The notes under the pieces are model-generated. The model did no database searches, was not told the origin of the DNA, and saw nothing but the letters and a program-made list of their open reading frames with translations. A stretch of DNA of 64,000 bases from Xanthobacteraceae bacterium 501b (lineage in GTDB: Bacteria; Pseudomonadota; Alphaproteobacteria; Rhizobiales; Xanthobacteraceae), in the NCBI GenBank assembly GCA_000378025.1, contig KB899087.1:2418001-2482000 (forward strand), given 5' to 3'. The position numbers were made by a program, and so were the translations under genes. Shown here piece by piece: positions 1 through 64,000 of this stretch (position 1 is the first letter of the stretch; each line of letters starts with the position of its first letter).

Positions 1-587
1 GCGTCTCGCCGACCCGCTTCCTCGTGCATGAGGACCTCTATGCCCGCTTCGTCGACGGCTTCACCGAGGCGGTGAAGGGCGTGAAGGTCGGCAACGGCCT
101 GGACGAGGGCGTGCGTATGGGCCCGCTGGCCAATCCGCGCCGGGTCGAGGCGATGGAGGCGCTGACCGCCGACGCCCTCGCCAAGGGCGCCACCCTGCAC
201 ACCGGCGGGGCGCGCATCGGCAATAAGGGCTATTTCTTCGAGCCGACCGTGCTCACCGGCCTGTCGGCGGATACGCGCATCCTCAATGAGGAGCCCTTCG
301 GCCCGATCGTGCCGATCCAGTCCTTCACCTCGACCGAGGCGGTCATCGCCGAGGCCAACCGCCTGCCCTATGGCTTGGCGGCCTATGCCTACACCACCTC
401 TTCCGCCCGCGCCGACGAGTTCGCCCGCCGGGTGGAAAGCGGCATGATCTCGATCAACCATCACGGCCTCGCCCTTCCCGAAGTGCCGTTCGGCGGCATC
501 AAGGATTCCGGCTATGGCTCGGAAGGCGGCACCGAGGCGATGGAAGCCTATGTGAACACCAAGTTCGTGACCCAGCTCGGGGTCTGA
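1..587 (+). CDS. Aldehyde dehydrogenase, C-terminal part (succinate-semialdehyde dehydrogenase-like)
   Basis: This is the C-terminal part of an NAD(P)-dependent aldehyde dehydrogenase. The gene begins before the window; the frame is open from base 3 (VSPTRFLVHED). That stretch normally follows directly on the catalytic cysteine, which would lie just upstream. Visible family motifs are EEPFGPIVP and the closing PFGGIKDSGYGSEGG segment. These fit the succinate- or ketoglutarate-semialdehyde dehydrogenase branch best, but the substrate cannot be fixed from half a protein. The stop is followed by a 64-base gap holding a 10-bp inverted repeat before the next gene. Confidence 0.85.
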   Translation, partial: VSPTRFLVHEDLYARFVDGFTEAVKGVKVGNGLDEGVRMGPLANPRRVEAMEALTADALAKGATLHTGGARIGNKGYFFEPTVLTGLSADTRILNEEPFGPIVPIQSFTSTEAVIAEANRLPYGLAAYAYTTSSARADEFARRVESGMISINHHGLALPEVPFGGIKDSGYGSEGGTEAMEAYVNTKFVTQLGV

Positions 588-603
588 CACCGGCCTCGCC
601 AGC

Positions 604-646
604 GGCCGCGATGTGGGGTAACGACGTAGTGTCCCTCATCGCGGCC
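604..646. repeat. Inverted repeat upstream of the first EamA gene
   Basis: GGCCGCGATG (604-613) and CATCGCGGCC (637-646) form a perfect 10-bp inverted repeat with a 23-base spacer. It ends 5 bases before the ATG at 652. It could be a stem-loop at the end of the upstream transcript or a leader structure for the transporter. No T-run follows, so it is not a canonical terminator. Confidence 0.35.
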
Positions 647-651
647 CTGCC

Positions 652-1488
652 ATGGACCTTGCTGTTCTTCTCGTCGTGCTGCTGTCGGCCCTGCTTCAGG
701 CCGGCTGGAACGTGCTGCTGAAGCTGCGGCTCGATCCGCTATCGGCGCTGATGCTGGTCGTGCTCGGCGGCGGCGCGGTGGCGCTGCCGGTCGCGCTCGC
801 GCTTGGCCCGCCCGAACCGGCGCTGTGGCCGTGGATGGCGGGCTCGATGAGCGCGCATCTCGCCTTCTATGCCTGCCTCGTCGGCGCCTATGCCCGCGCC
901 GATCTCGGCCTCGTCTATCCCGTCGCGCGCGGCGGCGCGCTGCTGATGACCGCCGGCGTCGCCATCCTGGTTCTGCACGAGCCGGTGCGCCCGATCGGCA
1001 TCGCCGGCATCGCGTTGCTCTCGGCCAGCGTGCTGGTCACCGCCTGGCGCAGCCGGGGCGAGGCCTCGCAGGCCGCGGCCTTGGCGCTGGCGCTGGGCTC
1101 GGGCGTTGCTGTTACCGCCTATTCCCTCGTCGACGGCACCGCCGGCCGGATGGGGTCGCCGGCCATCTATACGGCGTGGCTGTTCGTCGGCGATGCCGTG
1201 TTGATTGCCGTCGGCCTAACGCTTTGGAAGGGTGCGGCCTTCCTGCACCCGGTGCGCCGGCATTGGGGGCTGGCGCTTATCGGCGGCGCCATGCTGTTCG
1301 TCAGCTATTGGCTGTGTGTCTGGGCGATGACGCGGGCGCCGATCAGCCTGGTGGCGGCGGTGCGCGAGGCCAGCGTACTGTTCGGCGCCGGCTTCGCCGT
1401 GCTGGTGCTGCAGGAGAAGCTGCGCCCCGAGCGCCTCCTCGCCGCCCTGCTGGTCGTCGCCGGCGTGACGCTGATCAAGCTGCATTGA
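652..1488 (+). CDS. EamA/DMT-family transporter
   Basis: This is a 278-residue integral membrane protein of the drug/metabolite transporter superfamily, with about ten hydrophobic segments in two EamA-like halves. The N-terminal motif AGWNVLLK and the C-terminal PERLLAALLVVAGVTLIK are typical. It lies 70 bases before a clear paralogue of almost the same length. The two share motifs throughout, including WPWMA versus WPWIA and GLVYPVARG versus GLVYPLARG, so they look like a tandem duplication. The substrate is unknown; DMT members export amino acids, nucleotides or drugs. Confidence 0.88.
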   Translation: MDLAVLLVVLLSALLQAGWNVLLKLRLDPLSALMLVVLGGGAVALPVALALGPPEPALWPWMAGSMSAHLAFYACLVGAYARADLGLVYPVARGGALLMTAGVAILVLHEPVRPIGIAGIALLSASVLVTAWRSRGEASQAAALALALGSGVAVTAYSLVDGTAGRMGSPAIYTAWLFVGDAVLIAVGLTLWKGAAFLHPVRRHWGLALIGGAMLFVSYWLCVWAMTRAPISLVAAVREASVLFGAGFAVLVLQEKLRPERLLAALLVVAGVTLIKLH

Positions 1489-1558
1489 GCTGATACTCCT
1501 CGGCAGCGCCTGCGGAATCGGCTAAAGCCCGGCCTCCTTTCTCCGGCCGGCCGTCCCC

Positions 1559-2401
1559 ATGGAACCCAGCGTCTTCCTCGCCGTCATCGCCGCCGCGGCG
1601 ATGCATGCCGGCTGGAACGCGGTGCTGAAGATACGGCTGGACCCGTTTCTCGCCGTGGTGCTGGTCAATGCCGCCTGCGGCCTCCTCGCTCTGCCGGTGG
1701 CGCTGTATCTCGGTCCGCCTGAGGCGCATGTGTGGCCGTGGATCGCGGCCTCGGTGGCTATCCACCTCGTCTATTACCTGACGCTGGCCGGCGCCTATCG
1801 CCGCGCCGATATGGGGCTGGTCTACCCGCTGGCGCGCGGCAGCGCCCCGCTGCTCACCACCATCCTCTCGGTGACTCTGGTGGGGGAGGCGGTGGACGCG
1901 CAGGGCTTTCTCGGGGTCGGGCTGCTGGCGCTCGGCATCCTGTCGATCGCCTGGCGGCGGGCTGGCGCTGCCGCCTTCGACCGGACGGCGCTGCGCCTCG
2001 CGCTGATGTGCGGGCTGTCGATCACCGCCTACACGCTGGTGGACGGGCTCGGTGCCCGCAGCGCCACCTCGCCGCATATCTACACCTCCTGGCTGTTCGT
2101 CGCCGACAGCGTCGTCATCACCCTGTTCGGCCTCGCCTGGAAGGGCCCGCGGGCGCTGGCGCCGACGCTCTCCTTCATCGGCCCCGGCCTTGCCGGCGGG
2201 GCGATGTCGCTCACCGCCTACTGGATCTCGATCTGGGCGATGACCAAGGCGCCGATCGGCCTCGTCGCGGCGGTGCGCGAATCCAGCGTGCTGTTCGGCG
2301 CGGTGATCGCCGTGGTGGTGCTGCATGAAAAGCTGCGCCCCGAACGGCTCGTGGCCGCCGCGCTCATCGTCGCCGGGCTGGTGCTGATCAAGCTGCATTG
2401 A
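1559..2401 (+). CDS. EamA/DMT-family transporter (tandem paralogue)
   Basis: This 280-residue protein has about ten membrane segments and is the second copy of the tandem DMT pair. It keeps AGWNAVLKIRLDP near the N-terminus, RADMGLVYPLARG near residue 90 and KLRPERLVAAALIVAGL at the C-terminus, all matched in the gene upstream. Function is export or exchange of a small metabolite across the inner membrane, substrate unknown. The pair could act as a heterodimer, but each has a full ten-segment fold, so independent transporters are equally possible. Confidence 0.88.
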   Translation: MEPSVFLAVIAAAAMHAGWNAVLKIRLDPFLAVVLVNAACGLLALPVALYLGPPEAHVWPWIAASVAIHLVYYLTLAGAYRRADMGLVYPLARGSAPLLTTILSVTLVGEAVDAQGFLGVGLLALGILSIAWRRAGAAAFDRTALRLALMCGLSITAYTLVDGLGARSATSPHIYTSWLFVADSVVITLFGLAWKGPRALAPTLSFIGPGLAGGAMSLTAYWISIWAMTKAPIGLVAAVRESSVLFGAVIAVVVLHEKLRPERLVAAALIVAGLVLIKLH

Positions 2402-2442
2402 GCGGTTTGGCCGGCGCCGCCCTCCTGTGCTCCATTGCGCCG

Positions 2443-3789
2443 ATGAACGACAAAGCCGCGCTGCCGATTCGCCCCTCCCTCCCGGCCGAAGCCTTCGCCG
2501 GGCCGCTGGCACTGGTGGGCTCCGGCGCACCCGTCATCATGGTGCTCGGCGGCGCCGGCACGGGAAAGACCACCTTTCTGCACGCGCTGCGCAAGCATGG
2601 CGGCGGCAAGCAGGCGTTTCTCGCCCCCACAGGCGTGGCGGCGCTGCAGCTCGGCGGGCAGACCATCCATTCCTTCTTCGGCCTGCCGCCCCGGCTGATG
2701 GACCCCGACCAAGTGCGCCCGCGCAGCCCTAAGCGCACCCTGATGAAGAAGCTGGAGCGCCTCGTCATCGACGAGATCTCCATGGTGCGCGCCGATGTGC
2801 TTGATGCGGTGGACCGCAGCCTGCGGATCGCCCGCGGCAATCCCGAGCCCTTCGGCGGGGTGCAGGTGGTGCTGGTCGGCGATTTCCTGCAATTGCCGCC
2901 CGTCGTGCCGCAGGCCGAGCGCGAAATCCTCGGCCATCTCGGCTATGAGGGCCCCTTCGCCTTCGACGCGCGGGTGCTGCGCGAGGTGGAGCCGGCGCGC
3001 CTGCCCTTCCTGACCGTCTACCGCCAGACCGACGACGCCTTTGTCGGCCATCTCGCTGAGCTGCGCACCGGCCGCTACATCGCCGACGCCATCGCCGCCA
3101 TCAACACCGCCTCGCACCGGGACCATCGGCCCGGCCGCATCCCGGTCGTGCTGGCGCCGACCAATGCGCGGGTCGATGCCTATAACCGGCGCGGCATGGA
3201 AGCGCTCTATGATGACGGCCGACTGTTCGAGGGCAAGAGCGAGGGCGAGTTCGACCTCGCCAATGATCGGCTGCCGGTACCGGAGACGCTGGCGCTGAAG
3301 GTGGGGGCGCGGGTGATGACGGTGCGCAATCATCCCGAGCGGCAATGGGTCAACGGCTCGGTCGGCACCATCACCGGCCTGGCCCCGGACCGCGCCTATG
3401 TCCGGCTCGACGGCGCCGGCATCGTCGAGATCGAGCGCACCAGTTGGGAGCGCATCCGCTACGATTGGGACGAGGCGACGGGCAAGGTCGCGGCCAAGGT
3501 GGTGGGCACCTATACCCAGCTTCCCCTCGTGCCCGCCTGGGCGGTGACGGTGCACAAGGCGCAGGGGCTGACTCTGGAGGATGTGCGGATCGACTTCGAC
3601 GCCGGCGCCTTCGCCGCCGGCCAGGCCTATGTCGCCCTCTCGCGCGCCCGCTCGCTGGAAGGCCTCTCGCTGGCCCGCCCGCTGCGCGCCTCCGACATCC
3701 GCATCGACCGCCGCGTCGCCGCCTTCACCGCCGCCTTCGAGAGTGGCGGCACGCTGATGACGGCTGCGCGGGGGATGGACGACGACTGA
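2443..3789 (+). CDS. PIF1/RecD-like ATP-dependent DNA helicase
   Basis: This 448-residue superfamily 1 helicase has Walker A at GGAGTGKTTFL (about residue 29), Walker B at LVIDEISMV, the motif LVGDFLQLPPV, and the C-terminal motif VTVHKAQGLTLEDV followed by AYVALSRARS. That set is the PIF1/RecD2 core. An upstream TTG overlapping the preceding stop would add 15 residues without conserved sequence, so the ATG MNDKAALP is preferred. It lacks the N-terminal helix-hairpin-helix region of RecD2 and is a short stand-alone helicase, probably in DNA repair or replication-fork processing. Confidence 0.88.
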   Translation: MNDKAALPIRPSLPAEAFAGPLALVGSGAPVIMVLGGAGTGKTTFLHALRKHGGGKQAFLAPTGVAALQLGGQTIHSFFGLPPRLMDPDQVRPRSPKRTLMKKLERLVIDEISMVRADVLDAVDRSLRIARGNPEPFGGVQVVLVGDFLQLPPVVPQAEREILGHLGYEGPFAFDARVLREVEPARLPFLTVYRQTDDAFVGHLAELRTGRYIADAIAAINTASHRDHRPGRIPVVLAPTNARVDAYNRRGMEALYDDGRLFEGKSEGEFDLANDRLPVPETLALKVGARVMTVRNHPERQWVNGSVGTITGLAPDRAYVRLDGAGIVEIERTSWERIRYDWDEATGKVAAKVVGTYTQLPLVPAWAVTVHKAQGLTLEDVRIDFDAGAFAAGQAYVALSRARSLEGLSLARPLRASDIRIDRRVAAFTAAFESGGTLMTAARGMDDD

Positions 3790-3821
3790 CCCTTTACATA
3801 TTCCTACATTGTCCATAGATT

Positions 3822-3839
3822 ACTCTCCAACAGGAGAGT
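3822..3839 (+). promoter_or_regulatory. Perfect hairpin that masks a ribosome binding site
   Basis: ACTCTCC (3822-3828), loop AACA, and GGAGAGT (3833-3839) make a perfect 7-bp stem with a 4-base loop. The 3' arm contains the GGAG Shine-Dalgarno sequence of the 49-codon gene whose ATG is at 3845, so the folded form would hide the ribosome binding site. Confidence 0.5.
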
Positions 3840-3844
3840 GACCC

Positions 3845-3994
3845 ATGAGCCAGACCGGCCTGCACCGCACCCGTGACAAGCTGCTGTTCGCCGTCTGCTA
3901 TGGCGCCGTGATCGCGGCCGTGCTGTTTCTGCACCCGGCGCCGGAGGCCCAGTCGCCCGCCGGCATCGCCGTCGCGAGCGACACCTCGCGCTGA
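3845..3994 (+). CDS. Small single-pass membrane protein, 49 residues
   Basis: A 49-codon open frame (MSQTGLHRTR...) has a strong GGAGAG ribosome binding site 6-9 bases upstream. It has a short basic N-terminus, one hydrophobic segment at about residues 13-30 (LLFAVCYGAVIAAVLFLH), and a small Pro/Ala/Ser-rich tail ending in DTSR. The predicted topology is one membrane span. I do not recognise a family. It sits between the helicase and the Rrf2 regulator, with a low-GC stretch before it that may hold its promoter. Confidence 0.55.
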   Translation: MSQTGLHRTRDKLLFAVCYGAVIAAVLFLHPAPEAQSPAGIAVASDTSR

Positions 3995-4121
3995 GTAGGC
4001 AGCCGCCACTGGTAAAATACCGTCCAATCTACCATTTATAGGGAGTGCTGGCGGCAGATTCGGCGCCCGGCTGACCAATCCCATTGCGCTGCTCCTGATG
4101 CAGCCGAATGACGAAGCGGAC

Positions 4122-4571
4122 ATGCTGACCAACAAGGGCAAGTACGGCCTCAAGGCGATGCTCTTTCTCGCCCGGCTCGAACCGGGTTCGAGCGCCATGG
4201 GGCAGGAAATCGCCACCGCCAACAACATCCCGAAGAAGTTCCTCGACGCCATTCTGCTGGAGCTGAGGAATGCCGGCATGCTGCGCTCCAAGAAGGGGCC
4301 GGGCGGCGGCTACGCGCTGGCCAAGACGCCGCGCGATATCCGCATCGGCCACATCATCCGCGTGCTCGACGGCCCGCTGGCCCCGCTCAGCTGCGCCAGC
4401 AAGAGCGCCTATGTGCCCTGCGAGGACTGCGAGGACCTCGCCACCTGCTCGGTGCGCATCACCATGAGCAAGGTGCGCGACGCCATGTCGGATATTCTCG
4501 ACGGCATGTCGCTGCACGACATGGTCATCTTCTCGCACGCCCCCGACGCCGACCTGATGTACAGCATCTGA
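4122..4571 (+). CDS. Rrf2-family transcriptional regulator
   Basis: This 149-residue Rrf2 regulator begins MLTNKGKYGLKAMLFLARL, the usual start of the family. The wing motif KKGPGGGYALAK lies at about residues 57-68. Four cysteines (C91, C100, C103, C109) sit where IscR/NsrR-type members bind an Fe-S cluster, so cluster-dependent sensing is plausible. An ATG 24 bases upstream is in frame, but only the chosen start has purine-rich bases before it and matches the family N-terminus. The upstream region (about 4008-4045) is AT-rich with short inverted repeats and is a likely promoter. The target genes are not evident. Confidence 0.88.
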   Translation: MLTNKGKYGLKAMLFLARLEPGSSAMGQEIATANNIPKKFLDAILLELRNAGMLRSKKGPGGGYALAKTPRDIRIGHIIRVLDGPLAPLSCASKSAYVPCEDCEDLATCSVRITMSKVRDAMSDILDGMSLHDMVIFSHAPDADLMYSI

Positions 4572-4608
4572 GACGACGGGCGGAGAAGCCGAAGAGTCTC
4601 CCCCCGGG

Positions 4609-4719
4609 GTCCCGGATCGTCGGCGCGCAAGCGCGCCTTGTCCGGGAAACAGCATAGGGCGCCCGTGTCCCGGCCCAGCGCAGGCGAAGCCGGAGCGCCG
4701 CGCCAGGATCCCGGATAAA
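4609..4719. repeat. REP-like palindromic repeats
   Basis: GTCCCGGATCG and downstream TTGTCCGGGA arms flank a GC-rich loop, followed by a second unit ending GGATCCCGGAT. This resembles the GTCATCCCGGA / TCCGGGATGAC elements found in other gaps of the window. It lies between the Rrf2 gene and the convergent gcdH. Confidence 0.5.
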
Positions 4720-4750
4720 CCCTTCGGCAATGCCCCTCAGCGCGCCCGGC

Positions 4751-5971
4751 TCAGAAGAACGCCTGGTGCCCGGTGATGGCCCGGCCGAGGATCAGCGCGT
4801 GGATGTCGTGCGTGCCCTCATAGGTGTTCACCGTCTCCAGGTTCACCATGTGGCGCATCACCGGGAACTCGCCGGAAATGCCGTTGCCGCCATGCATGTC
4901 GCGGGCGAGCCGGGCGATGTCGAGCGCCTTGCCGCAATTGTTGCGCTTGAGCATGGAGATGGTCTCCACCGGCAGCTGGCCCTCGTCGAACAGCCGGCCG
5001 GCGCGCAAAGCGAGCTGCAGGCCGAGCGTGATCTCGGTCGCCATGTCGGCGAGCTTCTTCTGGATGAGCTGCGTCGCCGCCAGCGGCTTGCCGAACTGCT
5101 TGCGGTCGAGCGTGTACTGGCGCGCGGCGGCGTAGCAGGCTTCCGCTGCCCCCATCGTGCCCCAGCCAATGCCGAAGCGGGCGCGGTTGAGGCAGCCGAA
5201 CGGGCCCTTGAGCCCGGAAGCGTCGGGCAGCAGATTTTCCTCCGGCACCTCCACCCCATCCATCACGATCTCGCCAGTGACCGAGGCGCGCAGCGAGAGC
5301 TTGTGCTCGATCTTCGGGGTGGTGAAGCCCTTCATGCCGCGCTCCAGCAGGAAGCCGCGGATCTCGTCGCCATGGGCGGCCGACTTCGCCCACACCACCG
5401 CGAGGTCGGCGATCGGCGAATTGGTGATCCACATCTTGGCGCCGGAGAGGCGATAGCCGCCGTCGATCTTCTCGGCGCGGGTGCGCATGCCGGCGGGGTC
5501 GGAGCCGGCGTCGGGCTCGGTGAGGCCGAAGCAGCCCACCATCTCGCCGGTGGCGAGCTTCGGCAGGAATTTGCGCTTCTGCGCCTCGCTGCCATAGGCG
5601 TTGATCGGGTGCATGACCAGCGAGGACTGCACGCTCATCGCCGAGCGATAGCCCGAATCGACCCGCTCCACCTCGCGCGCCACCAGCCCGTAGGAGACAT
5701 AGCCGAGTCCCGCCCCGCCATACTCCTCGGGAATGGTGGGGCCGAGCAGGCCGAGCTCGCCCATCTCGCTCATGATCTCGCGGTCAAAGCGCTCTTCCAT
5801 ATAGGCGGAGGTGACGCGCGGCTGCAGCTTCTCCTGCGCATAGTCGCGCGCCGTGTCGCGCACCAGGCGCTCTTCCTCGGTGAGCTGCGCATCGAAATCG
5901 ACCGGATCGGTCCAATCGAACGAAACCTTGGACGCCTTGGCGGCGTGGGCGGCGGACGGCGCGGCACTCAT
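4751..5971 (-). CDS. gcdH: Glutaryl-CoA dehydrogenase
   Basis: This 406-residue acyl-CoA dehydrogenase oxidatively decarboxylates glutaryl-CoA to crotonyl-CoA using FAD, in lysine, tryptophan and glutarate degradation. Motifs that set it apart from other acyl-CoA dehydrogenases include [10 protein letters not shown] at the N-terminus, [25 protein letters not shown] (FAD/substrate loop) and RARFGIGWG. The catalytic glutamate is E385 in [10 protein letters not shown]. Length is normal for the family. It is divergent from the ABC transporter operon at 6230, with a palindrome between them that might bind a shared regulator. Confidence 0.95.
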
Positions 5972-6124
5972 GCTTATTCTCCCGGACGACCGGCACCATA
6001 GGCCGGCCCGCCTCTCTTACAACGTCGCACGAGGCCGTGCATCCGGCCTTCTGCGACCGGCACCGGCGCCGCTTACGCTGGGTGATCCTACTTAGGTCTA
6101 GGGGTGGGGTACGATTGCGAAACA

Positions 6125-6142
6125 CTGAGACACGTGTTTCAG
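6125..6142. promoter_or_regulatory. Candidate operator palindrome between gcdH and the ABC transporter
   Basis: CTGAGACACGTGTTTCAG is an 18-base near-perfect palindrome (16 of 18 positions symmetric) with an ACACGTGT core. It lies in the divergent 258-base gap about 150 bases from gcdH and 88 bases from the binding-protein gene. The form resembles a TetR/GntR-type operator. No regulator gene lies next to it, so the assignment rests on symmetry alone. Confidence 0.4.
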
Positions 6143-6229
6143 TTGTGAAATCGGATCGCGACGAACAAACAATAGGCCAGCCCATACAATGGGCACGTCG
6201 CGCGCGGTCTATGAGAGGGGAATTCAGAC

Positions 6230-7828
6230 ATGCCGGCTTTTCCTGCCAAGGCAGCCCTTGCGGCTGCAATGCTGACGGCGCTGTGCGCGCCGGCCTATGC
6301 GGCCAAGACGCTCGTCTACTGCTCCGAAGGGAGCCCGGAAAACTTCACCCCCGCCCTCAACACCACGGGCACCAGTTTCGACGCCGCCCGCCCGGCCTAT
6401 AACCAGCTGGTCGAGTTCGAGCGCGGCAGCACCAAGGTCGTTCCCGGCCTCGCCGAGAGCTGGACGGTCAGCGACGACGGCAAGGAGCTCACCTTCAAGC
6501 TGCGCAAGGGCGTGAAATTCCATTCCGGCGTCAACGGCTTCACGCCGAGCCGCGACTTCAACGCCGACGACGTGATCTTCAGCTTCGACCGCATGTGGAA
6601 GCCGGAAAACCCGTACCACAAGGTCACGGGCGGCGCGTATGACTACTTCAACGACATGGGCCTGCCGGACCTGCTGGTCTCCATCGACAAGGTCGACGAC
6701 CACACGGTGAAATTCGTGCTCAAGGAGCCGAACGCGCCGATGCTGGCGAACCTCGCCATGGACTTCGCCACCATCCACTCCAAGGAATATGCCGACTTCC
6801 TGCTGAAGAAGGGCACGCCCGAGCAGTTCGACCAGATTCCGGTCGGCACCGGCCCGTTCTCCTTCGTGAACTACCAGAAGGACGCGGTGATCCGGTACAA
6901 GGCCTTCCCCGCCTATTTCGAGGGCCCGTCCAAGATCGACAACCTCGTCTTCGCCATCACCCCCGACCCGACCGCCCGCTATGCCAAGCTGAAGAAGGGC
7001 GAATGCCATGTGATGATCGCGCCGAACCCGGCCGACATCGCCGGCATGAAGACCGATCCGGCGGTCAACCTGCTCTCGCAGCCGGGCCTGAACATCGCCT
7101 ATTGGGCCTTCAACGTGGAAAAGCCCCCCTTCGACAAGAAGGAGGTGCGCCAGGCCTTCAACATGGCGATCGACAAGGCCGCCATCATCAAGGACGTCTA
7201 CCAGGGCGCCGGCCAGGGCGCGATCAACCCGATCCCGCCGACCATCTGGTCCTACAATACCGAGGTCAAGGACTACGCCTACGACCCGGAAAAGGCCAAG
7301 AAGATGCTGGCCGATGCCGGCGTCAAAACCCCGCTCGACATCGACCTGTGGTGGATGCCGGTGCAGCGCCCCTACAACCCGAATGCCAAGCGCATCGCCG
7401 AGATGATGCAGTCGGATCTGGCCAAGCTCGGCGTCAATGCCAAGCTGGTCTCCTATGAATGGGGCGAGTACCGCAAGCGCATGCAGGAAGGCGAGCACAT
7501 GACCGGCCAGCTCGGCTGGACCGGCGACAATGGCGACCCGGACAACTTCTTCTTCCTGCTCGGCTGCCCCGCCGCGCGCAAGGGCGGCCAGAACCTCGCC
7601 AAATGGTGCAACAAGGACTTCGACGCCCTGATCAACAAGGCGCGTAGCAGCTCCGACCTCGCCGAGCGCACCAAGCTCTACGAGCAGGCGCAGGTGATCT
7701 TCAAGGAAGACGCTCCCTGGTTCACCATCGCCCATTCGGTGGTGTACGAGCCGACCCGCAAGGAAGTGGTCGACTACAAGGTCAGCCCGTTCGGCCGCCA
7801 CGAATTCTACGGCGTCGAGCTGAAGTGA
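6230..7828 (+). CDS. ABC transporter substrate-binding protein, peptide/opine family 5
   Basis: This 532-residue periplasmic binding protein of the DppA/OppA type has an N-terminal signal peptide (cut after AYA, about residue 24). Family signatures are LAESWTVSDDGKELTFKLRKGVKFH and the later VGTGPF and VRQAFNMAIDK segments. It would deliver a peptide or peptide-like substrate to the permeases encoded downstream. A well-placed GAGAGGGGA lies before the ATG. The 210-base gap to the permease gene holds REP-like repeats, which often stabilise the first message of such operons so that the binding protein is made in excess. Confidence 0.93.
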   Translation: MPAFPAKAALAAAMLTALCAPAYAAKTLVYCSEGSPENFTPALNTTGTSFDAARPAYNQLVEFERGSTKVVPGLAESWTVSDDGKELTFKLRKGVKFHSGVNGFTPSRDFNADDVIFSFDRMWKPENPYHKVTGGAYDYFNDMGLPDLLVSIDKVDDHTVKFVLKEPNAPMLANLAMDFATIHSKEYADFLLKKGTPEQFDQIPVGTGPFSFVNYQKDAVIRYKAFPAYFEGPSKIDNLVFAITPDPTARYAKLKKGECHVMIAPNPADIAGMKTDPAVNLLSQPGLNIAYWAFNVEKPPFDKKEVRQAFNMAIDKAAIIKDVYQGAGQGAINPIPPTIWSYNTEVKDYAYDPEKAKKMLADAGVKTPLDIDLWWMPVQRPYNPNAKRIAEMMQSDLAKLGVNAKLVSYEWGEYRKRMQEGEHMTGQLGWTGDNGDPDNFFFLLGCPAARKGGQNLAKWCNKDFDALINKARSSSDLAERTKLYEQAQVIFKEDAPWFTIAHSVVYEPTRKEVVDYKVSPFGRHEFYGVELK

Positions 7829-7862
7829 CCGGCCGGGACTCTCTCGTCCCATCGCAATGAAC

Positions 7863-8016
7863 GTCATCCCGGACGCGGCCACGCCGCGCTCCGGGAGCGT
7901 CCCCCGCTAGAGGGCGGTTAGCGATCATCTTGCGATGCCAGCTGATCGGCGCGTGCTCTAAGGCGCATCTCCGTCCCCCGATCCCGGATCACCCCTGCGC
8001 GGTGTCCGGGATGACG
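7863..8016. repeat. REP-like repeats between binding-protein and permease genes
   Basis: GTCATCCCGGACGCGG starts at 7863 and the inverse arm TGTCCGGGATGACGG ends at 8016, with a further GATCCCGGATCA unit between. These are the same sequence family as at 25786 and 59161. The position inside an ABC operon, after the binding-protein gene, is common for REP elements. Confidence 0.6.
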
Positions 8017-8038
8017 GCCACACTTGCGTGTGAGGCTC

Positions 8039-9049
8039 ATGTTCGCTCTCATCCTCCGCCGCGTCGCACTGACGGTGCCGACCTTCGTGGCGCTGATGTT
8101 CGTCACCTTCGTCGCCGTGCGCCTGGTGCCAGGCGACCCGATCGAGGCTCGCACCGGCGAGCGCGGCATCGCGCCGGAGCGGTTGGCCCAGCTGCGCCAC
8201 GAACTCGGCCTCGACCAGCCGGTGTGGCGGCAGTTCCTCGATTATGTCTATGGCCTGCTGCACGGCGATTTCGGCACCTCCATCGTCACCCGGACGCCGG
8301 TGCTGCACGAATTCCTCATCCTCTTCCCGGCGACGCTGGAGCTGGCCTTCTGCGCCCTCATCTTCGCCGTGGCGCTGGGCGTGCCGGCGGGCGTGCTGGC
8401 GGCGGTCAAGCGCGGCTCGGTGCTCGACCATTCGGTGATGACGGTGGCGCTGGCCGGCTATTCGATGCCGATCTTCTGGTGGGGCCTGCTGCTCATCATG
8501 TTCATGTCGGAATATCTGGGCCTGACCCCGGTCTCCGGCCGCATGGACCTCATCAACTATTATTTCGAGCCGGTGACCGGCTTCATGCTGATCGACAGTC
8601 TTCTGTCTGGCCAGGAAGGCGCCTTCGGCGCCGCGGCGGCGCATCTCGTGCTGCCCTCCATCGTGCTCGGCACCATTCCGCTGGCGGTGATCGCGCGAAT
8701 GACGCGCTCCTCGATGCTGGAAGTGCTGGGCGAGGACTATGTGCGCACCGCCCGCGCCAAGGGCCTCTCGCCGCTGCGGGTGGTCGGGCTGCACGCGCTG
8801 CGCAACGCGCTGATCCCCGTCGTCACCGTGGTCGGCCTGCAGACCGGCACCCTGCTCGCCGGCGCGGTGCTGACAGAGACCATCTTCGCCTGGCCGGGGG
8901 TCGGCAAATGGCTGATCGAATCGATCTCCCGCCGCGACTATCCCGCGCTGCAGGGCGGCATCATGCTGATCTCGGCGATCGTCATCCTCGTCAATCTCAT
9001 CGTCGACATGCTCTATGTCGCGATCAATCCGAGGATCCGGCATGGCTGA
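8039..9049 (+). CDS. ABC transporter permease (DppB-like)
   Basis: This 336-residue inner-membrane permease has six predicted segments. The N-terminus MFALILRRVALTVPTFVALMFVTF is typical of DppB. The inner-membrane coupling motif EVLGEDYVRTARAKGLSPLRVV, near residue 225, contacts the ATPase. The family closes with VDMLYVAINPRIRHG. A TTG 15 bases upstream is in frame, but the ATG matches the family start. Its stop overlaps the next permease ATG by 8 bases, so the two are translationally coupled. Confidence 0.92.
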   Translation: MFALILRRVALTVPTFVALMFVTFVAVRLVPGDPIEARTGERGIAPERLAQLRHELGLDQPVWRQFLDYVYGLLHGDFGTSIVTRTPVLHEFLILFPATLELAFCALIFAVALGVPAGVLAAVKRGSVLDHSVMTVALAGYSMPIFWWGLLLIMFMSEYLGLTPVSGRMDLINYYFEPVTGFMLIDSLLSGQEGAFGAAAAHLVLPSIVLGTIPLAVIARMTRSSMLEVLGEDYVRTARAKGLSPLRVVGLHALRNALIPVVTVVGLQTGTLLAGAVLTETIFAWPGVGKWLIESISRRDYPALQGGIMLISAIVILVNLIVDMLYVAINPRIRHG

Positions 9050-10022
9050 GGAAAACGCCATCGACGATCCGATGCCCACCGCCCCGGAACGCCTGCTGCC
9101 GGGCGCCTCCGGGCTCAGCCTGAGCGCCGCCGCCGTCGCCGAGGTCGAGCCGGTGGGCGAGGAACCCTCGCCGCTTCGCGCCTTCTGGTCCGCCTTCAGC
9201 GAGAATCGCGGCGCGGTGCTTGGCCTTGCCGTCGTCGTGTTCATCACCCTGCTGGCGCTGTTCGCGCCATGGGTGGCGCCGCACTCGCCGATCGAGCAGT
9301 TCCGCCAGAGCGTGCTTCTGCCCCCGGTCTGGGCCGGCGGAAACTGGACCTTCCCCTTCGGCACCGATGCGGTGGGGCGCGACGTGCTCTCCCGCCTCAT
9401 CTATGGCGCGCGCATCTCGCTCGGCATTGGCCTGTCGGTGATGGTGGTCTCGGTCGCGCTCGGCATCGTGCTCGGCCTTGCCGCCGCCTTCCTGCGCGGC
9501 ATCGTCGAAGTGGTGGTGATGCGCGTCATGGACATGGTGGTGGCGATCCCCAGCCTGGTGCTCGCCATCCTCATCGTCGCGGTGCTGGGCCCGAGCCTCA
9601 CCAACACCATCGTGGCGGTGACGGTGGTCTATCTGCCGCGCTATGTGCGCCTGGTGCGCGCCGCCGCTATCGCCGAGCTGACCAAGGAATATGTCATCGC
9701 CGCGCAGGTCGCCGGCGTCGGCCGGCTGCGGCTGATGTTCGTCACCGTGCTGCCGAACTGCCTCGCCCCGCTCATCGTGCAGGCCGCGCTCGGCATTTCC
9801 GACGCGATCCTGGAGGCGGCGGCCCTCGGCTTCCTCGGCCTCGGCGCGCAGCCGCCGACGCCGGAATGGGGCGCCATGCTGGCCGATGCCCGCGAGTTCA
9901 TCCGCTCTGCGCCTTGGATCGTCACCCTGCCCGGCCTCGCCATCCTGGTCACGGTGGTCGCCATCAACCTGATGGGCGACGGCCTGCGCGACGCGCTCGA
10001 CCCCAAGCTGAGGCGCAGCTGA
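9042..10022 (+). CDS. ABC transporter permease (DppC-like)
   Basis: This 326-residue second permease has an N-terminal cytoplasmic tail of about 50 residues followed by the FRQSVLLPP...FPFGTDAVGRDVLSRLIYGAR segment characteristic of DppC. The coupling loop AAAIAELTKEYVIAAQVAGV is near residue 215, and the C-terminus VVAINLMGDGLRDALDPKLR is canonical. It would pair with the upstream permease to form the channel. The start overlaps the upstream gene and its stop overlaps the ATPase ATG (TGATG). Confidence 0.92.
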   Translation: MAEENAIDDPMPTAPERLLPGASGLSLSAAAVAEVEPVGEEPSPLRAFWSAFSENRGAVLGLAVVVFITLLALFAPWVAPHSPIEQFRQSVLLPPVWAGGNWTFPFGTDAVGRDVLSRLIYGARISLGIGLSVMVVSVALGIVLGLAAAFLRGIVEVVVMRVMDMVVAIPSLVLAILIVAVLGPSLTNTIVAVTVVYLPRYVRLVRAAAIAELTKEYVIAAQVAGVGRLRLMFVTVLPNCLAPLIVQAALGISDAILEAAALGFLGLGAQPPTPEWGAMLADAREFIRSAPWIVTLPGLAILVTVVAINLMGDGLRDALDPKLRRS

Positions 10023-11011
10023 TGCCCCTGCTCTCCATTCGCAACCTCTCCGTCAGCTTCGCCACCGGGCGCGGGCCGTTCCGCGCGGTGGACAAGGTGG
10101 ACCTCGATGTCGAGGCGGGCGAACTCGTCGCCATTGTCGGCGAATCGGGCTCCGGCAAGTCGGTGGCCATGCTGGCGGTGATGGGCCTGCTGCCCTGGAT
10201 CGCCACCGTCACCGCCGATCGGATGATGTTCGACGACCGCGACCTGCTGACCCTCTCGGCGCGCGAGCGCCGCAAGATCATCGGGCGCGACCTCGCCATG
10301 ATCTTCCAGGAGCCGATGTCGAGCCTCAACCCGTGCTTCACCGTCGGGTTTCAGATCCGCGAGGCGATGGCCGCGCATCTCGATCTCTCCCGTGCCCAGC
10401 GGCAGGCGCGGGCCGTGGAACTGCTGGAGCTGGTCGGCATTCCCGAGCCGGAACGGCGGCTGAAGGCCTTTCCGCACCAGCTGTCCGGCGGCATGAGCCA
10501 GCGGGTGATGATCGCCATGGCGCTGGCCTGCAAGCCCAAGCTCATCATCGCCGACGAGCCCACCACCGCGCTCGACGTCACTATCCAGGCGCAGATCCTC
10601 GATCTGCTGCTGAAGCTGCAGAAGGAAAGCGGCGTCGGGCTGGTGCTGATCACCCATGATATGGGCGTGGTGGCGGAAACGGCGCAGCGCGTCTGCGTTC
10701 ATTATGCCGGCCAGCAGGTGGAGATGCAGACGACGCGCGGCCTGTTCCGCGACCCGCACCATCCCTACACCGCCGCGCTGCTGGCGGCGTTGCCGGAGCG
10801 CGCGCAGGGCCGGCTGCTGCCCTCCATTCCCGGCATCGTGCCGGGCATGGCCGACCGGCCGACCGGCTGCCTGTTCTCGCCGCGCTGCCGCTTCGCCACC
10901 GACACCTGCCGCACCGTGCCGCCGCCGCGCGCGGGGGCGGAATTCGGCCTCGCCCTCTGCCACACACCCCTCCTCGCGGGCATTCCCCAGCGTCGGGAGT
11001 TCGCGGCATGA
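10022..11011 (+). CDS. ABC transporter ATP-binding protein (DppD-like)
   Basis: This 329-residue ATPase has Walker A GESGSGKS near residue 42, Q-loop [10 protein letters not shown], the signature LSGGMSQRV, Walker [13 protein letters not shown] and the H-loop ITHDMGVV. The C-terminal Cys-containing segment ([15 protein letters not shown]) is the oligopeptide-transporter extension, which binds an Fe-S cluster in some members. It powers the permease pair with the DppF-like protein. Its stop overlaps the next ATG by 4 bases. Confidence 0.92.
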
Positions 11012-12030
11012 ACCCTGATGCAGCGCATGAAACAACGGCGGCCGAGGCGGTGATGGAAGCCGTCGATCTCACCCAAAGCTACGAGGTCTCGCGCGGCCTG
11101 TTCGCGAAATCCGCCACGGTGAAGGCGGTGGCCGGCATCAGCTTCCGCCTCGCGCCGCGCTCGACGCTGGCGGTGGTGGGCGAATCCGGTTCCGGCAAGT
11201 CGACACTCGCCCGCATGCTCACACTGATCGAGCGGCCGGGCGAGGGCTCACTGCGGCTCGACGATGTCGATGTCGCCGAGGCGGATGCCCGCACGCTGCG
11301 CCGCTACCGCGGCGAGGTGCAGATGGTGTTTCAAAACCCCTTCGGCTCGCTCAATCCGCGCCAGACCATCGGCAAGGCGATCGAGGAGCCGCTGCTGGTC
11401 AACACCTCGCTCTCCGCCCCCGAGCGGCGCGAGCGGGCGCTCGACATGATGAAGCGGGTCGGGCTGCGCCCGGAACATCACGGCCGCTACCCCCACATGT
11501 TCTCCGGCGGCCAGCGCCAGCGCATCGCTATCGCCCGCGCGCTGGTGCTGCGGCCAAAGATCCTGGTGCTGGACGAGCCGGTTTCCGCGCTCGATGGCTC
11601 GGTGCGGGCGCAGGTGCTGAACCTGCTGGTGGAACTGCAGGAGCAGCTCGGCGTCGCCTATGTCTTCGTCAGCCATGATCTCGGCGTGGTGCGGCACATG
11701 GCGGACGAGGTGCTGGTGATGTATCTCGGCCGCGCGGTCGAACATGGCCCGCGCGAGGCCATGTTCGACGCGCCGCTGCACCCCTATACGCGGGCCCTGC
11801 TGTCCGCCACGCCGGTGGCCGACCCCGAGGCGAAGAAGGAGCGCATCGTGCTGGAGGGCGAACTGCCCTCGCCCTTCAACCCGCCGCGCGGCTGCCCGTT
11901 CAACCCGCGCTGCCCGCTGGTGGTGGAGCGCTGCCGGGTCGAGATGCCGCCGCTGGCGTCGAAGGGCGCCCAGCGCGTCGCCTGCTGGGTCACGGGCGTG
12001 GAAGCCGGCGCCACCGTCACCTCAGGCTGA
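11008..12030 (+). CDS. ABC transporter ATP-binding protein (DppF-like)
   Basis: This 340-residue second ATPase of the transporter has Walker [10 protein letters not shown], signature FSGGQRQRIAIARAL, Walker B ILVLDEPVSALD and H-loop VSHDLGVV. It also has the C-terminal oligopeptide-transporter tail with cysteines (GCPFNPRCP, RC, ACW). It closes the five-gene operon. Its last 14 bases overlap the 3' end of convergent tonB, so the two messages are complementary at their ends and no terminator is visible between them. Confidence 0.92.
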   Translation: MNPDAAHETTAAEAVMEAVDLTQSYEVSRGLFAKSATVKAVAGISFRLAPRSTLAVVGESGSGKSTLARMLTLIERPGEGSLRLDDVDVAEADARTLRRYRGEVQMVFQNPFGSLNPRQTIGKAIEEPLLVNTSLSAPERRERALDMMKRVGLRPEHHGRYPHMFSGGQRQRIAIARALVLRPKILVLDEPVSALDGSVRAQVLNLLVELQEQLGVAYVFVSHDLGVVRHMADEVLVMYLGRAVEHGPREAMFDAPLHPYTRALLSATPVADPEAKKERIVLEGELPSPFNPPRGCPFNPRCPLVVERCRVEMPPLASKGAQRVACWVTGVEAGATVTSG

Positions 12031-12889
12031 ACAGCACCGGCACGGTGAAGGAGATGGTGCCGCCACCGACTTCTGGCGGCGGGGCCGGCACCGGCGAGGC
12101 GCGGCGCACCATGGCGACCGCCTCCTCGTCGAAGCTTGGATTGCCTGACGAGCCCGCCAGCCGCACCGAGAGCACCTGTCCCGCCCGGTTGATCGAGAAC
12201 GCCACCCGCGCCCGGCCGCTGGCGCTTTCCCCGGCGGGATAGCGTTTGTGGCGGTTCAGATGCGCCATCAGCCGCGAGCGCCAGTTCGCCGGTGCCCGGC
12301 TGTTGGAGGACGAGGCGCCCGAGGTCGGCGCGGCGATGCGGTCCGAGGCCTGCGCGTCGAGCGAGGGCGCGGCGGAGGTGCGCGGCGAAGGCGGCTTGTT
12401 GCTCTTCTCGCGTTCCTTCGGCTTGGGCTTGGGCTTCGGCTTTTCCTTCGGCGGATCGGGCTTTTCTTCCGGCGGCGGAATCTCGGCCACTTCAGGCGGG
12501 GGCGGCGGCAGCGGCACCTCGATGGTCTCGGCCGGGCTTTCCGTCACCTCAGGCACCGGCTCTTCCACCGGCGGCGGCTCGGGCGGCGGGGTGTCCTCCA
12601 CCTCCTCGGCCAGCGGGTCGGGGGGAATCTCCTCCTGCACCTCTTCCGGCGCCTCGACCATTTGCGGGCCCGGCGGCAGTTCCACCGGCTCGGCGGCGGG
12701 CGCCACCGGCATTTCCGCCAGCTCGATCATGATCGCCGCCGGCTCTTCCGCCGCCATGATCGGCGGATCGGTAAGCATGTAGCCGAGCGCGCCGCCATGC
12801 ACGGCCAGCACAACGGCGCCGCAGACCAGCCAGACGCTCGCCTCGCGCAGCCGGTGCCCGGCGCTTCCCCTGAGCAGCAGCAGGCTCAT
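12017..12889 (-). CDS. tonB: Energy transducer TonB
   Basis: This 290-residue TonB protein has one N-terminal membrane anchor (residues 18-40, [21 protein letters not shown]). A long Pro/Glu/Lys-rich periplasmic spacer follows (about 50-170, with PEPPP and KPKPKPK runs). The C-terminal TonB domain lies at about 205-290 ([34 protein letters not shown]). It transmits proton-motive force from ExbB/ExbD to outer-membrane receptors for siderophores, haem or vitamin B12. The ATG overlaps the exbD stop by 4 bases. Regulation is probably through the ICE-like box upstream of exbB. Confidence 0.92.
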
Positions 12890-13449
12890 GGGGCCGGCAC
12901 CCCGGACGCGGGGGCGGGCGCGGGGGCCGGCGGCGCGGCGGCAGGGGCCGGAGCGGGGATAGCGGGCAGGGTCGGCGCGGCACCGGCCGACGCCGGCGCG
13001 GCGCCCGGCAACGGGGGCGGCGCGGGCTGGCTGGTCATCTCGACCCCGACCAGCGCGATCTTGAGATAGCCGGCGGCGCGCAGCAGGTTCATCACCTCCA
13101 TCAGCTCGCCATAGGCGACGGTCTTGTCGGCGCGCAGGAAGATACGGGTGTCGCGCTTGTTGTCGGTCGTGCGGTCGAGCGTCGCGCCAAGCGTCTCGCG
13201 CGCCACGTCGTCATTGCCCAGCGCCAGCACCAGGTCGCTCTTCACCGTGAGATAGACCGGCTTGTCCGGGCGCGGCTGCACGGTGGCATTGGAGGCCGGC
13301 AGGTCAACGGCGACATCGACGGTGGAGAGCGGCGCCGCCACCATGAAGATGATGAGCAGCACCAGGATCACGTCGATGAACGGGGTGACGTTGATCTCGT
13401 GGTTCTCGACCAGATCGTCGCTCTCGGTGCTCTGCAGCTTGGCGGCCAT
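12886..13449 (-). CDS. exbD: Biopolymer transport protein ExbD
   Basis: This 187-residue protein has a short cytoplasmic N-terminus, one membrane helix containing the functional aspartate ([21 protein letters not shown]27), and a periplasmic domain. The final 40 residues are an unusual Ala/Pro-rich tail (APAPAPA type) that most ExbD proteins lack. With ExbB it forms the proton-driven motor for TonB. It begins 6 bases after the exbB stop and overlaps tonB, so the three genes form one operon. Confidence 0.93.
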
Positions 13450-13455
13450 GCCGGC

Positions 13456-14598
13456 TTACTCCGCCGCTGCCCGCACGCGCGGCGGGGCGGCGCGGCCGGC
13501 ATCGCGCCGGTCGAGATCGCGCGAGAGCAGCCGCAGCACTTCGGCCGAGGCATCGCCCATCAGCACGCGATAGCCCGACACCTGGCGCGAGAAGTGGTTG
13601 TAGATCACCACAGCCGGAATGGCGGCGACCAGGCCGATGGCGGTGGCCAGCAGCGCCTCGGCGATGCCAGGCGCCACCACGGCCAGATTGGTGGTCTGCG
13701 CCTTCGAGATGCCGATGAACGAGTTCATGATGCCCCACACCGTGCCGAACAGGCCGACGAAGGGCGCGGTGGCGCCGATGGTGGCGAGCAGGCCGGTGCC
13801 GCGCGTGATCGCCCGCCCCGCCGCCACCTCGATGCGCGAGAGCGAGATCGACACACGCTCCTTGATGCCGTCGGCCGGCAGCGGCCCGGAACGCTGGAGT
13901 TCGAGATCGGTGGTCGCCAGCATGGCGCCGGCCGGCCCGCGCGGGTCGACGCGGCGCGCTTCGTCCAGCGTCGCGCTGGCGAGATAGCCCTTCAGCGCCC
14001 GCCGCAGCCGGCGCTTGGCGAAGGCGAGTTCCAGCGTCTTGGCCAGCCACACCGTCCACGTCACCACGGAGGCAAAGGCGAGGCCGATCATGACAGCCTT
14101 CACCACCCAGTCCGCCGCCATGAACATGCCCCAGGGGGACAGGTCATGGGGGAGCTGCGCGGCGATGGAGGGGTCCTCGGCTTGGTCGAGCGGCAGGCCG
14201 GCTGCCGCCGGGTCCGCCGGGGCCTCGCCGGTGGCGGGCGCGGTGGCCGAGGGGTCAGCGGCGGGGTCGCCGGCAGGAGGAGCGGCAAAGGGGGCCGCAG
14301 CAGGCGCAGCCTCGCCGGCCGGGGGATGCACGGGTTCGCCCATCGCCGGGGCCGCCATGCCGGGAGCCGGCGGCACCAACGGATCGAACGCCGGCGGCGT
14401 CGCCGAAGGCGCGGGGCTCGCCTGCGCGGGAGCGGCCTGCGCGGGACCGGCGGGTGCGGGAGCCGTGGGGGTGGAGAGGGCCGGCGCCGGTTGCTGCACC
14501 TGCGCCCACGCCGCCACGGGGCTGGCAACCAGCAGCGCCAGCGCCAGCAGGAGGTTCAGCGCCGGGCGCTGGGCGAGGGTGTTGCGTGTCGTCGGCAT
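13456..14598 (-). CDS. exbB: TonB-system energizer ExbB
   Basis: This 380-residue protein begins with a signal-like segment ([18 protein letters not shown]). About 130 residues of Pro/Ala-rich periplasmic sequence follow, then the MotA/TolQ/ExbB core with three membrane helices. Core motifs include ARVD-like [13 protein letters not shown] and [13 protein letters not shown] near residue 285. The long N-terminal extension is usual for alphaproteobacterial ExbB. It is first in the exbB-exbD-tonB operon, with an ICE-like element 136 bases upstream. Confidence 0.93.
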
Positions 14599-14733
14599 GG
14601 CGGTTTCCCGAAGCTCCGGTTTCCCCCGCGCTCCAACCCGAAGGCGGAGATATCGGCCGGGGCGTCCTCAGTCCCGGCTTCCATAAACCCGCAACGACGC
14701 GGTCGACAACACTAAAACGTTCGAGAGCGCAAA

Positions 14734-14750
14734 TGTAGAACTCTTCAAAA
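14734..14750 (-). promoter_or_regulatory. ICE-like (Irr) iron-control box upstream of exbB
   Basis: TGTAGAACTCTTCAAAA matches the alphaproteobacterial iron-control element TTTAGAA-N3-TTCTAAA at 12 of 14 defined positions. It lies in an AT-rich 202-base gap between exbB and the flavoenzyme gene. Irr represses or activates iron genes through this box, so exbB-exbD-tonB would respond to iron/haem status. The consensus comes from prior knowledge; binding here is inferred. Confidence 0.55.
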
Positions 14751-14800
14751 CAAAGGATAAAGCAGGAATATACAATTTAACATCATTCCAGACTAAGCAT

Positions 14801-16222
14801 TCATCCCATCCGAACACCGATCACCTTGCCGGGATTGAGCGTCTCCGCAGGATCAAGCGCCGCCTTGACCCGCTGCATCAGGTCGAGCGCGACGGGATCA
14901 GCGTAATGGGCCAGTTCCTCGCGCTTCAAGAGGCCGATGCCATGCTCGGCGGCGATGGAGCCATCCATCTCGGTCACGATGTCATGCACGATCCTGTTGA
15001 ACCTTTCCCACAGGGCGAGGAAGGCGGCCTTGTCCATGCCGACCGGCTGGCTGAGGTTGAAATGGATATTGCCGTCGCCGACATGGCCGAAGGGGCACGG
15101 CCGCAGCCCCGGCAGCGCCGCCAGGCAGGCGGGCAGCGCCCGGTCGAGGAATTCCGGCACCCGCGAGACCGGCACCGAGACGTCGTGCTTGATCGAGCCG
15201 CCCTCGTGCTTCTGCGCCTCCGACATGTCTTCGCGCAGCCGCCAAAGGTTCGCCGCCTGCGCCTCGCTGGTGGCAATGACAGCGTCGAGCACCTCCCCCG
15301 CCTCCATCGCGGCGCCAAGCCCCTCCTCCAGCAGCGCGCCGAGGTCGAAGGCGCGGGTGGGCGAGGAGAGTTCCGCCAGCACATACCACTCATAACCGTC
15401 GGCCAGCGGGCGCACCGTGCCCGGCATGTGCTTGAGCACCGTCTCGACCCCGAAGGCGGCCATCAGCTCGAAGGTGGTCAGCGCGTCGCCCGCCTCGCCG
15501 CGCAGGCGCTTGAGCAGAGCGAGGGCGGCGGTGGGGTCGGGCACGGCGAGGAAGGCGGTGGCGCGCTGGGCGGGCCGGGGAAACAGCTTCAGCACGGCGG
15601 CGGTGATGATGCCGAGCGTGCCCTCGCTGCCGAGGAAAAGCTGCTTGAGGTCATAGCCCGCATTGTTCTTGCGCAGCCGCTTCAGCCCGTTCCACACCCG
15701 CCCGTCGGCCAGCACCACTTCCAGCCCCAGCGCCAGTTCGCGCGCATTGCCATAGCGCAGCACGGCGGTGCCGCCGGCGTTCGAGGACAGGTTGCCGCCG
15801 ATGCGGCAGGAGCCCTGCGAGGCGATGTGCAGGGGGAACAGGCAGCCCGCCTCCTCCGCCGCCGCATGCACCTTGTCGAGAATGCAGCCGGCCTCCACCG
15901 TCATGGTCATGTCGACGGGATCGACGGCGCGGATGCGGTCGAGCCGGGCCAGCGAGAGCAGCATCTGCCCGAATGGCACCTGCCCGCCCACCAGCCCGGT
16001 ATTACCCCCCTGGGGCACCAGCGCCACCCCCGCCTGCGCGCAGGCCTCGACGATGAACGCCACCTCCTCGGTCGAGCCCGGCCGCAGCACGGCGGGTGCC
16101 TCGCCCCGGTAAAGCCCGCGCTCCTCGTGCAGATAGGGCGCCATGTCGGCCGGGTCGGTCAGCACATGGCCGGCGCCGATGCGCTGGGCGAGGGTGGCGA
16201 GCAGGGGGGAGAGGGCGGACAT
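14801..16222 (-). CDS. FAD-binding oxidoreductase, D-2-hydroxyglutarate dehydrogenase-like
   Basis: This 473-residue flavoenzyme has an N-terminal FAD-binding domain of the PCMH/VAO type (VPQGGNTGLVGGQVP at about 70-84; SQGSCRIGGNLSSNAGG near 135-150). The C-terminal FAD-oxidase domain has GHVGDGNIHFN near residue 386 and EHGIGLLKREEL near 430. The two His-bearing motifs match the D-2-hydroxyglutarate / D-lactate dehydrogenase branch. It likely oxidises a D-2-hydroxyacid and passes electrons to the respiratory chain via a flavoprotein. The exact substrate is uncertain; GlcD-type glycolate oxidase is the alternative. It follows vapBC on the same strand by 14 bases. Confidence 0.85.
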   Translation of the reverse strand: MSALSPLLATLAQRIGAGHVLTDPADMAPYLHEERGLYRGEAPAVLRPGSTEEVAFIVEACAQAGVALVPQGGNTGLVGGQVPFGQMLLSLARLDRIRAVDPVDMTMTVEAGCILDKVHAAAEEAGCLFPLHIASQGSCRIGGNLSSNAGGTAVLRYGNARELALGLEVVLADGRVWNGLKRLRKNNAGYDLKQLFLGSEGTLGIITAAVLKLFPRPAQRATAFLAVPDPTAALALLKRLRGEAGDALTTFELMAAFGVETVLKHMPGTVRPLADGYEWYVLAELSSPTRAFDLGALLEEGLGAAMEAGEVLDAVIATSEAQAANLWRLREDMSEAQKHEGGSIKHDVSVPVSRVPEFLDRALPACLAALPGLRPCPFGHVGDGNIHFNLSQPVGMDKAAFLALWERFNRIVHDIVTEMDGSIAAEHGIGLLKREELAHYADPVALDLMQRVKAALDPAETLNPGKVIGVRMG

Positions 16223-16236
16223 GAGCGATCCTGAAA

Positions 16237-16650
16237 CTAGCGGGAGGCGTCGATGACACGGACGTGGCCGGCGTCACCATAGTTGAGAATGGCGCGGTCG
16301 GCGGTAAGCAGGGGTGAGCCCAGATGCCGCGCCGTCGCGATGATGATCCGGTCCGCCGGGTCGGCATGCAGCGTGCCGGGCAGGCGCACGCTGTCGACGG
16401 CGATGGCCGGCTCCAGCGCCGCCAGCCGCAGCGCCGGCAGGGCCAGAACGCTCTCCAGCCAGGCGCCGACGTCGTCGGCCAGCGCCAGCCGGCCTTTGTG
16501 CACGAGAAGCGCGATCTCCCACGGCGTGATGGCGGAAACGAACACGCCGCCGGCCTCGCTGGCCCGCGCGAGGACGGCGCGCGCCTGCCCGCCGAGACGC
16601 GCGTCGTCGTCCAGCGCCCAGATCAGCACATGGGTGTCGAGAACGATCAC
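16237..16650 (-). CDS. vapC: PIN-domain ribonuclease toxin VapC
   Basis: This 137-residue PIN-domain toxin keeps the full acidic active site: D5 (VLDTHVLIW), E45 (TPWEIALL), D97/D100 (HADPADRIII) and D118 (LLTADRAIL). VapC toxins cut specific RNAs, often initiator tRNA or rRNA loops. Its ATG overlaps the vapB stop by 4 bases, the usual antitoxin-first coupling. The module appears intact. Confidence 0.92.
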   Translation of the reverse strand: MIVLDTHVLIWALDDDARLGGQARAVLARASEAGGVFVSAITPWEIALLVHKGRLALADDVGAWLESVLALPALRLAALEPAIAVDSVRLPGTLHADPADRIIIATARHLGSPLLTADRAILNYGDAGHVRVIDASR

Positions 16651-16889
16651 GAAAGGGCGGCCCAGTCGCCCGCATCCGCCGCCGGCTCGAACGGCTCGTC
16701 ATAGCGGGTGACGACCCCGCGAGAGGCGCCGATCAACGAGCGCGCCGGCGCGGCCGGGACCGGGCTCAGCACCGCCACCGGCTTGCCTCGGCGGGTAATC
16801 GTGACCGGCTCGCCGGTCTCGTTCATCTCGTCGATCAGGCGCAGGCATTCGGCCTTGAACTGCGCGGCCGGGACGATCCTTGCGCTCAT
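16647..16889 (-). CDS. vapB: Phd/YefM-type antitoxin VapB
   Basis: This 80-residue antitoxin starts MSARIVPAAQFKAECLRLID, with the DNA-binding fold in the first 50 residues (PVTITRRGKPVAVLSP) and an acidic, flexible C-terminus (YDEPFEPAADAGDWAALS) expected to wrap VapC. A longer in-frame ATG at 16931 lies inside the palindromic operator, so the shorter start, preceded by AGGAGGC-like bases, is preferred. It probably represses its own promoter with VapC through the palindrome at 16909-16927. Confidence 0.88.
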   Translation of the reverse strand: MSARIVPAAQFKAECLRLIDEMNETGEPVTITRRGKPVAVLSPVPAAPARSLIGASRGVVTRYDEPFEPAADAGDWAALS

Positions 16890-16908
16890 GAGCCTGCCTC
16901 CTGAAACC

Positions 16909-16927
16909 TGTACATGATTTATGTACA
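16909..16927 (-). promoter_or_regulatory. Operator palindrome of vapBC
   Basis: TGTACATGATTTATGTACA is a perfect 7-bp inverted repeat with a 5-base spacer, 19 bases before the vapB ATG. It is AT-rich within GC-rich surroundings. Perfect palindromes at this place are the usual autoregulatory sites of VapB-type antitoxins. Confidence 0.65.
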
Positions 16928-17052
16928 TCATCGCCCGGCAATGGCAAGGAGGCCGCGCGCCCGCCGGGCGCGCCGCTCATCGCGGACATGGCTCCATTGT
17001 TGCCCCGCCGCGCCCCCTTGCCCCGGCGCGTCTTTCCCCCTATCCCCGCGCC

Positions 17053-18876
17053 ATGGCCCCTCCTCTTCTTCTGCTTCAAGATACCAAGCTCACCTTTGGC
17101 GGCACGCCGCTGCTGGAGGGGGCGGAGCTTTCCGTTTCCGCCGGCGAGCGCGTCGGCCTTGTCGGCCGCAACGGCTCGGGCAAGTCGACCTTGCTCAAGA
17201 TCGCCGCCGGCCTCGTCTCCGCCGATAGCGGGGCGCGCTTCGTGCAGCCCGGCGCGACGGTGCGCTATCTGCCGCAGGAGCCCGACCTCACGGGCTTCGC
17301 CACCACGCTGGCCTATGTCGAGGCCGGCATGGGCCCGGGCGACCAGGAATACCGCGCGCAATATCTGCTGAGCGAACTCGGCCTCACCGGCATGGAAAAC
17401 CCGGCCAACCTTTCCGGCGGCGAGGCGCGCCGGGCGGCGCTGGCCCGCGTGCTGGCCCCCGAGCCGGACATTCTGCTGCTCGACGAGCCGACCAACCATC
17501 TCGATCTGCCCGCCATCGAATGGCTGGAGGCCGAGATCGCCTCGCTGCGCTCGGCCCTCGTGCTGATCAGCCATGACCGCCGCTTCCTGCAGGACCTCAC
17601 CCGCGCCACCGTCTGGCTCGACCGCGGCCGCACCAAGCGCATGGAACGCGGCTTCGCCTTCTTCGAGGAATGGCGCGACCAGGTGCTGGAAGAGGAAGAG
17701 CGCGACCAGCAGAAGCTCGCCCGCAAGATCGTCGCGGAAGAGCACTGGATGCGCTACGGCGTCACCGCGCGGCGCAAGCGAAACGTCCGCCGCGTCGGCG
17801 AGCTGGCCGCCCTGCGCGCCCAGTTCCGCGACCATCGCGGCGCACTGGGCAGCGTCACCATGGCGGCCACCGAGGCGGAAGTCTCCGGCAAGCTGGTGAT
17901 GGAAGCCGAGCACATTTCCAAGACCTATGGCGAGCGCGTCATCGTGCGCGACCTCACCATCCGCATCCAGCGCGGCGACCGCATCGGCATTGTCGGGCCC
18001 AACGGCGCCGGCAAGACCACGCTGCTGAAGATGCTGACCGGCGAACTGGCCCCGGACACCGGCAAGGCCAAGATGGGCACCAATATCGAGATGGCGACGC
18101 TGGACCAGCGCCGCGCCGCGCTCGACCCCAACCGCTCGGTGCGCGAGACGCTGACCGACGGGCGCGGCGACCAGGTGTTCGTCGGCGGCAATCCGCGCCA
18201 TGTCATCGGCTATATGAAGGACTTCCTGTTCACCCCGGAACAGGCCGGCACCGCCGTCTCGCGCCTGTCCGGCGGCGAGCGCGGGCGGCTCTTGCTGGCC
18301 TGCGCGCTGGCGCAGGCCTCCAACCTCATGGTGCTGGACGAGCCGACCAACGACCTCGACCTTGAGACGCTCGACCTGCTGGAAGAGATGATCGACGACT
18401 ATGCCGGCACGGTGCTGCTGGTGAGCCATGACCGCGACTTCCTCGACCGCACCGTCACCGCCACCATCGCCTATGAGGGCGACGGCAATTGGGAAGTCTA
18501 TGCCGGCGGCTATTCCGACATGGTGGCCCAGCGCGGCCATGGCGTGAAGATGCGCGCGGCGGCGGCGCCCAAGGCGGCGAGCGGCAAGGCGGGCAATGCC
18601 AAAGCCGGCCCCACCGCGCCCGCTCCGGCCGCGTCCAAGCGCAAATTCTCCTTCAAGGAGAAGCACGCGCTGGAGCAGCTGCCCAAGCGCATCGCGCAGC
18701 TGGAATCCGACATCAAGCGCATCAACAACACGCTGCACACGCCCAATTTCTACACCCGCGACCCCGCCGGCTTCCAGAAGGCCACCGCCGAGCTGACCAA
18801 GGCGCAGGCGGAACTGGCCAAGGCCGAGGAAGAGTGGCTGAAGCTGGAAATGATGCGCGAGGAAGCCGGCGGGTGA
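17053..18876 (+). CDS. ABC-F family ATPase, Uup type
   Basis: This 607-residue soluble ABC-F protein has two ATPase domains and no membrane segments. Domain 1: Walker A GRNGSGKSTLL (about 39), signature LSGGEARRAALAR, Walker B ILLLDEPTNHLD. Domain 2: Walker A GPNGAGKTTLL (about 316), signature LSGGERGRLLLA, Walker B LMVLDEPTNDLD. A charged inter-domain linker (LEEEERDQQKLARK) and a C-terminal coiled-coil of about 75 residues (SFKEKHALEQLPKRIAQLE) identify the Uup branch. It acts on ribosomes and is linked to DNA stability in family members. The ATG chosen gives the standard N-terminus. Confidence 0.9.
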   Translation: MAPPLLLLQDTKLTFGGTPLLEGAELSVSAGERVGLVGRNGSGKSTLLKIAAGLVSADSGARFVQPGATVRYLPQEPDLTGFATTLAYVEAGMGPGDQEYRAQYLLSELGLTGMENPANLSGGEARRAALARVLAPEPDILLLDEPTNHLDLPAIEWLEAEIASLRSALVLISHDRRFLQDLTRATVWLDRGRTKRMERGFAFFEEWRDQVLEEEERDQQKLARKIVAEEHWMRYGVTARRKRNVRRVGELAALRAQFRDHRGALGSVTMAATEAEVSGKLVMEAEHISKTYGERVIVRDLTIRIQRGDRIGIVGPNGAGKTTLLKMLTGELAPDTGKAKMGTNIEMATLDQRRAALDPNRSVRETLTDGRGDQVFVGGNPRHVIGYMKDFLFTPEQAGTAVSRLSGGERGRLLLACALAQASNLMVLDEPTNDLDLETLDLLEEMIDDYAGTVLLVSHDRDFLDRTVTATIAYEGDGNWEVYAGGYSDMVAQRGHGVKMRAAAAPKAASGKAGNAKAGPTAPAPAASKRKFSFKEKHALEQLPKRIAQLESDIKRINNTLHTPNFYTRDPAGFQKATAELTKAQAELAKAEEEWLKLEMMREEAGG

Positions 18877-18951
18877 GTGGGCGTGGCCGCGCGAGGGCGC
18901 GGCCTGCGTGCTTCGAGACGCGGCTTAGGTCCATCATCCGATCTTGAACCG

Positions 18952-19041
18952 CCCTCATCCCCGGGCTTGACCCGGGGACCCAGCCTTGCCGCCGTGAGCC
19001 AATGGAAACCTGGGTCCCCGGGTCAAGCCCGGGGATGAGGG
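18952..19041. repeat. REP/BIME element with perfect 32-bp arms
   Basis: A 32-base arm at 18952-18983 (beginning CCCTCATCCCCGGGCTTGAC) is repeated as an exact reverse complement at 19010-19041, with a 26-base spacer. Each arm also contains the smaller palindrome CCCCGGG...CCCGGGG. Single copies of the same unit occur at 29157, 48991 and 63911. The element lies between the ABC-F gene and the methyltransferase gene. Confidence 0.85.
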
Positions 19042-19059
19042 ACAGATCAGGGTGCCGTC

Positions 19060-19863
19060 ATGATGCTCATCCCCCTCAGCTCCTCCGACGACCCGCGCAT
19101 CGACGCCTATCGCGTCATCAAGGAGCGTGACCTCGTTGGGCGCGGCGGGCGCTTCATTGTCGAGGGGCGCACGGTGCTGGATGTGGCGCTCTCCCCGCGC
19201 AACCGCTTCGCGCTGGAATCGCTGCTGCTGGCGGAAAGCCGGGTCGAGGCGCTCGGTCCGCTGCTGGCGCAGGCGCCCGCGGACCTGCCGATCTACACCG
19301 CCAGCCAGACCATTCTCGATGGCATCACCGGCTTTCACATCCATCGCGGCCTGCTCGGCGTCGGGCTGCGCGGCGCCCTGCCCTCGATGGCGGAACTGGT
19401 GGCCGGCCTGCCGGAGGCGGCGCTGGTGGTGGTGCCGCTCGGCATCGCCAATCACGACAATGTCGGCGGCATCATGCGCAACGCCGCCGCCTTCGGCGCC
19501 GATGCGGCACTGTTCGACTTCGCCTCCTGCGATCCGCTCTACCGCAAGGCGATCCGCGTCTCGGTCGGCGGCAGCCTCATCGTGCCCTTCGCCCGCGAGG
19601 GGTCGGCGCCGGCGCTGCTGGACCTGCTGGCCGCCGCCGATTTCGAGCTGCTGGCGCTGAGCCCGGCCGGCGCATCCACGCTGGGCGAGGTGAAGCCCGC
19701 CCGCCGCACCGCCCTTCTGCTCGGCGCCGAGGGGCCGGGCCTGCCCGATTCCATCCTCGCCCGCACCCGCACCGTGCGAATCCCCATGAGCGGCGGCTTC
19801 GATTCGCTCAATGTCGCGACGACAAGCGGTATCGCGCTGCACGCTCTTGCCTGTGGCCGGTAA
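19060..19863 (+). CDS. TrmH/SpoU-family RNA 2'-O-methyltransferase
   Basis: This 267-residue SPOUT methyltransferase has an N-terminal RNA-binding part (residues 10-100, RIDAYRVIKERDLVG) and a knotted catalytic domain. The three SpoU motifs are NHDNVGGIMRNAAAFGADA (about 130), LLLGAEGPGLP (about 222) and IPMSGGFDSLNVATTSGIAL (about 242). It transfers a methyl group from SAM to a ribose 2'-OH in rRNA or tRNA; the target is unknown. Start could be either of two adjacent ATGs at 19060/19063. Confidence 0.9.
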   Translation: MMLIPLSSSDDPRIDAYRVIKERDLVGRGGRFIVEGRTVLDVALSPRNRFALESLLLAESRVEALGPLLAQAPADLPIYTASQTILDGITGFHIHRGLLGVGLRGALPSMAELVAGLPEAALVVVPLGIANHDNVGGIMRNAAAFGADAALFDFASCDPLYRKAIRVSVGGSLIVPFAREGSAPALLDLLAAADFELLALSPAGASTLGEVKPARRTALLLGAEGPGLPDSILARTRTVRIPMSGGFDSLNVATTSGIALHALACGR

Positions 19864-19870
19864 AGCACGC

Positions 19871-19951
19871 GTGAGATACGAATCAAGGCTCGACAATCCG
19901 GGCACTGAGGCGCATCTTGAAATGCACTTCTACAGGCGGGAAGCCGTCTGA
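19871..19951 (+). CDS. Possible 26-residue small protein before a terminator
   Basis: A GTG-initiated frame of 26 codons (contains NPGTEAHLEMHFYRREAV) ends 16 bases before a strong terminator. A 9-codon sub-frame with ATG at 19922 (MHFYRREAV) is also possible. No convincing ribosome binding site precedes the GTG. It could be a small protein, a leader peptide or a small RNA gene. Confidence 0.25.
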   Translation: MRYESRLDNPGTEAHLEMHFYRREAV

Positions 19952-19967
19952 TTGATCGTCAACTCTT

Positions 19968-19999
19968 AAAGGCCCGAGGCACCCCCTCGGGCCTTTTTT
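19968..19999 (+). terminator. Rho-independent terminator
   Basis: AAAGGCCCGAGG, loop CACCC, CCTCGGGCCTTT makes a perfect 12-bp stem followed by a run of T. It would end the trmH-like/small-ORF transcript before the H4MPT cluster begins at 20081. Confidence 0.9.
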
Positions 20000-20080
20000 C
20001 TGTCGGCTGGCGCTTTGGACGCGCCGGCCTTTTGCTGGTATTGCGACCATCGCGCGGCCCGTCCCTTGGCGTAGAGAGCG

Positions 20081-20701
20081 ATGCCAGACCTTCAGCCTTT
20101 CCGTCCCGAGATCATCAAGCTCGGCGGCAGCCTTATCGGACATCCCCGCCTGCGCGATCTGCTGGCGGCGCTGGCGCGGCGCGGCGCGCCGCTGCTGCTG
20201 GTCGCCGGCGGCGGCCCGCTGGCCGATGCCGTGCGGGCGCTGCAGCCGGTGCTGTCATTGAGCGATGCCGCCTGCCACCGCATGGCGATCCTCGCCATGG
20301 AGCAGACCGCGCACGCCTTCGCCGACCTTTGCCGCAATTCCCAGTCGCTCGGCCTCGCCCTCGCCGATTCGTCCGCCGCGATGGAGGAGGCGCAGGCGCA
20401 GGGCCGCGCCGCGCTGTGGCTGCCCGCCCGCATGGCGCTGGCGGCCACCGACCTGCCGGAAAGCTGGGACCTCACCTCGGACAGCCTCGCCGCCTGGCTG
20501 GCGGAAAAGACCGGCGCGCTTCGCCTCACGCTGGTCAAATCCACCCCCGCGCCCGTCGGCAGCACGCCCGCCGACTGGGCGGCGGAGGGGCTCGTCGATC
20601 CGCTCTTTCCCGCCTTCGCCGCCCGCCTCGCCTGCCCTGTCGGCGTGACAACGGCGGAGGCCTTCCTGGCCGCACCGACCCAAGGGGAGATCGCCGCATG
20701 A
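20081..20701 (+). CDS. mfnE: Amino acid kinase-family protein, MfnE-like
   Basis: This 206-residue amino acid kinase fold protein has an N-terminal IIKLGGSLI phosphate-binding motif, the LLLVAGGGPLADAV glycine loop and WDLTSDSLAAWLAEK near residue 128. Such genes in methylotroph islands resemble archaeal MfnE, which phosphorylates aminomethylfuran phosphate to the diphosphate during methanofuran synthesis. It opens cluster 1 of five overlapping genes; its TGA overlaps the next ATG. Biochemical equivalence to archaeal MfnE is inferred from fold and context. Confidence 0.8.
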   Translation: MPDLQPFRPEIIKLGGSLIGHPRLRDLLAALARRGAPLLLVAGGGPLADAVRALQPVLSLSDAACHRMAILAMEQTAHAFADLCRNSQSLGLALADSSAAMEEAQAQGRAALWLPARMALAATDLPESWDLTSDSLAAWLAEKTGALRLTLVKSTPAPVGSTPADWAAEGLVDPLFPAFAARLACPVGVTTAEAFLAAPTQGEIAA

Positions 20702-21255
20702 GCGCGAGTAAGGGAGCCTATCCTCGCTGGGCCTGGGCGCTCACCGGCTCGGGCCATTTCTTCACCGAATCCATCGCGCTGATAAAGTCGCTCGACGCGG
20801 TGGACCTGTTCGTCTCCAAGGCGGCGGACGAGGTGCTGCGCATGTACAAGCAGGACCTGCCCAAGGACACCCGCATCTTCAAGGAGACGACGGCGAGCTC
20901 CGCCCCGGTCGGCCGCTTCTATGAGGGGCTGTACCACACGCTGGTGGTTTCCCCGGCCTCCTCCAACACGGTGGCGAAGGCGGTGTTCGGCATTTCCGAC
21001 ACGCTGGTGACCAACTGCTTCGCCCAGGCCGGCAAGTGCCGCGTCCACGCCATCGTCTTCGCCTGCGACACCGCGCCTGAGATGATCACCATGGCGCCCA
21101 AGGGGCCGGTCTCGGTCTATCCGCGCCGGATCGATCTGGAGAACACCGCCAAGCTGAAGGAATTCGACGACACGGTGGTGGTCGAATCGATCGGCGATCT
21201 TGAAGCCGCCATCGCCGCGCGCCGGCTGCACCTCGCGGAAAAGGCCGCCTCCTGA
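20698..21255 (+). CDS. Flavoprotein, dihydromethanopterin reductase (DmrB/AfpA)-like
   Basis: This 185-residue flavoprotein-family (UbiX-like fold) member has the FMN-binding N-terminus WALTGSGHFFTESI and a central VVSPASSNTVAKAVFGISDTLV motif with TNCFAQAGK. Relatives are the archaeal flavoprotein AfpA and DmrB, which reduces dihydromethanopterin to tetrahydromethanopterin. It is the best candidate in the window for the last reduction of H4MPT synthesis, since no DmrA-type gene is seen. Translation is coupled to the upstream kinase (ATGA), and the next gene starts one base after its stop. Confidence 0.82.
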   Translation: MSASKGAYPRWAWALTGSGHFFTESIALIKSLDAVDLFVSKAADEVLRMYKQDLPKDTRIFKETTASSAPVGRFYEGLYHTLVVSPASSNTVAKAVFGISDTLVTNCFAQAGKCRVHAIVFACDTAPEMITMAPKGPVSVYPRRIDLENTAKLKEFDDTVVVESIGDLEAAIAARRLHLAEKAAS

Positions 21256-21256
21256 G

Positions 21257-22726
21257 ATGGCGGACGAGCCCCCTGCCTCGACCAAGCCGGAGCGGGTCGC
21301 CCTCATCACCGGCTCGCTGGCCGAGCCGCGCCTGACCCGGATCGCCGGCGAAATCAGCGATGCGAGTCTCGATCCGGTCGTGGTCAATGTCGGGGTGAAG
21401 GTGGCGGCGCTGATGACGGCCGAGATCGTCGAGCGCCGGCTGAAGCTGCCGGAGGGCACCGACCGGGTGCTGATGCCCGGCCGTTTCCGCGGCGACCTCG
21501 ACCGGCTGGAGCGCTTCTTCGGCGTGCCCTTCGCCCGTGGCCCGGACGAGGTGGCGGACCTGCCGGACTATTTCGGCCAGAAGCGCCGCGCCACCGACCT
21601 CTCGCGGCACGACGTCACCATCTTCGCCGAGATCGTCGACGCCACCGTGCTCGATATCGACGCCCTCCTCGCCCGCGCCCTCTTCCTCAAGGGCGAGGGC
21701 GCCGACGTGATCGACCTCGGCTGCCTGCCGGACACGCCCTTCCCGCATCTGGAAGAGGCGATCGCCGCGCTGCACGAGGCGGGGCTGAAGGTGAGCGTCG
21801 ATTCGTTCAGCCTTGAGGAGCTGACCCGCGCCACCCGCGCCGGCGCCGACTATCTGCTCAGCCTCAACGAGACCACGCTCGACGTGGCGAAGGAAGGCCC
21901 GGCGGTGCCGATCCTCGTGCCGGCGACGCAGGGCGACCTCGACTCGCTCTGCCGCGCGGTGGACGCCTGCCTCGCTTCCGGCCAGCGCTTCTATGCCGAC
22001 CCGATCCTCGACCCGATCCATTACGGCTACACCGCCTCCGTGGTGCGCTATGCCGAGCTTCGCCGACGTTACCCCGACATTCCGATCCTGATGGGCATCG
22101 GCAATGTCACCGAGCTGACGGATGCGGACACCACAGGCATCAACGCCCTGCTCATGGGCATGATTTCCGAGCTGCACATAAAGGCCGTGCTGGCGGTGCA
22201 GGTGAGCCCGCATTGCCGCACGGCGGTGCGCGAATTCGACCGGGCGCGGCGCGAATATTTCGCCGCCCGCCAGGCCGGCGCGCTGCCGCAGGGCTTTGGC
22301 GGCGGGCTGATGGCGCTTCGCGACCGCAAGCCCTATGCCGCATCGCCGGATGACATCGCCCGACTGGCGGCCGAGGTGCGCGACCGCAATTTCCGCATCG
22401 ATGTCAGCGAGGCCGGCATCCACATCTACAATCGCGACGGCCACCATGTGGCTTCCGAGCCCTTCGCGCTGTTTCCCCATCTGGGCGTCGAGGCCGATGG
22501 CGCCCATGCCTTCTATCTCGGGGTGGAAGCCGCCCGCGCCGAGATCGCCTATAAGCTCGGCAAGCGCTACGCGCAGGATGAGGGGCTGAAATGGGGCGCG
22601 GCGGGCGAGATCGCCGGCAGCCCCGAGGAAGCCCACCGTTTGACATTCAAGGAGGCCGGCACGACCTTGCAGGCCAAATCCGCTGCCAAGACAGAAGCCA
22701 GGGCGAAAGCCGGAGAGACGCCGTGA
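21257..22726 (+). CDS. DUF6513 protein with dihydropteroate synthase-like domain
   Basis: This 489-residue protein has an N-terminal domain of about 150 residues (LITGSLAEPRLTRIAGEI...VNVGVKVAALMTAEIV) and a DHPS-like TIM barrel (about 155-370: GADVIDLGC, KVSVDSF, GADYLLSLNE, DPILDPIHYGY). A C-terminal Ala/Lys-rich tail follows. Archaeal relatives are DHPS-related proteins implicated in joining the pterin to the ribofuranosyl-aminobenzene unit of methanopterin; that role is inferred here. Its neighbour set (H4MPT genes) and FolB and RFAP synthase elsewhere in the window fit. The stop overlaps the next GTG. Confidence 0.82.
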   Translation: MADEPPASTKPERVALITGSLAEPRLTRIAGEISDASLDPVVVNVGVKVAALMTAEIVERRLKLPEGTDRVLMPGRFRGDLDRLERFFGVPFARGPDEVADLPDYFGQKRRATDLSRHDVTIFAEIVDATVLDIDALLARALFLKGEGADVIDLGCLPDTPFPHLEEAIAALHEAGLKVSVDSFSLEELTRATRAGADYLLSLNETTLDVAKEGPAVPILVPATQGDLDSLCRAVDACLASGQRFYADPILDPIHYGYTASVVRYAELRRRYPDIPILMGIGNVTELTDADTTGINALLMGMISELHIKAVLAVQVSPHCRTAVREFDRARREYFAARQAGALPQGFGGGLMALRDRKPYAASPDDIARLAAEVRDRNFRIDVSEAGIHIYNRDGHHVASEPFALFPHLGVEADGAHAFYLGVEAARAEIAYKLGKRYAQDEGLKWGAAGEIAGSPEEAHRLTFKEAGTTLQAKSAAKTEARAKAGETP

Positions 22727-23289
22727 TCCGTGAAGCCATCGTCACCACCCGTTCGCTCGAAGGCGAGCCGCACATCGCCCCCATGGGCGCGACGGTGATC
22801 GAGGGCGGCTATGTACTGCAGCCCTTCCGGCCCTCGCGCACGCTGGAAAACCTCGCCGCCACCCGCATCGCCGTGGTCAATTTCACCGATGATGTCCGCA
22901 TCTTCGCCAGCTGCGTGGTGGGACGTCGCTACAATGTCGATGTGAAGAAGGCGACCTTTATCGATTGCCCGCGCCTTGCCGACGCGCTCTCGCATGATGA
23001 GGTGACGGTGGAGCGCGCCGAGGACGACCCGCAGCGCCCGAAGTTCTTCTGCAAGACCTATCATTCCGAAGGCCATACCCGCTTCGACGGCATGAACCGC
23101 GCCAAGGCGGCGGTGCTGGAAGCCGCTGTGCTGGTCAGCCGGCTCGGCCTGCTGCCGGATGAGAAGGTCGATCAGGAAATGGCCTATCTCGCCATCGCGG
23201 TGGAAAAAACCGCAGGGCCGGAGGAACTGGAAGCCTGGGGCTGGGTGCTGGACGCCGTGGCCGAGCACCGCAGCCGGCGGGCGTCATGA
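22723..23289 (+). CDS. DUF447 domain-containing protein
   Basis: This 188-residue protein begins at GTG (MIREAIVTTRSLEGEPHIAPMGA), which overlaps the upstream stop (GTGA). The N-terminal half looks like a flavin-reductase/PNPOx-type split barrel (PHIAPMGATVIEGGYVLQPF; RIAVVNFTDDVRIFA). DUF447 genes recur in H4MPT islands of methylotrophs and in methanogens, but I know no established reaction. A redox or flavin-dependent step in cofactor synthesis is a reasonable guess. The stop overlaps the mfnB ATG by 4 bases. Confidence 0.8.
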   Translation: MIREAIVTTRSLEGEPHIAPMGATVIEGGYVLQPFRPSRTLENLAATRIAVVNFTDDVRIFASCVVGRRYNVDVKKATFIDCPRLADALSHDEVTVERAEDDPQRPKFFCKTYHSEGHTRFDGMNRAKAAVLEAAVLVSRLGLLPDEKVDQEMAYLAIAVEKTAGPEELEAWGWVLDAVAEHRSRRAS

Positions 23290-24008
23290 GCATGGCCGCG
23301 CCCGGCCTGCTCGCCAGTGTCACCGATCTGCACGAGATGGAGCTGGCGCGGGCCGGCGGCGCCGATATCGTCGATCTCAAGCAGCCGGCCTTCGGAGCGC
23401 TGGGCGCCTGGAGCACTGACGCGCTGGCCGCCGCCTTCATGCTGTGGAACGCCTGGGGCGAGCAACTGGGCGAGGCCGGCCGGCCGGCGCTGAGCGCCAC
23501 GATCGGCGACCAGCCGATGGTGCCGGCGCTGGTCCGCGCCGCCGCCGAGCGCGTCGCCCGCACCGGCGTGCCCTTGGTCAAGATCGGCCTTTCCGCCTCC
23601 CAGCACACCAATGAGTGTATCGAGGCGCTGGCTCCGCTCGCCAGCCGCACGCGGCTGATCGGCGTGCTGTTCGCCGACGAGGCGCCTGATTTCACCGTTC
23701 TCGCCGCGCTCGGCCGCGCCGGCTTCGCCGGGGTGATGATCGACACCGCCGACAAGAAGGCCGGCGCGCTGACCGAGCATCTCGATCCGCTGACCCTCGG
23801 CCAGTTTGTCGCCGAGGCGCGCCGGCACGGGCTCATCACCGGGCTCGCCGGCTCGCTGCGGCTGGAGGACATCCCGGCGCTGGTCGGCGTGGGGGCGGAC
23901 TATCTCGGCTTTCGCGGCGCGCTGTGCGAGGGCGGCCGCACCGGCACGCTCGATCCCGTGCGTCTCGGCCAGGTCTATGCGCGCCTGCGCGAACCGAGTG
24001 ACCATTAG
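23286..24008 (+). CDS. mfnB: (5-formylfuran-3-yl)methyl phosphate synthase
   Basis: This 240-residue TIM-barrel enzyme (formerly DUF556) condenses two glyceraldehyde-3-phosphate molecules into the furan precursor of methanofuran/methylofuran. Typical motifs are LLASVTDLHEMELARAGGADIVDLKQP (the lysine near residue 36 fits the Schiff-base position), VKIGLSA, GVMIDTADKKAG (second lysine pair near 155) and ITGLAGSLRLEDIP. It closes cluster 1, with each neighbour overlapping the next, so the five genes are certainly one operon. Confidence 0.92.
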   Translation: MSMAAPGLLASVTDLHEMELARAGGADIVDLKQPAFGALGAWSTDALAAAFMLWNAWGEQLGEAGRPALSATIGDQPMVPALVRAAAERVARTGVPLVKIGLSASQHTNECIEALAPLASRTRLIGVLFADEAPDFTVLAALGRAGFAGVMIDTADKKAGALTEHLDPLTLGQFVAEARRHGLITGLAGSLRLEDIPALVGVGADYLGFRGALCEGGRTGTLDPVRLGQVYARLREPSDH

Positions 24009-24018
24009 CGCTCCCTTT

Positions 24019-24056
24019 CCCCGGACAAGCCGCGCCCGCGCGGCGCCGATCCGGGG
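24019..24056. repeat. REP-like hairpin after mfnB
   Basis: CCCCGGA (24019-24025) pairs with TCCGGGG (24050-24056) around a GC-rich loop that itself contains complementary GCGC blocks. It lies 11 bases after the mfnB stop and may protect the 3' end of the message. Confidence 0.5.
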
Positions 24057-24118
24057 CCCAGGAGGGAATTCGCCGCAGGCGACCTTATGGGACACATCGC
24101 CGAAGACTCATCCGCTGG

Positions 24119-24160
24119 GTCCCGGATCGCCTTCCGCTGGCGCTGCAGGCGTCCGGGACA
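24119..24160. repeat. REP-like palindrome upstream of mgtE
   Basis: GTCCCGGA at the left and TCCGGGAC at the right form inverted arms with a loop of about 26 bases. The arms resemble those at 4609 and 25786. Confidence 0.5.
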
Positions 24161-24341
24161 CGAGGGGCACTGCGGCGGCAATGGTCCGCCTTGACTTTAC
24201 CCGCTCGCAGGTTCATTCCCCCGCCCGCCGCGTGTCACCGCGCCGCCACTGGAATACCTTAGACATGCCCAGCGACAGTACCAGTCGATTGCCCGGCCCA
24301 TGGCGGCTGGCGCTGTGAACCGGCTCCGGGTCTGACCCGGC

Positions 24342-24394
24342 TTCGGCTCTCCGCGCCCGCCGGCTAAAGGCGGGACAGCGGAAAGAGAGCCGAA
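24342..24394 (+). promoter_or_regulatory. Long leader hairpin covering the mgtE translation start
   Basis: TTCGGCTCT (24342-24350) pairs perfectly with AGAGCCGAA (24386-24394), which ends at the base before the mgtE ATG. Inside, GCCCGCC and GGCGGG form an apical stem and CCGC pairs with GCGG. The purine-rich GGAAAGAGAG ribosome-binding region lies in the 3' arm. An upstream CCGGGTC-T-GACCCGG (about 24326-24340) could offer a competing fold. A post-transcriptional Mg2+ response is possible but unproven. Confidence 0.45.
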
Positions 24395-25774
24395 ATGGAC
24401 GACCGGACGGAAGACCGCCGCGACGACATCGTCGTGGACACCGCAGCCCTCGCGGCCGAGCTCGCTGAAGAGCACCCCGCCGACATTGCCGAAGCGCTTG
24501 ACGAGCACGAGCCGAGGACCGCCTCCGCTCTGCTCGCCAGCCTGCCGCGCGAGCAGCAGCTGGAGGTGCTCGACGGCCCCGATGTCGACCTCACCAGCGA
24601 GCTTATCGAAGCGCTGCCGGTCGAGGAGGCGGTGCGCCTCATCTCCGACATGTCGGCCGACCGCGCGGCGGACCTCTTCCGCTGGATGGACGAGCCCGCC
24701 CGCTCGCATCTGTTCGCCCGCCTGCCGCATGAGACGCAGGCCGAATTGGGCCGCCTGCTCGCCTGGCCCGAGCACAGCGCCGGCAGCCTGATGACCACCG
24801 AATTCGTCACCGTGCCCTCGTCCTGGACGGTGGGCGAGACGCTGCGCCACATCCGCGAAATCGAGCGCACGCGCGAGACGATCTACGCGATCTATGTGCT
24901 CGATCCGGTCTCGCACAAGCTGCTGAAGGCGGTGACGCTGCGCCGTCTCATCACCGGCGAGCCCGAGCAGCCGATCCTCGACGTGGCGCCCCGGCACGAC
25001 CCCATCACCACCGACCCGCTGATGGACCGCGAGGAAGTGGCCAAGCTGATCTCGAAATACGATCTGCTGGCGGTTCCGGTGGTGGATGAGAACGAGCAGG
25101 TGCTCGGCATCGTCACCGTCGACGACATGATTGACGCCATCATCGAGGAAGGCACCGAGGACGCGCAGAAATTCGGCGGCATGGAAGCGCTGGACGAGCC
25201 CTATATGGAGATCGGCTTCTTCAACATGTTGAAGAAGCGCGGCGGCTGGCTCTCCATCCTGTTCCTCGGCGAAATGCTCACCGCCAACGCCATGCAGCAT
25301 TTCGAGGACGAGCTGGAGCGCGCCATCGTGCTCACCTTGTTCATCCCGCTGATCATGAGCTCGGGCGGCAATTCCGGCTCGCAGGCGACCTCGCTCATCA
25401 TCCGCGCCCTGGCGCTGGGCGAAATCCAGCTGAAGGATTGGTGGCGCGTCGCCCTGCGCGAGCTGCCCTCCGGCCTTGCCCTGGGGTCGATCCTCGCCGC
25501 GCTGGGCGTCACCCGCATCACCATCTGGCAGCTCGCCGGCTTCCACGATTATGGCGAGTACTGGATGCTGGTAGCCGCGACCATCGGCGCGACGCTGATC
25601 GCCATCGTCACCTTCGGCTCGCTGATCGGCTCGATGCTGCCCTTCGTGCTGCGCCGTCTCGGCTTCGACCCGGCCAGCGCCTCGGCGCCGTTTGTCGCCA
25701 CCTTCGTCGACGTGACCGGCCTGGTGATCTACTTCTCCGTGGCGCTGGTAATCCTGCGCGGCACGTTGCTTTAA
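24395..25774 (+). CDS. mgtE: Magnesium transporter MgtE
   Basis: This 459-residue Mg2+ channel has an N-terminal cytosolic superhelical domain (about 20-140, with HPADIAEAL). Tandem CBS domains follow (about 145-270; the second holds YDLLAVPVVDENEQVLGIVTVDD). The C-terminal membrane part has five helices and begins RGGWLSILFLGEMLTANAM. The pore-lining SGGNSGSQATSLIIRALALGE segment is intact. Mg2+ binding to the cytosolic domains normally closes the channel. A hairpin covers its start codon. It separates the two H4MPT clusters and has no obvious link to them. Confidence 0.95.
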   Translation: MDDRTEDRRDDIVVDTAALAAELAEEHPADIAEALDEHEPRTASALLASLPREQQLEVLDGPDVDLTSELIEALPVEEAVRLISDMSADRAADLFRWMDEPARSHLFARLPHETQAELGRLLAWPEHSAGSLMTTEFVTVPSSWTVGETLRHIREIERTRETIYAIYVLDPVSHKLLKAVTLRRLITGEPEQPILDVAPRHDPITTDPLMDREEVAKLISKYDLLAVPVVDENEQVLGIVTVDDMIDAIIEEGTEDAQKFGGMEALDEPYMEIGFFNMLKKRGGWLSILFLGEMLTANAMQHFEDELERAIVLTLFIPLIMSSGGNSGSQATSLIIRALALGEIQLKDWWRVALRELPSGLALGSILAALGVTRITIWQLAGFHDYGEYWMLVAATIGATLIAIVTFGSLIGSMLPFVLRRLGFDPASASAPFVATFVDVTGLVIYFSVALVILRGTLL

Positions 25775-25785
25775 AGCGGAGCAAG

Positions 25786-25874
25786 GTCATCCCGGCCGAG
25801 CGCAGCCAGAGCCGGGATCGCCATCGGTCAGGAAACGCGATCCCGGATCGGCCCTCTGGGCCGTCCGGGATGAC
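25786..25874. repeat. REP-like repeat after mgtE
   Basis: GTCATCCCGG starts at 25786 and the inverse CCGGGATGAC ends at 25874, with GAGCCGGGATCG and CGATCCCGGATCGG units between. It belongs to the same family as the repeats at 7863 and 59161. Confidence 0.65.
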
Positions 25875-25970
25875 GAGCCCCCGCCAGCACATCCACCCTG
25901 CCCGCGCATTCGCGTGTCGCCGACGATCCGGCATGCGCCAGCCTCTCGGGCGCCATCGCGTGCCAGGTGG

Positions 25971-27302
25971 TCAGAACACCCGGTCGGCCCAGGGGCCAAA
26001 ATGCCGGTTCTGGCCGCGCGTATCGACATGCACGAAGGTGGGGTAGACGCCGATGCCGCCGGCGAACAGGCCCTCATTGCGCATGGCGCGCAGTTCCCGG
26101 GCCCAGTGCACCGGGCCGCGCTCGTCGCTGCAGACGAAATCGACGGCGCGGAACTGCATGTGATAGCTGGCGCTCGCCGCGCCGGGGAGGCACTGGTTGT
26201 AGTCCGGCGCGCGATAGGCGCTGACGATGCGGATGGGCGCATCGAGCCGTTGACGCAGCGCGTCCAGAACCCGCGCGGTGGGGATGATGTTCGCCCACAA
26301 ATCGGGCGGCGGCGCGTGGTTCCTGCCGGCGCAGGCGCCCGACGCATTCTGCCCGCCAAGGACAAGGAACTCCTCCGGCCGGAAATGGGTGAGGACGACC
26401 TCCTTGCCCTGAAGGAAGCGCGCGAAGGGGTGCGTCTCGCCCGGCGCCGCCACGGGCGGCGCGCCGGCGGGGATTGGCGTGGCAAGGCCGTCCGCGTCGA
26501 CATCGTCCACCTCGTCCGGACCCGCTTCGGCCGGCATATCGGCGACGAGGAGGATGCGCGTGTCGGCCGGCAGAATGTGAAGGATCTCCCCGCCCTCGGC
26601 GCGGATCAGGTTCAGCATCGCCTCCAGCCCCGCCGGGTCGTCCGCAGGGACCTGTTCCACCCGGAAGCTGCGCGTCGGCGGTGTCTCTCCCCGCTCGGCC
26701 AGGCTGTCCAGCGTCGACGGCGAAACCGGCGGGGCGACCGGGGGGACATTCACCGGCGCTGGGGCACCGACCGGCGTCCCGGCGCCAATGAAGCTGGCAT
26801 GCCCGCCCATATAGCTCAGCGTGTAGTCCGCCGGAGGCTTCGAGCCCGGGGCGAAGCCATGATAGTGGATGTCCTTGCCCTGCCCCCACACGGCGACGGC
26901 ATTGTGCACCACATGGTTGCCCCAGCTCGCCAGAGCCTTGGCCGATGAATAATGCGGGTTGAGGAAATGCCCGGCGCCCTTCACCGTGCAGGGCGCGCCG
27001 CCGGCCCGGGCCGCCAGATGCGCCTTGACGAGGCCGGAGATGACGGGGCCGGCCGGGCGCAGCCGGGTCCAGCTTCCCACGCCCTTCGGCCCGCCAATGG
27101 CGGAGAACTGGTAGCGCGCATCGACCACGGCTCCCACCGTGTCGGGAAAGCCGGCATGGGCGACACGGTTGAGGATGGTGTCGACAACGGCGGTGACACC
27201 GCCCTGCAGCGTCGCGGCCCCGTATCGCCCGAAATGCCCGACCTCGCTTGTCGCGGTGCGCGCCAGTGCATCGGCATCGGTGTCGGTAAGCACGATGTCC
27301 AT
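25971..27302 (-). CDS. Cell wall hydrolase fused to an M15-like peptidase
   Basis: This 443-residue protein has two putative peptidoglycan-cleaving parts. Residues about 10-160 resemble SleB/CwlJ-type cell wall hydrolases (RTATSEVGHFGRYG with the catalytic-type Glu, VVDTILNRVAHAGFPDTV, FLNPHYS). A Pro-rich linker (about 170-215) and a mixed region follow. Residues about 310-443 resemble M15 D-Ala-D-Ala carboxypeptidases (IRIVSAYRAPDYNQ, SYHMQFRAVDF, HVDTRGQNRHFG, supplying the zinc ligands). No signal peptide is visible, so export would need a holin or tail-type route. The ATG (MDIVLTDTD) follows GGAGGGGG; a longer start has no such site. Confidence 0.72.
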   Translation of the reverse strand: MDIVLTDTDADALARTATSEVGHFGRYGAATLQGGVTAVVDTILNRVAHAGFPDTVGAVVDARYQFSAIGGPKGVGSWTRLRPAGPVISGLVKAHLAARAGGAPCTVKGAGHFLNPHYSSAKALASWGNHVVHNAVAVWGQGKDIHYHGFAPGSKPPADYTLSYMGGHASFIGAGTPVGAPAPVNVPPVAPPVSPSTLDSLAERGETPPTRSFRVEQVPADDPAGLEAMLNLIRAEGGEILHILPADTRILLVADMPAEAGPDEVDDVDADGLATPIPAGAPPVAAPGETHPFARFLQGKEVVLTHFRPEEFLVLGGQNASGACAGRNHAPPPDLWANIIPTARVLDALRQRLDAPIRIVSAYRAPDYNQCLPGAASASYHMQFRAVDFVCSDERGPVHWARELRAMRNEGLFAGGIGVYPTFVHVDTRGQNRHFGPWADRVF

Positions 27303-27393
27303 GGCCCCCTCCATATTCATCGGAAGGTATAGGACCATATTACCGCCTATTCCGCAACCTTAACTTGCGTTCTGAGGCAGTGCACGCGCCATC

Positions 27394-28197
27394 TCAGGCG
27401 ACTCCCGCCAGCACTTCGCCCTGCCCGCCTATCAGTGTGTCGCCGACGATCCGGCGCGCATGGGTCCAGCCGCTCAGCATAGCGGCAAGCTCCGGCACCC
27501 GGCGGGCGATGAGGCGCAGCGCCACCAGCTCATGCGTGCCGGTGTCGATGAAGCCCGCCGGCAGCTCGGGCACCGCGTTGACGAAGATTGTCCCGCGCTT
27601 CATGCCGCGCCCGGCCAGCGGCCCGATGCTGCCGCCAACGCTCACCGTGCCGGCGATCATGCCGGTGGCGAGGCCCTCGCCGGCATCGCCGGCAATGGTG
27701 ATGAGGCCGCCACGCTGGCGCTCGGCCGCGCGCGGGCCGGCATTCCCGCCGATCTGCAGCACCCCGCCCGACAGGCCGCGCCGCGAGCCCGACCCCGCCG
27801 CGCCGGCATGCGAACCGGCATTGCCCGCGAGTTCGGTCCGCCCGCCGGACATCTCGCTGCCTAGAAAATCGCCGGCATCGCCGCCAATCCGCAGCATGCC
27901 GCCGCTCATGCCCCGCCCGGCGAAGGCGCCGACATTGCCGTCGACGATCAGCTCGCCCTTGGTCATGCCGGCGCCGACGCCGTCGAGCCTGACATCGCCG
28001 AGCTCGACCAGCAGCACGCCGTCCGGCGCGCCTTCAAGGAAGAACAGCTCGGCCAGCTTCACGCTGCGCCCGCCGCACGGCACCTCGCGGTGCTCCAGTT
28101 CGCGCAGCGAGAGCGGGCCGGTGACTTCGGGCGTCAGGCCGGAAAGGTCCACCCGCGCCTCGAAGGGCGCGCGCGGCTTGAGGGAAACCCCGGTCAT
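27394..28197 (-). CDS. fhcC: Formyltransferase/hydrolase complex subunit C
   Basis: This 267-residue protein has the beta-helical FwdC/GltB-alpha-type repeat of glycine-rich turns (GNVGAFAGRGMSGGMLRIGGDAGDFLGSEMSGG, long GGN/GDAG pattern). It is the structural subunit of the Fhc complex, which moves the formyl group from formyl-H4MPT onto methylofuran and hydrolyses it to formate. Last gene of the leftward fhc operon. Its ATG overlaps the fhcD stop by 4 bases. Confidence 0.93.
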   Translation of the reverse strand: MTGVSLKPRAPFEARVDLSGLTPEVTGPLSLRELEHREVPCGGRSVKLAELFFLEGAPDGVLLVELGDVRLDGVGAGMTKGELIVDGNVGAFAGRGMSGGMLRIGGDAGDFLGSEMSGGRTELAGNAGSHAGAAGSGSRRGLSGGVLQIGGNAGPRAAERQRGGLITIAGDAGEGLATGMIAGTVSVGGSIGPLAGRGMKRGTIFVNAVPELPAGFIDTGTHELVALRLIARRVPELAAMLSGWTHARRIVGDTLIGGQGEVLAGVA

Positions 28198-29111
28198 GCC
28201 GTCTCTCCCGCGCCGTTCCGCATGATCTCGCGCAACTTGAAGTGGAACGGCCCGAGATTGCCGCCATAATTGCCGGCGTCGATCGCCACCACGCCGCCCT
28301 CGGCACCGATGGCGCAGACCGCCGTGATGCCAACGCGGGTCGCTTCCGCCACCGCCTCGAAGCTCACCCCGTCAATGACGATCTCCAGCACCGAGCCGAC
28401 CTCGTCCGGCAGCTGGCTCGGCACCGTGCCGCGCAGTGTCGGGCAATAGGCGTCGTTGCTGGAGGCGAACAGGCCCTTATATTTCGAGCCGACCTTGGAG
28501 CCCGAGCGCACCACCCCGCCGGGGAAAGGCAGGATGATGCCCGGTACCTGCACCATGGCCGCCACTGCCGCCTCGGCGGCCCTCAAGGCCTCGCCGCGCG
28601 AGCGGGCGAGGATGAGGAAATTGCCGCCGCCGACGCCCTCGACCGAGCCGGTGTCCTCGTCGCAGACGAACTCGCCTTCCATGACAGGCAGGCGCCAGAA
28701 CCTCTTGTCGCCGATCTTCTTGGAAATCTGGTGCCCGTCGGCGAAGTAGCGGATGGTCTTGGCCAGCGGCACCCGCTTGCCGGTCTCGATGCCGGCATAG
28801 CAGGCGGTGGTCGGGCAGGTGAGCACGCACTGGCCGAGGCGCAGCGGCACCACTTTCTTCAGCGAGCCGAAATCCATCGCGAAGATCAGCAGGGAAACAC
28901 CCGGCCGGCCGTCCGGCGTTTCCTCGGGCGCCAGCGTGCGCTCGATCCCCGCCTCGCAGCCGCAGCCGATGACCGAGGTGGCAAAGCCGGTGGTGGTCCG
29001 CCCGGCGATCAGCGCCCATTCCGGCGTGTCGGCGGTGACGATGAGCCGTGTGCCCACCATCGGGAAGGCCTCCGCGAAAGTGTCGCGGATCTCGACGCCA
29101 TTGAGGATCAT
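28194..29111 (-). CDS. fhcD: Formylmethanofuran-H4MPT N-formyltransferase (Fhc subunit D)
   Basis: This 305-residue protein starts MILNGVEIRDTFAEAFPMVGTRLIVTADTPEWA, the classical Ftr N-terminus. Further signatures are GCGCEAGIE, CPTTACYAG and LPDEVGSVLEIVIDGV. It transfers the formyl group between formyl-H4MPT and the methylofuran amine. A longer in-frame start at 29243 translates REP-derived sequence and was rejected. Unlike the fhcB-fhcA and fhcD-fhcC junctions, it is separated from fhcA by a 304-base REP-filled gap. Confidence 0.95.
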   Translation of the reverse strand: MILNGVEIRDTFAEAFPMVGTRLIVTADTPEWALIAGRTTTGFATSVIGCGCEAGIERTLAPEETPDGRPGVSLLIFAMDFGSLKKVVPLRLGQCVLTCPTTACYAGIETGKRVPLAKTIRYFADGHQISKKIGDKRFWRLPVMEGEFVCDEDTGSVEGVGGGNFLILARSRGEALRAAEAAVAAMVQVPGIILPFPGGVVRSGSKVGSKYKGLFASSNDAYCPTLRGTVPSQLPDEVGSVLEIVIDGVSFEAVAEATRVGITAVCAIGAEGGVVAIDAGNYGGNLGPFHFKLREIMRNGAGETA

Positions 29112-29156
29112 CGGGCGGCCTCCGGCAGGGTCGACAACGGCGCCGCCCGGGACAAC

Positions 29157-29187
29157 GTCATCCCCGGGCTTGGCCCGGGGATCCACG
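29157..29187. repeat. REP-like unit (CCCCGGGCTTGGCCCGGGG type)
   Basis: GTCATCCCCGGGCTTGGCCC leads into GGGGATCCACG; the core palindrome CCCCGGGC-TTG-GCCCGGGG is perfect. It matches the unit at 48991 almost exactly and the arms of the 18952 element closely. Confidence 0.75.
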
Positions 29188-29260
29188 TCTTGGCCGCCAC
29201 CTCGCGCTTCAGCGAAAGGCTGGGATGGCCGGGCCGACGGCACCCCTCAGACGGCTGGAG

Positions 29261-29395
29261 CATCCTTCGAGGCTCGCGGAGCCTGTCCTCGGGCTTGCCG
29301 GAGGCAAGACCCGTGGGCTCGCACCTCAGGATGACGTTGCTCTGGAAGAAGGACGTCATCCTGAGGTGCCCGGCAAAGCCGGGCCTCGAAGGATG
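29261..29395. repeat. Nested inverted repeat between fhcA and fhcD
   Basis: Outer arms CATCCTTCGAGG (29261-29272) and CCTCGAAGGATG (29384-29395) are perfect 12-bp inverted copies. Inner arms CACCTCAGGATGACG (29322-29336) and CGTCATCCTGAGGTG (29354-29368) are perfect 15-bp inverted copies. A single unit with the same inner core (CACCTCAGGATGACG) occurs at 59114-59128, so this is a second dispersed repeat family arranged as a head-to-head pair. Confidence 0.8.
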
Positions 29396-29415
29396 TTGAC
29401 TGAGAATGACACCCA

Positions 29416-31083
29416 TCACGACGCCACCCCTTCGCATTTCAGGATGGTCGGCCCGGCGCCGCCCCGCAGCTCGCCATCGGCGATGCGGAAATGCTTCGAC
29501 TTCAACCCCACCGCCTCGTCGAACCAGCGCTGCATGTCCTTGTCCACCGAGCGGTCGAATTCCGGGCGGGCGACATGGGTGGTCCCCTGCGCAAGTTCCA
29601 CCACCACGCCGTCCTTCACGATCAGCCGGCCGTTCTTGAACACCATGCGCGTGGTCGAGAACATCGCCTCGCGGTCGGCATCCTCGGTGTGCACGGCGAT
29701 ATCCGCCACCGCGCCGGGGCCGAGATGGCCCTTGTCCTTCAGTCCGAGAATGCGGGCGGGCGCGGCGCGGGTGAGAATGGCGATCTCTTCCAGCGAATAT
29801 TCACGCTTGATCTGCGCCAGCAGCGTGTGCGCCTGCGCTTGCTTGTTCAGCGTCGCCAGCTGGGCGTTGCGGAAATCGCGGTCCATCAGCAGGCGGATGA
29901 GGTGCGGATAGGTGGTGAACGGCCCGCCATTGGGATGGTCCGTGGTGAGGAAGATCCGCCAGGGGTCTTCCACCAGCAGGAACAGCTCCAGCCCGATCGC
30001 CCATTGCAGCGCGTTGACGAAGGACTTGTCCTTGTACTCGAACGGCACCACGCCGCAGGCCGCGTCCAGCTCGATATCCATGCCGATGGACTTATTCGGG
30101 CTGGCGATCGCACGATTGCGGTATTGCGACATGTAGTCGGCCGAAGCGGTAATGGTCTGGCCAAACATCACCTGCCCGACATCGACCGAGATGTTCGGGT
30201 TGGCATTCACCATTTCGGCGATGCGCGCCGCCGAGGAGGAAAAGCGCTTGTCGCCCTCGGTGCCGTAGGAATGGAACTGCAGATGGGTCAGGTGCAGCCG
30301 CCGCCCCTCGGTGGCGAGGATGGTGGCGAGCGTGGTCTCGTCATTGCCCGGCACGCCGAGATTGCAGCCATGCAGGTGGATCGGGTGCGGCAGGCCGAGT
30401 TCCGTCACCGCCCGGATCAGCGTGGTCAGCACCTTGCGCGGCGTCACCGCGTAATGCGGGTTGGCCTCGTCGAGGTCCATCTTGCGGGCGTTGAACTTGA
30501 AGGCGTTGATGCCGCCGGGATTGACGATCTTGATCGCGAAGGCCTGCGTCGCCTCGATCATCCAGCCGACATAGGCGTTCACCTGCTCCTGCCCGGCCCC
30601 GGCGGCCAGCAGGCGCTGAAAATAATCATCATTGCCCAGCACCAGATAGGCGCCGGTGTCGAGATTGGGAATATCCGCCATTTCCAGATGCGCGCCGCGC
30701 GCATTGGCGCCGACCATGGCGGGCTCGAACACCGTGGTGTAGCCGAGTTCGGCATAGCGGCAGCCGGTGGCGTGCGCGGTGGGCGCTGCCCGCCCGCCGC
30801 CGCAGCCGCAGAAATTGCCGGGCATTTCCGGGAAGGCCCGCCGGTCTTCCTGCATCAGCAGGCGGGCGAGGTTCATCTTGCCGCCGGCGATGTGGCTGTG
30901 CAGATCAATGCCGCCGGCCATGACGACCGCGCCGCCAAGGTCATATTCCGCATCGGCCTTTAGATCGGTGGCGGCGACGATGCGGCCGTCCTCGATCTCG
31001 ATGTCGCGCACGGTGCCGCTGGCGACCCCGTTCTCGCCATTGGCAGGGTCGAGCACACGCCCACCCTTCAGCCGCAGTCTCAT
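29416..31083 (-). CDS. fhcA: Formyltransferase/hydrolase complex subunit A
   Basis: This 555-residue amidohydrolase-superfamily subunit hydrolyses formyl-methylofuran to formate. Metal-binding HxH lies at residues 62 and 64 (GGIDLHSHIAGGKMN). Other landmarks are HPIHLHGCNLG, LHLTHLQFHSYGTEGDK and FLTTDHPNGGPF, which supply further histidines and the aspartate of the binuclear zinc site. The start immediately follows the fhcB stop with no spacing, implying coupled translation. Confidence 0.96.
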   Translation of the reverse strand: MRLRLKGGRVLDPANGENGVASGTVRDIEIEDGRIVAATDLKADAEYDLGGAVVMAGGIDLHSHIAGGKMNLARLLMQEDRRAFPEMPGNFCGCGGGRAAPTAHATGCRYAELGYTTVFEPAMVGANARGAHLEMADIPNLDTGAYLVLGNDDYFQRLLAAGAGQEQVNAYVGWMIEATQAFAIKIVNPGGINAFKFNARKMDLDEANPHYAVTPRKVLTTLIRAVTELGLPHPIHLHGCNLGVPGNDETTLATILATEGRRLHLTHLQFHSYGTEGDKRFSSSAARIAEMVNANPNISVDVGQVMFGQTITASADYMSQYRNRAIASPNKSIGMDIELDAACGVVPFEYKDKSFVNALQWAIGLELFLLVEDPWRIFLTTDHPNGGPFTTYPHLIRLLMDRDFRNAQLATLNKQAQAHTLLAQIKREYSLEEIAILTRAAPARILGLKDKGHLGPGAVADIAVHTEDADREAMFSTTRMVFKNGRLIVKDGVVVELAQGTTHVARPEFDRSVDKDMQRWFDEAVGLKSKHFRIADGELRGGAGPTILKCEGVAS

Positions 31084-32319
31084 TTACCCCTCCGCTATGC
31101 GACGCACAGCCTCGGCGACGCTGGGAAGCGTCGCGACGCGCAAGGCGCCGAGCGGCAGGCTTACGATGGAATCCATGCGGAACACCGTGCCGGCATGGTC
31201 GACGCCGGGGGTGCCCACAGGGATGAAGACATCAGGTTCCTTGTCGAACACTGTGTCGGGATGGGCAAGAGCGATGATCTTGCCCCCGAAATCGGGCGGC
31301 GGCTCCGGCCGGAAGGCCGAGATCCACACCAGCACATCGGCATCCGTCAGCGCCGCCTCGGTCGCGAACAGCGTGCCGTCATGGCTGCTCGCCTGCCCCT
31401 GCACGGCGGTGCGCAGGGGATAGCCGAGCCGCCACAGCATCAGCTGGTTGACGCCGATGATGTTGTCGCGCCCGCCGAGCGGAAACACGCCGGCCCGGGT
31501 GGTGACGTTCAGCCTGTCGACCAGCGCGGTGGCCCGCTCGGCGACGAGTTCGCCATCGGCGAGGTCCGCCGCGTTCCAGGTCACGACCGCGTAATGGGCG
31601 CTGCGCAGTTCCTCGGCGAGGCCGGCCAGCGTGTCGGCATCGATGCCGCCGAAGCGGGTCCCCGGCGGGCGACGGCCGGCAATGAGGCTGCCGAGCGCCT
31701 CCAGCGCCGCCAACGCGTCGGTGCTGGCGTGGTGAACGACGTTCGCGCCGGCAAGCTGCGCGCTCGCCTTCTCCCCCGGCGCGCCGCCGAGGAAGATCAC
31801 GCGGCGGTTCGAGCCGGCGAAAAGCGGGGTCGCGGGAAACAGCCGCTCGAACAGCCGGCCCCAGGTCGCGGCCGGGTCGTCGCCAACGACGAGCAGCACG
31901 TCGCAGCGGTTGCGCACCTCCGCCAGCGTGGTGGAGAGCCAGCCGGTGCGCTGGGCGGCAGCGTAGTTCCGGAACAGCCCCTCGGAAGCGTAATGGTCGA
32001 GCACCCCGCCGAAGCGGATGGCGAGATCGACCGCCGCGCCGGCACCGGCCATGTCGGCGCCGAGCCCGCCGATAACAGGCGCGCGGGCGGCCGCGAGAAT
32101 GTGATGGGCTGCTTTGGCCGCATCGGCCTGACTGTTCACCTCACCGGCCACACGCGCCACCGGGTCGGCGGTATCCAGACGCCGCAGAAGCCGCGCCGCC
32201 TCGGGGCAGACGGGGGCCTTGGCACGGATATCGCGGCCCTCGACCTCGACCGTCAAATCATCGCAGCCGAGCCCGCAGAAGCCGCAGGCCACATCATGGA
32301 TCGTCTGAACCTCGGCCAT
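31084..32319 (-). CDS. fhcB: Formyltransferase/hydrolase complex subunit B
   Basis: This 411-residue protein is homologous to archaeal formylmethanofuran dehydrogenase subunit B (molybdopterin oxidoreductase fold). The N-terminus keeps C12, C15 and C19 (CGFCGLGC), the [4Fe-4S]-type ligand pattern of FwdB. Bacterial Fhc performs no redox chemistry, so the subunit is generally regarded as structural. Start ATG lies 18 bases after the pcd stop; the stop abuts the fhcA ATG. Confidence 0.94.
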   Translation of the reverse strand: MAEVQTIHDVACGFCGLGCDDLTVEVEGRDIRAKAPVCPEAARLLRRLDTADPVARVAGEVNSQADAAKAAHHILAAARAPVIGGLGADMAGAGAAVDLAIRFGGVLDHYASEGLFRNYAAAQRTGWLSTTLAEVRNRCDVLLVVGDDPAATWGRLFERLFPATPLFAGSNRRVIFLGGAPGEKASAQLAGANVVHHASTDALAALEALGSLIAGRRPPGTRFGGIDADTLAGLAEELRSAHYAVVTWNAADLADGELVAERATALVDRLNVTTRAGVFPLGGRDNIIGVNQLMLWRLGYPLRTAVQGQASSHDGTLFATEAALTDADVLVWISAFRPEPPPDFGGKIIALAHPDTVFDKEPDVFIPVGTPGVDHAGTVFRMDSIVSLPLGALRVATLPSVAEAVRRIAEG

Positions 32320-32337
32320 TGCTAATTACCTGACAAA

Positions 32338-32718
32338 TCAGTCGTATTTGATGTAGGCGAAACGCAGGTCGCCGCGCGGCGTGCCTTCAAGCGCGCTGTC
32401 GGCCTCGGTCCCCGGCTGCCAGCCGACAACATCCTCGATCTTCTTCGCCAGCTGAAAGTCCCGCTCGGTAATGCCCTTGGCGTCGTGCGACATCAGCCGC
32501 ACCTCCACCCAGGCATAGGAAGCGGTAAGGTCCGGATGGTGCCAGGCTGCCTCAGCCAGATGGCCGACAGCGTTGATCACCATCAACGTCCCCTTCCACG
32601 AAGAGGTGCGATAGGTACGCCGAATCCACCCGTCCTGCAGCTTCCACTGCGGAAGATCGACGGCGAGCCGTTCCTCCACCTCATTGTCGGTGAAGGTTTT
32701 TTTCGGGTCCAGCGCCAT
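32338..32718 (-). CDS. 4a-hydroxytetrahydrobiopterin (pterin-4a-carbinolamine) dehydratase
   Basis: This 126-residue protein carries the PCD/DCoH signature AWHHPDLTASYAWVEVRLMSHDAKGITERDFQLAKKIE, including the catalytic-type HH pair and H in MSHDAKG. It dehydrates 4a-hydroxypterins; in methylotroph islands its pterin substrate is unclear and might be an oxidised H4MPT. It is first in the leftward operon, 18 bases before fhcB. MALDPKK was chosen as start; an upstream in-frame ATG adds eight residues without a better context. Confidence 0.9.
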   Translation of the reverse strand: MALDPKKTFTDNEVEERLAVDLPQWKLQDGWIRRTYRTSSWKGTLMVINAVGHLAEAAWHHPDLTASYAWVEVRLMSHDAKGITERDFQLAKKIEDVVGWQPGTEADSALEGTPRGDLRFAYIKYD

Positions 32719-32854
32719 GTCCTGGCGTCCTCCTGGCGGCATCTGCCCGTTCTGATGCGGGCGTCATTGACTGATTCGGTAGCACGCCCGCGCCGCATCC
32801 GGCAAACGCGGAAATCATCACCCGGCTTGTCCCCGACGCCTTCCGGGCCTTACC

Positions 32855-33895
32855 ATGGCCGCCGAGGAAACGCTGGTGAACACCACGACACGTCAATTGC
32901 AGACGGCGAAGGATGAGCTGGAGAGGTCGGTGATCCGCATCACCGCGCCGGGCCGGCTGCATCTCGGATTCCTCGATCTCGCCGGCACCCTCGGAAGGCA
33001 TTTCGGCAGCCTCGGCATAACGTTGGACCGTCCCGCGACCGTGGTCCGGCTGCGCCGCGCCGACACCCTCATCGCCAGCGGGCCGGATGCCGATCGCGCC
33101 CTTGTGGCCGTTGAAAAAGCCGCCGCCCGTTTCAACCTCGACCCGCGGGTGGAGGTGACGGTGGAAGCGGCGCTGCCGCCGCATTCGGGCCTCGGCTCCG
33201 GTACCCAGCTCGGCCTCGCCGTGGCAACCGGGCTCTGCCTCGTCAACGGGCTCGACCTGTCCCCGCGCGAGATCGGCGCGGCTTTGGGTCGCGGCGCCCG
33301 CTCCGCCATCGGCATCGGCGCCTTCACCGAGGGCGGGGTGATCCTCGATGGCGGCAAGAGGCGGGGATCGGACGCACCACCCCCCATTCTTTCCCGCCTG
33401 CCCTTCCCCGAGCACTGGCGTCTGCTGCTGGTATATGACCACGGCCATCAGGGACTTAGCGGGCCGGAGGAGGTGAAGGCGATGGAGGGCCTGCCGCCTT
33501 TCGCCGACACGCTGGCCGGCCATATGTCCCGGCTCGCCGTGATGGTGGCACTCCCTGCGCTGGCGGAGCAGGATGTGGATTACTTCGCCGCCGCAGTAGG
33601 CGAAATGCAGCGACTGCTCGGAGAGCACTATGCGAGTGCCCAGGGCGGCCGCTATACAAGTGCTTCCGTCGCCGAGGTGATGGAGTGGCTGGAGGCGCGC
33701 GGCCTGCGCGGCCTCGGCCAGAGTTCCTGGGGTCCCACGGGTTTTGCCATTGTCGGCAGCCCCGAGGAGGCCGACCAGCTTCTCAGCGAGGCCCGGAGCC
33801 GCTTCGGCGACCGGCCCGCTCTGGCTTTCGACTGCGCGCGCGGCAGCAATGCCGGGGCGCGGATCGAATGGCTTGCCTGCGTCGAGCAGTGCTAG
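32855..33895 (+). CDS. Beta-ribofuranosylaminobenzene 5'-phosphate synthase
   Basis: This 346-residue GHMP-kinase-superfamily enzyme condenses PRPP with 4-hydroxybenzoate or p-aminobenzoate, with decarboxylation, the first committed step of H4MPT synthesis. Typical motifs are IRITAPGRLHLGFLDLAG at about residue 28 and the glycine-rich PPHSGLGSGTQLGLAVATGLC near 110. GLGQSSWGPTGFAIV lies near 290. It is divergent from pcd-fhc with 136 bases between, which should hold both promoters. Confidence 0.93.
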   Translation: MAAEETLVNTTTRQLQTAKDELERSVIRITAPGRLHLGFLDLAGTLGRHFGSLGITLDRPATVVRLRRADTLIASGPDADRALVAVEKAAARFNLDPRVEVTVEAALPPHSGLGSGTQLGLAVATGLCLVNGLDLSPREIGAALGRGARSAIGIGAFTEGGVILDGGKRRGSDAPPPILSRLPFPEHWRLLLVYDHGHQGLSGPEEVKAMEGLPPFADTLAGHMSRLAVMVALPALAEQDVDYFAAAVGEMQRLLGEHYASAQGGRYTSASVAEVMEWLEARGLRGLGQSSWGPTGFAIVGSPEEADQLLSEARSRFGDRPALAFDCARGSNAGARIEWLACVEQC

Positions 33896-33984
33896 CGACG
33901 GTTTTGGCGTCCCGCCCGCGTCGCTCCCTTCATCTTCCGTATGAGAGGCCGCAAGGCCCGATTCTGACCTAGGGAACGCACGCC

Positions 33985-34881
33985 ATGGCGGACATCGCCC
34001 CCATTCTCCACATCATCTCGCCACTTCGCCACGTCAGCCCGTTCGACGTCAACATGGCGGTCGATGCCGGCTACACCACCATCCTCCCCTATTCCGGGGT
34101 GACGCTCGACGAGGTCGGCGACCTGACGCAGGACATGATGTTCTCGCGCCATCCCGACGCCGCCCCGCGCACCGGCCTGTTCATCGGCGGCAAGGATGCG
34201 GGCCTCGCGCTCGACATGGCCAACAAGGCGAAGAGCGTGCTGTTCCCGCCCTTCGAGATTTCCATCTTCGTCGACCCGGCCGGCTCCTTCACCACCGCCG
34301 CCGCCATGGTGGCGGAAGTCGAGCTGAAGCTGCGCCCCTCCCGCCCCGAGGGGCTCAAGGGCGTGAAGGTGCAGGTCTATGGCGCCACCGGCGTGGTCGG
34401 CGGCATCGCTGGCGTGATCGCGGCGCAGGCGGGCGCAGAGGTGACGCTGGTCAGCCACCGCGACATCGAGGCGGTCGAAGCCAAGGCCCGCGACTTCAAG
34501 CAGCGCTTCGGCGTCGACCTCGCCAGCGCCACTGGCAAGAACGAAGACGACAAGCGCGCACTGGTCGCGGATGTCGAAGTGGTGCTGGCCTGTGGCCGGG
34601 CGGGGGTGGAAATCCTCTCCGCCGATGTGCTGGCCGAGGCGAAGCACCTCAAGGTCGCGGCCGATGTCAACGCCGTGCCGCCCGCAGGCATCGCCGGCAT
34701 CGACGCCCATGCCAATGGCAAGCCGCTGGCCCATGGCGCGCTCGGCATCGGCGCGCTGACCATCGGCCATCTCAAATACCGCGTGCAGCATGAACTTCTC
34801 CAGCGCATGCGCGTCGCGCCCTCGGCGATGACCATCGGGTTTGAAGATGCCTTCGTCCTCGCGCGATCCCTCACGGCCTGA
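33985..34881 (+). CDS. mtdB: NAD(P)-dependent methylene-H4MPT dehydrogenase
   Basis: This 298-residue MtdB oxidises methylene-H4MPT to methenyl-H4MPT. The N-terminus ILHIISPLRHVSPFDVNMAVDAGY is characteristic of MtdB. The NAD(P)-binding Rossmann motif VYGATGVVGGIAGVIAAQAGAEV begins at about residue 131. The C-terminus (RVAPSAMTIGFEDAFVLARSLTA) overlaps the start of the following ATP-grasp gene by about 35 bases. Confidence 0.95.
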   Translation: MADIAPILHIISPLRHVSPFDVNMAVDAGYTTILPYSGVTLDEVGDLTQDMMFSRHPDAAPRTGLFIGGKDAGLALDMANKAKSVLFPPFEISIFVDPAGSFTTAAAMVAEVELKLRPSRPEGLKGVKVQVYGATGVVGGIAGVIAAQAGAEVTLVSHRDIEAVEAKARDFKQRFGVDLASATGKNEDDKRALVADVEVVLACGRAGVEILSADVLAEAKHLKVAADVNAVPPAGIAGIDAHANGKPLAHGALGIGALTIGHLKYRVQHELLQRMRVAPSAMTIGFEDAFVLARSLTA

Positions 34882-36007
34882 GGACGGGTTCGATGTCGTC
34901 CTTGCCGGCATCGCCGCGCGTGGGCTGGCCGCCAGCGCCCGCCGCGCCGGCCTGCGCGCCCTTGTCCTCGACCTGTTCGCGGACGAGGATACGCGCGCAT
35001 TGGCGTCGCATGCCGTCCAGCTGCGCCGCCGCGACGGCTTCGCCCTCGACCCGGACGATCTCCTCGAACAGCTGGGCCGCCATGCCGGGGCGGATGTCCA
35101 GCTCGTGCTCGGCACCGGCTTCGAGGACGCACCGGAGATTGTCGCCCAGCTGGCGGCGCGCTTTCGTCTCGTGGGCAGCGGTGCGGACACCCTCGCCCGG
35201 CTCAAGGACCCCGTCCTCTTCGCCCGGCAATTGGCCGCTCTCGGCATTCCCCATCCCCGGCTCTTTGCCGGAGAGGCGCCGGAGGATGCGCGTGCGCTGG
35301 AAAAGCGCGTCGGCGGCTCGGGTGGCGGGCATGTCCGCCCGGCGCGGCGGGCGCGCGGCGCGGGCTGGTATCTGCAGGAGTTCGTGGAAGGGCGCAGCGT
35401 CTCCGCCCTGTTTCTCGGCAATGGCGAAGGGGCCCACCTCCTCGCCTTCTCCGAGCAATGGTGCGACGCGAGCGACGACGCCCCGTTCCGCTATGGCGGC
35501 TGCGCCGGGCCTGTCGCCCTGGAGGACGCGCGCGTCCGGCAGGTCGCCGACGCTCTCTCCAGGCTTACCGGAGCCGTCGGCCTCAGGGGTCTCGCCAGCG
35601 CCGATCTCATCCTCCACGAAGAAGGCTGGCACCTCATCGAGGTCAATCCCCGGCCGGGCGCGACGCTGGACATCTTCGACGCTCCCCCGCTGCCGCCCCT
35701 GTTGCGACTTCACCTCGACGCCTGCGCGGGCCGATTGCCGGAGCTCCCGCTCCTTGTCCCCGGCGCGAACGTGGAGGCCCGGGCCGCCGGCCTATTTTAC
35801 GCACCCGCCGCCATCGTGCTGAGGGACGCGCTGCCCGACTGGACAGCCGACCGTCCCGCCCCAGGCACGCGCATCGCGGCGGGCGAACCCGTCTGCACGG
35901 TGCGGGCGGCCGGGCGCGACATTGCCGAAGCCCGCGCCGTTCTGGCGCGGCGCATGGATCATCTTTCGCGCGCGCTGAGCACAGCCAGCCGCGCAGCTGC
36001 GGAGTAA
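34847..36007 (+). CDS. ATP-grasp protein of the H4MPT/methylofuran island
   Basis: This 386-residue protein has an N-terminal Rossmann-like region (FDVVLAGIAARGLAASARRAGL), a central ATP-grasp domain (GWYLQEFVEGRSVSALFLG; ASADLILHEEGWHLIEVNPRPGATLDIFD) and a C-terminal extension. The EVNPRPG motif supplies Mg-ATP ligands. ATP-grasp enzymes ligate a carboxylate to an amine; in this setting it may add a glutamate or similar unit to methylofuran or H4MPT. The ATG lies inside the end of mtdB; a TTG six bases earlier is also possible. Mch follows after 7 bases. Confidence 0.8.
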   Translation: MPSSSRDPSRPEDGFDVVLAGIAARGLAASARRAGLRALVLDLFADEDTRALASHAVQLRRRDGFALDPDDLLEQLGRHAGADVQLVLGTGFEDAPEIVAQLAARFRLVGSGADTLARLKDPVLFARQLAALGIPHPRLFAGEAPEDARALEKRVGGSGGGHVRPARRARGAGWYLQEFVEGRSVSALFLGNGEGAHLLAFSEQWCDASDDAPFRYGGCAGPVALEDARVRQVADALSRLTGAVGLRGLASADLILHEEGWHLIEVNPRPGATLDIFDAPPLPPLLRLHLDACAGRLPELPLLVPGANVEARAAGLFYAPAAIVLRDALPDWTADRPAPGTRIAAGEPVCTVRAAGRDIAEARAVLARRMDHLSRALSTASRAAAE

Positions 36008-36014
36008 CTCTCCC

Positions 36015-36986
36015 ATGGCGGACCTTATTCTGGACGGGCTGAAGCCGAGCGTTGCGGCGCTTGCGGCGCCCCTCGTCGACCATCTCGTCGCCAACGCCAC
36101 CACGCTGCGGCTCGGCATCAGCAAAAGCCCCTGCGGCGCCCTCCTGGTCGATGCCGGCATCGCCGCGCGCGGCGGGCTGGAAGCGGGCCGGCGCATCGCC
36201 GAAATCTGCCTCGGCGGCCTCGGCGCGGTCGGCCTTTCCACCAGCGGGCGTTTTCCGCGCTGGGGCACGATGGTGACGGTGACGACCGCCGATCCGGTCA
36301 TCGCCTGCCTCGGTAGCCAGTATGCCGGCTGGAGCCTGGCGGAAGGCGATTTCTTCGCTCTCGGCTCGGGCCCGGCCCGCGCGCTGTGGGGGAAGGAAGC
36401 TCTGTTCGAGGAACTCGGCTATCGCGACAGCGCCGACCAGGCCTGCCTGGTGCTCGAAGTCGATAAGCTGCCCCCGGACGTTCTGGTCGCCCGCATCGCC
36501 GAGGAATGCGGCATCGCGCCGGAGAAGCTGACACTGATCCTCACCCCCACGTCGAGCCTCGCCGGCACGGTGCAGATCGTCGCCCGGGTGCTGGAAGTGG
36601 CGCTGCACAAGACGCATGCGCTGCATTTTCCGCTCGACCGCGTGGTCGATGGCATCGGCGCCTCGCCCTTGCCGCCGCCAGCGCCGGATTTCGTCGCCGC
36701 CATGGGCCGCACCAATGACGCCACCCTCTATGGCGGCGATGTGCAGCTCTTCGTCACCGGGCCGGAAGAAGAAGCGCGGGCGCTGGCCGAGGGGCTGCCG
36801 AGTTCCTCGTCGCGCGACCATGGCCGCACCTTCGCGGAGATCTTCACCGCCTATAAGGGCGATTTCTACGCCATGGACCCGATGCTGTTCAGCCCCGCCC
36901 GCGTCACGGTGACGGCGCTGGAAACCGGCCGCAGCTTCACCTTCGGCGCGTTCCATGAGGATGTTCTGGAGCGCTCCTTCGCATGA
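36015..36986 (+). CDS. mch: Methenyltetrahydromethanopterin cyclohydrolase
   Basis: This 323-residue Mch hydrolyses methenyl-H4MPT to formyl-H4MPT, between MtdB and Fhc in the formaldehyde oxidation route. Typical motifs are LGISKSPCGALLVDAG near residue 35, SRYAGW-like SQYAGWSLAEGDFFALGSGPARAL near 98 and GRTNDATLYGGDVQLFV near 233. It needs no cofactor. The stop overlaps the downstream RimK-type gene by 4 bases. Confidence 0.96.
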   Translation: MADLILDGLKPSVAALAAPLVDHLVANATTLRLGISKSPCGALLVDAGIAARGGLEAGRRIAEICLGGLGAVGLSTSGRFPRWGTMVTVTTADPVIACLGSQYAGWSLAEGDFFALGSGPARALWGKEALFEELGYRDSADQACLVLEVDKLPPDVLVARIAEECGIAPEKLTLILTPTSSLAGTVQIVARVLEVALHKTHALHFPLDRVVDGIGASPLPPPAPDFVAAMGRTNDATLYGGDVQLFVTGPEEEARALAEGLPSSSSRDHGRTFAEIFTAYKGDFYAMDPMLFSPARVTVTALETGRSFTFGAFHEDVLERSFA

Positions 36987-37903
36987 GCGTGGAACGCTCC
37001 GAGACGGTCGTCATCTTCACCGAGGATGCCGATTGGCACACACGCCGGCTGAAGGCGGCGATCGAGCGCGAGGGCTTTGCTGTCCTCGTGCTCTCCCTGA
37101 ATGATTGCGGCTTCGCCATTGGCGGCACCGCGCACGGGCTGGTGCTGCCGGGCCTCGGCGACGCTCTGCCCGCCGCCGCCTTCGTCCGCCTCATCGCCAA
37201 GGGCTCGACCGAGCAGATCACCGCCCGGCTCGGCCTGCTGCACGCGCTCTCGGCGCTCGGCGTGAAGGTGATGAACGATGCCCGCGCGGTCGAGCGCTGC
37301 GTCGACAAGTCGATGACCAGCTTCCTTATCGCGCAGGCCGGCCTGCCCACCCCACGCAGCTTCGTCAGCGAGGACCGGGCGGCGATGCAGGCGCTGCTCG
37401 ACGCCGCGCCGGGCGACATGGTGCTGAAGCCGCTCTTCGGGGCGCAGGGCCGGGGCATCCGTCGCCTCTCGCCCCGCACGCTGCTGCCCGAGCCGGAAAA
37501 GGTCGGCGGCCTGTATTATCTCCAGGATTTCGTCGCCGCGCCCACGGCCGAGAGCTATCAGGACTGGCGGGTCTTCGTCATTGGCGGGACAGTGGCCGGC
37601 GCGATGCTGCGCCGCTCGCCAGTGTGGATTACCAATATCCACCAGGGCGCGGTCGGCGTGCCGGCACCGTTCGACACTCGCGCCCATGATCTCGCCATCC
37701 GCGCCACGGCGGCGGTGGGCGCCGATTACGCCGGGGTGGACCTGATCGAAGACGCGAGGGGGCAGCTTCAGGTGCTGGAGGTCAATTCCATGCCGGCCTG
37801 GAAAGGCCTGCAGAAGGCGATCGAGGTCGACATCGCCGCGGCGCTGGCCCGCCATCTCGCGACCCAGCTGGCCGCGCCCCGGCGCGTGGCCGTGCCGGCA
37901 TGA
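36983..37903 (+). CDS. RimK-family ATP-grasp ligase (H4MPT glutamate ligase-like)
   Basis: This 306-residue ATP-grasp ligase of the RimK/MptN branch has PGDMVLKPLFGAQGRGIRRL (ATP-binding loop at about 140), SYQDWRVFVIGG, and the Mg-binding VDLIEDARGQLQVLEVNSMPAWKGLQ at the C-terminus. Relatives add L-glutamate to tetrahydromethanopterin or to ribosomal proteins; the location next to mch favours a pterin or methylofuran substrate. Overlaps mch and the CitG-like gene by 4 bases on each side, so it is translationally coupled. Confidence 0.87.
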   Translation: MSVERSETVVIFTEDADWHTRRLKAAIEREGFAVLVLSLNDCGFAIGGTAHGLVLPGLGDALPAAAFVRLIAKGSTEQITARLGLLHALSALGVKVMNDARAVERCVDKSMTSFLIAQAGLPTPRSFVSEDRAAMQALLDAAPGDMVLKPLFGAQGRGIRRLSPRTLLPEPEKVGGLYYLQDFVAAPTAESYQDWRVFVIGGTVAGAMLRRSPVWITNIHQGAVGVPAPFDTRAHDLAIRATAAVGADYAGVDLIEDARGQLQVLEVNSMPAWKGLQKAIEVDIAAALARHLATQLAAPRRVAVPA

Positions 37904-38724
37904 ACGCCGACGCCATCGCCGCCGCCTTCCGCGCCGCCTGCCATGCCGAGCTCGACGCGCTGAAGGCGGGCAATGTCCACCGCTTCAGCGCCGGCCACGG
38001 CATGGAGGTGGCGCATTTCGAACGCGCGGCGCAGGCGGCGGCGCCCGCCCTCGCCGCGCCGGGAAAGCCGGTGGGCGAGCGGATCGAGGCGGCGGTGGCG
38101 GCCTCGCTGGATGCGACCGGCCTCAACACCAATCTCGGCATCATTCTCCTCTGCGCACCCCTCGCGGCGGCAGCGGAACAGCCCGGCCCGCTGCGGGAAA
38201 ATCTCGACGCGGTGCTGACCGGCCTCGACATCACGGACGCGCTGGCCGCCTTCCGCGCCATCGCTGCGGCCAATCCCGGCGGTCTCGGCCGGCACGCGGG
38301 CCATGATGTGGCGGCGCCGGCCCGCATCGGGCTACGCGAGGCGATGGCGGAGGCGGCGAGCCGCGACCGCATCGCCCGGCAATATGTCAGCGGCTTCACC
38401 GATGTATTCGAGATCGGCCTCGCGCGCCTTGCCGAACTCGCCGACGCCGAGCCGGAAGCGCGCACCGAGGCGGTGCATCTCGCCTTCATGGCCGCGTTCC
38501 CGGACAGCCACATCGCCCGCAAATTCGGCGACGCCGCCGCCGAGCAGGTCCGCACTGAGGCGGCGGAACTCACGGGAACCGTGGATTTCCGCGCCACGGC
38601 CGAGAGACGCCGCGCGCCGCTGCATGCCTTCGACGCCAGCCTGAAAGCGCGCGGCCTCAACCCTGGCACCAGCGCCGATCTCACCGTGGCGACGCTGTTC
38701 GCCGCCGCGCTGCTCAGCCCATGA
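37900..38724 (+). CDS. Triphosphoribosyl-dephospho-CoA synthase-like protein (CitG/MdcB family)
   Basis: This 274-residue all-helical protein shares the CitG/MdcB core (LDALKAGNVHRFSAGHGMEVAHFERAA; LNTNLGIILLCAPL). CitG transfers a phosphoribosyl-linked group from ATP to dephospho-CoA. No citrate or malonate lyase genes are nearby, so a related transfer in H4MPT synthesis (H4MPT carries ribose-phosphate units) is more likely; this is inference. Its last 11 bases overlap the convergent HisA-like gene. Confidence 0.82.
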   Translation: MNADAIAAAFRAACHAELDALKAGNVHRFSAGHGMEVAHFERAAQAAAPALAAPGKPVGERIEAAVAASLDATGLNTNLGIILLCAPLAAAAEQPGPLRENLDAVLTGLDITDALAAFRAIAAANPGGLGRHAGHDVAAPARIGLREAMAEAASRDRIARQYVSGFTDVFEIGLARLAELADAEPEARTEAVHLAFMAAFPDSHIARKFGDAAAEQVRTEAAELTGTVDFRATAERRRAPLHAFDASLKARGLNPGTSADLTVATLFAAALLSP

Positions 38725-39412
38725 ACGCCGCGATATCCGCCCGCGACAGCCGCCCGTCATGCAGCGCGCTCGCCAGCAAGACGCCGGCGATGCCGAGCTC
38801 GGCCAGATGATGAAGGTCGCCCACGTCGCGCACCCCACCCGCCGCATAGACGCGGCGGCCCTCCGCCCGCGCGCGAATGGCAGACAGGCGCGCCATATCG
38901 GGCCCCTGCCCGGCGCCGACCCGCGCCAGCGTCATCACGATCACCGCTTGCGGCCACAGGGCGGCGTTGTCGTGCAGCGCCAAAGGCCCGCGCGGGCCTT
39001 CCGGCCCGTAGTCGAGAGAGAGCAGCCCGGCCCCGCTCGCCAAAGCTGCCTCCGCTTCGGCGAGATCGGCGAGGCTCTCGCTGCCGATCACCGGCCGGCC
39101 CGGACCGCCTGCGACCCGGCGGGACAGCGTGGCGGGAGAGGCATCACCCGCATCCACCCACAGAGCCAGCCCGGGATGACGCGCCGCGAGGGCCTCCAGC
39201 ACCGCGTCATGCCCCCCGTTGCCGGCTATGGCGTCGAGATCGGCGATATAGAGCGTGCGGAAGGCGCCGAGCGCCAGCAGCCCGTCGGCCACGTCCGGCG
39301 GGGCGGCGCTGGCGGCGAGCGGCGTCTCGATCGGACGGTAGGCCTCGCGGGCGCCGCGCCGCGCGTGGACCACCGCACCTCCCATCAGGTCGATCACGGG
39401 TATAAGTTCCAC
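38714..39412 (-). CDS. HisA/HisF-like TIM-barrel protein
   Basis: This 232-residue protein begins at GTG (VELIPVIDLMGGAVVHARRG) after GAGAGGAA. It has the HisA fold, with acidic residues at the positions of the two HisA catalytic aspartates: D8 (IPVIDL) and D134 (LLSLDYG). GSESLADLAEAE and VYAAGGVRDVGDL complete the barrel. No histidine genes are nearby. Embedded in the island on the opposite strand, it probably handles an Amadori-type or phosphoribosyl intermediate of cofactor synthesis; the reaction is unknown. Confidence 0.83.
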   Translation of the reverse strand: MELIPVIDLMGGAVVHARRGAREAYRPIETPLAASAAPPDVADGLLALGAFRTLYIADLDAIAGNGGHDAVLEALAARHPGLALWVDAGDASPATLSRRVAGGPGRPVIGSESLADLAEAEAALASGAGLLSLDYGPEGPRGPLALHDNAALWPQAVIVMTLARVGAGQGPDMARLSAIRARAEGRRVYAAGGVRDVGDLHHLAELGIAGVLLASALHDGRLSRADIAAFMG

Positions 39413-39442
39413 CTTCGGCGTTCCTCTCTGGCACTTCGGTAG

Positions 39443-40405
39443 ATGTTGGTCTTTGTCGTTGAAACGGTCACGGGGGGCGGCGCCCTCGGTGCGGAACTGT
39501 CCGCCTCGCTCATAGCCGAAGGCGCGCTGATGCGCGACACGCTGATCGGCGATCTGGAGGACCTGCCGGGCGTGCGGGTCATCACCACCCATGATGCGCG
39601 CTTTCCCGCCCCGCCGCGCGGCACCAGCACGGCGCTGCGTCTCGGCGACGATCCGCGCTCGATCTGGCGGCTGATGGCGCAGGAGGCCGATGCCTGCTGG
39701 CCCATCGCGCCGGAAAGCGGGGGCGTTCTTGAAGCGCTGGTGCGCGACTTTCGCGCCCATTGCCGGCGCGTGGTGGCGCCGCAGGCCGAGACCATCGCCC
39801 TGTGCTCCAGTAAGAGCCGCACCGCGCAGGCGCTGGCGGCGGCCGGCGTCAAGGTCGTTCCCACCTGGTCGCTCGATGCGCTGCCCGAGGGCATGGACGG
39901 CACCTTCGTCGTCAAGCCGGATGACGGTGCCGGCGGGCACGGTGTCCGCATCCTCGATCACCGCCCGACGCCGCCGCTGCCGGCCGGCCATGTCGTGCAG
40001 CCCTTCATCACGGGTGAAGCCGCGAGCCTCACCTTGCTGTGCCAAAGCGGGCGCACCCATGTGCTCACCGCCAATCGCCAGCATATCGCGCGGGTGGATG
40101 GTACATTGCGCTTCACCGGCGTCACCGTCGGCGCCTTCCCGGTCGATGACGCTCTGCGCGCCTTCGGGGAGCGCGTGGGTGCGGCGCTACCGGGGCTGCA
40201 CGGGCTGGTCGGCGTGGATTATATCGCTACCGCTGAGGGGCCGGTGGCGGTGGAGGTCAATCCGCGCCTCACCACCTCCTATGCCGGCCTGCGCCGGGCG
40301 TTGGCGGTCAATCCGCTCGCCTTCATGGCAGAGTTCATCCGCGATGGCGTGGTGCCGGACCTGCCGCACCTGCCGCCCGCGCTTCCTGTCGACATCGTGC
40401 CCTGA
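39443..40405 (+). CDS. ATP-grasp ligase, MfnD-like
   Basis: This 320-residue ATP-grasp protein resembles tyramine-L-glutamate ligase MfnD of methanofuran synthesis. Key parts are SKSRTAQALAAAGVKVVPTW (about 115), FVVKPDDGAGGHGVRIL (ATP loop near 155) and GLVGVDYIATAEGPVAVEVNPRLTTSYAGLRRAL (metal ligands near 260). It would add glutamate to the tyramine/aminomethylfuran moiety of methylofuran. It begins 30 bases from the divergent HisA-like gene, so both promoters must overlap. Confidence 0.85.
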   Translation: MLVFVVETVTGGGALGAELSASLIAEGALMRDTLIGDLEDLPGVRVITTHDARFPAPPRGTSTALRLGDDPRSIWRLMAQEADACWPIAPESGGVLEALVRDFRAHCRRVVAPQAETIALCSSKSRTAQALAAAGVKVVPTWSLDALPEGMDGTFVVKPDDGAGGHGVRILDHRPTPPLPAGHVVQPFITGEAASLTLLCQSGRTHVLTANRQHIARVDGTLRFTGVTVGAFPVDDALRAFGERVGAALPGLHGLVGVDYIATAEGPVAVEVNPRLTTSYAGLRRALAVNPLAFMAEFIRDGVVPDLPHLPPALPVDIVP

Positions 40406-40430
40406 AAATGACCGTGACCAAGGATTTGCC

Positions 40431-41474
40431 GTGAAGAGAATTGCCCGCCTGGGATGGGATGTCGGCGGCGCCCATGTGAAGCTTGCCGCCTTCGGGCAGG
40501 ATGGAAGGCTGAAAGCCGTGCGGATCGCCCCCTGCCCGGTGTGGAAGGGCGAGGAGACGCTGGCCCTCGCCCTGCGCGAATTGCGCGCCGAGTTCGAGCC
40601 CGACGTGCCCTCCGCCGTCACCATGACCGCCGAGGGCGCCGATCTCTGGCCCGACCGCCGCGCCGGGGTGATCGGCACGGCGGCGTTGCTGATGCGCGAG
40701 CTTGCCGGCGCGCCGCTGGTGCTGTTCGCCGGGCCGGAAGGCTTCGTGCCGCCCGAGCGCGCCGCCGAGCATGCCGACCACATCGCTTCGGCCAATTGGT
40801 ACGCCGCCGCCGCCGTACTCTCTCATCTGCTGCCCGGCGGCATTCTCGTCGACATCGGCTCGACCACCGCCGATCTCATCCCCTTTGACAGCGGCCGGGT
40901 GACGGCGCGCGGCTTCTCCGACGCCGAGCGCCTCGCCAGCAATGAGCTGGTCTATACCGGCGCCGCCCGAACGCCGGTCATGGCGCTGGCCCATGAGGCG
41001 CCGTTCGAGGGCCGGTGGCTGCCGATGATGGCCGAGCACTTCGCCACGACGGCGGATATTCACCGCCTTACCGGCGCCCTCGCCGAGGAGGCCGACCTGC
41101 ACCCGAGCGCCGATGGCGGGCCGAAGACGATCGAGGCCAGCGCCCGGCGGCTGCTGCGTATGGTGGGGCATGATTTCTCGCCGCCGCTGCTGCCCAAGGC
41201 GCAGGCCCTCGCCCGCCACCTCGCCGAGGCGCAGCTTGCCCGCATCGGGCGCGCCTTCGACTGCGTCGCCTCGGCCCAGGAGAACGGGCCCGAACTTTTG
41301 GTCGGTGCCGGCGTTGGACGGTTCATGGCGGCGCGGCTCGCCGAGCGGCGCGACCTCGCCTATCTCGACCTTGCCGACGTGCTGACCGACGACCCCGCCC
41401 TTTCCCGCCAGGCGGCGGATTGCGCGCCCGCCGTCGCGGTCGGCCTGCTCGCCGCCGCCCTCGACGCCGCCTGA
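40431..41474 (+). CDS. Hydantoinase/oxoprolinase-family protein, MfnF-like
   Basis: This 347-residue actin-fold protein starts at GTG (MKRIARLGWDVGGAHVKLAAFGQDG) with AAGGA 7 bases upstream. GWDVGGAHVK and GGILVDIGSTTADLIPF are the two phosphate-binding motifs of the ASKHA fold. Archaeal MfnF, of this family, joins aminomethylfuran diphosphate to the glutamyl-tyramine unit; the same role in methylofuran synthesis is inferred. It follows the MfnD-like gene by 25 bases and precedes folB by 30. Confidence 0.87.
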   Translation: MKRIARLGWDVGGAHVKLAAFGQDGRLKAVRIAPCPVWKGEETLALALRELRAEFEPDVPSAVTMTAEGADLWPDRRAGVIGTAALLMRELAGAPLVLFAGPEGFVPPERAAEHADHIASANWYAAAAVLSHLLPGGILVDIGSTTADLIPFDSGRVTARGFSDAERLASNELVYTGAARTPVMALAHEAPFEGRWLPMMAEHFATTADIHRLTGALAEEADLHPSADGGPKTIEASARRLLRMVGHDFSPPLLPKAQALARHLAEAQLARIGRAFDCVASAQENGPELLVGAGVGRFMAARLAERRDLAYLDLADVLTDDPALSRQAADCAPAVAVGLLAAALDAA

Positions 41475-41504
41475 CCCACATTCGAACCGACCGGAACCCT
41501 GCCC

Positions 41505-41897
41505 ATGTCCGAGCGCCCCATGGCCGAGCGCACCCAATCCGACCGCGTCTTCCTTCGCGGCGTCGAGTTGCACGCCACGCACGGCCTGCTGGAGGAAGAG
41601 GCGCGGCTTGGCCAGCGCTTCATCGTCGACATCGACTGGTGGCTGGACGCCGGCGATGCCGCCGCACACGACAATTACGCCGAGACGGTCGGCTATGAGA
41701 AAGTGTTCGAGGTCATCCACGAGGTCTCGTCCGGCCACCGTTTCCACATTCTCGAAGCCTTTGCCCAGGCGATCGCCGAAGCGGTGCTCTCCCGCTATCC
41801 CCGGGTGGAGAAGGTGCGGGTCGAGCTGCACAAGCCTTCCGCGCCGATCGCCGGCATCTTTCGCGATGCCGGGGTGGAGATCACCCGCACCCGCTGA
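41505..41897 (+). CDS. folB: Dihydroneopterin aldolase
   Basis: This 130-residue FolB-fold protein has FLRGVELHATHGLLEEEARLGQRFIVDIDWW near the N-terminus, the catalytic-type ERL-equivalent region SGHRFHILEAFAQAIAE, and VRVELHKPSAPIAGIF near the C-terminus. It cleaves dihydroneopterin to 6-hydroxymethyl-dihydropterin, which feeds folate and, in this setting, H4MPT synthesis. It is the last rightward gene of the H4MPT cluster. A second in-frame ATG lies 15 bases downstream. Confidence 0.9.
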   Translation: MSERPMAERTQSDRVFLRGVELHATHGLLEEEARLGQRFIVDIDWWLDAGDAAAHDNYAETVGYEKVFEVIHEVSSGHRFHILEAFAQAIAEAVLSRYPRVEKVRVELHKPSAPIAGIFRDAGVEITRTR

Positions 41898-41987
41898 CCC
41901 ACGCGGCGGGGCCGCGCCGGGGCTTCCGGTGCAGGCCCGAAGCGCTTACCTCTAGGGCCGCCGCCCGTTCTCTGCCTGGAGTCGACC

Positions 41988-44636
41988 ATGTCGCGTGATG
42001 CCGTGCCCCCGCCTGTCCGCCTTGGCGACTACCTGCCGCCGGATTGGCTCATCGACACGGTGCATCTGGACGTGCGCCTTCACCCCACCGCCTCGCGCAT
42101 CATTGCCCGGCTGGCGATGCGGCCGAATCCTGAAGGGCGCGAGGGCTCGCCCATCGTGCTCGATGGCGACGAACTCAGCCTGAAATCGCTGACGCTGGAC
42201 GGCGTGCCGCTGGCCGGCACCGCCTATGTCGTCACGCCAACGGCGCTGACCCTGCTCGCCCCGCCGCAGCGGGCGCTGACGCTGGAAATCGAGACGGTGG
42301 TGAACCCCTCCGCCAACACCAAGCTGATGGGCCTCTACCGCTCCAGCGGCACCTATTGCACCCAGTGCGAGGCGGAGGGGTTCCGCCGCATCACCTATTT
42401 CCCGGACCGGCCGGACGTGCTCGCCGTCTACACCACCCGCATCGAGGCCGAGCGGGAGGAGGCGCCCGTTCTGCTCGGAAACGGCAACCCGGTGGAGAGC
42501 GGCGCGGTGGAGGGCACCAGCCGCCATTATGCGGTGTGGCACGATCCCTGGCCGAAGCCCTGCTATTTGTTCGCCCTTGTCGGCGGCCGGCTGGACCGGA
42601 TCACCGAGGACTTCGTCACCGCCACCGGCAAGAAGGTCGCGCTCGGCATCTATGTCGAGCCGGGCAAGACGGAGCGGGCCGGCTACGCCATGGACGCACT
42701 CAAGCGTTCCATGCGCTGGGACGAGGAGGTGTTCGGCTGCGAGTATGATCTCGACGTGTTCAACATCGTCGCCGTGGCCGATTTCAACATGGGGGCGATG
42801 GAGAACAAGGGGCTGAACATCTTCAACGACAAATATGTCCTCGCCAGCCCCCAGACCGCGACGGACGCCGACTACGCCAATATCGAGGCGATCATCGCCC
42901 ATGAATATTTCCACAACTGGACCGGCAACCGCATCACCTGCCGCGACTGGTTCCAGCTCTGCCTCAAGGAAGGCCTCACCGTCTTCCGTGACCAGGAATT
43001 CTCGGCCGACGCACGCTCGCGCCCGGTCAAGCGCATCAGCGATGTCCGGCTGCTGAAGGGCCACCAGTTTCCTGAGGATGCCGGCCCGCTGGCCCATCCC
43101 GTGCGTCCCGACAGCTACCGCGAGATCAACAATTTCTACACCGCCACCGTCTACGAGAAAGGCGCGGAAGTGGTGCGGATGCTCAAGACGCTGCTGGGCG
43201 ATGAGGGCTTCCGCGCCGGCATGGACCTCTATCTCGACCGCCATGACGGCGATGCGGCGACGGTGGAGGACTTCCTCGCCTGCTTCGCCGATGCCAATGG
43301 TGTCGACCTGACCCAGTTCGCCCTGTGGTACGCCCAGTCCGGCACGCCGCAGGTCACTGTGAGCGGCTGCTGGGACGAGGCCGGGCGCAGCTATACGCTC
43401 GATGTGGTTCAGACGCTGGCGCCAACGCCGGGGCAGAGCGAGAAGCTGCCCATGGTCATCCCCCTCGCCATCGGCCTGGTCGGACCCGACGGCGCCGACA
43501 TGCCGCTCACCCCGGATGACGGCAGCAATGCCGAGCGCGGCGTGCTGCTGGTCACGCAGCCGCGCCAGAGCTTCGTCTTCCGCGACATCGCCCAGCGTCC
43601 GGTGCCCTCGCTCAATCGCGGCTTCTCGGCGCCGGTGAAGCTCACCACCGACATGTCGACGGCGGATCTGCTGTTTCTGGCCCGCCATGACAGCGACCCG
43701 TTCAACCGCTTCGACGCCACCCAGACCATCGCCCTCAGTCATCTGGTGCAGGCCACCGCCGCCGCCCGTGCCGGTGCCGCGCTGCCGGCGCCGGACGCGC
43801 TGGTCGCGGCGCTCGGCGCCACGCTGGAGGATGGCACGCTGGACCCAGCCTTCGTCGCGCAGGCGCTCTCCATCCCCTCGGAGACGGACGTCGCCCGTGA
43901 GATTGGCGAGGATGTGGACCCGGACGCCATCCACCACGCCCGAACAACGCTGCGCCAGGCGGTCAGCGGGGCGCTGGCGCCGGCGCTGGCGGCAATTTAT
44001 GCCCGCCACGCGCCAGCGGGGATCTATTCGCCGGACGCCGCCTCTGCCGGCCGGCGCGCGCTGCGCAACACCTGCCTCGATCTGCTCGCCGCCGGCGGCA
44101 CGGAGGAGAGCCTTGCCCGGGCGCAGGCGCATTTCGAGGGCGCGGACAACATGACCGACTGCTTCTTCGCCCTCTCAGTGCTGGCTCATGCGGCGCCGCA
44201 GGCCCGCGAGGCGGCGCTGGCCGCCTTCCATGAACGGTTCCGCGAGGACCCGCTGGTGGTCGACAAATGGCTGGCGCTTCAGGCGCAGATCGCCGAACCG
44301 CAGGCGCTGGAGCGGGTGCGCGGACTCACCCAGCATCCGGCCTTCGCCTGGAGTAACCCGAACCGGGTGCGGGCGCTGATCGGCAGCTTCGCCGGGCTCA
44401 ACCCTACGCAGTTTCACCGGATCGACGGCGCTGGCCATGATCTCGTCGCCGACGCGGTGATCGACATTGACGGGCGCAACCCGCAGCTCGCCGCCCGGCT
44501 GCTCGCCGCCTTCAAAAGCTGGCGCTCGCTGGAGCCGGTGCGGCGCGCCTCGGCCGAGGCGGCGCTGCGGCGCGTCGCCGAAAAGCCCGGCCTGTCGCCC
44601 GATGCGAGCGACATCGTCGGCCGCTCACTCGGCTGA
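41988..44636 (+). CDS. pepN: Aminopeptidase N
   Basis: This 882-residue M1 zinc metallopeptidase removes N-terminal residues from peptides in the cytoplasm. The exopeptidase motif GAMEN is at residues 269-273 and the zinc site HEYFHNW at 305-311, with the third ligand E328. Full length for bacterial PepN with its C-terminal helical domain (about 550-882). It follows folB by 90 bases and may have its own promoter; no functional link to H4MPT is evident. Confidence 0.95.
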   Translation: MSRDAVPPPVRLGDYLPPDWLIDTVHLDVRLHPTASRIIARLAMRPNPEGREGSPIVLDGDELSLKSLTLDGVPLAGTAYVVTPTALTLLAPPQRALTLEIETVVNPSANTKLMGLYRSSGTYCTQCEAEGFRRITYFPDRPDVLAVYTTRIEAEREEAPVLLGNGNPVESGAVEGTSRHYAVWHDPWPKPCYLFALVGGRLDRITEDFVTATGKKVALGIYVEPGKTERAGYAMDALKRSMRWDEEVFGCEYDLDVFNIVAVADFNMGAMENKGLNIFNDKYVLASPQTATDADYANIEAIIAHEYFHNWTGNRITCRDWFQLCLKEGLTVFRDQEFSADARSRPVKRISDVRLLKGHQFPEDAGPLAHPVRPDSYREINNFYTATVYEKGAEVVRMLKTLLGDEGFRAGMDLYLDRHDGDAATVEDFLACFADANGVDLTQFALWYAQSGTPQVTVSGCWDEAGRSYTLDVVQTLAPTPGQSEKLPMVIPLAIGLVGPDGADMPLTPDDGSNAERGVLLVTQPRQSFVFRDIAQRPVPSLNRGFSAPVKLTTDMSTADLLFLARHDSDPFNRFDATQTIALSHLVQATAAARAGAALPAPDALVAALGATLEDGTLDPAFVAQALSIPSETDVAREIGEDVDPDAIHHARTTLRQAVSGALAPALAAIYARHAPAGIYSPDAASAGRRALRNTCLDLLAAGGTEESLARAQAHFEGADNMTDCFFALSVLAHAAPQAREAALAAFHERFREDPLVVDKWLALQAQIAEPQALERVRGLTQHPAFAWSNPNRVRALIGSFAGLNPTQFHRIDGAGHDLVADAVIDIDGRNPQLAARLLAAFKSWRSLEPVRRASAEAALRRVAEKPGLSPDASDIVGRSLG

Positions 44637-44703
44637 CCAGCGGCGCTTGCGCCTCGCGCCCGCCCTTACACGGCGAGGTGCGGCGCAAGGCAAAGGCCAG
44701 GTG

Positions 44704-45243
44704 TCAGTACTCGACCACGCCGTCCAGCGCGTAGTGCTTGATGGTCTTGCGGTTGGCGATCAGCTCGTCGACCGTCGGCTTGCCGGTCATGGCCCGCTCC
44801 AGCGCCAGCTTCATCGCCTCGTAATTGGTGCGGTAGAGATCGGCCTTGTCGAGATTGGCATCCTCGGCGCAGCGCGGGTCGAGCCACACCATCACGATCA
44901 TGCAAAGCTCGTCAGCCTGGTCCTTCGGCAGGATGCCCTCGCTGAGCGCGTCGACGATGGCGTCGCCAATGGCGCCCTGAACCACGCCGCCGAGCAGGTC
45001 GACATATTCCAGCGTGTGGATGGTGGCCTTGGTGGTCATCATCGTCGCGGGGCGCACCTGCTGGTTCAGGTCGCGCACCACGAACATGCGGGTGTGCCCC
45101 TGCACCTGCCCCATCATCGAGGCGAAGGCATGCCCGGCGGGGCCGCGCACCGAGCCGATCAGAACCTCCGGCATCGCGTCGGTGAACTGCCCGTCGGCAG
45201 CGAGAACGGTCGCTTCGCCGGTGCGGAACCAGATGTCGCTCAT
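44704..45243 (-). CDS. Formaldehyde-activating enzyme (Fae) paralogue
   Basis: This 179-residue Fae-domain protein aligns along its length with Fae, which condenses formaldehyde with H4MPT. The N-terminal MSDIWFRTGEATVLAADGQ and VLIGSVRGPAGHAF correspond to canonical GEALVGDGN and IIGPRGSP regions. The catalytic His17 of Fae appears replaced by Met (DAMPEVLIG), so the usual chemistry is doubtful. C-terminal YRTNYEAMKLALERAMTGKPTVDELI is family-like. It may be a formaldehyde sensor, carrier or altered-specificity enzyme. It is divergent from the PleC-like kinase. Confidence 0.85.
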   Translation of the reverse strand: MSDIWFRTGEATVLAADGQFTDAMPEVLIGSVRGPAGHAFASMMGQVQGHTRMFVVRDLNQQVRPATMMTTKATIHTLEYVDLLGGVVQGAIGDAIVDALSEGILPKDQADELCMIVMVWLDPRCAEDANLDKADLYRTNYEAMKLALERAMTGKPTVDELIANRKTIKHYALDGVVEY

Positions 45244-45401
45244 GTGAACCTCTTTATTTCTGCTGCCACCCGCAAACCGGGCAAAAGCGCATAGCACCGG
45301 GGCCCGCGTGGCGTCCATGCGGCGTGGTTGTCGGCAGGCGACACTCCGCTTGTCCGGCCGCGCCACCCACCCAGGCACCCGCGCCACCTCCCCAGGTTGC
45401 T

Positions 45402-45470
45402 GAATCGTTAACTTGACTCCCCGGGACTCTGGACAGTGGGGGGCCATATCGATTCAAATCGGAGTGATTC
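45402..45470. promoter_or_regulatory. Cluster of five GANTC (CcrM) sites before the PleC-like kinase
   Basis: GAATC at 45402, GACTC at 45415 and 45425, GATTC at 45451 and 45466 fall within 69 bases; random occurrence at this base composition would be about one per 300 bases. GANTC is methylated by the cell-cycle methyltransferase CcrM. A GTTAAC next to the first site could be half of a CtrA box. The segment lies 68 bases before the kinase ATG and also serves as upstream DNA for the Fae-like gene. Confidence 0.55.
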
Positions 45471-45537
45471 GGAGAGATGCGGCACATCGCTCCTATCGGA
45501 CTGGGAACGGGTTTTGGGACTTCGGGGGAGGCCGGCG

Positions 45538-47853
45538 ATGGCGCGCGCCAACGCTGCAGGCGCGTCCGTGCGCGTACAAGCCATGCGAGGGCTTGCACGC
45601 ACCGTGGCGCGACCTGCCTATCAGCGATTGGTCGACGCCGAACCCTTCATGCGCAAGGCCGTTCCGGCGCTGATCATTGCGTTCATCGCCTCGGTCGCCA
45701 TTGCCGCGATCGTGCAGATCCACGCCTATCGCGCCGACGCCATCGCCAATGCCAAGGATGAGCTGGCGCTGTTCGCCGCCGCCATCGCCAGCGAGGCCGG
45801 CCGCCTGCCGGCAGGATCGACGGCGCCGGACGCGCTGCTGCAGAACAGCCTGCCGCCCCGCGCCGCCGAGGACGGGCGCCGCTACGGCCTGATCGACCCC
45901 AACGGCAAGATCCTCGCCACCCATGACGAGACGGCGACCGCCGCCGAGCAGATCGGCCAGCTCCTCGCCAATACGCAGGCACTCACCATCTTCGCCGAGA
46001 ATGCCGGCGTGCTCGATGTCATCATGCCCGACGGCGCCGCGGCCCTCGCCACGGTGCGCAACCTGCCCAATGGCGCGCTGCAGCTGGTCGTGGTGCAGCC
46101 GCTCTCCGGCGCGCTGGCGACCTGGCGCTCCGACACCGTCCTCACCGTCACCCTGCTCTCCACGACAGGCGCGGTGCTGCTGATCCTCGGCTTCGCCTTC
46201 CACTGGCAGGCGACCCGCGCCCGCGAGGCCGACGGCATCTACGAGACGGTGCGCGCGCGCATCGACACGGCGCTCTCGCGCGGCCGCTGCGGCCTGTGGG
46301 ACTGGGACATGGGCCGGGGGCGCATGTTCTGGTCGGATTCGATGTTCGAGATGCTCGGCCACGCCCCGCGCGAGGACCTGATCTCCTTCGGCGAAGTGGC
46401 GAGCCTCGTCCATCCCGACGACACCAATCTCTACGACATCGCCCGCGAGATCGCCGACAAGCCCGGCCGCACCATTGATCGCGTCTTCCGCATGAAGCAC
46501 GCTGACGGCCACTGGGTGTGGCTGCGCGCCCGCGCCGAAGTCGTGCCCCAGCCCAATGGCGAGCCGCCGCATCTGGTCGGCATCGCGGTGGATGTCACCG
46601 AGGAGCGCCGCCTCGCCGAGCGCACCGCCACCGCCGACATGCGCCTGCGCGACGCCATCGAGAGCATTTCCGAATCCTTCGTGCTGTGGGACGCCTCGAA
46701 CCGGCTGGTGCTCTGCAACTCGCGGTTCCAGTCGCTCTACGGCATTGGCGACGCCCATGTCGGGCAAGGGACGGAGTTCGAGACCATCGCCTCGCTCGCC
46801 CGCCAGCCGGTGGTCCGCATCCCGCTCCGTCCGGAAGACCGGCCGGAAGAAGGCGCGCGCGCCTTCGAGGCGCAGCTGGAAGGCGGGCGCTGGCTGAAGG
46901 TCGCCGAGCGCCGCACCAAGGATGGCGGCTACGTCTCGGTCGGTACCGACATCACCGCCCTCAAGCGCCATGAAGAGCGCCTGATGGAGAGCGAGAAGCG
47001 GCTGATGGCGCTGGTCGCCGATCTGCGCAAATCGCAGCAGACGCTGGAACTGCAGGCGCTTCAGCTCGCCGAGCTGGCGCAGAACTATGCCGACGAGAAG
47101 ACCAAGGCCGAGGACGCCAACCGCGCCAAGTCCGAATTCCTCGCCAATATGAGCCATGAGCTGCGCACGCCGCTCAACGCCATCATCGGCTTCTCCGAGC
47201 TGATGGAGAGCGGCCTGTTCGGGCCGCTCGGCAATGACAAGTACAACGAGTACTGCCGCGACATCCGCGATTCCGGCCGCTATTTGCTCGACGTCATCAA
47301 CGACATTCTCGACATGTCGCGCATCGAAGCCGGCCGCGTTCAGCTCAACCTCCAGCCGGTCCGGCTCGACGAGGTGGTCGCCGACGCCATCCGCGTCATG
47401 TCGGTGCGGGCCGGCGAGAAGCAGCTCACCATCGTCGACGAATCCGATGCCGCGGTGGCGGTCGAGGCCGACAAGCGGGCGCTCAAGCAGATCACGCTCA
47501 ACCTGCTGTCCAACGCCATCAAGTTCACCCCCGAACAGGGCCGTATCAGCCTGCGCACGCGGCGTTCCAAGCACGCGGCGCTGCTCGTCATCGAGGACAG
47601 CGGCATCGGCATCGCCAAGAGCGCGCTGGCCAAGATCGGCCGCCCGTTCGAACAGGTGGAAAGCCAGTTCACCAAGACCCACAAGGGATCCGGTCTCGGC
47701 CTCGCCATCGCCAAGTCGCTGGTCGAGTTGCATGGCGGCTCGATGCGGATCCGCTCCTCCGAGGGGGTCGGCACCACGGTGGTGATCCGCCTGCCCTTGA
47801 ACGGCCGCCCGGCCCTGCAATACCGTACCAGCCGGACCCTTCCCGCCGAGTAG
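45538..47853 (+). CDS. PleC/PdhS-type PAS sensor histidine kinase
   Basis: This 771-residue membrane kinase has a first membrane segment at about residues 42-62 ([20 protein letters not shown]). A periplasmic loop follows, then a second segment near 200-225, and PAS domains at about 250-360 and 370-470. The HisKA domain carries H540 in [20 protein letters not shown]. The region [20 protein letters not shown]...[18 protein letters not shown] is the PleC/DivJ/PdhS signature for partnering with DivK/PleD-type regulators. The HATPase domain is intact. It begins 6 bases after GGGGGAGG, and a GANTC cluster lies upstream. Confidence 0.88.
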
Positions 47854-47860
47854 ACCGCCC

Positions 47861-48976
47861 ATGGATGTTCTTGAGGAAAACGCGGTCGACTGCGTCGTCG
47901 CCGGCGCCGGTGTCGTCGGCCTCGCCATTGCCCGCGCGCTGGCCCTGAAGGGGCGCGACGTGCTGGTGCTGGAGGCGACCGGCCTTGTCGGCTCGGACAC
48001 CTCGGCCCGCAACAGCGAGGTCATCCATGCCGGGCTCTATTACGCACCCGGCACGCTGAAGGCCCGGCTCTGCGTGGAAGGACGCGAAGCGCTCTACGCC
48101 TATTGCGAGGCGCGCGGCATTCCCCACCGGCGCACCGGCAAGCTCATCGTCGCCACCAGCCCGGCGGAGACCGACAAGCTCGCCGCCATCGATGCCCATG
48201 CCCGCGCCTGCGGCGTCACCGATCTTCAGCCGCTGAGCGGCGCCGAGGCGCGGGCGCTGGAGCCGGCGCTGAACGCGCAGGCCGCGCTGCTCTCGCCCTC
48301 CACCGGCATCATCGACAGCCACGCCCTGATGCTCGCTTTGCGCGGCGATCTGGAAGATTCCGGCGGCATGATCGCCTTCAACGCTCCCATCCTCTCCGGC
48401 GAGGTGACGGCCCGGGGGATCGTCCTCGATGTCGGCGGCCCGGAGCCGATGCGGCTAGCCTGCGCCAGCTTCATCAATGCGAGCGGCCACGGCGCCGTGA
48501 AGCTGGCCCGCGCGATCGCCGGCATTCCGGCCGAAGCGATCCCGCCCGCCTATTTCTGCAAGGGCTCCTATTTCACACTGTCCGGCCGGGCGCCTTTTAC
48601 GCGGCTGATCTACCCGGTGCCGGAACAGGCGGGGCTTGGCGTGCACCTGACGCTCGATCTCGGCGGCCAGGCCCGCTTCGGGCCGGATACCGAATGGATC
48701 GACGCGCCGGACTACAATGTCGATCCCGCCCGCGGCGACGTGTTCTATGCCGCGATCCGCCGCTATTGGCCGGCGCTGCCGGACGGGGCGCTGAACCCGG
48801 CCTATGCCGGCATTCGGCCGAAGACCGTGCCCGCCGGGGCCCCGGCGGCGGATTTCCGCATCGACGGCCCGGCCGAGCATGGCGTGGCGGGGCTGGTGCA
48901 GCTGTTCGGCATCGAATCCCCCGGCCTCACCGCCAGCCTCGCCATCGGCGACCTTGTGGCGGCAAAGCTGGATTGA
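47861..48976 (+). CDS. FAD-dependent oxidoreductase, L-2-hydroxyglutarate oxidase-like
   Basis: This 371-residue DAO-fold flavoenzyme has the dinucleotide-binding [20 protein letters not shown] near residue 12, and [27 protein letters not shown] near 45, typical of L-2-hydroxyglutarate dehydrogenase/oxidase. IRPKTVP and [17 protein letters not shown] close the fold. It oxidises L-2-hydroxyglutarate or a close L-2-hydroxyacid. It starts 7 bases after the kinase stop, so it may be cotranscribed. The D-2-hydroxyglutarate-type enzyme is encoded at 14.8 kb, not nearby. Confidence 0.86.
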
Positions 48977-48990
48977 CGAATTGTCAGGCC

Positions 48991-49023
48991 GTCATCCCCG
49001 GGCTTGGCCCGGGGATCCACGAC
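48991..49023. repeat. REP-like unit after the L-2-hydroxyglutarate oxidase-like gene
   Basis: GTCATCCCCGGGCTTGGCCC leads into GGGGATCCACGAC, nearly identical to the unit at 29157. It lies in the 95-base convergent gap before glnE. Confidence 0.75.
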
Positions 49024-49071
49024 TTTAGCGATTGACGAGCGGGCAAGCGTGGATGGCCGGGCCGTCGGCCC

Positions 49072-52053
49072 TCACGCCTTCTTCCGCCGGCGCTTGGGCT
49101 CGGCGGCGAGCAGGCGCTCGAAGGTGGCGCGCACCAGGCGCTGGGTCTCGAACAGATGCGCTTCCAGCGTTGAGAAATCCGGCATCGCGCCCGCCCGCGC
49201 CAGCAGCCGTCGCAGCGCCGGGCTCGCTTCCGCCGGCTTGAAGGGCTCGGTGATGGCGAGACGCAGCACCTGCGTCAGGTCGTGCAGCAGCCGGCAGGCA
49301 TCGGCCAGCACTTGCCCGTCCTGCACGTCGAGCAGGCCGACGCGCTGCGCCGCCTCGATCACCCGCAGCGTCGAGGTGTCGATCATGCGCGGCTCGTGCG
49401 CGGCATGGGCCAGCACGAGGTACTGGGCGATGAACTCGATGTCGACCAGCCCACCGCGCGCATATTTGAGATCCCAGGGATCGTCCTCGCCCTTCTCGTC
49501 CGCTATGGCGCCGCGCATGTCGACAATGTCGGCAGCGAGGCGGTGCGGGTCGCGCTCCCCCGCCAGCACATGGTGGATGGCGCCTTCCACCCGGGCGCGG
49601 AAGGCCGGCGAGCCCGCCACCACCCGGGCGCGGGTCAGCGCCATATGCTCCCAGGTCCAGGCTTCCTCCGCCTGGTAGACCTCGAAGCGCGGCAGGCTGG
49701 TCGCCACCGGGCCGGAACGCCCGGACGGCCGCAGCCGCAGATCCACCTCATAGAGCTGGCCGGCATTGGTCGGGGTGGTCAGGGCGCTGACGATGCGCTG
49801 GGTGAGGCGGGCGAAATACTGCGCGCCATAGAGCGGGCGCGGTCCGTCGCTGTCGGGGTGCTCCTCGTCGAAATCATAGAGCACGATGAGATCGAGGTCG
49901 GAGCCCGCCGTCATCTCGCGCCCGCCGAGCTTGCCCATGGCGAGCACCGCCACCTCGGCGCCGGCCAGCGTGCCATGCGCCTCGCGGAAGCGGGCGATCA
50001 CCGCCTCTTCCAGCGAGCGGATCAGCACATCGGCCAGCCGGGCGAAGGCCTCGCCGGCGCGGGCGGCGGGAAGCGTGCCGGAGAGTATCCGCACGCTGAT
50101 CAGCACATGGTGCTCCTGCCTAAAGCGGCGGGCGCGGTCGAGCCGGTCCTCCTCGTTCTCCGCCTGGGAGAGATCGGCGGCGAGCCGGGCGGCCAGTTCC
50201 GGCTCGTCCGGCAGCGCGCCGAAAAACGCCGGGTCGAGCAGCGCGTCGAGCAGCGAGGGGCGGTGCGCCAGCATCTCGCCGAGGCGCGGCGCGGTGCCGA
50301 GAATGGTGGCGAGCAGCCGCACGAGATCGGGATTGTGCCGCAGCGCCGCCAGCAGCCGCTGGGCGGTCGGCATTTCGCGGAAGAAGCGGTCGGCGGCGTT
50401 CAGCCCGGCATCGGGGGCGCCGCCGCGCGCCAGCGCGTCGACCAGCAGCGGCACGATGGCTTCCAGCTCGTCGCACACGCCCTCCATGCGCAGGGCACGG
50501 GGTTCGCCCGCCAGCCAGCCGCGCACCGTGGCGCTGGCCGCCTTGGGGTCGGCATAGCCGAGCCGGTGCAGCGTCGCCAGCGTCTCGCGGTCGTCGGCGT
50601 CTTGCGGAAATTCGAGCCGCCCCTCCACCGCCGCCCGTGGCGGCGCGTCCTCGAACAGCTTGGAATAGTGGTCCTGCACCCGCGTGAGGCGCTGGGTGAG
50701 CGCCTGGGCGAAAGCCTCGCGGTCGTCATAGCCCATGAAGCGGGCGAAACCGGCCAGCGTCTCCTCGTCCTCCGGCAGGCTGTGGGTCTGGGCGTCGGCC
50801 ACCATCTGCAGGCGGTGCTCCACCCGCCGCAGGAAGTGATAGGCCTCGTCGAGTTCCGCCCGCGCCGCCTCGCCGATCCAGCCGGTCTGCGCCAGCACGG
50901 CGAGCGCTTCCAGCGTGCGCGGGGTGCGCAGGCGCGGGTCGCGGCCGCCGGCGATCAGCTGCTGCGTCTGGGCGAAGAACTCGATCTCGCGAATGCCGCC
51001 ACGCCCCAGCTTGACGTTGTGCCCTTCCACCGCGATCGCCTCATGGCCGCGAAAGGCGTGGATGTCCTGCTTCATCGCGTGGACATCGGACACCGCCGCA
51101 TAATCGAGCGCGCGGCGCCAGACGAAGGGAGTGAGCTGCTTGAGAAACTCATGGCCAAGGGCGAGGTCGCCGGCGATCGGCCGTGCCTTGATATAGGCGG
51201 CGCGCTCCCAGGTGGCGCCCTCGCGTTCGTAATAGTCCAGCGCCGCCTCCACCGAGAGCGCGGCCGGCGTCGAGGCCGGGTCGGGCCTCAGCCGCAGATC
51301 GACACGGGCGACATAGCCCTCGCCGGTGCGCTCCTGGATCAGCTTCACGAGGCGTTGCGTCATCCGCACGAAGAACGGCGCGGCCTCCACATCCTTCGCC
51401 AGCGGCGCTTGGTCGGGATCGTAGAGCACGATCAGATCGACATCGCTGGAATAGTTGAGTTCGCGCGCCCCGTGCTTGCCCATGGCCAGCACGGTGTAGC
51501 CGAGGCCCTCGACGCCGGTCTTGCGCAGTTTGCGCGCGCTGATTCCCTCGCGCACCAGAAACGCCACCGCCGCCGCGATGGCGGTATCCGCCGTCGCGGT
51601 CAGTTCGGCGGTCACGGTGGCAAGGTCGAACACCCCGCCAATATCGGCCAGCGCGACGGTGAGCGCGGTCAGCGCCCGCAGCCGCCGCAGCGCCGCCATC
51701 ACCTCCGCCTCGTCGGAAGAGGCCTCCACCACCCGGACCGTGTCGGCACGCGCGCGCGCCAGTGCCTCGGCGGGCTCGGCCTCAAGCAGCGCCAGCAGCC
51801 GGGCGGGATCGACGCGAATGAGATCGGTCAGGAACGGCGAATGCGCCGCCACCGCCGCCAGCACGGCGCGGGCCTCGTCATGGGCGACAAGAAGGGCCTC
51901 AAGGCGAGCTCGCACCGGCTTGGGCGCGCCGGCCAGAGCGTCCGCCACCGCCTCGGGAAGCCCCGCCGGCACGGGAAAGCCGGGCGCACGCTGAAGCCGT
52001 GTGATCAGACTCTCAGCCGGCGCCGCCACCGTCCCGCTCGTGCTTGCCGCCAT
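49072..52053 (-). CDS. glnE: Bifunctional glutamine synthetase adenylyltransferase/deadenylase
   Basis: This 993-residue GlnE has two nucleotidyltransferase domains that add or remove AMP on glutamine synthetase under PII control. The N-terminal (deadenylase) site is around residue 200 (LAMGKHGARELNYSSDVDLIVLYD) and the C-terminal (adenylylase) site near 717 (LAMGKLGGREMTAGSDLDLIVLYD). The GREIEFFAQTQQL region lies between, and the domain ends LARAGAMPDFSTLEAHLFETQ. Full length. It follows the histidine kinase by 24 bases, an order conserved in related genera. Confidence 0.95.
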   Translation of the reverse strand: MAASTSGTVAAPAESLITRLQRAPGFPVPAGLPEAVADALAGAPKPVRARLEALLVAHDEARAVLAAVAAHSPFLTDLIRVDPARLLALLEAEPAEALARARADTVRVVEASSDEAEVMAALRRLRALTALTVALADIGGVFDLATVTAELTATADTAIAAAVAFLVREGISARKLRKTGVEGLGYTVLAMGKHGARELNYSSDVDLIVLYDPDQAPLAKDVEAAPFFVRMTQRLVKLIQERTGEGYVARVDLRLRPDPASTPAALSVEAALDYYEREGATWERAAYIKARPIAGDLALGHEFLKQLTPFVWRRALDYAAVSDVHAMKQDIHAFRGHEAIAVEGHNVKLGRGGIREIEFFAQTQQLIAGGRDPRLRTPRTLEALAVLAQTGWIGEAARAELDEAYHFLRRVEHRLQMVADAQTHSLPEDEETLAGFARFMGYDDREAFAQALTQRLTRVQDHYSKLFEDAPPRAAVEGRLEFPQDADDRETLATLHRLGYADPKAASATVRGWLAGEPRALRMEGVCDELEAIVPLLVDALARGGAPDAGLNAADRFFREMPTAQRLLAALRHNPDLVRLLATILGTAPRLGEMLAHRPSLLDALLDPAFFGALPDEPELAARLAADLSQAENEEDRLDRARRFRQEHHVLISVRILSGTLPAARAGEAFARLADVLIRSLEEAVIARFREAHGTLAGAEVAVLAMGKLGGREMTAGSDLDLIVLYDFDEEHPDSDGPRPLYGAQYFARLTQRIVSALTTPTNAGQLYEVDLRLRPSGRSGPVATSLPRFEVYQAEEAWTWEHMALTRARVVAGSPAFRARVEGAIHHVLAGERDPHRLAADIVDMRGAIADEKGEDDPWDLKYARGGLVDIEFIAQYLVLAHAAHEPRMIDTSTLRVIEAAQRVGLLDVQDGQVLADACRLLHDLTQVLRLAITEPFKPAEASPALRRLLARAGAMPDFSTLEAHLFETQRLVRATFERLLAAEPKRRRKKA

Positions 52054-52077
52054 GCCGTCGTCGCCCCCTTGCGTGTG

Positions 52078-53499
52078 TTAATCCGTTGCCGCCTCGTCGG
52101 TAAGATCGAGGGGCAGGTCGATAACGATCCGCAGTCCCGGATCGTTGCCTTCCAGCGACAGTGTGCCGCCGTGCAGCCGTACCACTGCCGCCACCAGAGA
52201 CAAGCCCAGACCGAAGCCGGGGCGGGTACGGCTCGCCTCCAGCCGCACGAAACGCTCCAGCACGCGCGGCCGATCCGCCTCCGGAATGCCCGGCCCGCGA
52301 TCAGCGACCACCAGGCGCAGCCGGTCGCCGGCGCGGGCGGCGGTCAGCGTCACATCGCGGCGCGGGCCGGGCGCCCCGCCGGGCATGTCAGGCGCGCTGT
52401 ACTTGATGGCGTTGTCGAGAAGATTGGCCAGCGCCTGCCCGAACAGCTCGCGCACGCCGCGCATCGGCAGCGGCCCGGCGACCTCGACACGCAGGTCGAG
52501 CCCGCTTTCATCGGCCACTGGCTCATAGAGCTCCGCCACTCCCGCCACCGTCTCGGCGAGGTCGAAGCGCAGCATCGTCGCGCTCGCCTGCCCGGCCTCG
52601 GCACGGGCGATCATCAAGAGCGCGTCGAAGGTGCGGATAAGGCCGTCCGATTCCTCGATGGTCCGCTCGGTGGCGAGCCGCCATTCCGGCTCCGACTGCG
52701 CCGTGCGCAGCGCATCCTCGGCGCGGTTGCGCAGCCGGGTCAGCGGTGTCTTCAGGTCATGGGCGATGTTGTCCGACACCTGCTTCAGCCCGGCCATCAG
52801 CGCCTCGATGCGGTCGAGCATGGCATTGAGGCTCAGCGCCAGCCGGTCGAACTCGTCGCCGGTGCCGGAGACGGCGAGCCGGCCGGAAAGGTCGCCGGCC
52901 ATGATGCCGTCCGAGATCGCCGTCATCTGGTCGATGCGCTTGAGCACGCGGCGGGTGATGAACAGCCCGCCCGCCATGCCGAGCACCACCAGCAGCGCCA
53001 GCCCCCACACGGCGGGGCCGATGATGATCTGGCGCAGTTCCTCGCGCTCGACGATGTCGCGGCCGATCAGCATCCGGTATTCGCCGGGCAGGAAGATCAC
53101 CTGCACCAGCGCGCGGCTCGGCGGGCCGGACGAGTCCTCGGAGCGCACATAGTCGATTTCCCGCCAGCCCTGACGGTCGAGAATGTTCAGCGGCAGGTTG
53201 AGCATGTTGCCGGCGAGCGGGTCGCCATTGAAGCTGGCGATGAGCAGCAGGCCGGCATCGGGCGCGCGGGCGCGGCGATTCACCAGTTGCACGAGGCGGG
53301 TGATGCCGCCACGCTCGAACTGCGCCTGCATGAAGCGGGTGTCGTTCTCGATCGCCTCCACCGCCTGGCGCGTCACCAGCCGCTGGGTGTGCCAGCCGAG
53401 ATAGGCGATGACCGAGCCGGCGAAGAGGGCGAAGATGAACAGATAGGCCGCGAGGAGCTTGAACGCGGTGGTGCGGAGGAGTTTACCGAGCGCCGTCAC
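52078..53499 (-). CDS. Two-component sensor histidine kinase
   Basis: This 473-residue kinase has a first membrane segment at residues 10-32 (FKLLAAYLFIFALFAGSVIAYLG), a periplasmic domain, and a second segment near 165-190. HAMP follows at about 190-240 (AISDGIMAGDLSGRLAVSGTGDEFDRLA), then HisKA (IAHDLKTPLTRLRNRAEDALR) and HATPase. Start is GTG (VTALGKL), overlapping the response-regulator stop by 17 bases. It partners with the regulator just upstream. The signal is unknown; location beside degP and ccm suggests an envelope or redox cue. Confidence 0.9.
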   Translation of the reverse strand: MTALGKLLRTTAFKLLAAYLFIFALFAGSVIAYLGWHTQRLVTRQAVEAIENDTRFMQAQFERGGITRLVQLVNRRARAPDAGLLLIASFNGDPLAGNMLNLPLNILDRQGWREIDYVRSEDSSGPPSRALVQVIFLPGEYRMLIGRDIVEREELRQIIIGPAVWGLALLVVLGMAGGLFITRRVLKRIDQMTAISDGIMAGDLSGRLAVSGTGDEFDRLALSLNAMLDRIEALMAGLKQVSDNIAHDLKTPLTRLRNRAEDALRTAQSEPEWRLATERTIEESDGLIRTFDALLMIARAEAGQASATMLRFDLAETVAGVAELYEPVADESGLDLRVEVAGPLPMRGVRELFGQALANLLDNAIKYSAPDMPGGAPGPRRDVTLTAARAGDRLRLVVADRGPGIPEADRPRVLERFVRLEASRTRPGFGLGLSLVAAVVRLHGGTLSLEGNDPGLRIVIDLPLDLTDEAATD

Positions 53500-54163
53500 G
53501 AACGATGTATCCTGCGCCGCGCACCGTGTGGAGCAGCGGCGGATCAAAGCCCTTGTCGATCTTCGCGCGCAGCCGCGAGACGTGAACGTCGATCACGTTG
53601 GTCTGCGGGTCGAAATGGTAGTCCCACACATTTTCCAGCAGCATGGTGCGCGTCACCACCTGGCCCGCGTGGCGCATGAGATATTCCAGCAGCCGGAACT
53701 CGCGCGGCTGCAGCACGATCTCCTGGCCCGCCCGGACGCAGCGATGCGCCAGCCGGTCGAGCTCAAGGTCGGCGACGCGGTAGACCGTATCGGCCGCCTG
53801 CGGGCCGCCGCGCCGGGCCAGCGCCTCGACGCGGGCGAGCAGCTCGGTGAAGGCATAGGGCTTGGGCAGGTAGTCGTCGCCGCCGGCGCGCAGGCCGGTC
53901 ACGCGGTCATCCACCTGGCCGAGGGCGGAGAGGATCAGCGCCGGCGTCTTGTCGCCGCGCCCGCGCAAATCGGCAATCACCGACAGGCCGTCGCGGCGCG
54001 GCAGCATACGGTCGACGATGAGCACGTCATAGCCGCCCTCGCGGGCCAGAACGAGTCCCTCCTCGCCGTCCGAGGCCACGTCCACCACATGGCCCGCCTC
54101 GCGGAACGCCTTGCGCAGATAATCGGCGGCGTCGCGGTCGTCCTCAACGATGAGCAGGCGCAT
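53483..54163 (-). CDS. OmpR-family response regulator
   Basis: This 226-residue regulator has a receiver domain with acidic pocket D8/D9, phospho-acceptor D51 (VLIVDRMLP) and the conserved lysine in DYLPKPYAFTEL. The winged-helix OmpR/PhoB effector ends RGAGYIVRDGAR. Start MRLLIVEDD fits orthologues; an in-frame METNSN start at 54280 would add a 39-residue low-conservation extension and cannot be excluded. It is overlapped by the kinase gene downstream and probably shares control with degP upstream. Confidence 0.9.
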   Translation of the reverse strand: MRLLIVEDDRDAADYLRKAFREAGHVVDVASDGEEGLVLAREGGYDVLIVDRMLPRRDGLSVIADLRGRGDKTPALILSALGQVDDRVTGLRAGGDDYLPKPYAFTELLARVEALARRGGPQAADTVYRVADLELDRLAHRCVRAGQEIVLQPREFRLLEYLMRHAGQVVTRTMLLENVWDYHFDPQTNVIDVHVSRLRAKIDKGFDPPLLHTVRGAGYIVRDGAR

Positions 54164-54440
54164 GGGCGACTCTTCGGCGCTCTTTCGGGCTGCCCTCCGG
54201 ATATCCGCGAGCTCGATGAACGGGTCATCTCTGCCCCGCGCGGAATCGGAGGCGGCGGTAAGATTCGAATTCGTCTCCATGTACGTCATTTCGAGCCTCG
54301 CGCCTATATTGGCCTCCCCCGGCAGCAGCACCGGAGGGCCCCTGAAATAGATGACGCGGGGAATCCTCTCGGACACCCCGCGCCACCGAACCGGCCGCAG
54401 CCCAAGGGGCGACGGAACGAGCCGCAACCGGAACCTTGCG

Positions 54441-56009
54441 TCAGCCCTTCTGGTCACCCAGCGAGATGGCGACAAAACGGGTGCCCTGCTCGGACTTGAT
54501 CCGCATCAGCACGGCCTTGCGGTTGTCCTTGCGGGCGGTGGCGAGGCCATCGCGCACATCGGCGGGGGTCATCACCGGCTTGCCACCCACGTCGAGGATG
54601 ACATCGCCTTCCTTGATGCCGCGCTCGGCGCCGGGGCCGCTCGGATCGACCTCGGTGACGACGACGCCGATGTCACCGGCGCCGGCGACGCCCTTGGCGG
54701 GAGCCAGCGAGAGGCCGAGGCGCGGAATGCCCTTGCCGTCCTCTTCGCCCTGATTCGCCTTGGCCTTGTCGGCCGAAGCGACGTCGGTCGGCAGTTGCTC
54801 CAGCGTGACCGGGATGGTCATCGACTTGCCGTCGCGCAACACGCTCAGCTTCACCACAGTGCCGGGCTTCTTGCGGGCGATCTCGCGCGACATCTCGCGG
54901 GAGTCCTTCACGGTCTCGCCGTCGATCTGAGTGACGACGTCGCCGGGCTTCAGGCCAGCCTTCTCGCCGGGGGTGCCGGGCTGCACCTGGGCGATGAGGG
55001 CGCCCTCGGCCGACTTGAGTTCCAGCGCCTCGGCGACTTCGTCGCTGACCGGCTGGATCTGCACGCCGACATAGCCGCGGGCCACTTCGCCACCGCTCCT
55101 CAGCGCCTCGATCACCTCGGAGACGGTCTCGGAGGGAATGGCGAAGGCGATGCCGACATTGCCGCCCGAGGGGGAGACGATGGCGGTGTTGACGCCGATC
55201 ACTTCGCCGTCGAGGCCGAAGGTCGGGCCGCCGGAATTGCCGCGGTTGATCGGGGCGTCGATCTGGATGAAGTCGTCATAGGGGCCCGAGCCGATGTCAC
55301 GGCCGCGCGCCGAGACGATGCCGGCCGTCACCGTGCCGCCGAGGCCAAACGGGTTGCCGACCGCGACCACCCAGTCGCCGACGCGCGGCGCCTTGGCGGC
55401 GAGCTTGACCCACGGGAAGTCCGACTTGCCGTCGACCTTCAGCAGCGCCACGTCGGTGCGGGGATCGGTGCCGATCACCTTGGCGGTGTAGCTCTTGCCG
55501 TCGGTGGTGGTGAGGTCGACCTCAGAGGCGCCGTCGATGACGTGGTTGTTGGTCACGGCAAAGCCGTCGGCGGAGATGAAGAAGCCGGAACCCTGGCCGA
55601 CCACGCCACCGCGCGGGCCGGGACCGCGACGCGGGCCCATGTCCGGGCCGCCGGGGCCGCCGGGACCGAAGCCGAAGCGGCGCATGAAGCGCTCGATCTG
55701 CGGGGGCACGTTCTGGCCGCCCATGCCTTCCTCGTCATTCGAGGCGACCTTGTCCTCGGCCTTCTTCACCTTCACGCTGACGACAGCGGGGGAAACCTTC
55801 TCGACGATGTCGGCGAAGGAGAAGGTGCCGGCGGGCTGGTTGGTGGTCAGCTGGGCCTGGGCGGGGGTGATGATTTCGGGCAGCACGAAGGCGCCGACGG
55901 TGCCACCGGCCAGGGCCAGGGTGAACACACCGGCGAGCAGCCGGGAACGGCTCTTGCGCAGGGTGGACGACGAAGGGGTGCGGGTCGGGATGGGCGCGAT
56001 GCGCGACAT
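54441..56009 (-). CDS. DegP/HtrA-type periplasmic serine endoprotease
   Basis: This 522-residue Do-family protease has an N-terminal signal/anchor segment (residues 24-53, ending PAQAQ). The catalytic triad is H156 (VTNNHVIDG), D186 (DPRTDVALL) and S259 (NRGNSGGPTFG). Two PDZ domains follow (about 300-395 and 430-520). A Gly/Pro-rich loop (GPGGPGGPDMGPRRGPG) precedes the protease core. It degrades misfolded envelope proteins. It lies downstream of ccmH on the same strand and upstream of the two-component pair. Confidence 0.93.
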   Translation of the reverse strand: MSRIAPIPTRTPSSSTLRKSRSRLLAGVFTLALAGGTVGAFVLPEIITPAQAQLTTNQPAGTFSFADIVEKVSPAVVSVKVKKAEDKVASNDEEGMGGQNVPPQIERFMRRFGFGPGGPGGPDMGPRRGPGPRGGVVGQGSGFFISADGFAVTNNHVIDGASEVDLTTTDGKSYTAKVIGTDPRTDVALLKVDGKSDFPWVKLAAKAPRVGDWVVAVGNPFGLGGTVTAGIVSARGRDIGSGPYDDFIQIDAPINRGNSGGPTFGLDGEVIGVNTAIVSPSGGNVGIAFAIPSETVSEVIEALRSGGEVARGYVGVQIQPVSDEVAEALELKSAEGALIAQVQPGTPGEKAGLKPGDVVTQIDGETVKDSREMSREIARKKPGTVVKLSVLRDGKSMTIPVTLEQLPTDVASADKAKANQGEEDGKGIPRLGLSLAPAKGVAGAGDIGVVVTEVDPSGPGAERGIKEGDVILDVGGKPVMTPADVRDGLATARKDNRKAVLMRIKSEQGTRFVAISLGDQKG

Positions 56010-56101
56010 GTGTCGTTCCTCGTTCGACAAATCACTCTCCCCACCGGGAGCGTTGAACAAGAAACTAGAGACGGTCGCCTTAACGCAGTCTGGCGGCGGC
56101 G

Positions 56102-56632
56102 TTAAACTTTCGTAACGTCCGCCGGCTGGTCCGGCGTGGAGGGTTCGCCCAGCGCGGCGCGCAGGCGCGCCTCCTCGTCGGGCGTCAGCGGCGGCGCCGG
56201 CGTCTCGCGCACGCCCTGCGGCGCGGCGCGGCGGCGATAGGCGACGAACAGGCCGATGCCGCCGACGACGAGCACCGCGAAGGGCGCCAGCCACAGGATC
56301 GCGTTCGCCCCGTGCCAGGTCGGGCGCAGCAGCACGAACTCGCCATAGCGCGCCACCAGATAGTCCATCACCTCCCGGTCGGTTTCGCCCTGCTGGATAC
56401 GCTCGCGCACCAGCAGGCGCAGGTCGCGCGCCAGCGGCGCGTCCGAATCGTCGATCGACTGGTTCTGGCACACCATGCAGCGCAGCTCTTTGGAGAGCTC
56501 GCGCGCCCGCGCCTCCTGCGCCGGATCGGGCAGCACCTCATCCGGCTGCACGGCGGCGGCGGGGGAGATGAGGGCGAGGCCCAGGAGAGCAAGGCCCAGG
56601 AGAGCGACGGCGAGAAGGCGGAGGTGGTTCAT
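56102..56632 (-). CDS. ccmH: Cytochrome c maturation protein CcmH
   Basis: This 176-residue CcmH has an N-terminal signal segment (LLLAVALLGLALLGLALISPAAA), the redox-active C52xxC55 motif in LRCMVCQNQSIDDSDAPLARDLR, and a C-terminal membrane helix near 107-128. It reduces apocytochrome c disulfides for haem ligation together with CcmF. Its ATG overlaps the DUF2283 stop by 4 bases, so it is coupled to the inserted gene instead of ccmF. Confidence 0.94.
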   Translation of the reverse strand: MNHLRLLAVALLGLALLGLALISPAAAVQPDEVLPDPAQEARARELSKELRCMVCQNQSIDDSDAPLARDLRLLVRERIQQGETDREVMDYLVARYGEFVLLRPTWHGANAILWLAPFAVLVVGGIGLFVAYRRRAAPQGVRETPAPPLTPDEEARLRAALGEPSTPDQPADVTKV

Positions 56633-56820
56633 TCGGCCGCTTCCGTCAGCACTTCGGGGGCGAGCTTTTCGCGCGCCTGAAGCAGTTCCAGCGCCAGAAT
56701 ATGCCCCTCGCCGTCATAGTCGATGATAACGCCCGGCGAGACTTCCTCGCTCTCGACGATGGCGCCGGCGCTGAACCGCACATAGAGCGCATTCGCCTCT
56801 GGATCATATTTCAGCTTCAT
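56629..56820 (-). CDS. DUF2283 domain-containing protein
   Basis: This 63-residue protein starts MKLKYDPEANALYVRFSAG and has VIIDYDGEGHILALELLQA, the DUF2283 core. DUF2283 genes often follow a DUF4258 gene; here the DUF4258 partner is broken. The pair is widely suspected to be a toxin-antitoxin-like unit, though I know no firm proof. It is intact, overlapping both the upstream remnant and ccmH by 4 bases, and lies inside the ccm operon. Confidence 0.85.
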   Translation of the reverse strand: MKLKYDPEANALYVRFSAGAIVESEEVSPGVIIDYDGEGHILALELLQAREKLAPEVLTEAAE

Positions 56821-57067
56821 GGCCGCCGGGCTCCACGATCGAAAAAGGCCGTGACAACAAATGGCGTCGTGCCATCGTCCCTGTAGACTACACGCAAAAG
56901 GCGCTCGCCTCGCTCAGCGACCGCCGCGAAAGCCCGGTGAGTTCCGGATCGTTCGGGTCCGGCTCGGTCCATTCCGGATCGCTCAGCACACGCTCCACCT
57001 AGGCGGGCTCCAGCTCGCGCTCGCGCAGCACCACCATCAGATGGGCACTGAAGCGGGGGTTCGGCAC
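56817..57067 (-). pseudogene. Broken DUF4258-like gene between ccmF and ccmH
   Basis: From a GTG at 57067 the frame reads PNPRFSAHLMVVLRERELEP, then meets TAG (56999-57001), then continues VERVLSDPEWTEPDPNDPELT. After that a one-base loss near 56940 shifts it. The remaining domain RAFAAVAERGERLLRVVYR...FVVTAFFDRGARRP continues in another frame to a TGA overlapping the DUF2283 ATG. The joined protein would be a typical 80-residue DUF4258 domain. Two lesions mean it is dead, unless recoded. Confidence 0.8.
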
Positions 57068-57070
57068 CCC

Positions 57071-59071
57071 TCACTCCGCTGGCACGGGCGAAGCGCCGTC
57101 CGCCTTGGCCTTCGGCTTCTTCGCCGGCTTGGGCGCCCCGACGCGCAGGCGGCGGTCGGTGAGCGAGAGCGCGCCGCCGAGCGCCATGATGATCGAACCG
57201 ATCCAGATCAGCGTCACGAACGGCTTCCAATAGGCCCGCACGCCGACGCCGCCGCCCGGCAGCTCGTCGCCCAGGCTCACATAGAGCTGGCTGAACCACA
57301 TGGTGCGGATGCCCGATTCGGTGGTCGGCATGTTGCGGGCGGTGAACAGGCGCTTGGCGGATTCGATGGTGCCCATCTCGACACCGCCCCGGCGCACCGT
57401 GAACACCCCGACGAGATCGCGGTAGTTCGGCCCGTTGCGTGGCTCCAGCCGGTCGAGGGTCAATTCATAGCCGCCGACCTCGAAGCTGCCGCCGACCTTC
57501 ACCCCGGCGATGCGCTCGGCGTTCCAGCTGGTTTCGGCGATGATGCCGAACAGGCAGACGCCGACGCCGGCATGGGCCAGCGCCCCGCCAAAAACCGAGC
57601 GCGGCAGCCCGCGCAGCCGGGCGAAGGCGGTCGCGCGCGGCACCCGGCCGAAGCCGGCGCGCTCGATCACCTCGGCCATCGCGCCGATCACCACGAAGGC
57701 GGCCAGCCCCATACCGAAGGGCGCCAGCACCGGCCCGCCGCCCTGCGCATAGGCGGCCAGAGCGGCGATGACGATGGCGGCCCCGAAGGCGGCCATCAGC
57801 CGCTGCGCCGCCCCGGCGAGATCGCCGCGCTTCCAGGCCAGCAGCGGGCCGAACGGCATGGCGAAGGCCACCGGCAGCATCAGGGCGCCGACCGTCAGGT
57901 TGAAATAGGGCGGCCCGACCGTGATCTTGGCGCCGTTATAGGCCTCCAGCGCCAGCGGGTAGAGCGTGCCGACCAGCACGGCGGCGGAGGCGGCGGTGAG
58001 CAGCAAATTGTTCAGCACCAGCGCGCCTTCGCGCGACACCGGGGCGAAGATGCCGCCCTGCCGCAGCATCGGCGCGCGCAGCGCATAGAGCGCCAGCGAA
58101 CCGCCGATGAAGAACACCAGAATGGCGAGGATGAACACGCCGCGCGAGGGATCGGTGGCGAAGGTGTGCACCGAGGTGAGCACGCCCGAGCGCACGAGGA
58201 AGGTGCCGAGCAGCGACAGCGAGAAGGCGAGGATGGCGAGCAGCACCGTCCACACCTTGAGCGCGTCGCGCTTTTCCATCACCACGGCGGAATGGATCAG
58301 CGCCGTGCCGGCGAACCACGGCATCAGCGAGGCGTTCTCCACCGGGTCCCAGAACCACCAGCCGCCCCAGCCGAGCTCGTAATAGGCCCAGTAGGACCCC
58401 ATGGCGATGCCCAGCGTCAGAAACGCCCAGGCGGTCAGCGCCCAGGGCCGCACCCAGCGCGCCCAGGCGGCGTCGATCCGCCCCTCGATCAGCGCGGCGA
58501 CAGCGAAGGCGAAGGTGATGGAGAAGCCGACATAGCCGAGATAGAGGAGCGGCGGATGAATGGCGAGGCCGATATCCTGCAGGATCGGGTTGAGGTCCTG
58601 CCCCTCCGCCGGGGGCGGAATCACCCGGGTGAACGGGTTTGAAGTGAACAGGATGAACAGCAGGAAGGCGGTGGCCACCGAGCCCTGCACGGCGAGCACA
58701 TTGGCCTTCAGCCGCGCCGGCAGATTGGCGCCGAACAGCGCCACCAGCGCGGCGAAGATCGCCAGCACCAGCACCCAGAGCAGCATCGAGCCCTCATGGT
58801 TTCCCCAGGTGCCGGTGATGCGGTAGAGCAGCGGCTTGGCCGAATGCGAGTTCTCGACCACGTTCAGCACCGAGAAATCGGACTGCACATAGGCGACGAC
58901 CAGCGTGGCGAAGGACAGGCCGACAAAGCCGGCTAGCACCAGCGCCAGCGTCGAGCCCACCCGCATCAGCGCCGCGTCGCCGGTGCGCGCGCCCCAGGCG
59001 GGGATCACCGTCATCAGCAGCGCGACGGCCAGCGAGAGCACCAGCGCGTAATGGCCGATTTCCGGGTTCAT
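57071..59071 (-). CDS. ccmF: Haem lyase CcmF
   Basis: This 666-residue multi-span membrane protein joins haem to apocytochrome c. It starts MNPEIGHYALVLSLAVALLMTVIPAWG. The tryptophan-rich haem-handling motif WGGWWFWDPVENASLMPW is near residue 235, and about 14 membrane segments are predicted with periplasmic histidines. The stop is followed by the remnant DUF4258 gene. A longer start would translate REP sequence and was rejected. Confidence 0.95.
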   Translation of the reverse strand: MNPEIGHYALVLSLAVALLMTVIPAWGARTGDAALMRVGSTLALVLAGFVGLSFATLVVAYVQSDFSVLNVVENSHSAKPLLYRITGTWGNHEGSMLLWVLVLAIFAALVALFGANLPARLKANVLAVQGSVATAFLLFILFTSNPFTRVIPPPAEGQDLNPILQDIGLAIHPPLLYLGYVGFSITFAFAVAALIEGRIDAAWARWVRPWALTAWAFLTLGIAMGSYWAYYELGWGGWWFWDPVENASLMPWFAGTALIHSAVVMEKRDALKVWTVLLAILAFSLSLLGTFLVRSGVLTSVHTFATDPSRGVFILAILVFFIGGSLALYALRAPMLRQGGIFAPVSREGALVLNNLLLTAASAAVLVGTLYPLALEAYNGAKITVGPPYFNLTVGALMLPVAFAMPFGPLLAWKRGDLAGAAQRLMAAFGAAIVIAALAAYAQGGGPVLAPFGMGLAAFVVIGAMAEVIERAGFGRVPRATAFARLRGLPRSVFGGALAHAGVGVCLFGIIAETSWNAERIAGVKVGGSFEVGGYELTLDRLEPRNGPNYRDLVGVFTVRRGGVEMGTIESAKRLFTARNMPTTESGIRTMWFSQLYVSLGDELPGGGVGVRAYWKPFVTLIWIGSIIMALGGALSLTDRRLRVGAPKPAKKPKAKADGASPVPAE

Positions 59072-59291
59072 GGGCGGGCACTCCAGCAAGGATCCTTCAA
59101 GGCCGCTTCGCGGCACCTCAGGATGACGGCAGGACCGAAGGGCGCGCAGCCGGAAGAATCGTCATCCCGGACGGCCGCAAGGCCGAGCCGGGATCGCGTG
59201 ACGCCAACGCCCGCCAGAACGGCGCACCATCCCGGCGCACGGCTGCGCCACGTCCGGGATGACGCTGCGAGGACGCGAGGCAAGGTCCCCC
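59072..59291. repeat. REP-like repeats between ccmF and ccmE
   Basis: A unit at 59090-59130 with the core CACCTCAGGATGACG (59114-59128) matches the fhcA/fhcD element. A second pair runs from GTCATCCCGGACGGCC (59161) to CCGGGATGAC (ending 59264). No gene is present. The repeats interrupt an operon whose ccmI-ccmE junction is only 4 bases. Confidence 0.75.
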
Positions 59292-59738
59292 TCACGGCGT
59301 CCCCTCCCCTTCCTTCCACACGCCCTGCTTCTTCAGCGCGTCGGCGACTTCCTTCGGCATATAGGTTTCGTCGTGCTTGGCCAGCACGCTGTCGGCGGTG
59401 AAGCTGCCATCGGGCGCCAGCACGCCCTCGGCGATCACGCCCTGGCCTTCGCGAAACAGGTCCGGCAGCAGGCCGACATAGGTCACGCCCATATCGGCGC
59501 CGCCATCGGTGACGACGAAGCGCACATGGGTGCCGTCGGTGTGCTGCACGCTGCCGTCCTTCACCAGCCCGCCGAGCCGCAGCCTTGTGCCCGGCCGCGT
59601 GCCCTCGGCGGCGATCTCGCTGGGCGAGCGGAAGAACACGATCGTGTCGTTCAGCGCGAACAGCACCAGCCCGGCGGCGACGAAGAGCACGCCGGCGGCG
59701 CAGGAAATGACCAGTAGGCGACGTCCCTTGCGGGTCAT
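59292..59738 (-). CDS. ccmE: Cytochrome c maturation haem chaperone CcmE
   Basis: This 148-residue CcmE has an N-terminal membrane anchor (residues 8-28, [20 protein letters not shown]) and a periplasmic OB-fold. The haem-attaching histidine is H122 in [10 protein letters not shown], followed by the conserved tyrosine. It carries haem covalently from CcmC to CcmF/H. Four bases separate it from the upstream ccmI stop. Confidence 0.95.
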
Positions 59739-59742
59739 GGCG

Positions 59743-60867
59743 TCAGCTCCCGAGGCCGAGTTCTTGCGCCAGCGCGTCAATGCGCCCGAGCGCGCCGCTG
59801 TCGCTGGCGAAATGGGTGCGCGCCTGTCCGGCGGCGGTCTTGGCCTTGTCCGTCTGGCCCAGCACCGTCCAGGCCCGCATCAGCCGCAGCCAGCCCTCGA
59901 TATCGCCGCCCTCCTGCGCCAGCCGCGCCTCCAGCCGCTCGACCATGCCGCGCACCATCGCGTCGCGCTGCTCGGGGGTGAGGCTTTGCGCCGCCGCCAC
60001 ATCGGCCGCGCCGGGGCCGGACGCGGCTTCCGGAATCGGCGCATTGATGCGGGTCAGCGCGGCGCCCACCAGGCCGAGCCAGGGCGCATCCGGCGGGGAA
60101 GCCGCCACCAGCGCGCTCCAGCGCTGCGCCGCCTCGGCGGTCCGGCCGTCCTGCTCGGCGGCGAGGCCGAGGAAATACTGCGCCTTCGGGTCGTTCGGGT
60201 CGGCGGCGAGCGCGGCCTGGAAGGCGGACTTGGCCTCGCCCGTCACCACACCGCCGGCCTGCGCGGTCAGCGCCTCGCCGAGGCCGGTCTCGCGCTGGGC
60301 ATTGGGGCCGAGCAGGCGGATGGCGTTGGCCCAGGCCCGCGCCGCGTCGTCGAGCCGGCCGATACGGGCATAGATCGGCGCCACCACCTCATAGCCGCGC
60401 CCGTCATTCGGGTTGGCTTCGAGATGGCTTTCGACCTTGCGGATGAGAATGGCGATGTCGGAGGGGTTGGGCTGGGCCTCCAGCCGCTGCGCCAGCGGCT
60501 GCGGCGGGATCAGCGGCGAGCCGAGGGAGAGGTAGAGCCCCCCGGCCATCAGCGGCACGCCGAGCAGCGCCACCACGGCGACGATGCGCCGGCGCCGGTC
60601 GTCGCCGGAAGACGCGCTCTCGCGGCTGCGCTCGGCGGAGACGCGCAGGATGCGGCGGGCCACTTCCGTCCGCGCCGCCTCGCCATCGGCCGGCGCGATC
60701 AGGCCGGACGCACGGTCGCGTTCGATTTCCGCCAGTTGGTCGCGATAGACGGCGAGATCGGCTTCGGCAGTGCTGGCAGCGGGCAGGGCCGCGCCGGTGC
60801 GCAACGGCCAGAGCACCGCCAGAATGGCGGCGCCGGTCATCAGCGAGAAGGCGATCCACAGCAACAT
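59743..60867 (-). CDS. ccmI: Cytochrome c maturation protein CcmI
   Basis: This 374-residue protein has two N-terminal membrane segments ([22 protein letters not shown] and about 95-115) with a cytoplasmic loop containing the heptad-like [18 protein letters not shown] periplasmic TPR-like part follows ([26 protein letters not shown]). It holds apocytochrome c for haem ligation. First gene of the ccm group; the start MLLWIAF is the family norm. Confidence 0.92.
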
Positions 60868-61059
60868 TAGTTTTCCTCTAATGCGCTGAGGGGTAGCCGA
60901 CCCGGGCCCTGTCGCCAATCCGTAACACCCTCAGTCCGATCGCCGCAGGCTCACAGTCGCGCGAGTGGGCGCCGGCCTGATTGACGCGCCGGCGCGGGGT
61001 GGCGGGCGCCTGCGTCACCCCGTCACGGGCACCGCAACGGGGTGGGCAGAGAGGCGCGC

Positions 61060-61527
61060 TCAGCCCGCCACCGGCGACCAGGTACCGTCCGGGTTGCGGC
61101 AGGCGGTGCCGCGCGCGGTCTGCGGCTGGCCGTTGATGTAGATGGTGTGGGTGAATTCGCGGCACTTCGGCGAGCCGCCACGCGCATAGGTCGGGCCGGG
61201 CACGATGGTGCCATACGAGCCGCTGTCGCCGCGCCAGCTCACCGGCGCGCCGGGATTGCCATATTCGAGCGCCTGCGTCTCGGCCTGCTGGGCCCGCTGC
61301 CGGTCGGCCTGATCAAGCGCATTGCCGATGGTGCCGCCGATCAGGCCGCCCACCGCCGCGCCGACCAGCGTGCTGGCGGTGTTGTGCCCGACGACCTGAC
61401 CGATGACGCCGCCCGCCACCGCGCCAATGGCCGCGCCGCCGACAGTGTTCGGGTTCTCCTGCGCGGTGCTGCAGCCCGCGAGGGCGCCGGCGACAAGGCC
61501 CACGGCCACGAATTGGTATGCGCGCAT
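61060..61527 (-). CDS. Glycine-zipper outer-membrane lipoprotein
   Basis: This 155-residue protein has a lipoprotein signal with the lipobox LAGC (C19), then a glycine-zipper 2TM region (GGAAIGAVAGGVIGQVVG...GAAVGGLIGGTIGNALD), as in the rickettsial 17-kDa antigen family. The C-terminal domain has CREFTHTIYINGQPQTARGTACRNPDGTW with two cysteines that could form a disulfide. Role is envelope stability or unknown. It stands between the PhoPQ-like pair and ccmI. Confidence 0.87.
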   Translation of the reverse strand: MRAYQFVAVGLVAGALAGCSTAQENPNTVGGAAIGAVAGGVIGQVVGHNTASTLVGAAVGGLIGGTIGNALDQADRQRAQQAETQALEYGNPGAPVSWRGDSGSYGTIVPGPTYARGGSPKCREFTHTIYINGQPQTARGTACRNPDGTWSPVAG

Positions 61528-61663
61528 GAAATTCCTTCCTCCAGCCTCGACACGGCACGTTCCTCGCGGAACATCTGCACCTTAAGGAAGAGGAATAGGG
61601 CGAAAGCGCGGCCCCGTCACCTCTACCAGCGCACCGACGCAAGGGGACCGACATCGGGGCAGC

Positions 61664-63043
61664 TCACGCCGCCGGCAGCCGTACCACGCAGCGCAGCCCG
61701 CCAAAGGGCGAGCGGTCGAAGGCCAGCCGGCCGCCATAGAGCCCGACCAGTTCGGAGACGATGGACAGGCCCAGCCCGGAACCCGGCTGGGTCTCGTCCA
61801 GCCGCTTGCCGCGCTTCAGCGCCTCGGTCTGCTGTTCCGGCGTCAGGCCCGGCCCGTCATCGTCGATGATGATCTCGAAATAATCCCGCTCACCCGCCCC
61901 GCCGGGCACCGGCGCCACCGCGATCTCCACCAGCGTGCGGGCCCATTTGCAGCCATTGTCGACGAGATTGCCGAGGATCTCCTCCAGATCCTGCCGCTCG
62001 CCGCGAAAGCGCAGGCCGCCCGCGACCTCCATCTCTACCGCCACCCCCTTGGCGCGGTGCACCTTGGCCAGCGTCGTGGCGATGCGGGCGACGATCGGCT
62101 CCACCTCCTCCACCGTGGTGACGACCGAGGCGCGGGCCGCCATGCGGGCGCGCTCCAGATGATGCGCCACCTGGTCCTTCATGATCTGCGCCTGCGCCGT
62201 CACCTTGGCGCCCAGCGCGGCATCGGCCTCGCCAGCCCGCGCCGCCTCGTTCTGCAGCACGGAAATCGGCGTCTTGAGCGCATGGGCGAGATTGCCGACA
62301 TGGGTGCGGGCGCGCTCGACGATCTCGCGATTGGTGTCGATCAGCGCATTGACCTCGGCGGCGAGCGGGGCGATCTCCACCGGATAGTCGCCCTCGATGC
62401 GGTCGGCGCGGCCGGTGCGCACCTCGTGCAGCGCCGCGAGCATGCGCTTGAGCGGGCGCAGGCCGAACAGCACCTGGAACACCAGAGTCAGCAGGAAGGC
62501 GCAACCCAGCACCGCCAGCGTCACCAGCAGCGCCTGGTCGAAGCCAGCGACCTCCTCGGCGATCTCCCCGGCATCGGCCGCCACCGCCACCGCGTAGCGC
62601 CCGTCCTCGCCGAGATCGACCACCCGCTCGACAATGCGCAGCCGCTGGCCGGACGGGCCGTCGGCATAGGCCTCGCGCAGGCCCGAGACATCCGAATCGG
62701 GCTGGCGCTCGAACAGCAGCGGCAGCTTGCCCTCGGGCAGCGAGCGCGAGGTCTTCACCTGCGCAGCGGGCCCGTCGGTGCGGGTGATCTGCCAGTACCA
62801 GCCGGAAATGGGGAAGTTGAACAGCGGGTCGCCGAGCGTCGTCGGTTCCGGCATGGTGCCGGAGGGCGAATTGGCGACATCAGCGACGATGGTCTTGAGA
62901 TAGACGTCGAGCCGCTGGTCGAAGGACCGCTCCACCGCCGCGCGATAGACCTCATGCAGCGCGAAGCCGGTAATCGCCAGCACGGCGACGCTGACCACCG
63001 TCGCCGAGACGAACAGGCGCAGCGCCAGCGAGCCGGCGCGCAT
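61664..63043 (-). CDS. Two-component sensor histidine kinase (PhoQ-like)
   Basis: This 459-residue kinase has membrane segments at about residues 8-30 and 170-195 enclosing a periplasmic sensor domain of about 140 residues. HAMP-like ALHEVRTGRADRIEGDYP follows. The phospho-acceptor histidine is in NLAHALKTPISVLQNEA, and the HATPase has ILGNLVDNGCKWAR and GSGLGLSIVSEL. The overall form resembles alphaproteobacterial PhoQ-like kinases. Its ATG overlaps the regulator stop (TGATG), so the two are coupled. Confidence 0.9.
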   Translation of the reverse strand: MRAGSLALRLFVSATVVSVAVLAITGFALHEVYRAAVERSFDQRLDVYLKTIVADVANSPSGTMPEPTTLGDPLFNFPISGWYWQITRTDGPAAQVKTSRSLPEGKLPLLFERQPDSDVSGLREAYADGPSGQRLRIVERVVDLGEDGRYAVAVAADAGEIAEEVAGFDQALLVTLAVLGCAFLLTLVFQVLFGLRPLKRMLAALHEVRTGRADRIEGDYPVEIAPLAAEVNALIDTNREIVERARTHVGNLAHALKTPISVLQNEAARAGEADAALGAKVTAQAQIMKDQVAHHLERARMAARASVVTTVEEVEPIVARIATTLAKVHRAKGVAVEMEVAGGLRFRGERQDLEEILGNLVDNGCKWARTLVEIAVAPVPGGAGERDYFEIIIDDDGPGLTPEQQTEALKRGKRLDETQPGSGLGLSIVSELVGLYGGRLAFDRSPFGGLRCVVRLPAA

Positions 63044-63741
63044 CAGCGCGGGGTCTCGCGCGAGCTGTCGGCGCGGGGCGGCTCGGGCGCCACCAGGAGA
63101 TAGCCGAGCCCGCGCACGGTCTGGATCACGTCGACATCCAGCTTCTTGCGCAGCCGGCCGACAAACACCTCGATGGTGTTGGAGTCGCGGTCGAAATCCT
63201 GGTCGTAGAGATGCTCCACCAGCTCGGTGCGCGAGACCACCCGCCCGACATGGTGCATGAGATAGGCCAGCAGCCGGTGCTCATGCGAGGTCAGCTTCAC
63301 CTGCCGCCCGCTCACCGTCACCCGGCCCGAGCGGGTGTCGAGCATGACCGGCCCGCAGGTCAGTTCGCTCGCCGCATGGCCGGCGGAGCGGCGCAGCAGC
63401 GCGCGGATGCGCGCCAGCACCTCCTCCATATGGAAGGGCTTGGCCACATAATCGTCGGCGCCGGCGTCGAAGCCCTGCACCTTGTCGCTCCAGCGGTCGC
63501 GCGCGGTGAGAATCAGCACCGGCATCTTGCGCCCCTCGCGCCGCCACGCCTCCAGCACCGAGAGCCCGTCCATCTTCGGCAGGCCGATATCGAGCACGAC
63601 CGCGTCATAGGGCTCGGTGTCGCCGAGAAAATGGCCTTCCTCGCCATCATGGGCGCGGTCGACCGCATAGCCGGCCTCGACCAGCGCCTCGACCATCTGG
63701 CGGTTCAGATCGGGATCGTCCTCGACGACAAGCAGGCGCAC
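63043..63741 (-). CDS. OmpR-family response regulator (PhoP-like)
   Basis: This 232-residue regulator has a receiver with D8/D9, phospho-acceptor D51 (AVVLDIGLPKMDG) and DDYVAKPFHMEEVL lysine. The OmpR effector domain has LTSHEHRLLAYLMHH and TVRGLGYLL. It probably receives phosphate from the coupled kinase. Targets are not evident; the closest downstream genes are the lipoprotein and ccm operon. Confidence 0.92.
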   Translation of the reverse strand: MRLLVVEDDPDLNRQMVEALVEAGYAVDRAHDGEEGHFLGDTEPYDAVVLDIGLPKMDGLSVLEAWRREGRKMPVLILTARDRWSDKVQGFDAGADDYVAKPFHMEEVLARIRALLRRSAGHAASELTCGPVMLDTRSGRVTVSGRQVKLTSHEHRLLAYLMHHVGRVVSRTELVEHLYDQDFDRDSNTIEVFVGRLRKKLDVDVIQTVRGLGYLLVAPEPPRADSSRETPR

Positions 63742-64000
63742 GGCGGTTCCTCACGCACACCGCGCGGGGGGCACGCGGCCCGCCGAGCATGCCACCGTAG
63801 GCGGCGGATGTCAGGATGAAGGCGACAGCTTCTGCACGCGCGTCCCTCCCCGGCCGTCGGGACCGCGCTTGACCCGGCCATCCACGTCTTCGGCCGGGCG
63901 GATGTCAGGACGTGGATCCCCCGGCCCAGCCCGGGGATGACGGGGTAGACCGACGCCGGCAGACCCGGTCGGCGGCGCTTGTAGCCGCCGCGCGCGGGTA
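63742..64000. other. 259-base right end, no gene recognised
   Basis: This stretch is GC-rich upstream DNA of the PhoP-like regulator and presumably holds its promoter. It contains a REP-like unit at 63911-63943 and no convincing open frame. Confidence 0.6.
63911..63943. repeat. REP-like unit at the right end
   Basis: CGTGGATCCCCCGGCCCAGC leads into CCGGGGATGACGG. It is the reverse-oriented relative of the units at 29157 and 48991, with one extra C in the left stem. Confidence 0.65.

Follow-up and report, generated by a model that had tools for sequence, protein, structure and literature searches.

A short stretch upstream of a sensor kinase gene in Xanthobacteraceae bacterium 501b is crowded with GANTC sites. 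The locus raises the question of whether these sites belong to a promoter through which CcrM methylation could time the kinase gene, or whether their crowding has another origin. We analyzed the 64 kb window (the whole stretch of DNA, 64,000 nucleotides) together with a sample of the genome and the orthologous loci of relatives. The features discussed below are, in window coordinates:

44704..45243, minus strand: divergent homologue of formaldehyde-activating enzyme (Fae), absent as a neighbour at most relatives with the element
45397..45411, plus strand: candidate CtrA-type box, TTGC-N7-TTAA, with GANTC site 1 in the spacer; 6 of 8 positions match TTAA-N7-TTAA
45402..45406, no strand: GANTC site 1 (GAATC), read from the sequence and kept in 15 of 25 congeneric species
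45415..45419, no strand: GANTC site 2 (GACTC, in CTTGACTC), read from the sequence, 25 of 25 congeneric species
45425..45429, no strand: GANTC site 3 (GACTC), immediately adjacent to the −35-like hexamer, read from the sequence, 25 of 25 congeneric species
45430..45435, plus strand: −35-like hexamer TGGACA, located 14 or 15 bases before site 5 across orthologs; hexamer class shared by 94 of 108
45446..45450, no strand: place of GANTC site 4, here ATATC (lost); GANTC in 14 of 25 congeneric species
45451..45455, no strand: GANTC site 5 (GATTC), sharing bases with the −10-like element; 25 of 25 in the genus, first core site in 94 of 108 orthologs
45454..45459, plus strand: degenerate −10-like element TCAAAT, 18 bases from TGGACA; AAAT follows the first core site in 52 of 94 orthologs
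45466..45470, no strand: GANTC site 6 (TGATTCG), near the putative transcription start; 25 of 25 in the genus, YGAKTCK in 92 of 94 orthologs
45471..45493, plus strand: GGAG-GATG/CATC-CTCC, a possible hairpin of the leader, immediately downstream of site 6, from stem statistics in relatives
45524..45531, plus strand: ribosome-binding site GGGGGAGG, read from the sequence and conserved in the genus alignment
45538..47853, plus strand: pleC, 771-aa sensor kinase (Pfam PAS_3, PAS_7, HisKA with H540, HATPase_c)

A dense GANTC cluster upstream of a kinase gene

The five GANTC sites of the window cluster start at 45402, 45415, 45425, 45451 and 45466, that is, within 69 bases and 136 to 68 bases upstream of the kinase start codon, exactly where an earlier note on this DNA had placed them between 45402 and 45470. 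The same note took the background to be about one GANTC per 300 bases, which is wrong: 80 evenly spaced 20 kb stretches, together 1.6 Mb of the 5.11 Mb genome, contain 1909 GANTC (1.19 per kb, about one per 840 bases), so that the cluster is rarer than had been claimed. The window itself holds 73 GANTC in 64 kb (one per 877 bases), and dinucleotide shuffles of it average 261. With the length of the observed cluster itself (69 bases) as the cut-off, the sample and the window together (1.66 Mb) yielded a single cluster of five sites, the one upstream of pleC, three clusters of four sites and 14 of three; a Poisson estimate predicts about 0.008 such five-site clusters per genome.

When the interval is made slightly longer, a similar density occurs once more in the sample, with five GANTC in 72 bases and nine in about 207 bases at phage-tail-like genes (stretch L156), so that density alone cannot be equated with promoter control. 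This stretch (L156 11829-12035, G000:C1 about 2495829-2496035) lies about 14 kb past the window and carries a repeated GATTCacGAGTCnnnnGAATC unit among its nine sites; read by eye, the surrounding genes possibly represent a gene transfer agent or a prophage. At L124 2220-2278, four GANTC precede a gene that by eye is cobD/cbiB-like, three of them inside GAATCACTT-type repeats, and a RecQ-like gene (also named by eye) is located nearby on the opposite strand. Four further sites at L179 8494-8627 flank the start of a gene that by eye resembles S-adenosylmethionine synthase, the maker of the methyl donor.

Identity of the kinase

The start of the kinase gene is best placed at the ATG at 45538, downstream of GGGGGAGG. 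PleC is bound to the membrane and combines PAS domains with HisKA and HATPase. The window kinase has this architecture, with two N-terminal hydrophobic segments that, judged by eye, lie around residues 43-62 and 199-222. The NCBIfam DivJ model gives 223 bits over residues 519-754 only, against a cut-off of 1000, and is a weak test because only one of 14 control genomes passes this cut-off. The PdhS model matches the kinase core only, at 184 bits, far under its cut-off, whereas a separate kinase encoded in the genome, an open frame of 1036 aa, reaches 617 bits, still under the 2000-bit cut-off. PdhS/CbrA is a large soluble kinase without transmembrane segments (PMC3577659); given the size of 771 aa, the hydrophobic segments, and the better PdhS candidate elsewhere in the genome, we rejected a CbrA/PdhS1 identity for the window kinase. 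Thus, of the "PleC/PdhS-type" description in the earlier note, the PleC part holds, on architecture and neighbours, and the PdhS part does not.

In tblastn searches at 80 relatives' loci, the neighbours PepN, GlnE, the second sensor kinase and the response regulator were matched at 57, 56, 46 and 27 loci, respectively, and Fae and DegP at two and one, the examined flanks ending near these last two genes; at most Bradyrhizobium loci, none of the window's neighbour genes was matched. A frame that by eye is DegP-like lies downstream of the response regulator in the window. In Sinorhizobium meliloti, pleC is reported as SMc02369 (PMC4254191), and the two-component pair SMc02366-SMc02367 is described downstream of degP1 (PMC2651895). 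If pleC neighbours this pair, as the locus numbers suggest, and SMc02368 is glnE, the region would be consistent with the window order of DegP, response regulator, histidine kinase, GlnE and kinase. Judged by its domains, size and neighbourhood, the window kinase is best named pleC. Among the matches listed, in a search that may omit the nearest records, its closest named relatives are from a metagenome-assembled "Rhizobiales bacterium" (67% identity) and from Xanthobacter autotrophicus (65%).

Conservation within the genus

We aligned the region upstream of pleC with its counterparts in 24 other species of the genus (25 in total). GANTC is present in all 25 species at 45415, 45425, 45451 and 45466, and in 15 at 45402, which is not well conserved. 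The mean majority fraction along the alignment is 0.59 at −175 to −145, rises to 0.89 at −137 to −100 and 0.93 at −93 to −60, is 0.88 at −60 to −44, then drops to 0.62 at −44 to −25, and climbs back to 0.90 at −25 to 0. The earlier note had named loss of the sites in close relatives as an outcome that would speak against methylation control; such loss is confined to site 1 among the five, and the arrangement is also found throughout the order and in a second one.

A composite element across the order

The ortholog set comprised 30 and 80 loci, 110 in all, of which L097 and L099 were left out because they have less than 200 bases of upstream sequence. The remaining 108 were searched with a pattern consisting of a −35-like hexamer, a gap of 11-19 bases, GATTC or GAATC, a gap of 8-15 bases, and GATTCG or GAATCG. 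A composite element of the form T(G/C/A)GAC(A/G), 14 or 15 bases, GATTC or GAATC, 9-14 bases and, mostly, [CT]GATTCG was found in 94 of them, including 24 of the 25 congeners and 70 of the 83 loci outside the genus, and no locus contained a second candidate element; these loci are related, with several genera represented many times, and are not independent. Although 11-19 bases were allowed, the gap between the hexamer and the first core site is 14 bases in 48 and 15 bases in 46 of the 94 elements. The hexamer is TGGACA in 58 cases, TCGACA in 22, TAGACA in nine and TGGACG in five; a GANTC abuts or slightly overlaps it in 52 of the 94 orthologs, and the second core site fits YGAKTCK, a motif reported for GcrA, in 92.

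Most of the 14 loci missed by the pattern keep part of the element at the same distances. Two loci come close: L025, with TGGACT as its hexamer, and L031, with GAGTC at the first core site. In L064, L068, L071, L073 and L078, all from Methylobacterium, TGGACA is followed by a GANTC 35-37 bases after its start, as in the window, and the first core GANTC at the −10 is missing. The opposite natural variant is seen in L043, L081, L102, L103 and L105 (three of them Bartonella), with TGGACA and a GANTC 20-21 bases after its start, and without the last, GcrA-type site. L061 contains a GANTC pair 15 bases apart without the hexamer, and L104, where the match begins only at residue 113, gives no information.

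Within the 1.66 Mb of the genome examined, the full composite element occurs only as the window copy, so that no regulon can be defined from it. The same sequence contains nine pairs of GANTC in which the second site is of the GcrA type, the window pair included. Of four other places inspected, one coincides with the beginning of a gene resembling S-adenosylmethionine synthase.

The element in another order

A class-wide search covered 115 genomes and returned 30 loci, and the upstream regions of 15 of these were inspected. Only L211 resembled the element, and imperfectly. We then examined 30 loci from the order of L211, with orthology assigned by sequence score (about 670-720 bits, compared with about 330 or less for the next kinase); contig ends truncate two of these loci (L240 and L269). 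A first, stricter expression matched three of the 30 loci. A relaxed form, TGGACA or TAGACA, 16 bases, GAATC, 9, 10 or 16 bases, and [CT]GATTCG, matched 25 of the 30, with no match elsewhere in those loci; this form was loosened after viewing some sequences of the same set, and 23 of its 25 matches come from one genus (23 of 26 loci in g134, both loci in g135 and neither of the two in g133), which limits the independence of this result. In the home order, the relaxed expression matched 88 of the 108 loci, with one match elsewhere.

A predicted core promoter under proposed CcrM and GcrA control

The conserved hexamer and the core sites can be read as a sigma-70 core promoter, with GANTC abutting the −35-like hexamer, lying over the −10-like element, and following just after it. 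The spacing between the −35-like and −10-like elements is 18 bases in the window and one base less in about half of the orthologs. A plain sigma-70 scan called no promoter in the upstream region, and a plain sigma-70 consensus promoter was accordingly rejected; the poor −10 agrees with a promoter dependent on an activator. TGATTCG lies at 45465-45471, and of the five GANTC sites only the one within it (site 6) fits YGAKTCK on either strand. Both candidate regulators are encoded in the genome: an open reading frame at L112 1357-2532 matches CcrM (PDB 6pbd, 9.3e-151), and one at L111 1483-1986, minus strand, matches GcrA (PDB 7ye1, 5.9e-42). In published work, GcrA acts together with sigma-70 at promoters that are methylated and contain YGAKTCG or YGAKTCK (PMC7987155, PMC8725594), and pleC of Caulobacter crescentus is listed among 80 loci at which efficient GcrA binding requires CcrM (PMC3667746). 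Loss of CcrM has been reported to affect promoters with conserved GANTC more often (PMC3973325), and a survey from 2010, which counted GANTC in front of cell-cycle genes, draws no conclusion on methylation control from these counts (PMC2877005).

Most likely, with a probability of roughly three in four as judged from these sequence comparisons, the cluster constitutes the pleC core promoter, timed by CcrM methylation of several GANTC sites that are read by GcrA and sigma-70 RNA polymerase. In this promoter, TGGACA would serve as the −35 and TCAAAT as the −10, and transcription would start near site 6. The GANTC sites would be methylated by CcrM, and GcrA, together with sigma-70 RNA polymerase, would act at site 6, a YGAKTCG site, with the weak −10 making the promoter dependent on GcrA. 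Passage of the replication fork would leave the extra sites half-methylated and thus alter the response of the promoter, and the methylation state, as read by GcrA, would set the cell-cycle timing of pleC transcription; we infer the response of the sites to methylation. An input from CtrA just upstream is possible, and weak in this genus. The GANTC-free stretches from −60 to −44 and from −25 to 0 are also well conserved (0.88 and 0.90), which counts against this reading. GC skew gave a signal too weak to place the locus on a replichore.

Alternative explanations

The same conservation could come from an ordinary promoter combined with a direct repeat (GATTCAAATC and GATTCGG, about 15 bases apart) bound by a transcription factor that reads the bare sequence, methylation being incidental. 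The flanks of the core repeats are indeed conserved beyond GANTC itself, as GATTCAAATC and GATTCGG, and the start-to-start distance is 14-16 bases in 86 of the 94 orthologs. However, in the second order, the core sites are 21 bases apart in 22 of the 25 matches, and around the core, several letter variants of GANTC pile up, at 13 to 28 times their frequency in the same loci. Beyond the two core sites, extra GANTC reach 37 per kb in the genus and 19 per kb in the other loci, compared with 1.3-1.5 per kb elsewhere in the same loci, which, over the 90 bases upstream of the first core site, amounts to an enrichment of 27.6-fold and 12.8-fold, respectively. Among fifteen other palindromes of this form, fourteen are enriched less than 3-fold in both groups; the exception is AANTT, enriched 18-fold (genus) and 7-fold (other loci) in the same stretch, as an AT-rich promoter or its boxes would produce, so that AT-richness of the promoter accounts for part of the GANTC signal. 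The comparison with the other palindromes nevertheless argues that GANTC as such has been selected, and not only the repeat of one protein, and we regard the bare repeat as an unlikely explanation of the locus.

CtrA could be the main regulator, acting through a TTAA-type box just upstream of the −35, with GANTC in a secondary role. The earlier note had suggested that a GTTAAC, located at 45407-45412, might be part of a CtrA box. For the order, this suggestion gains ground: boxes with 7-8 of 8 matches to TTAA-N7-TTAA are found upstream of the −35 in 42 of the 94 orthologs, mostly 18-37 bases before it, compared with 11 of 470 mononucleotide shuffles, and 41 of these are among the 70 orthologs outside the genus. 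For the window, it does not, as the box matches at 6 of 8 positions only, and within the genus a box with 7 of 8 matches occurs in just one of 24 orthologs (L024). Judged from the sequences, a CtrA box is thus plausible at the level of the order, and in this genus it is weak. CtrA has been reported to bind the pleC promoter in S. meliloti (PMC4433202) and, as cited in PMC2877005, in Brucella abortus, but CtrA depletion in S. meliloti is reported to cause no significant change in pleC expression (PMC4433202). Given that CtrA would also leave the density of GANTC unexplained, its role as main regulator appears distinctly improbable.

Conservation of the downstream half of the region might be driven by a leader RNA stem-loop or another RNA element after site 6. 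Stems of at least 6 that start inside or just after the last GANTC are present in 51 of 83 distinct sequences, with 27 expected, and stems of at least 8 in 18 of the 83, with 4.6 expected; in relatives, the arms of the hairpin have diverged and are still complementary. The mean folding z-score is −0.73 for 94 sequences compared with −0.10 for 188 control stretches, but z falls below −2 in 8.5% of the sequences, little more than the 6.4% of the controls. Rfam returned no family match at E values up to 1, and a known RNA family after site 6 was rejected on this ground. The stem-loop that starts at the last GANTC may represent a hairpin in the 5' leader or an operator at the DNA level; as an account of the conservation, an RNA element would leave the sites upstream of 45466 unexplained, and we consider it very improbable.

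A role of the sites in expression of the divergent fae-like gene, or a chance origin of the cluster, is hardly credible: fae is head-to-head with pleC in all 25 congeneric species, but it was matched at only two of the 80 relatives' loci, at one of these downstream of the kinase, and relatives without fae at that place keep the element, so that a fae promoter was rejected, as was chance, given the shuffles and the expectation of about 0.008 clusters per genome. In Xanthobacter (L032), a Fae homologue is also found upstream of the kinase.

Implications and comparison with known systems

In the open-access literature covered by our search, we found no account of a conserved GANTC element at pleC. 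Likewise, pleC is absent from the main texts of PMC11514494, PMC3973325, PMC7987155, PMC6813329 and PMC8116508, and a supplementary table may list it.

A broader proposal, which we put forward as tentative and would not bet on at even odds, is that pleC is an ancestral, conserved CcrM/GcrA target across Alphaproteobacteria. Its promoter would then be a multi-site methylation sensor, in which four to six fixed GANTC sites turn fork passage into a switch-like change of pleC expression, so that replication would set the kinase/phosphatase balance of DivK. If this is true, a regulon that has otherwise been described as rewired between species would have a stable core in the pleC promoter. In Hyphomicrobiales, control of pleC through this element would put DNA methylation immediately above the PleC-DivK-CtrA pathway. 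Two orders share this type of site geometry, which, together with the CcrM-dependent binding of GcrA in Caulobacter, makes pleC a concrete candidate for such a conserved regulon core.

Among known systems, the GcrA/CcrM promoters of Caulobacter (mipZ, podJ, pleC and ctrA P1) resemble the window in having GANTC in the core promoter, a YGAKTCK-type site, and both ccrM and gcrA in the genome, and pleC itself is reported there as a CcrM-dependent GcrA target (PMC3667746). Unlike in Caulobacter, four to six GANTC surround the pleC promoter in the genus of the window; in Caulobacter, more than one GANTC within 50 bases upstream is reported for 11 of 96 GANTC-bearing cell-cycle start sites (PMC4287350). 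The gcrA promoter of Agrobacterium tumefaciens is similar in that six GANTC in 250 bases precede the gene of a cell-cycle regulator, but methylation is reported to repress it, also in Escherichia coli (PMC11514494), the sites are less dense, and the gene is not pleC. Upstream of ctrA in Sphingomonadales and Caulobacterales, up to five or six GANTC are reported within 300 bases (PMC8116508), again at another gene, and the relevant passages of that report describe no fixed geometry of −35, GANTC and GANTC. Overall, this kind of promoter is already known, and the pleC element is an unusually dense and deeply conserved new example of it.
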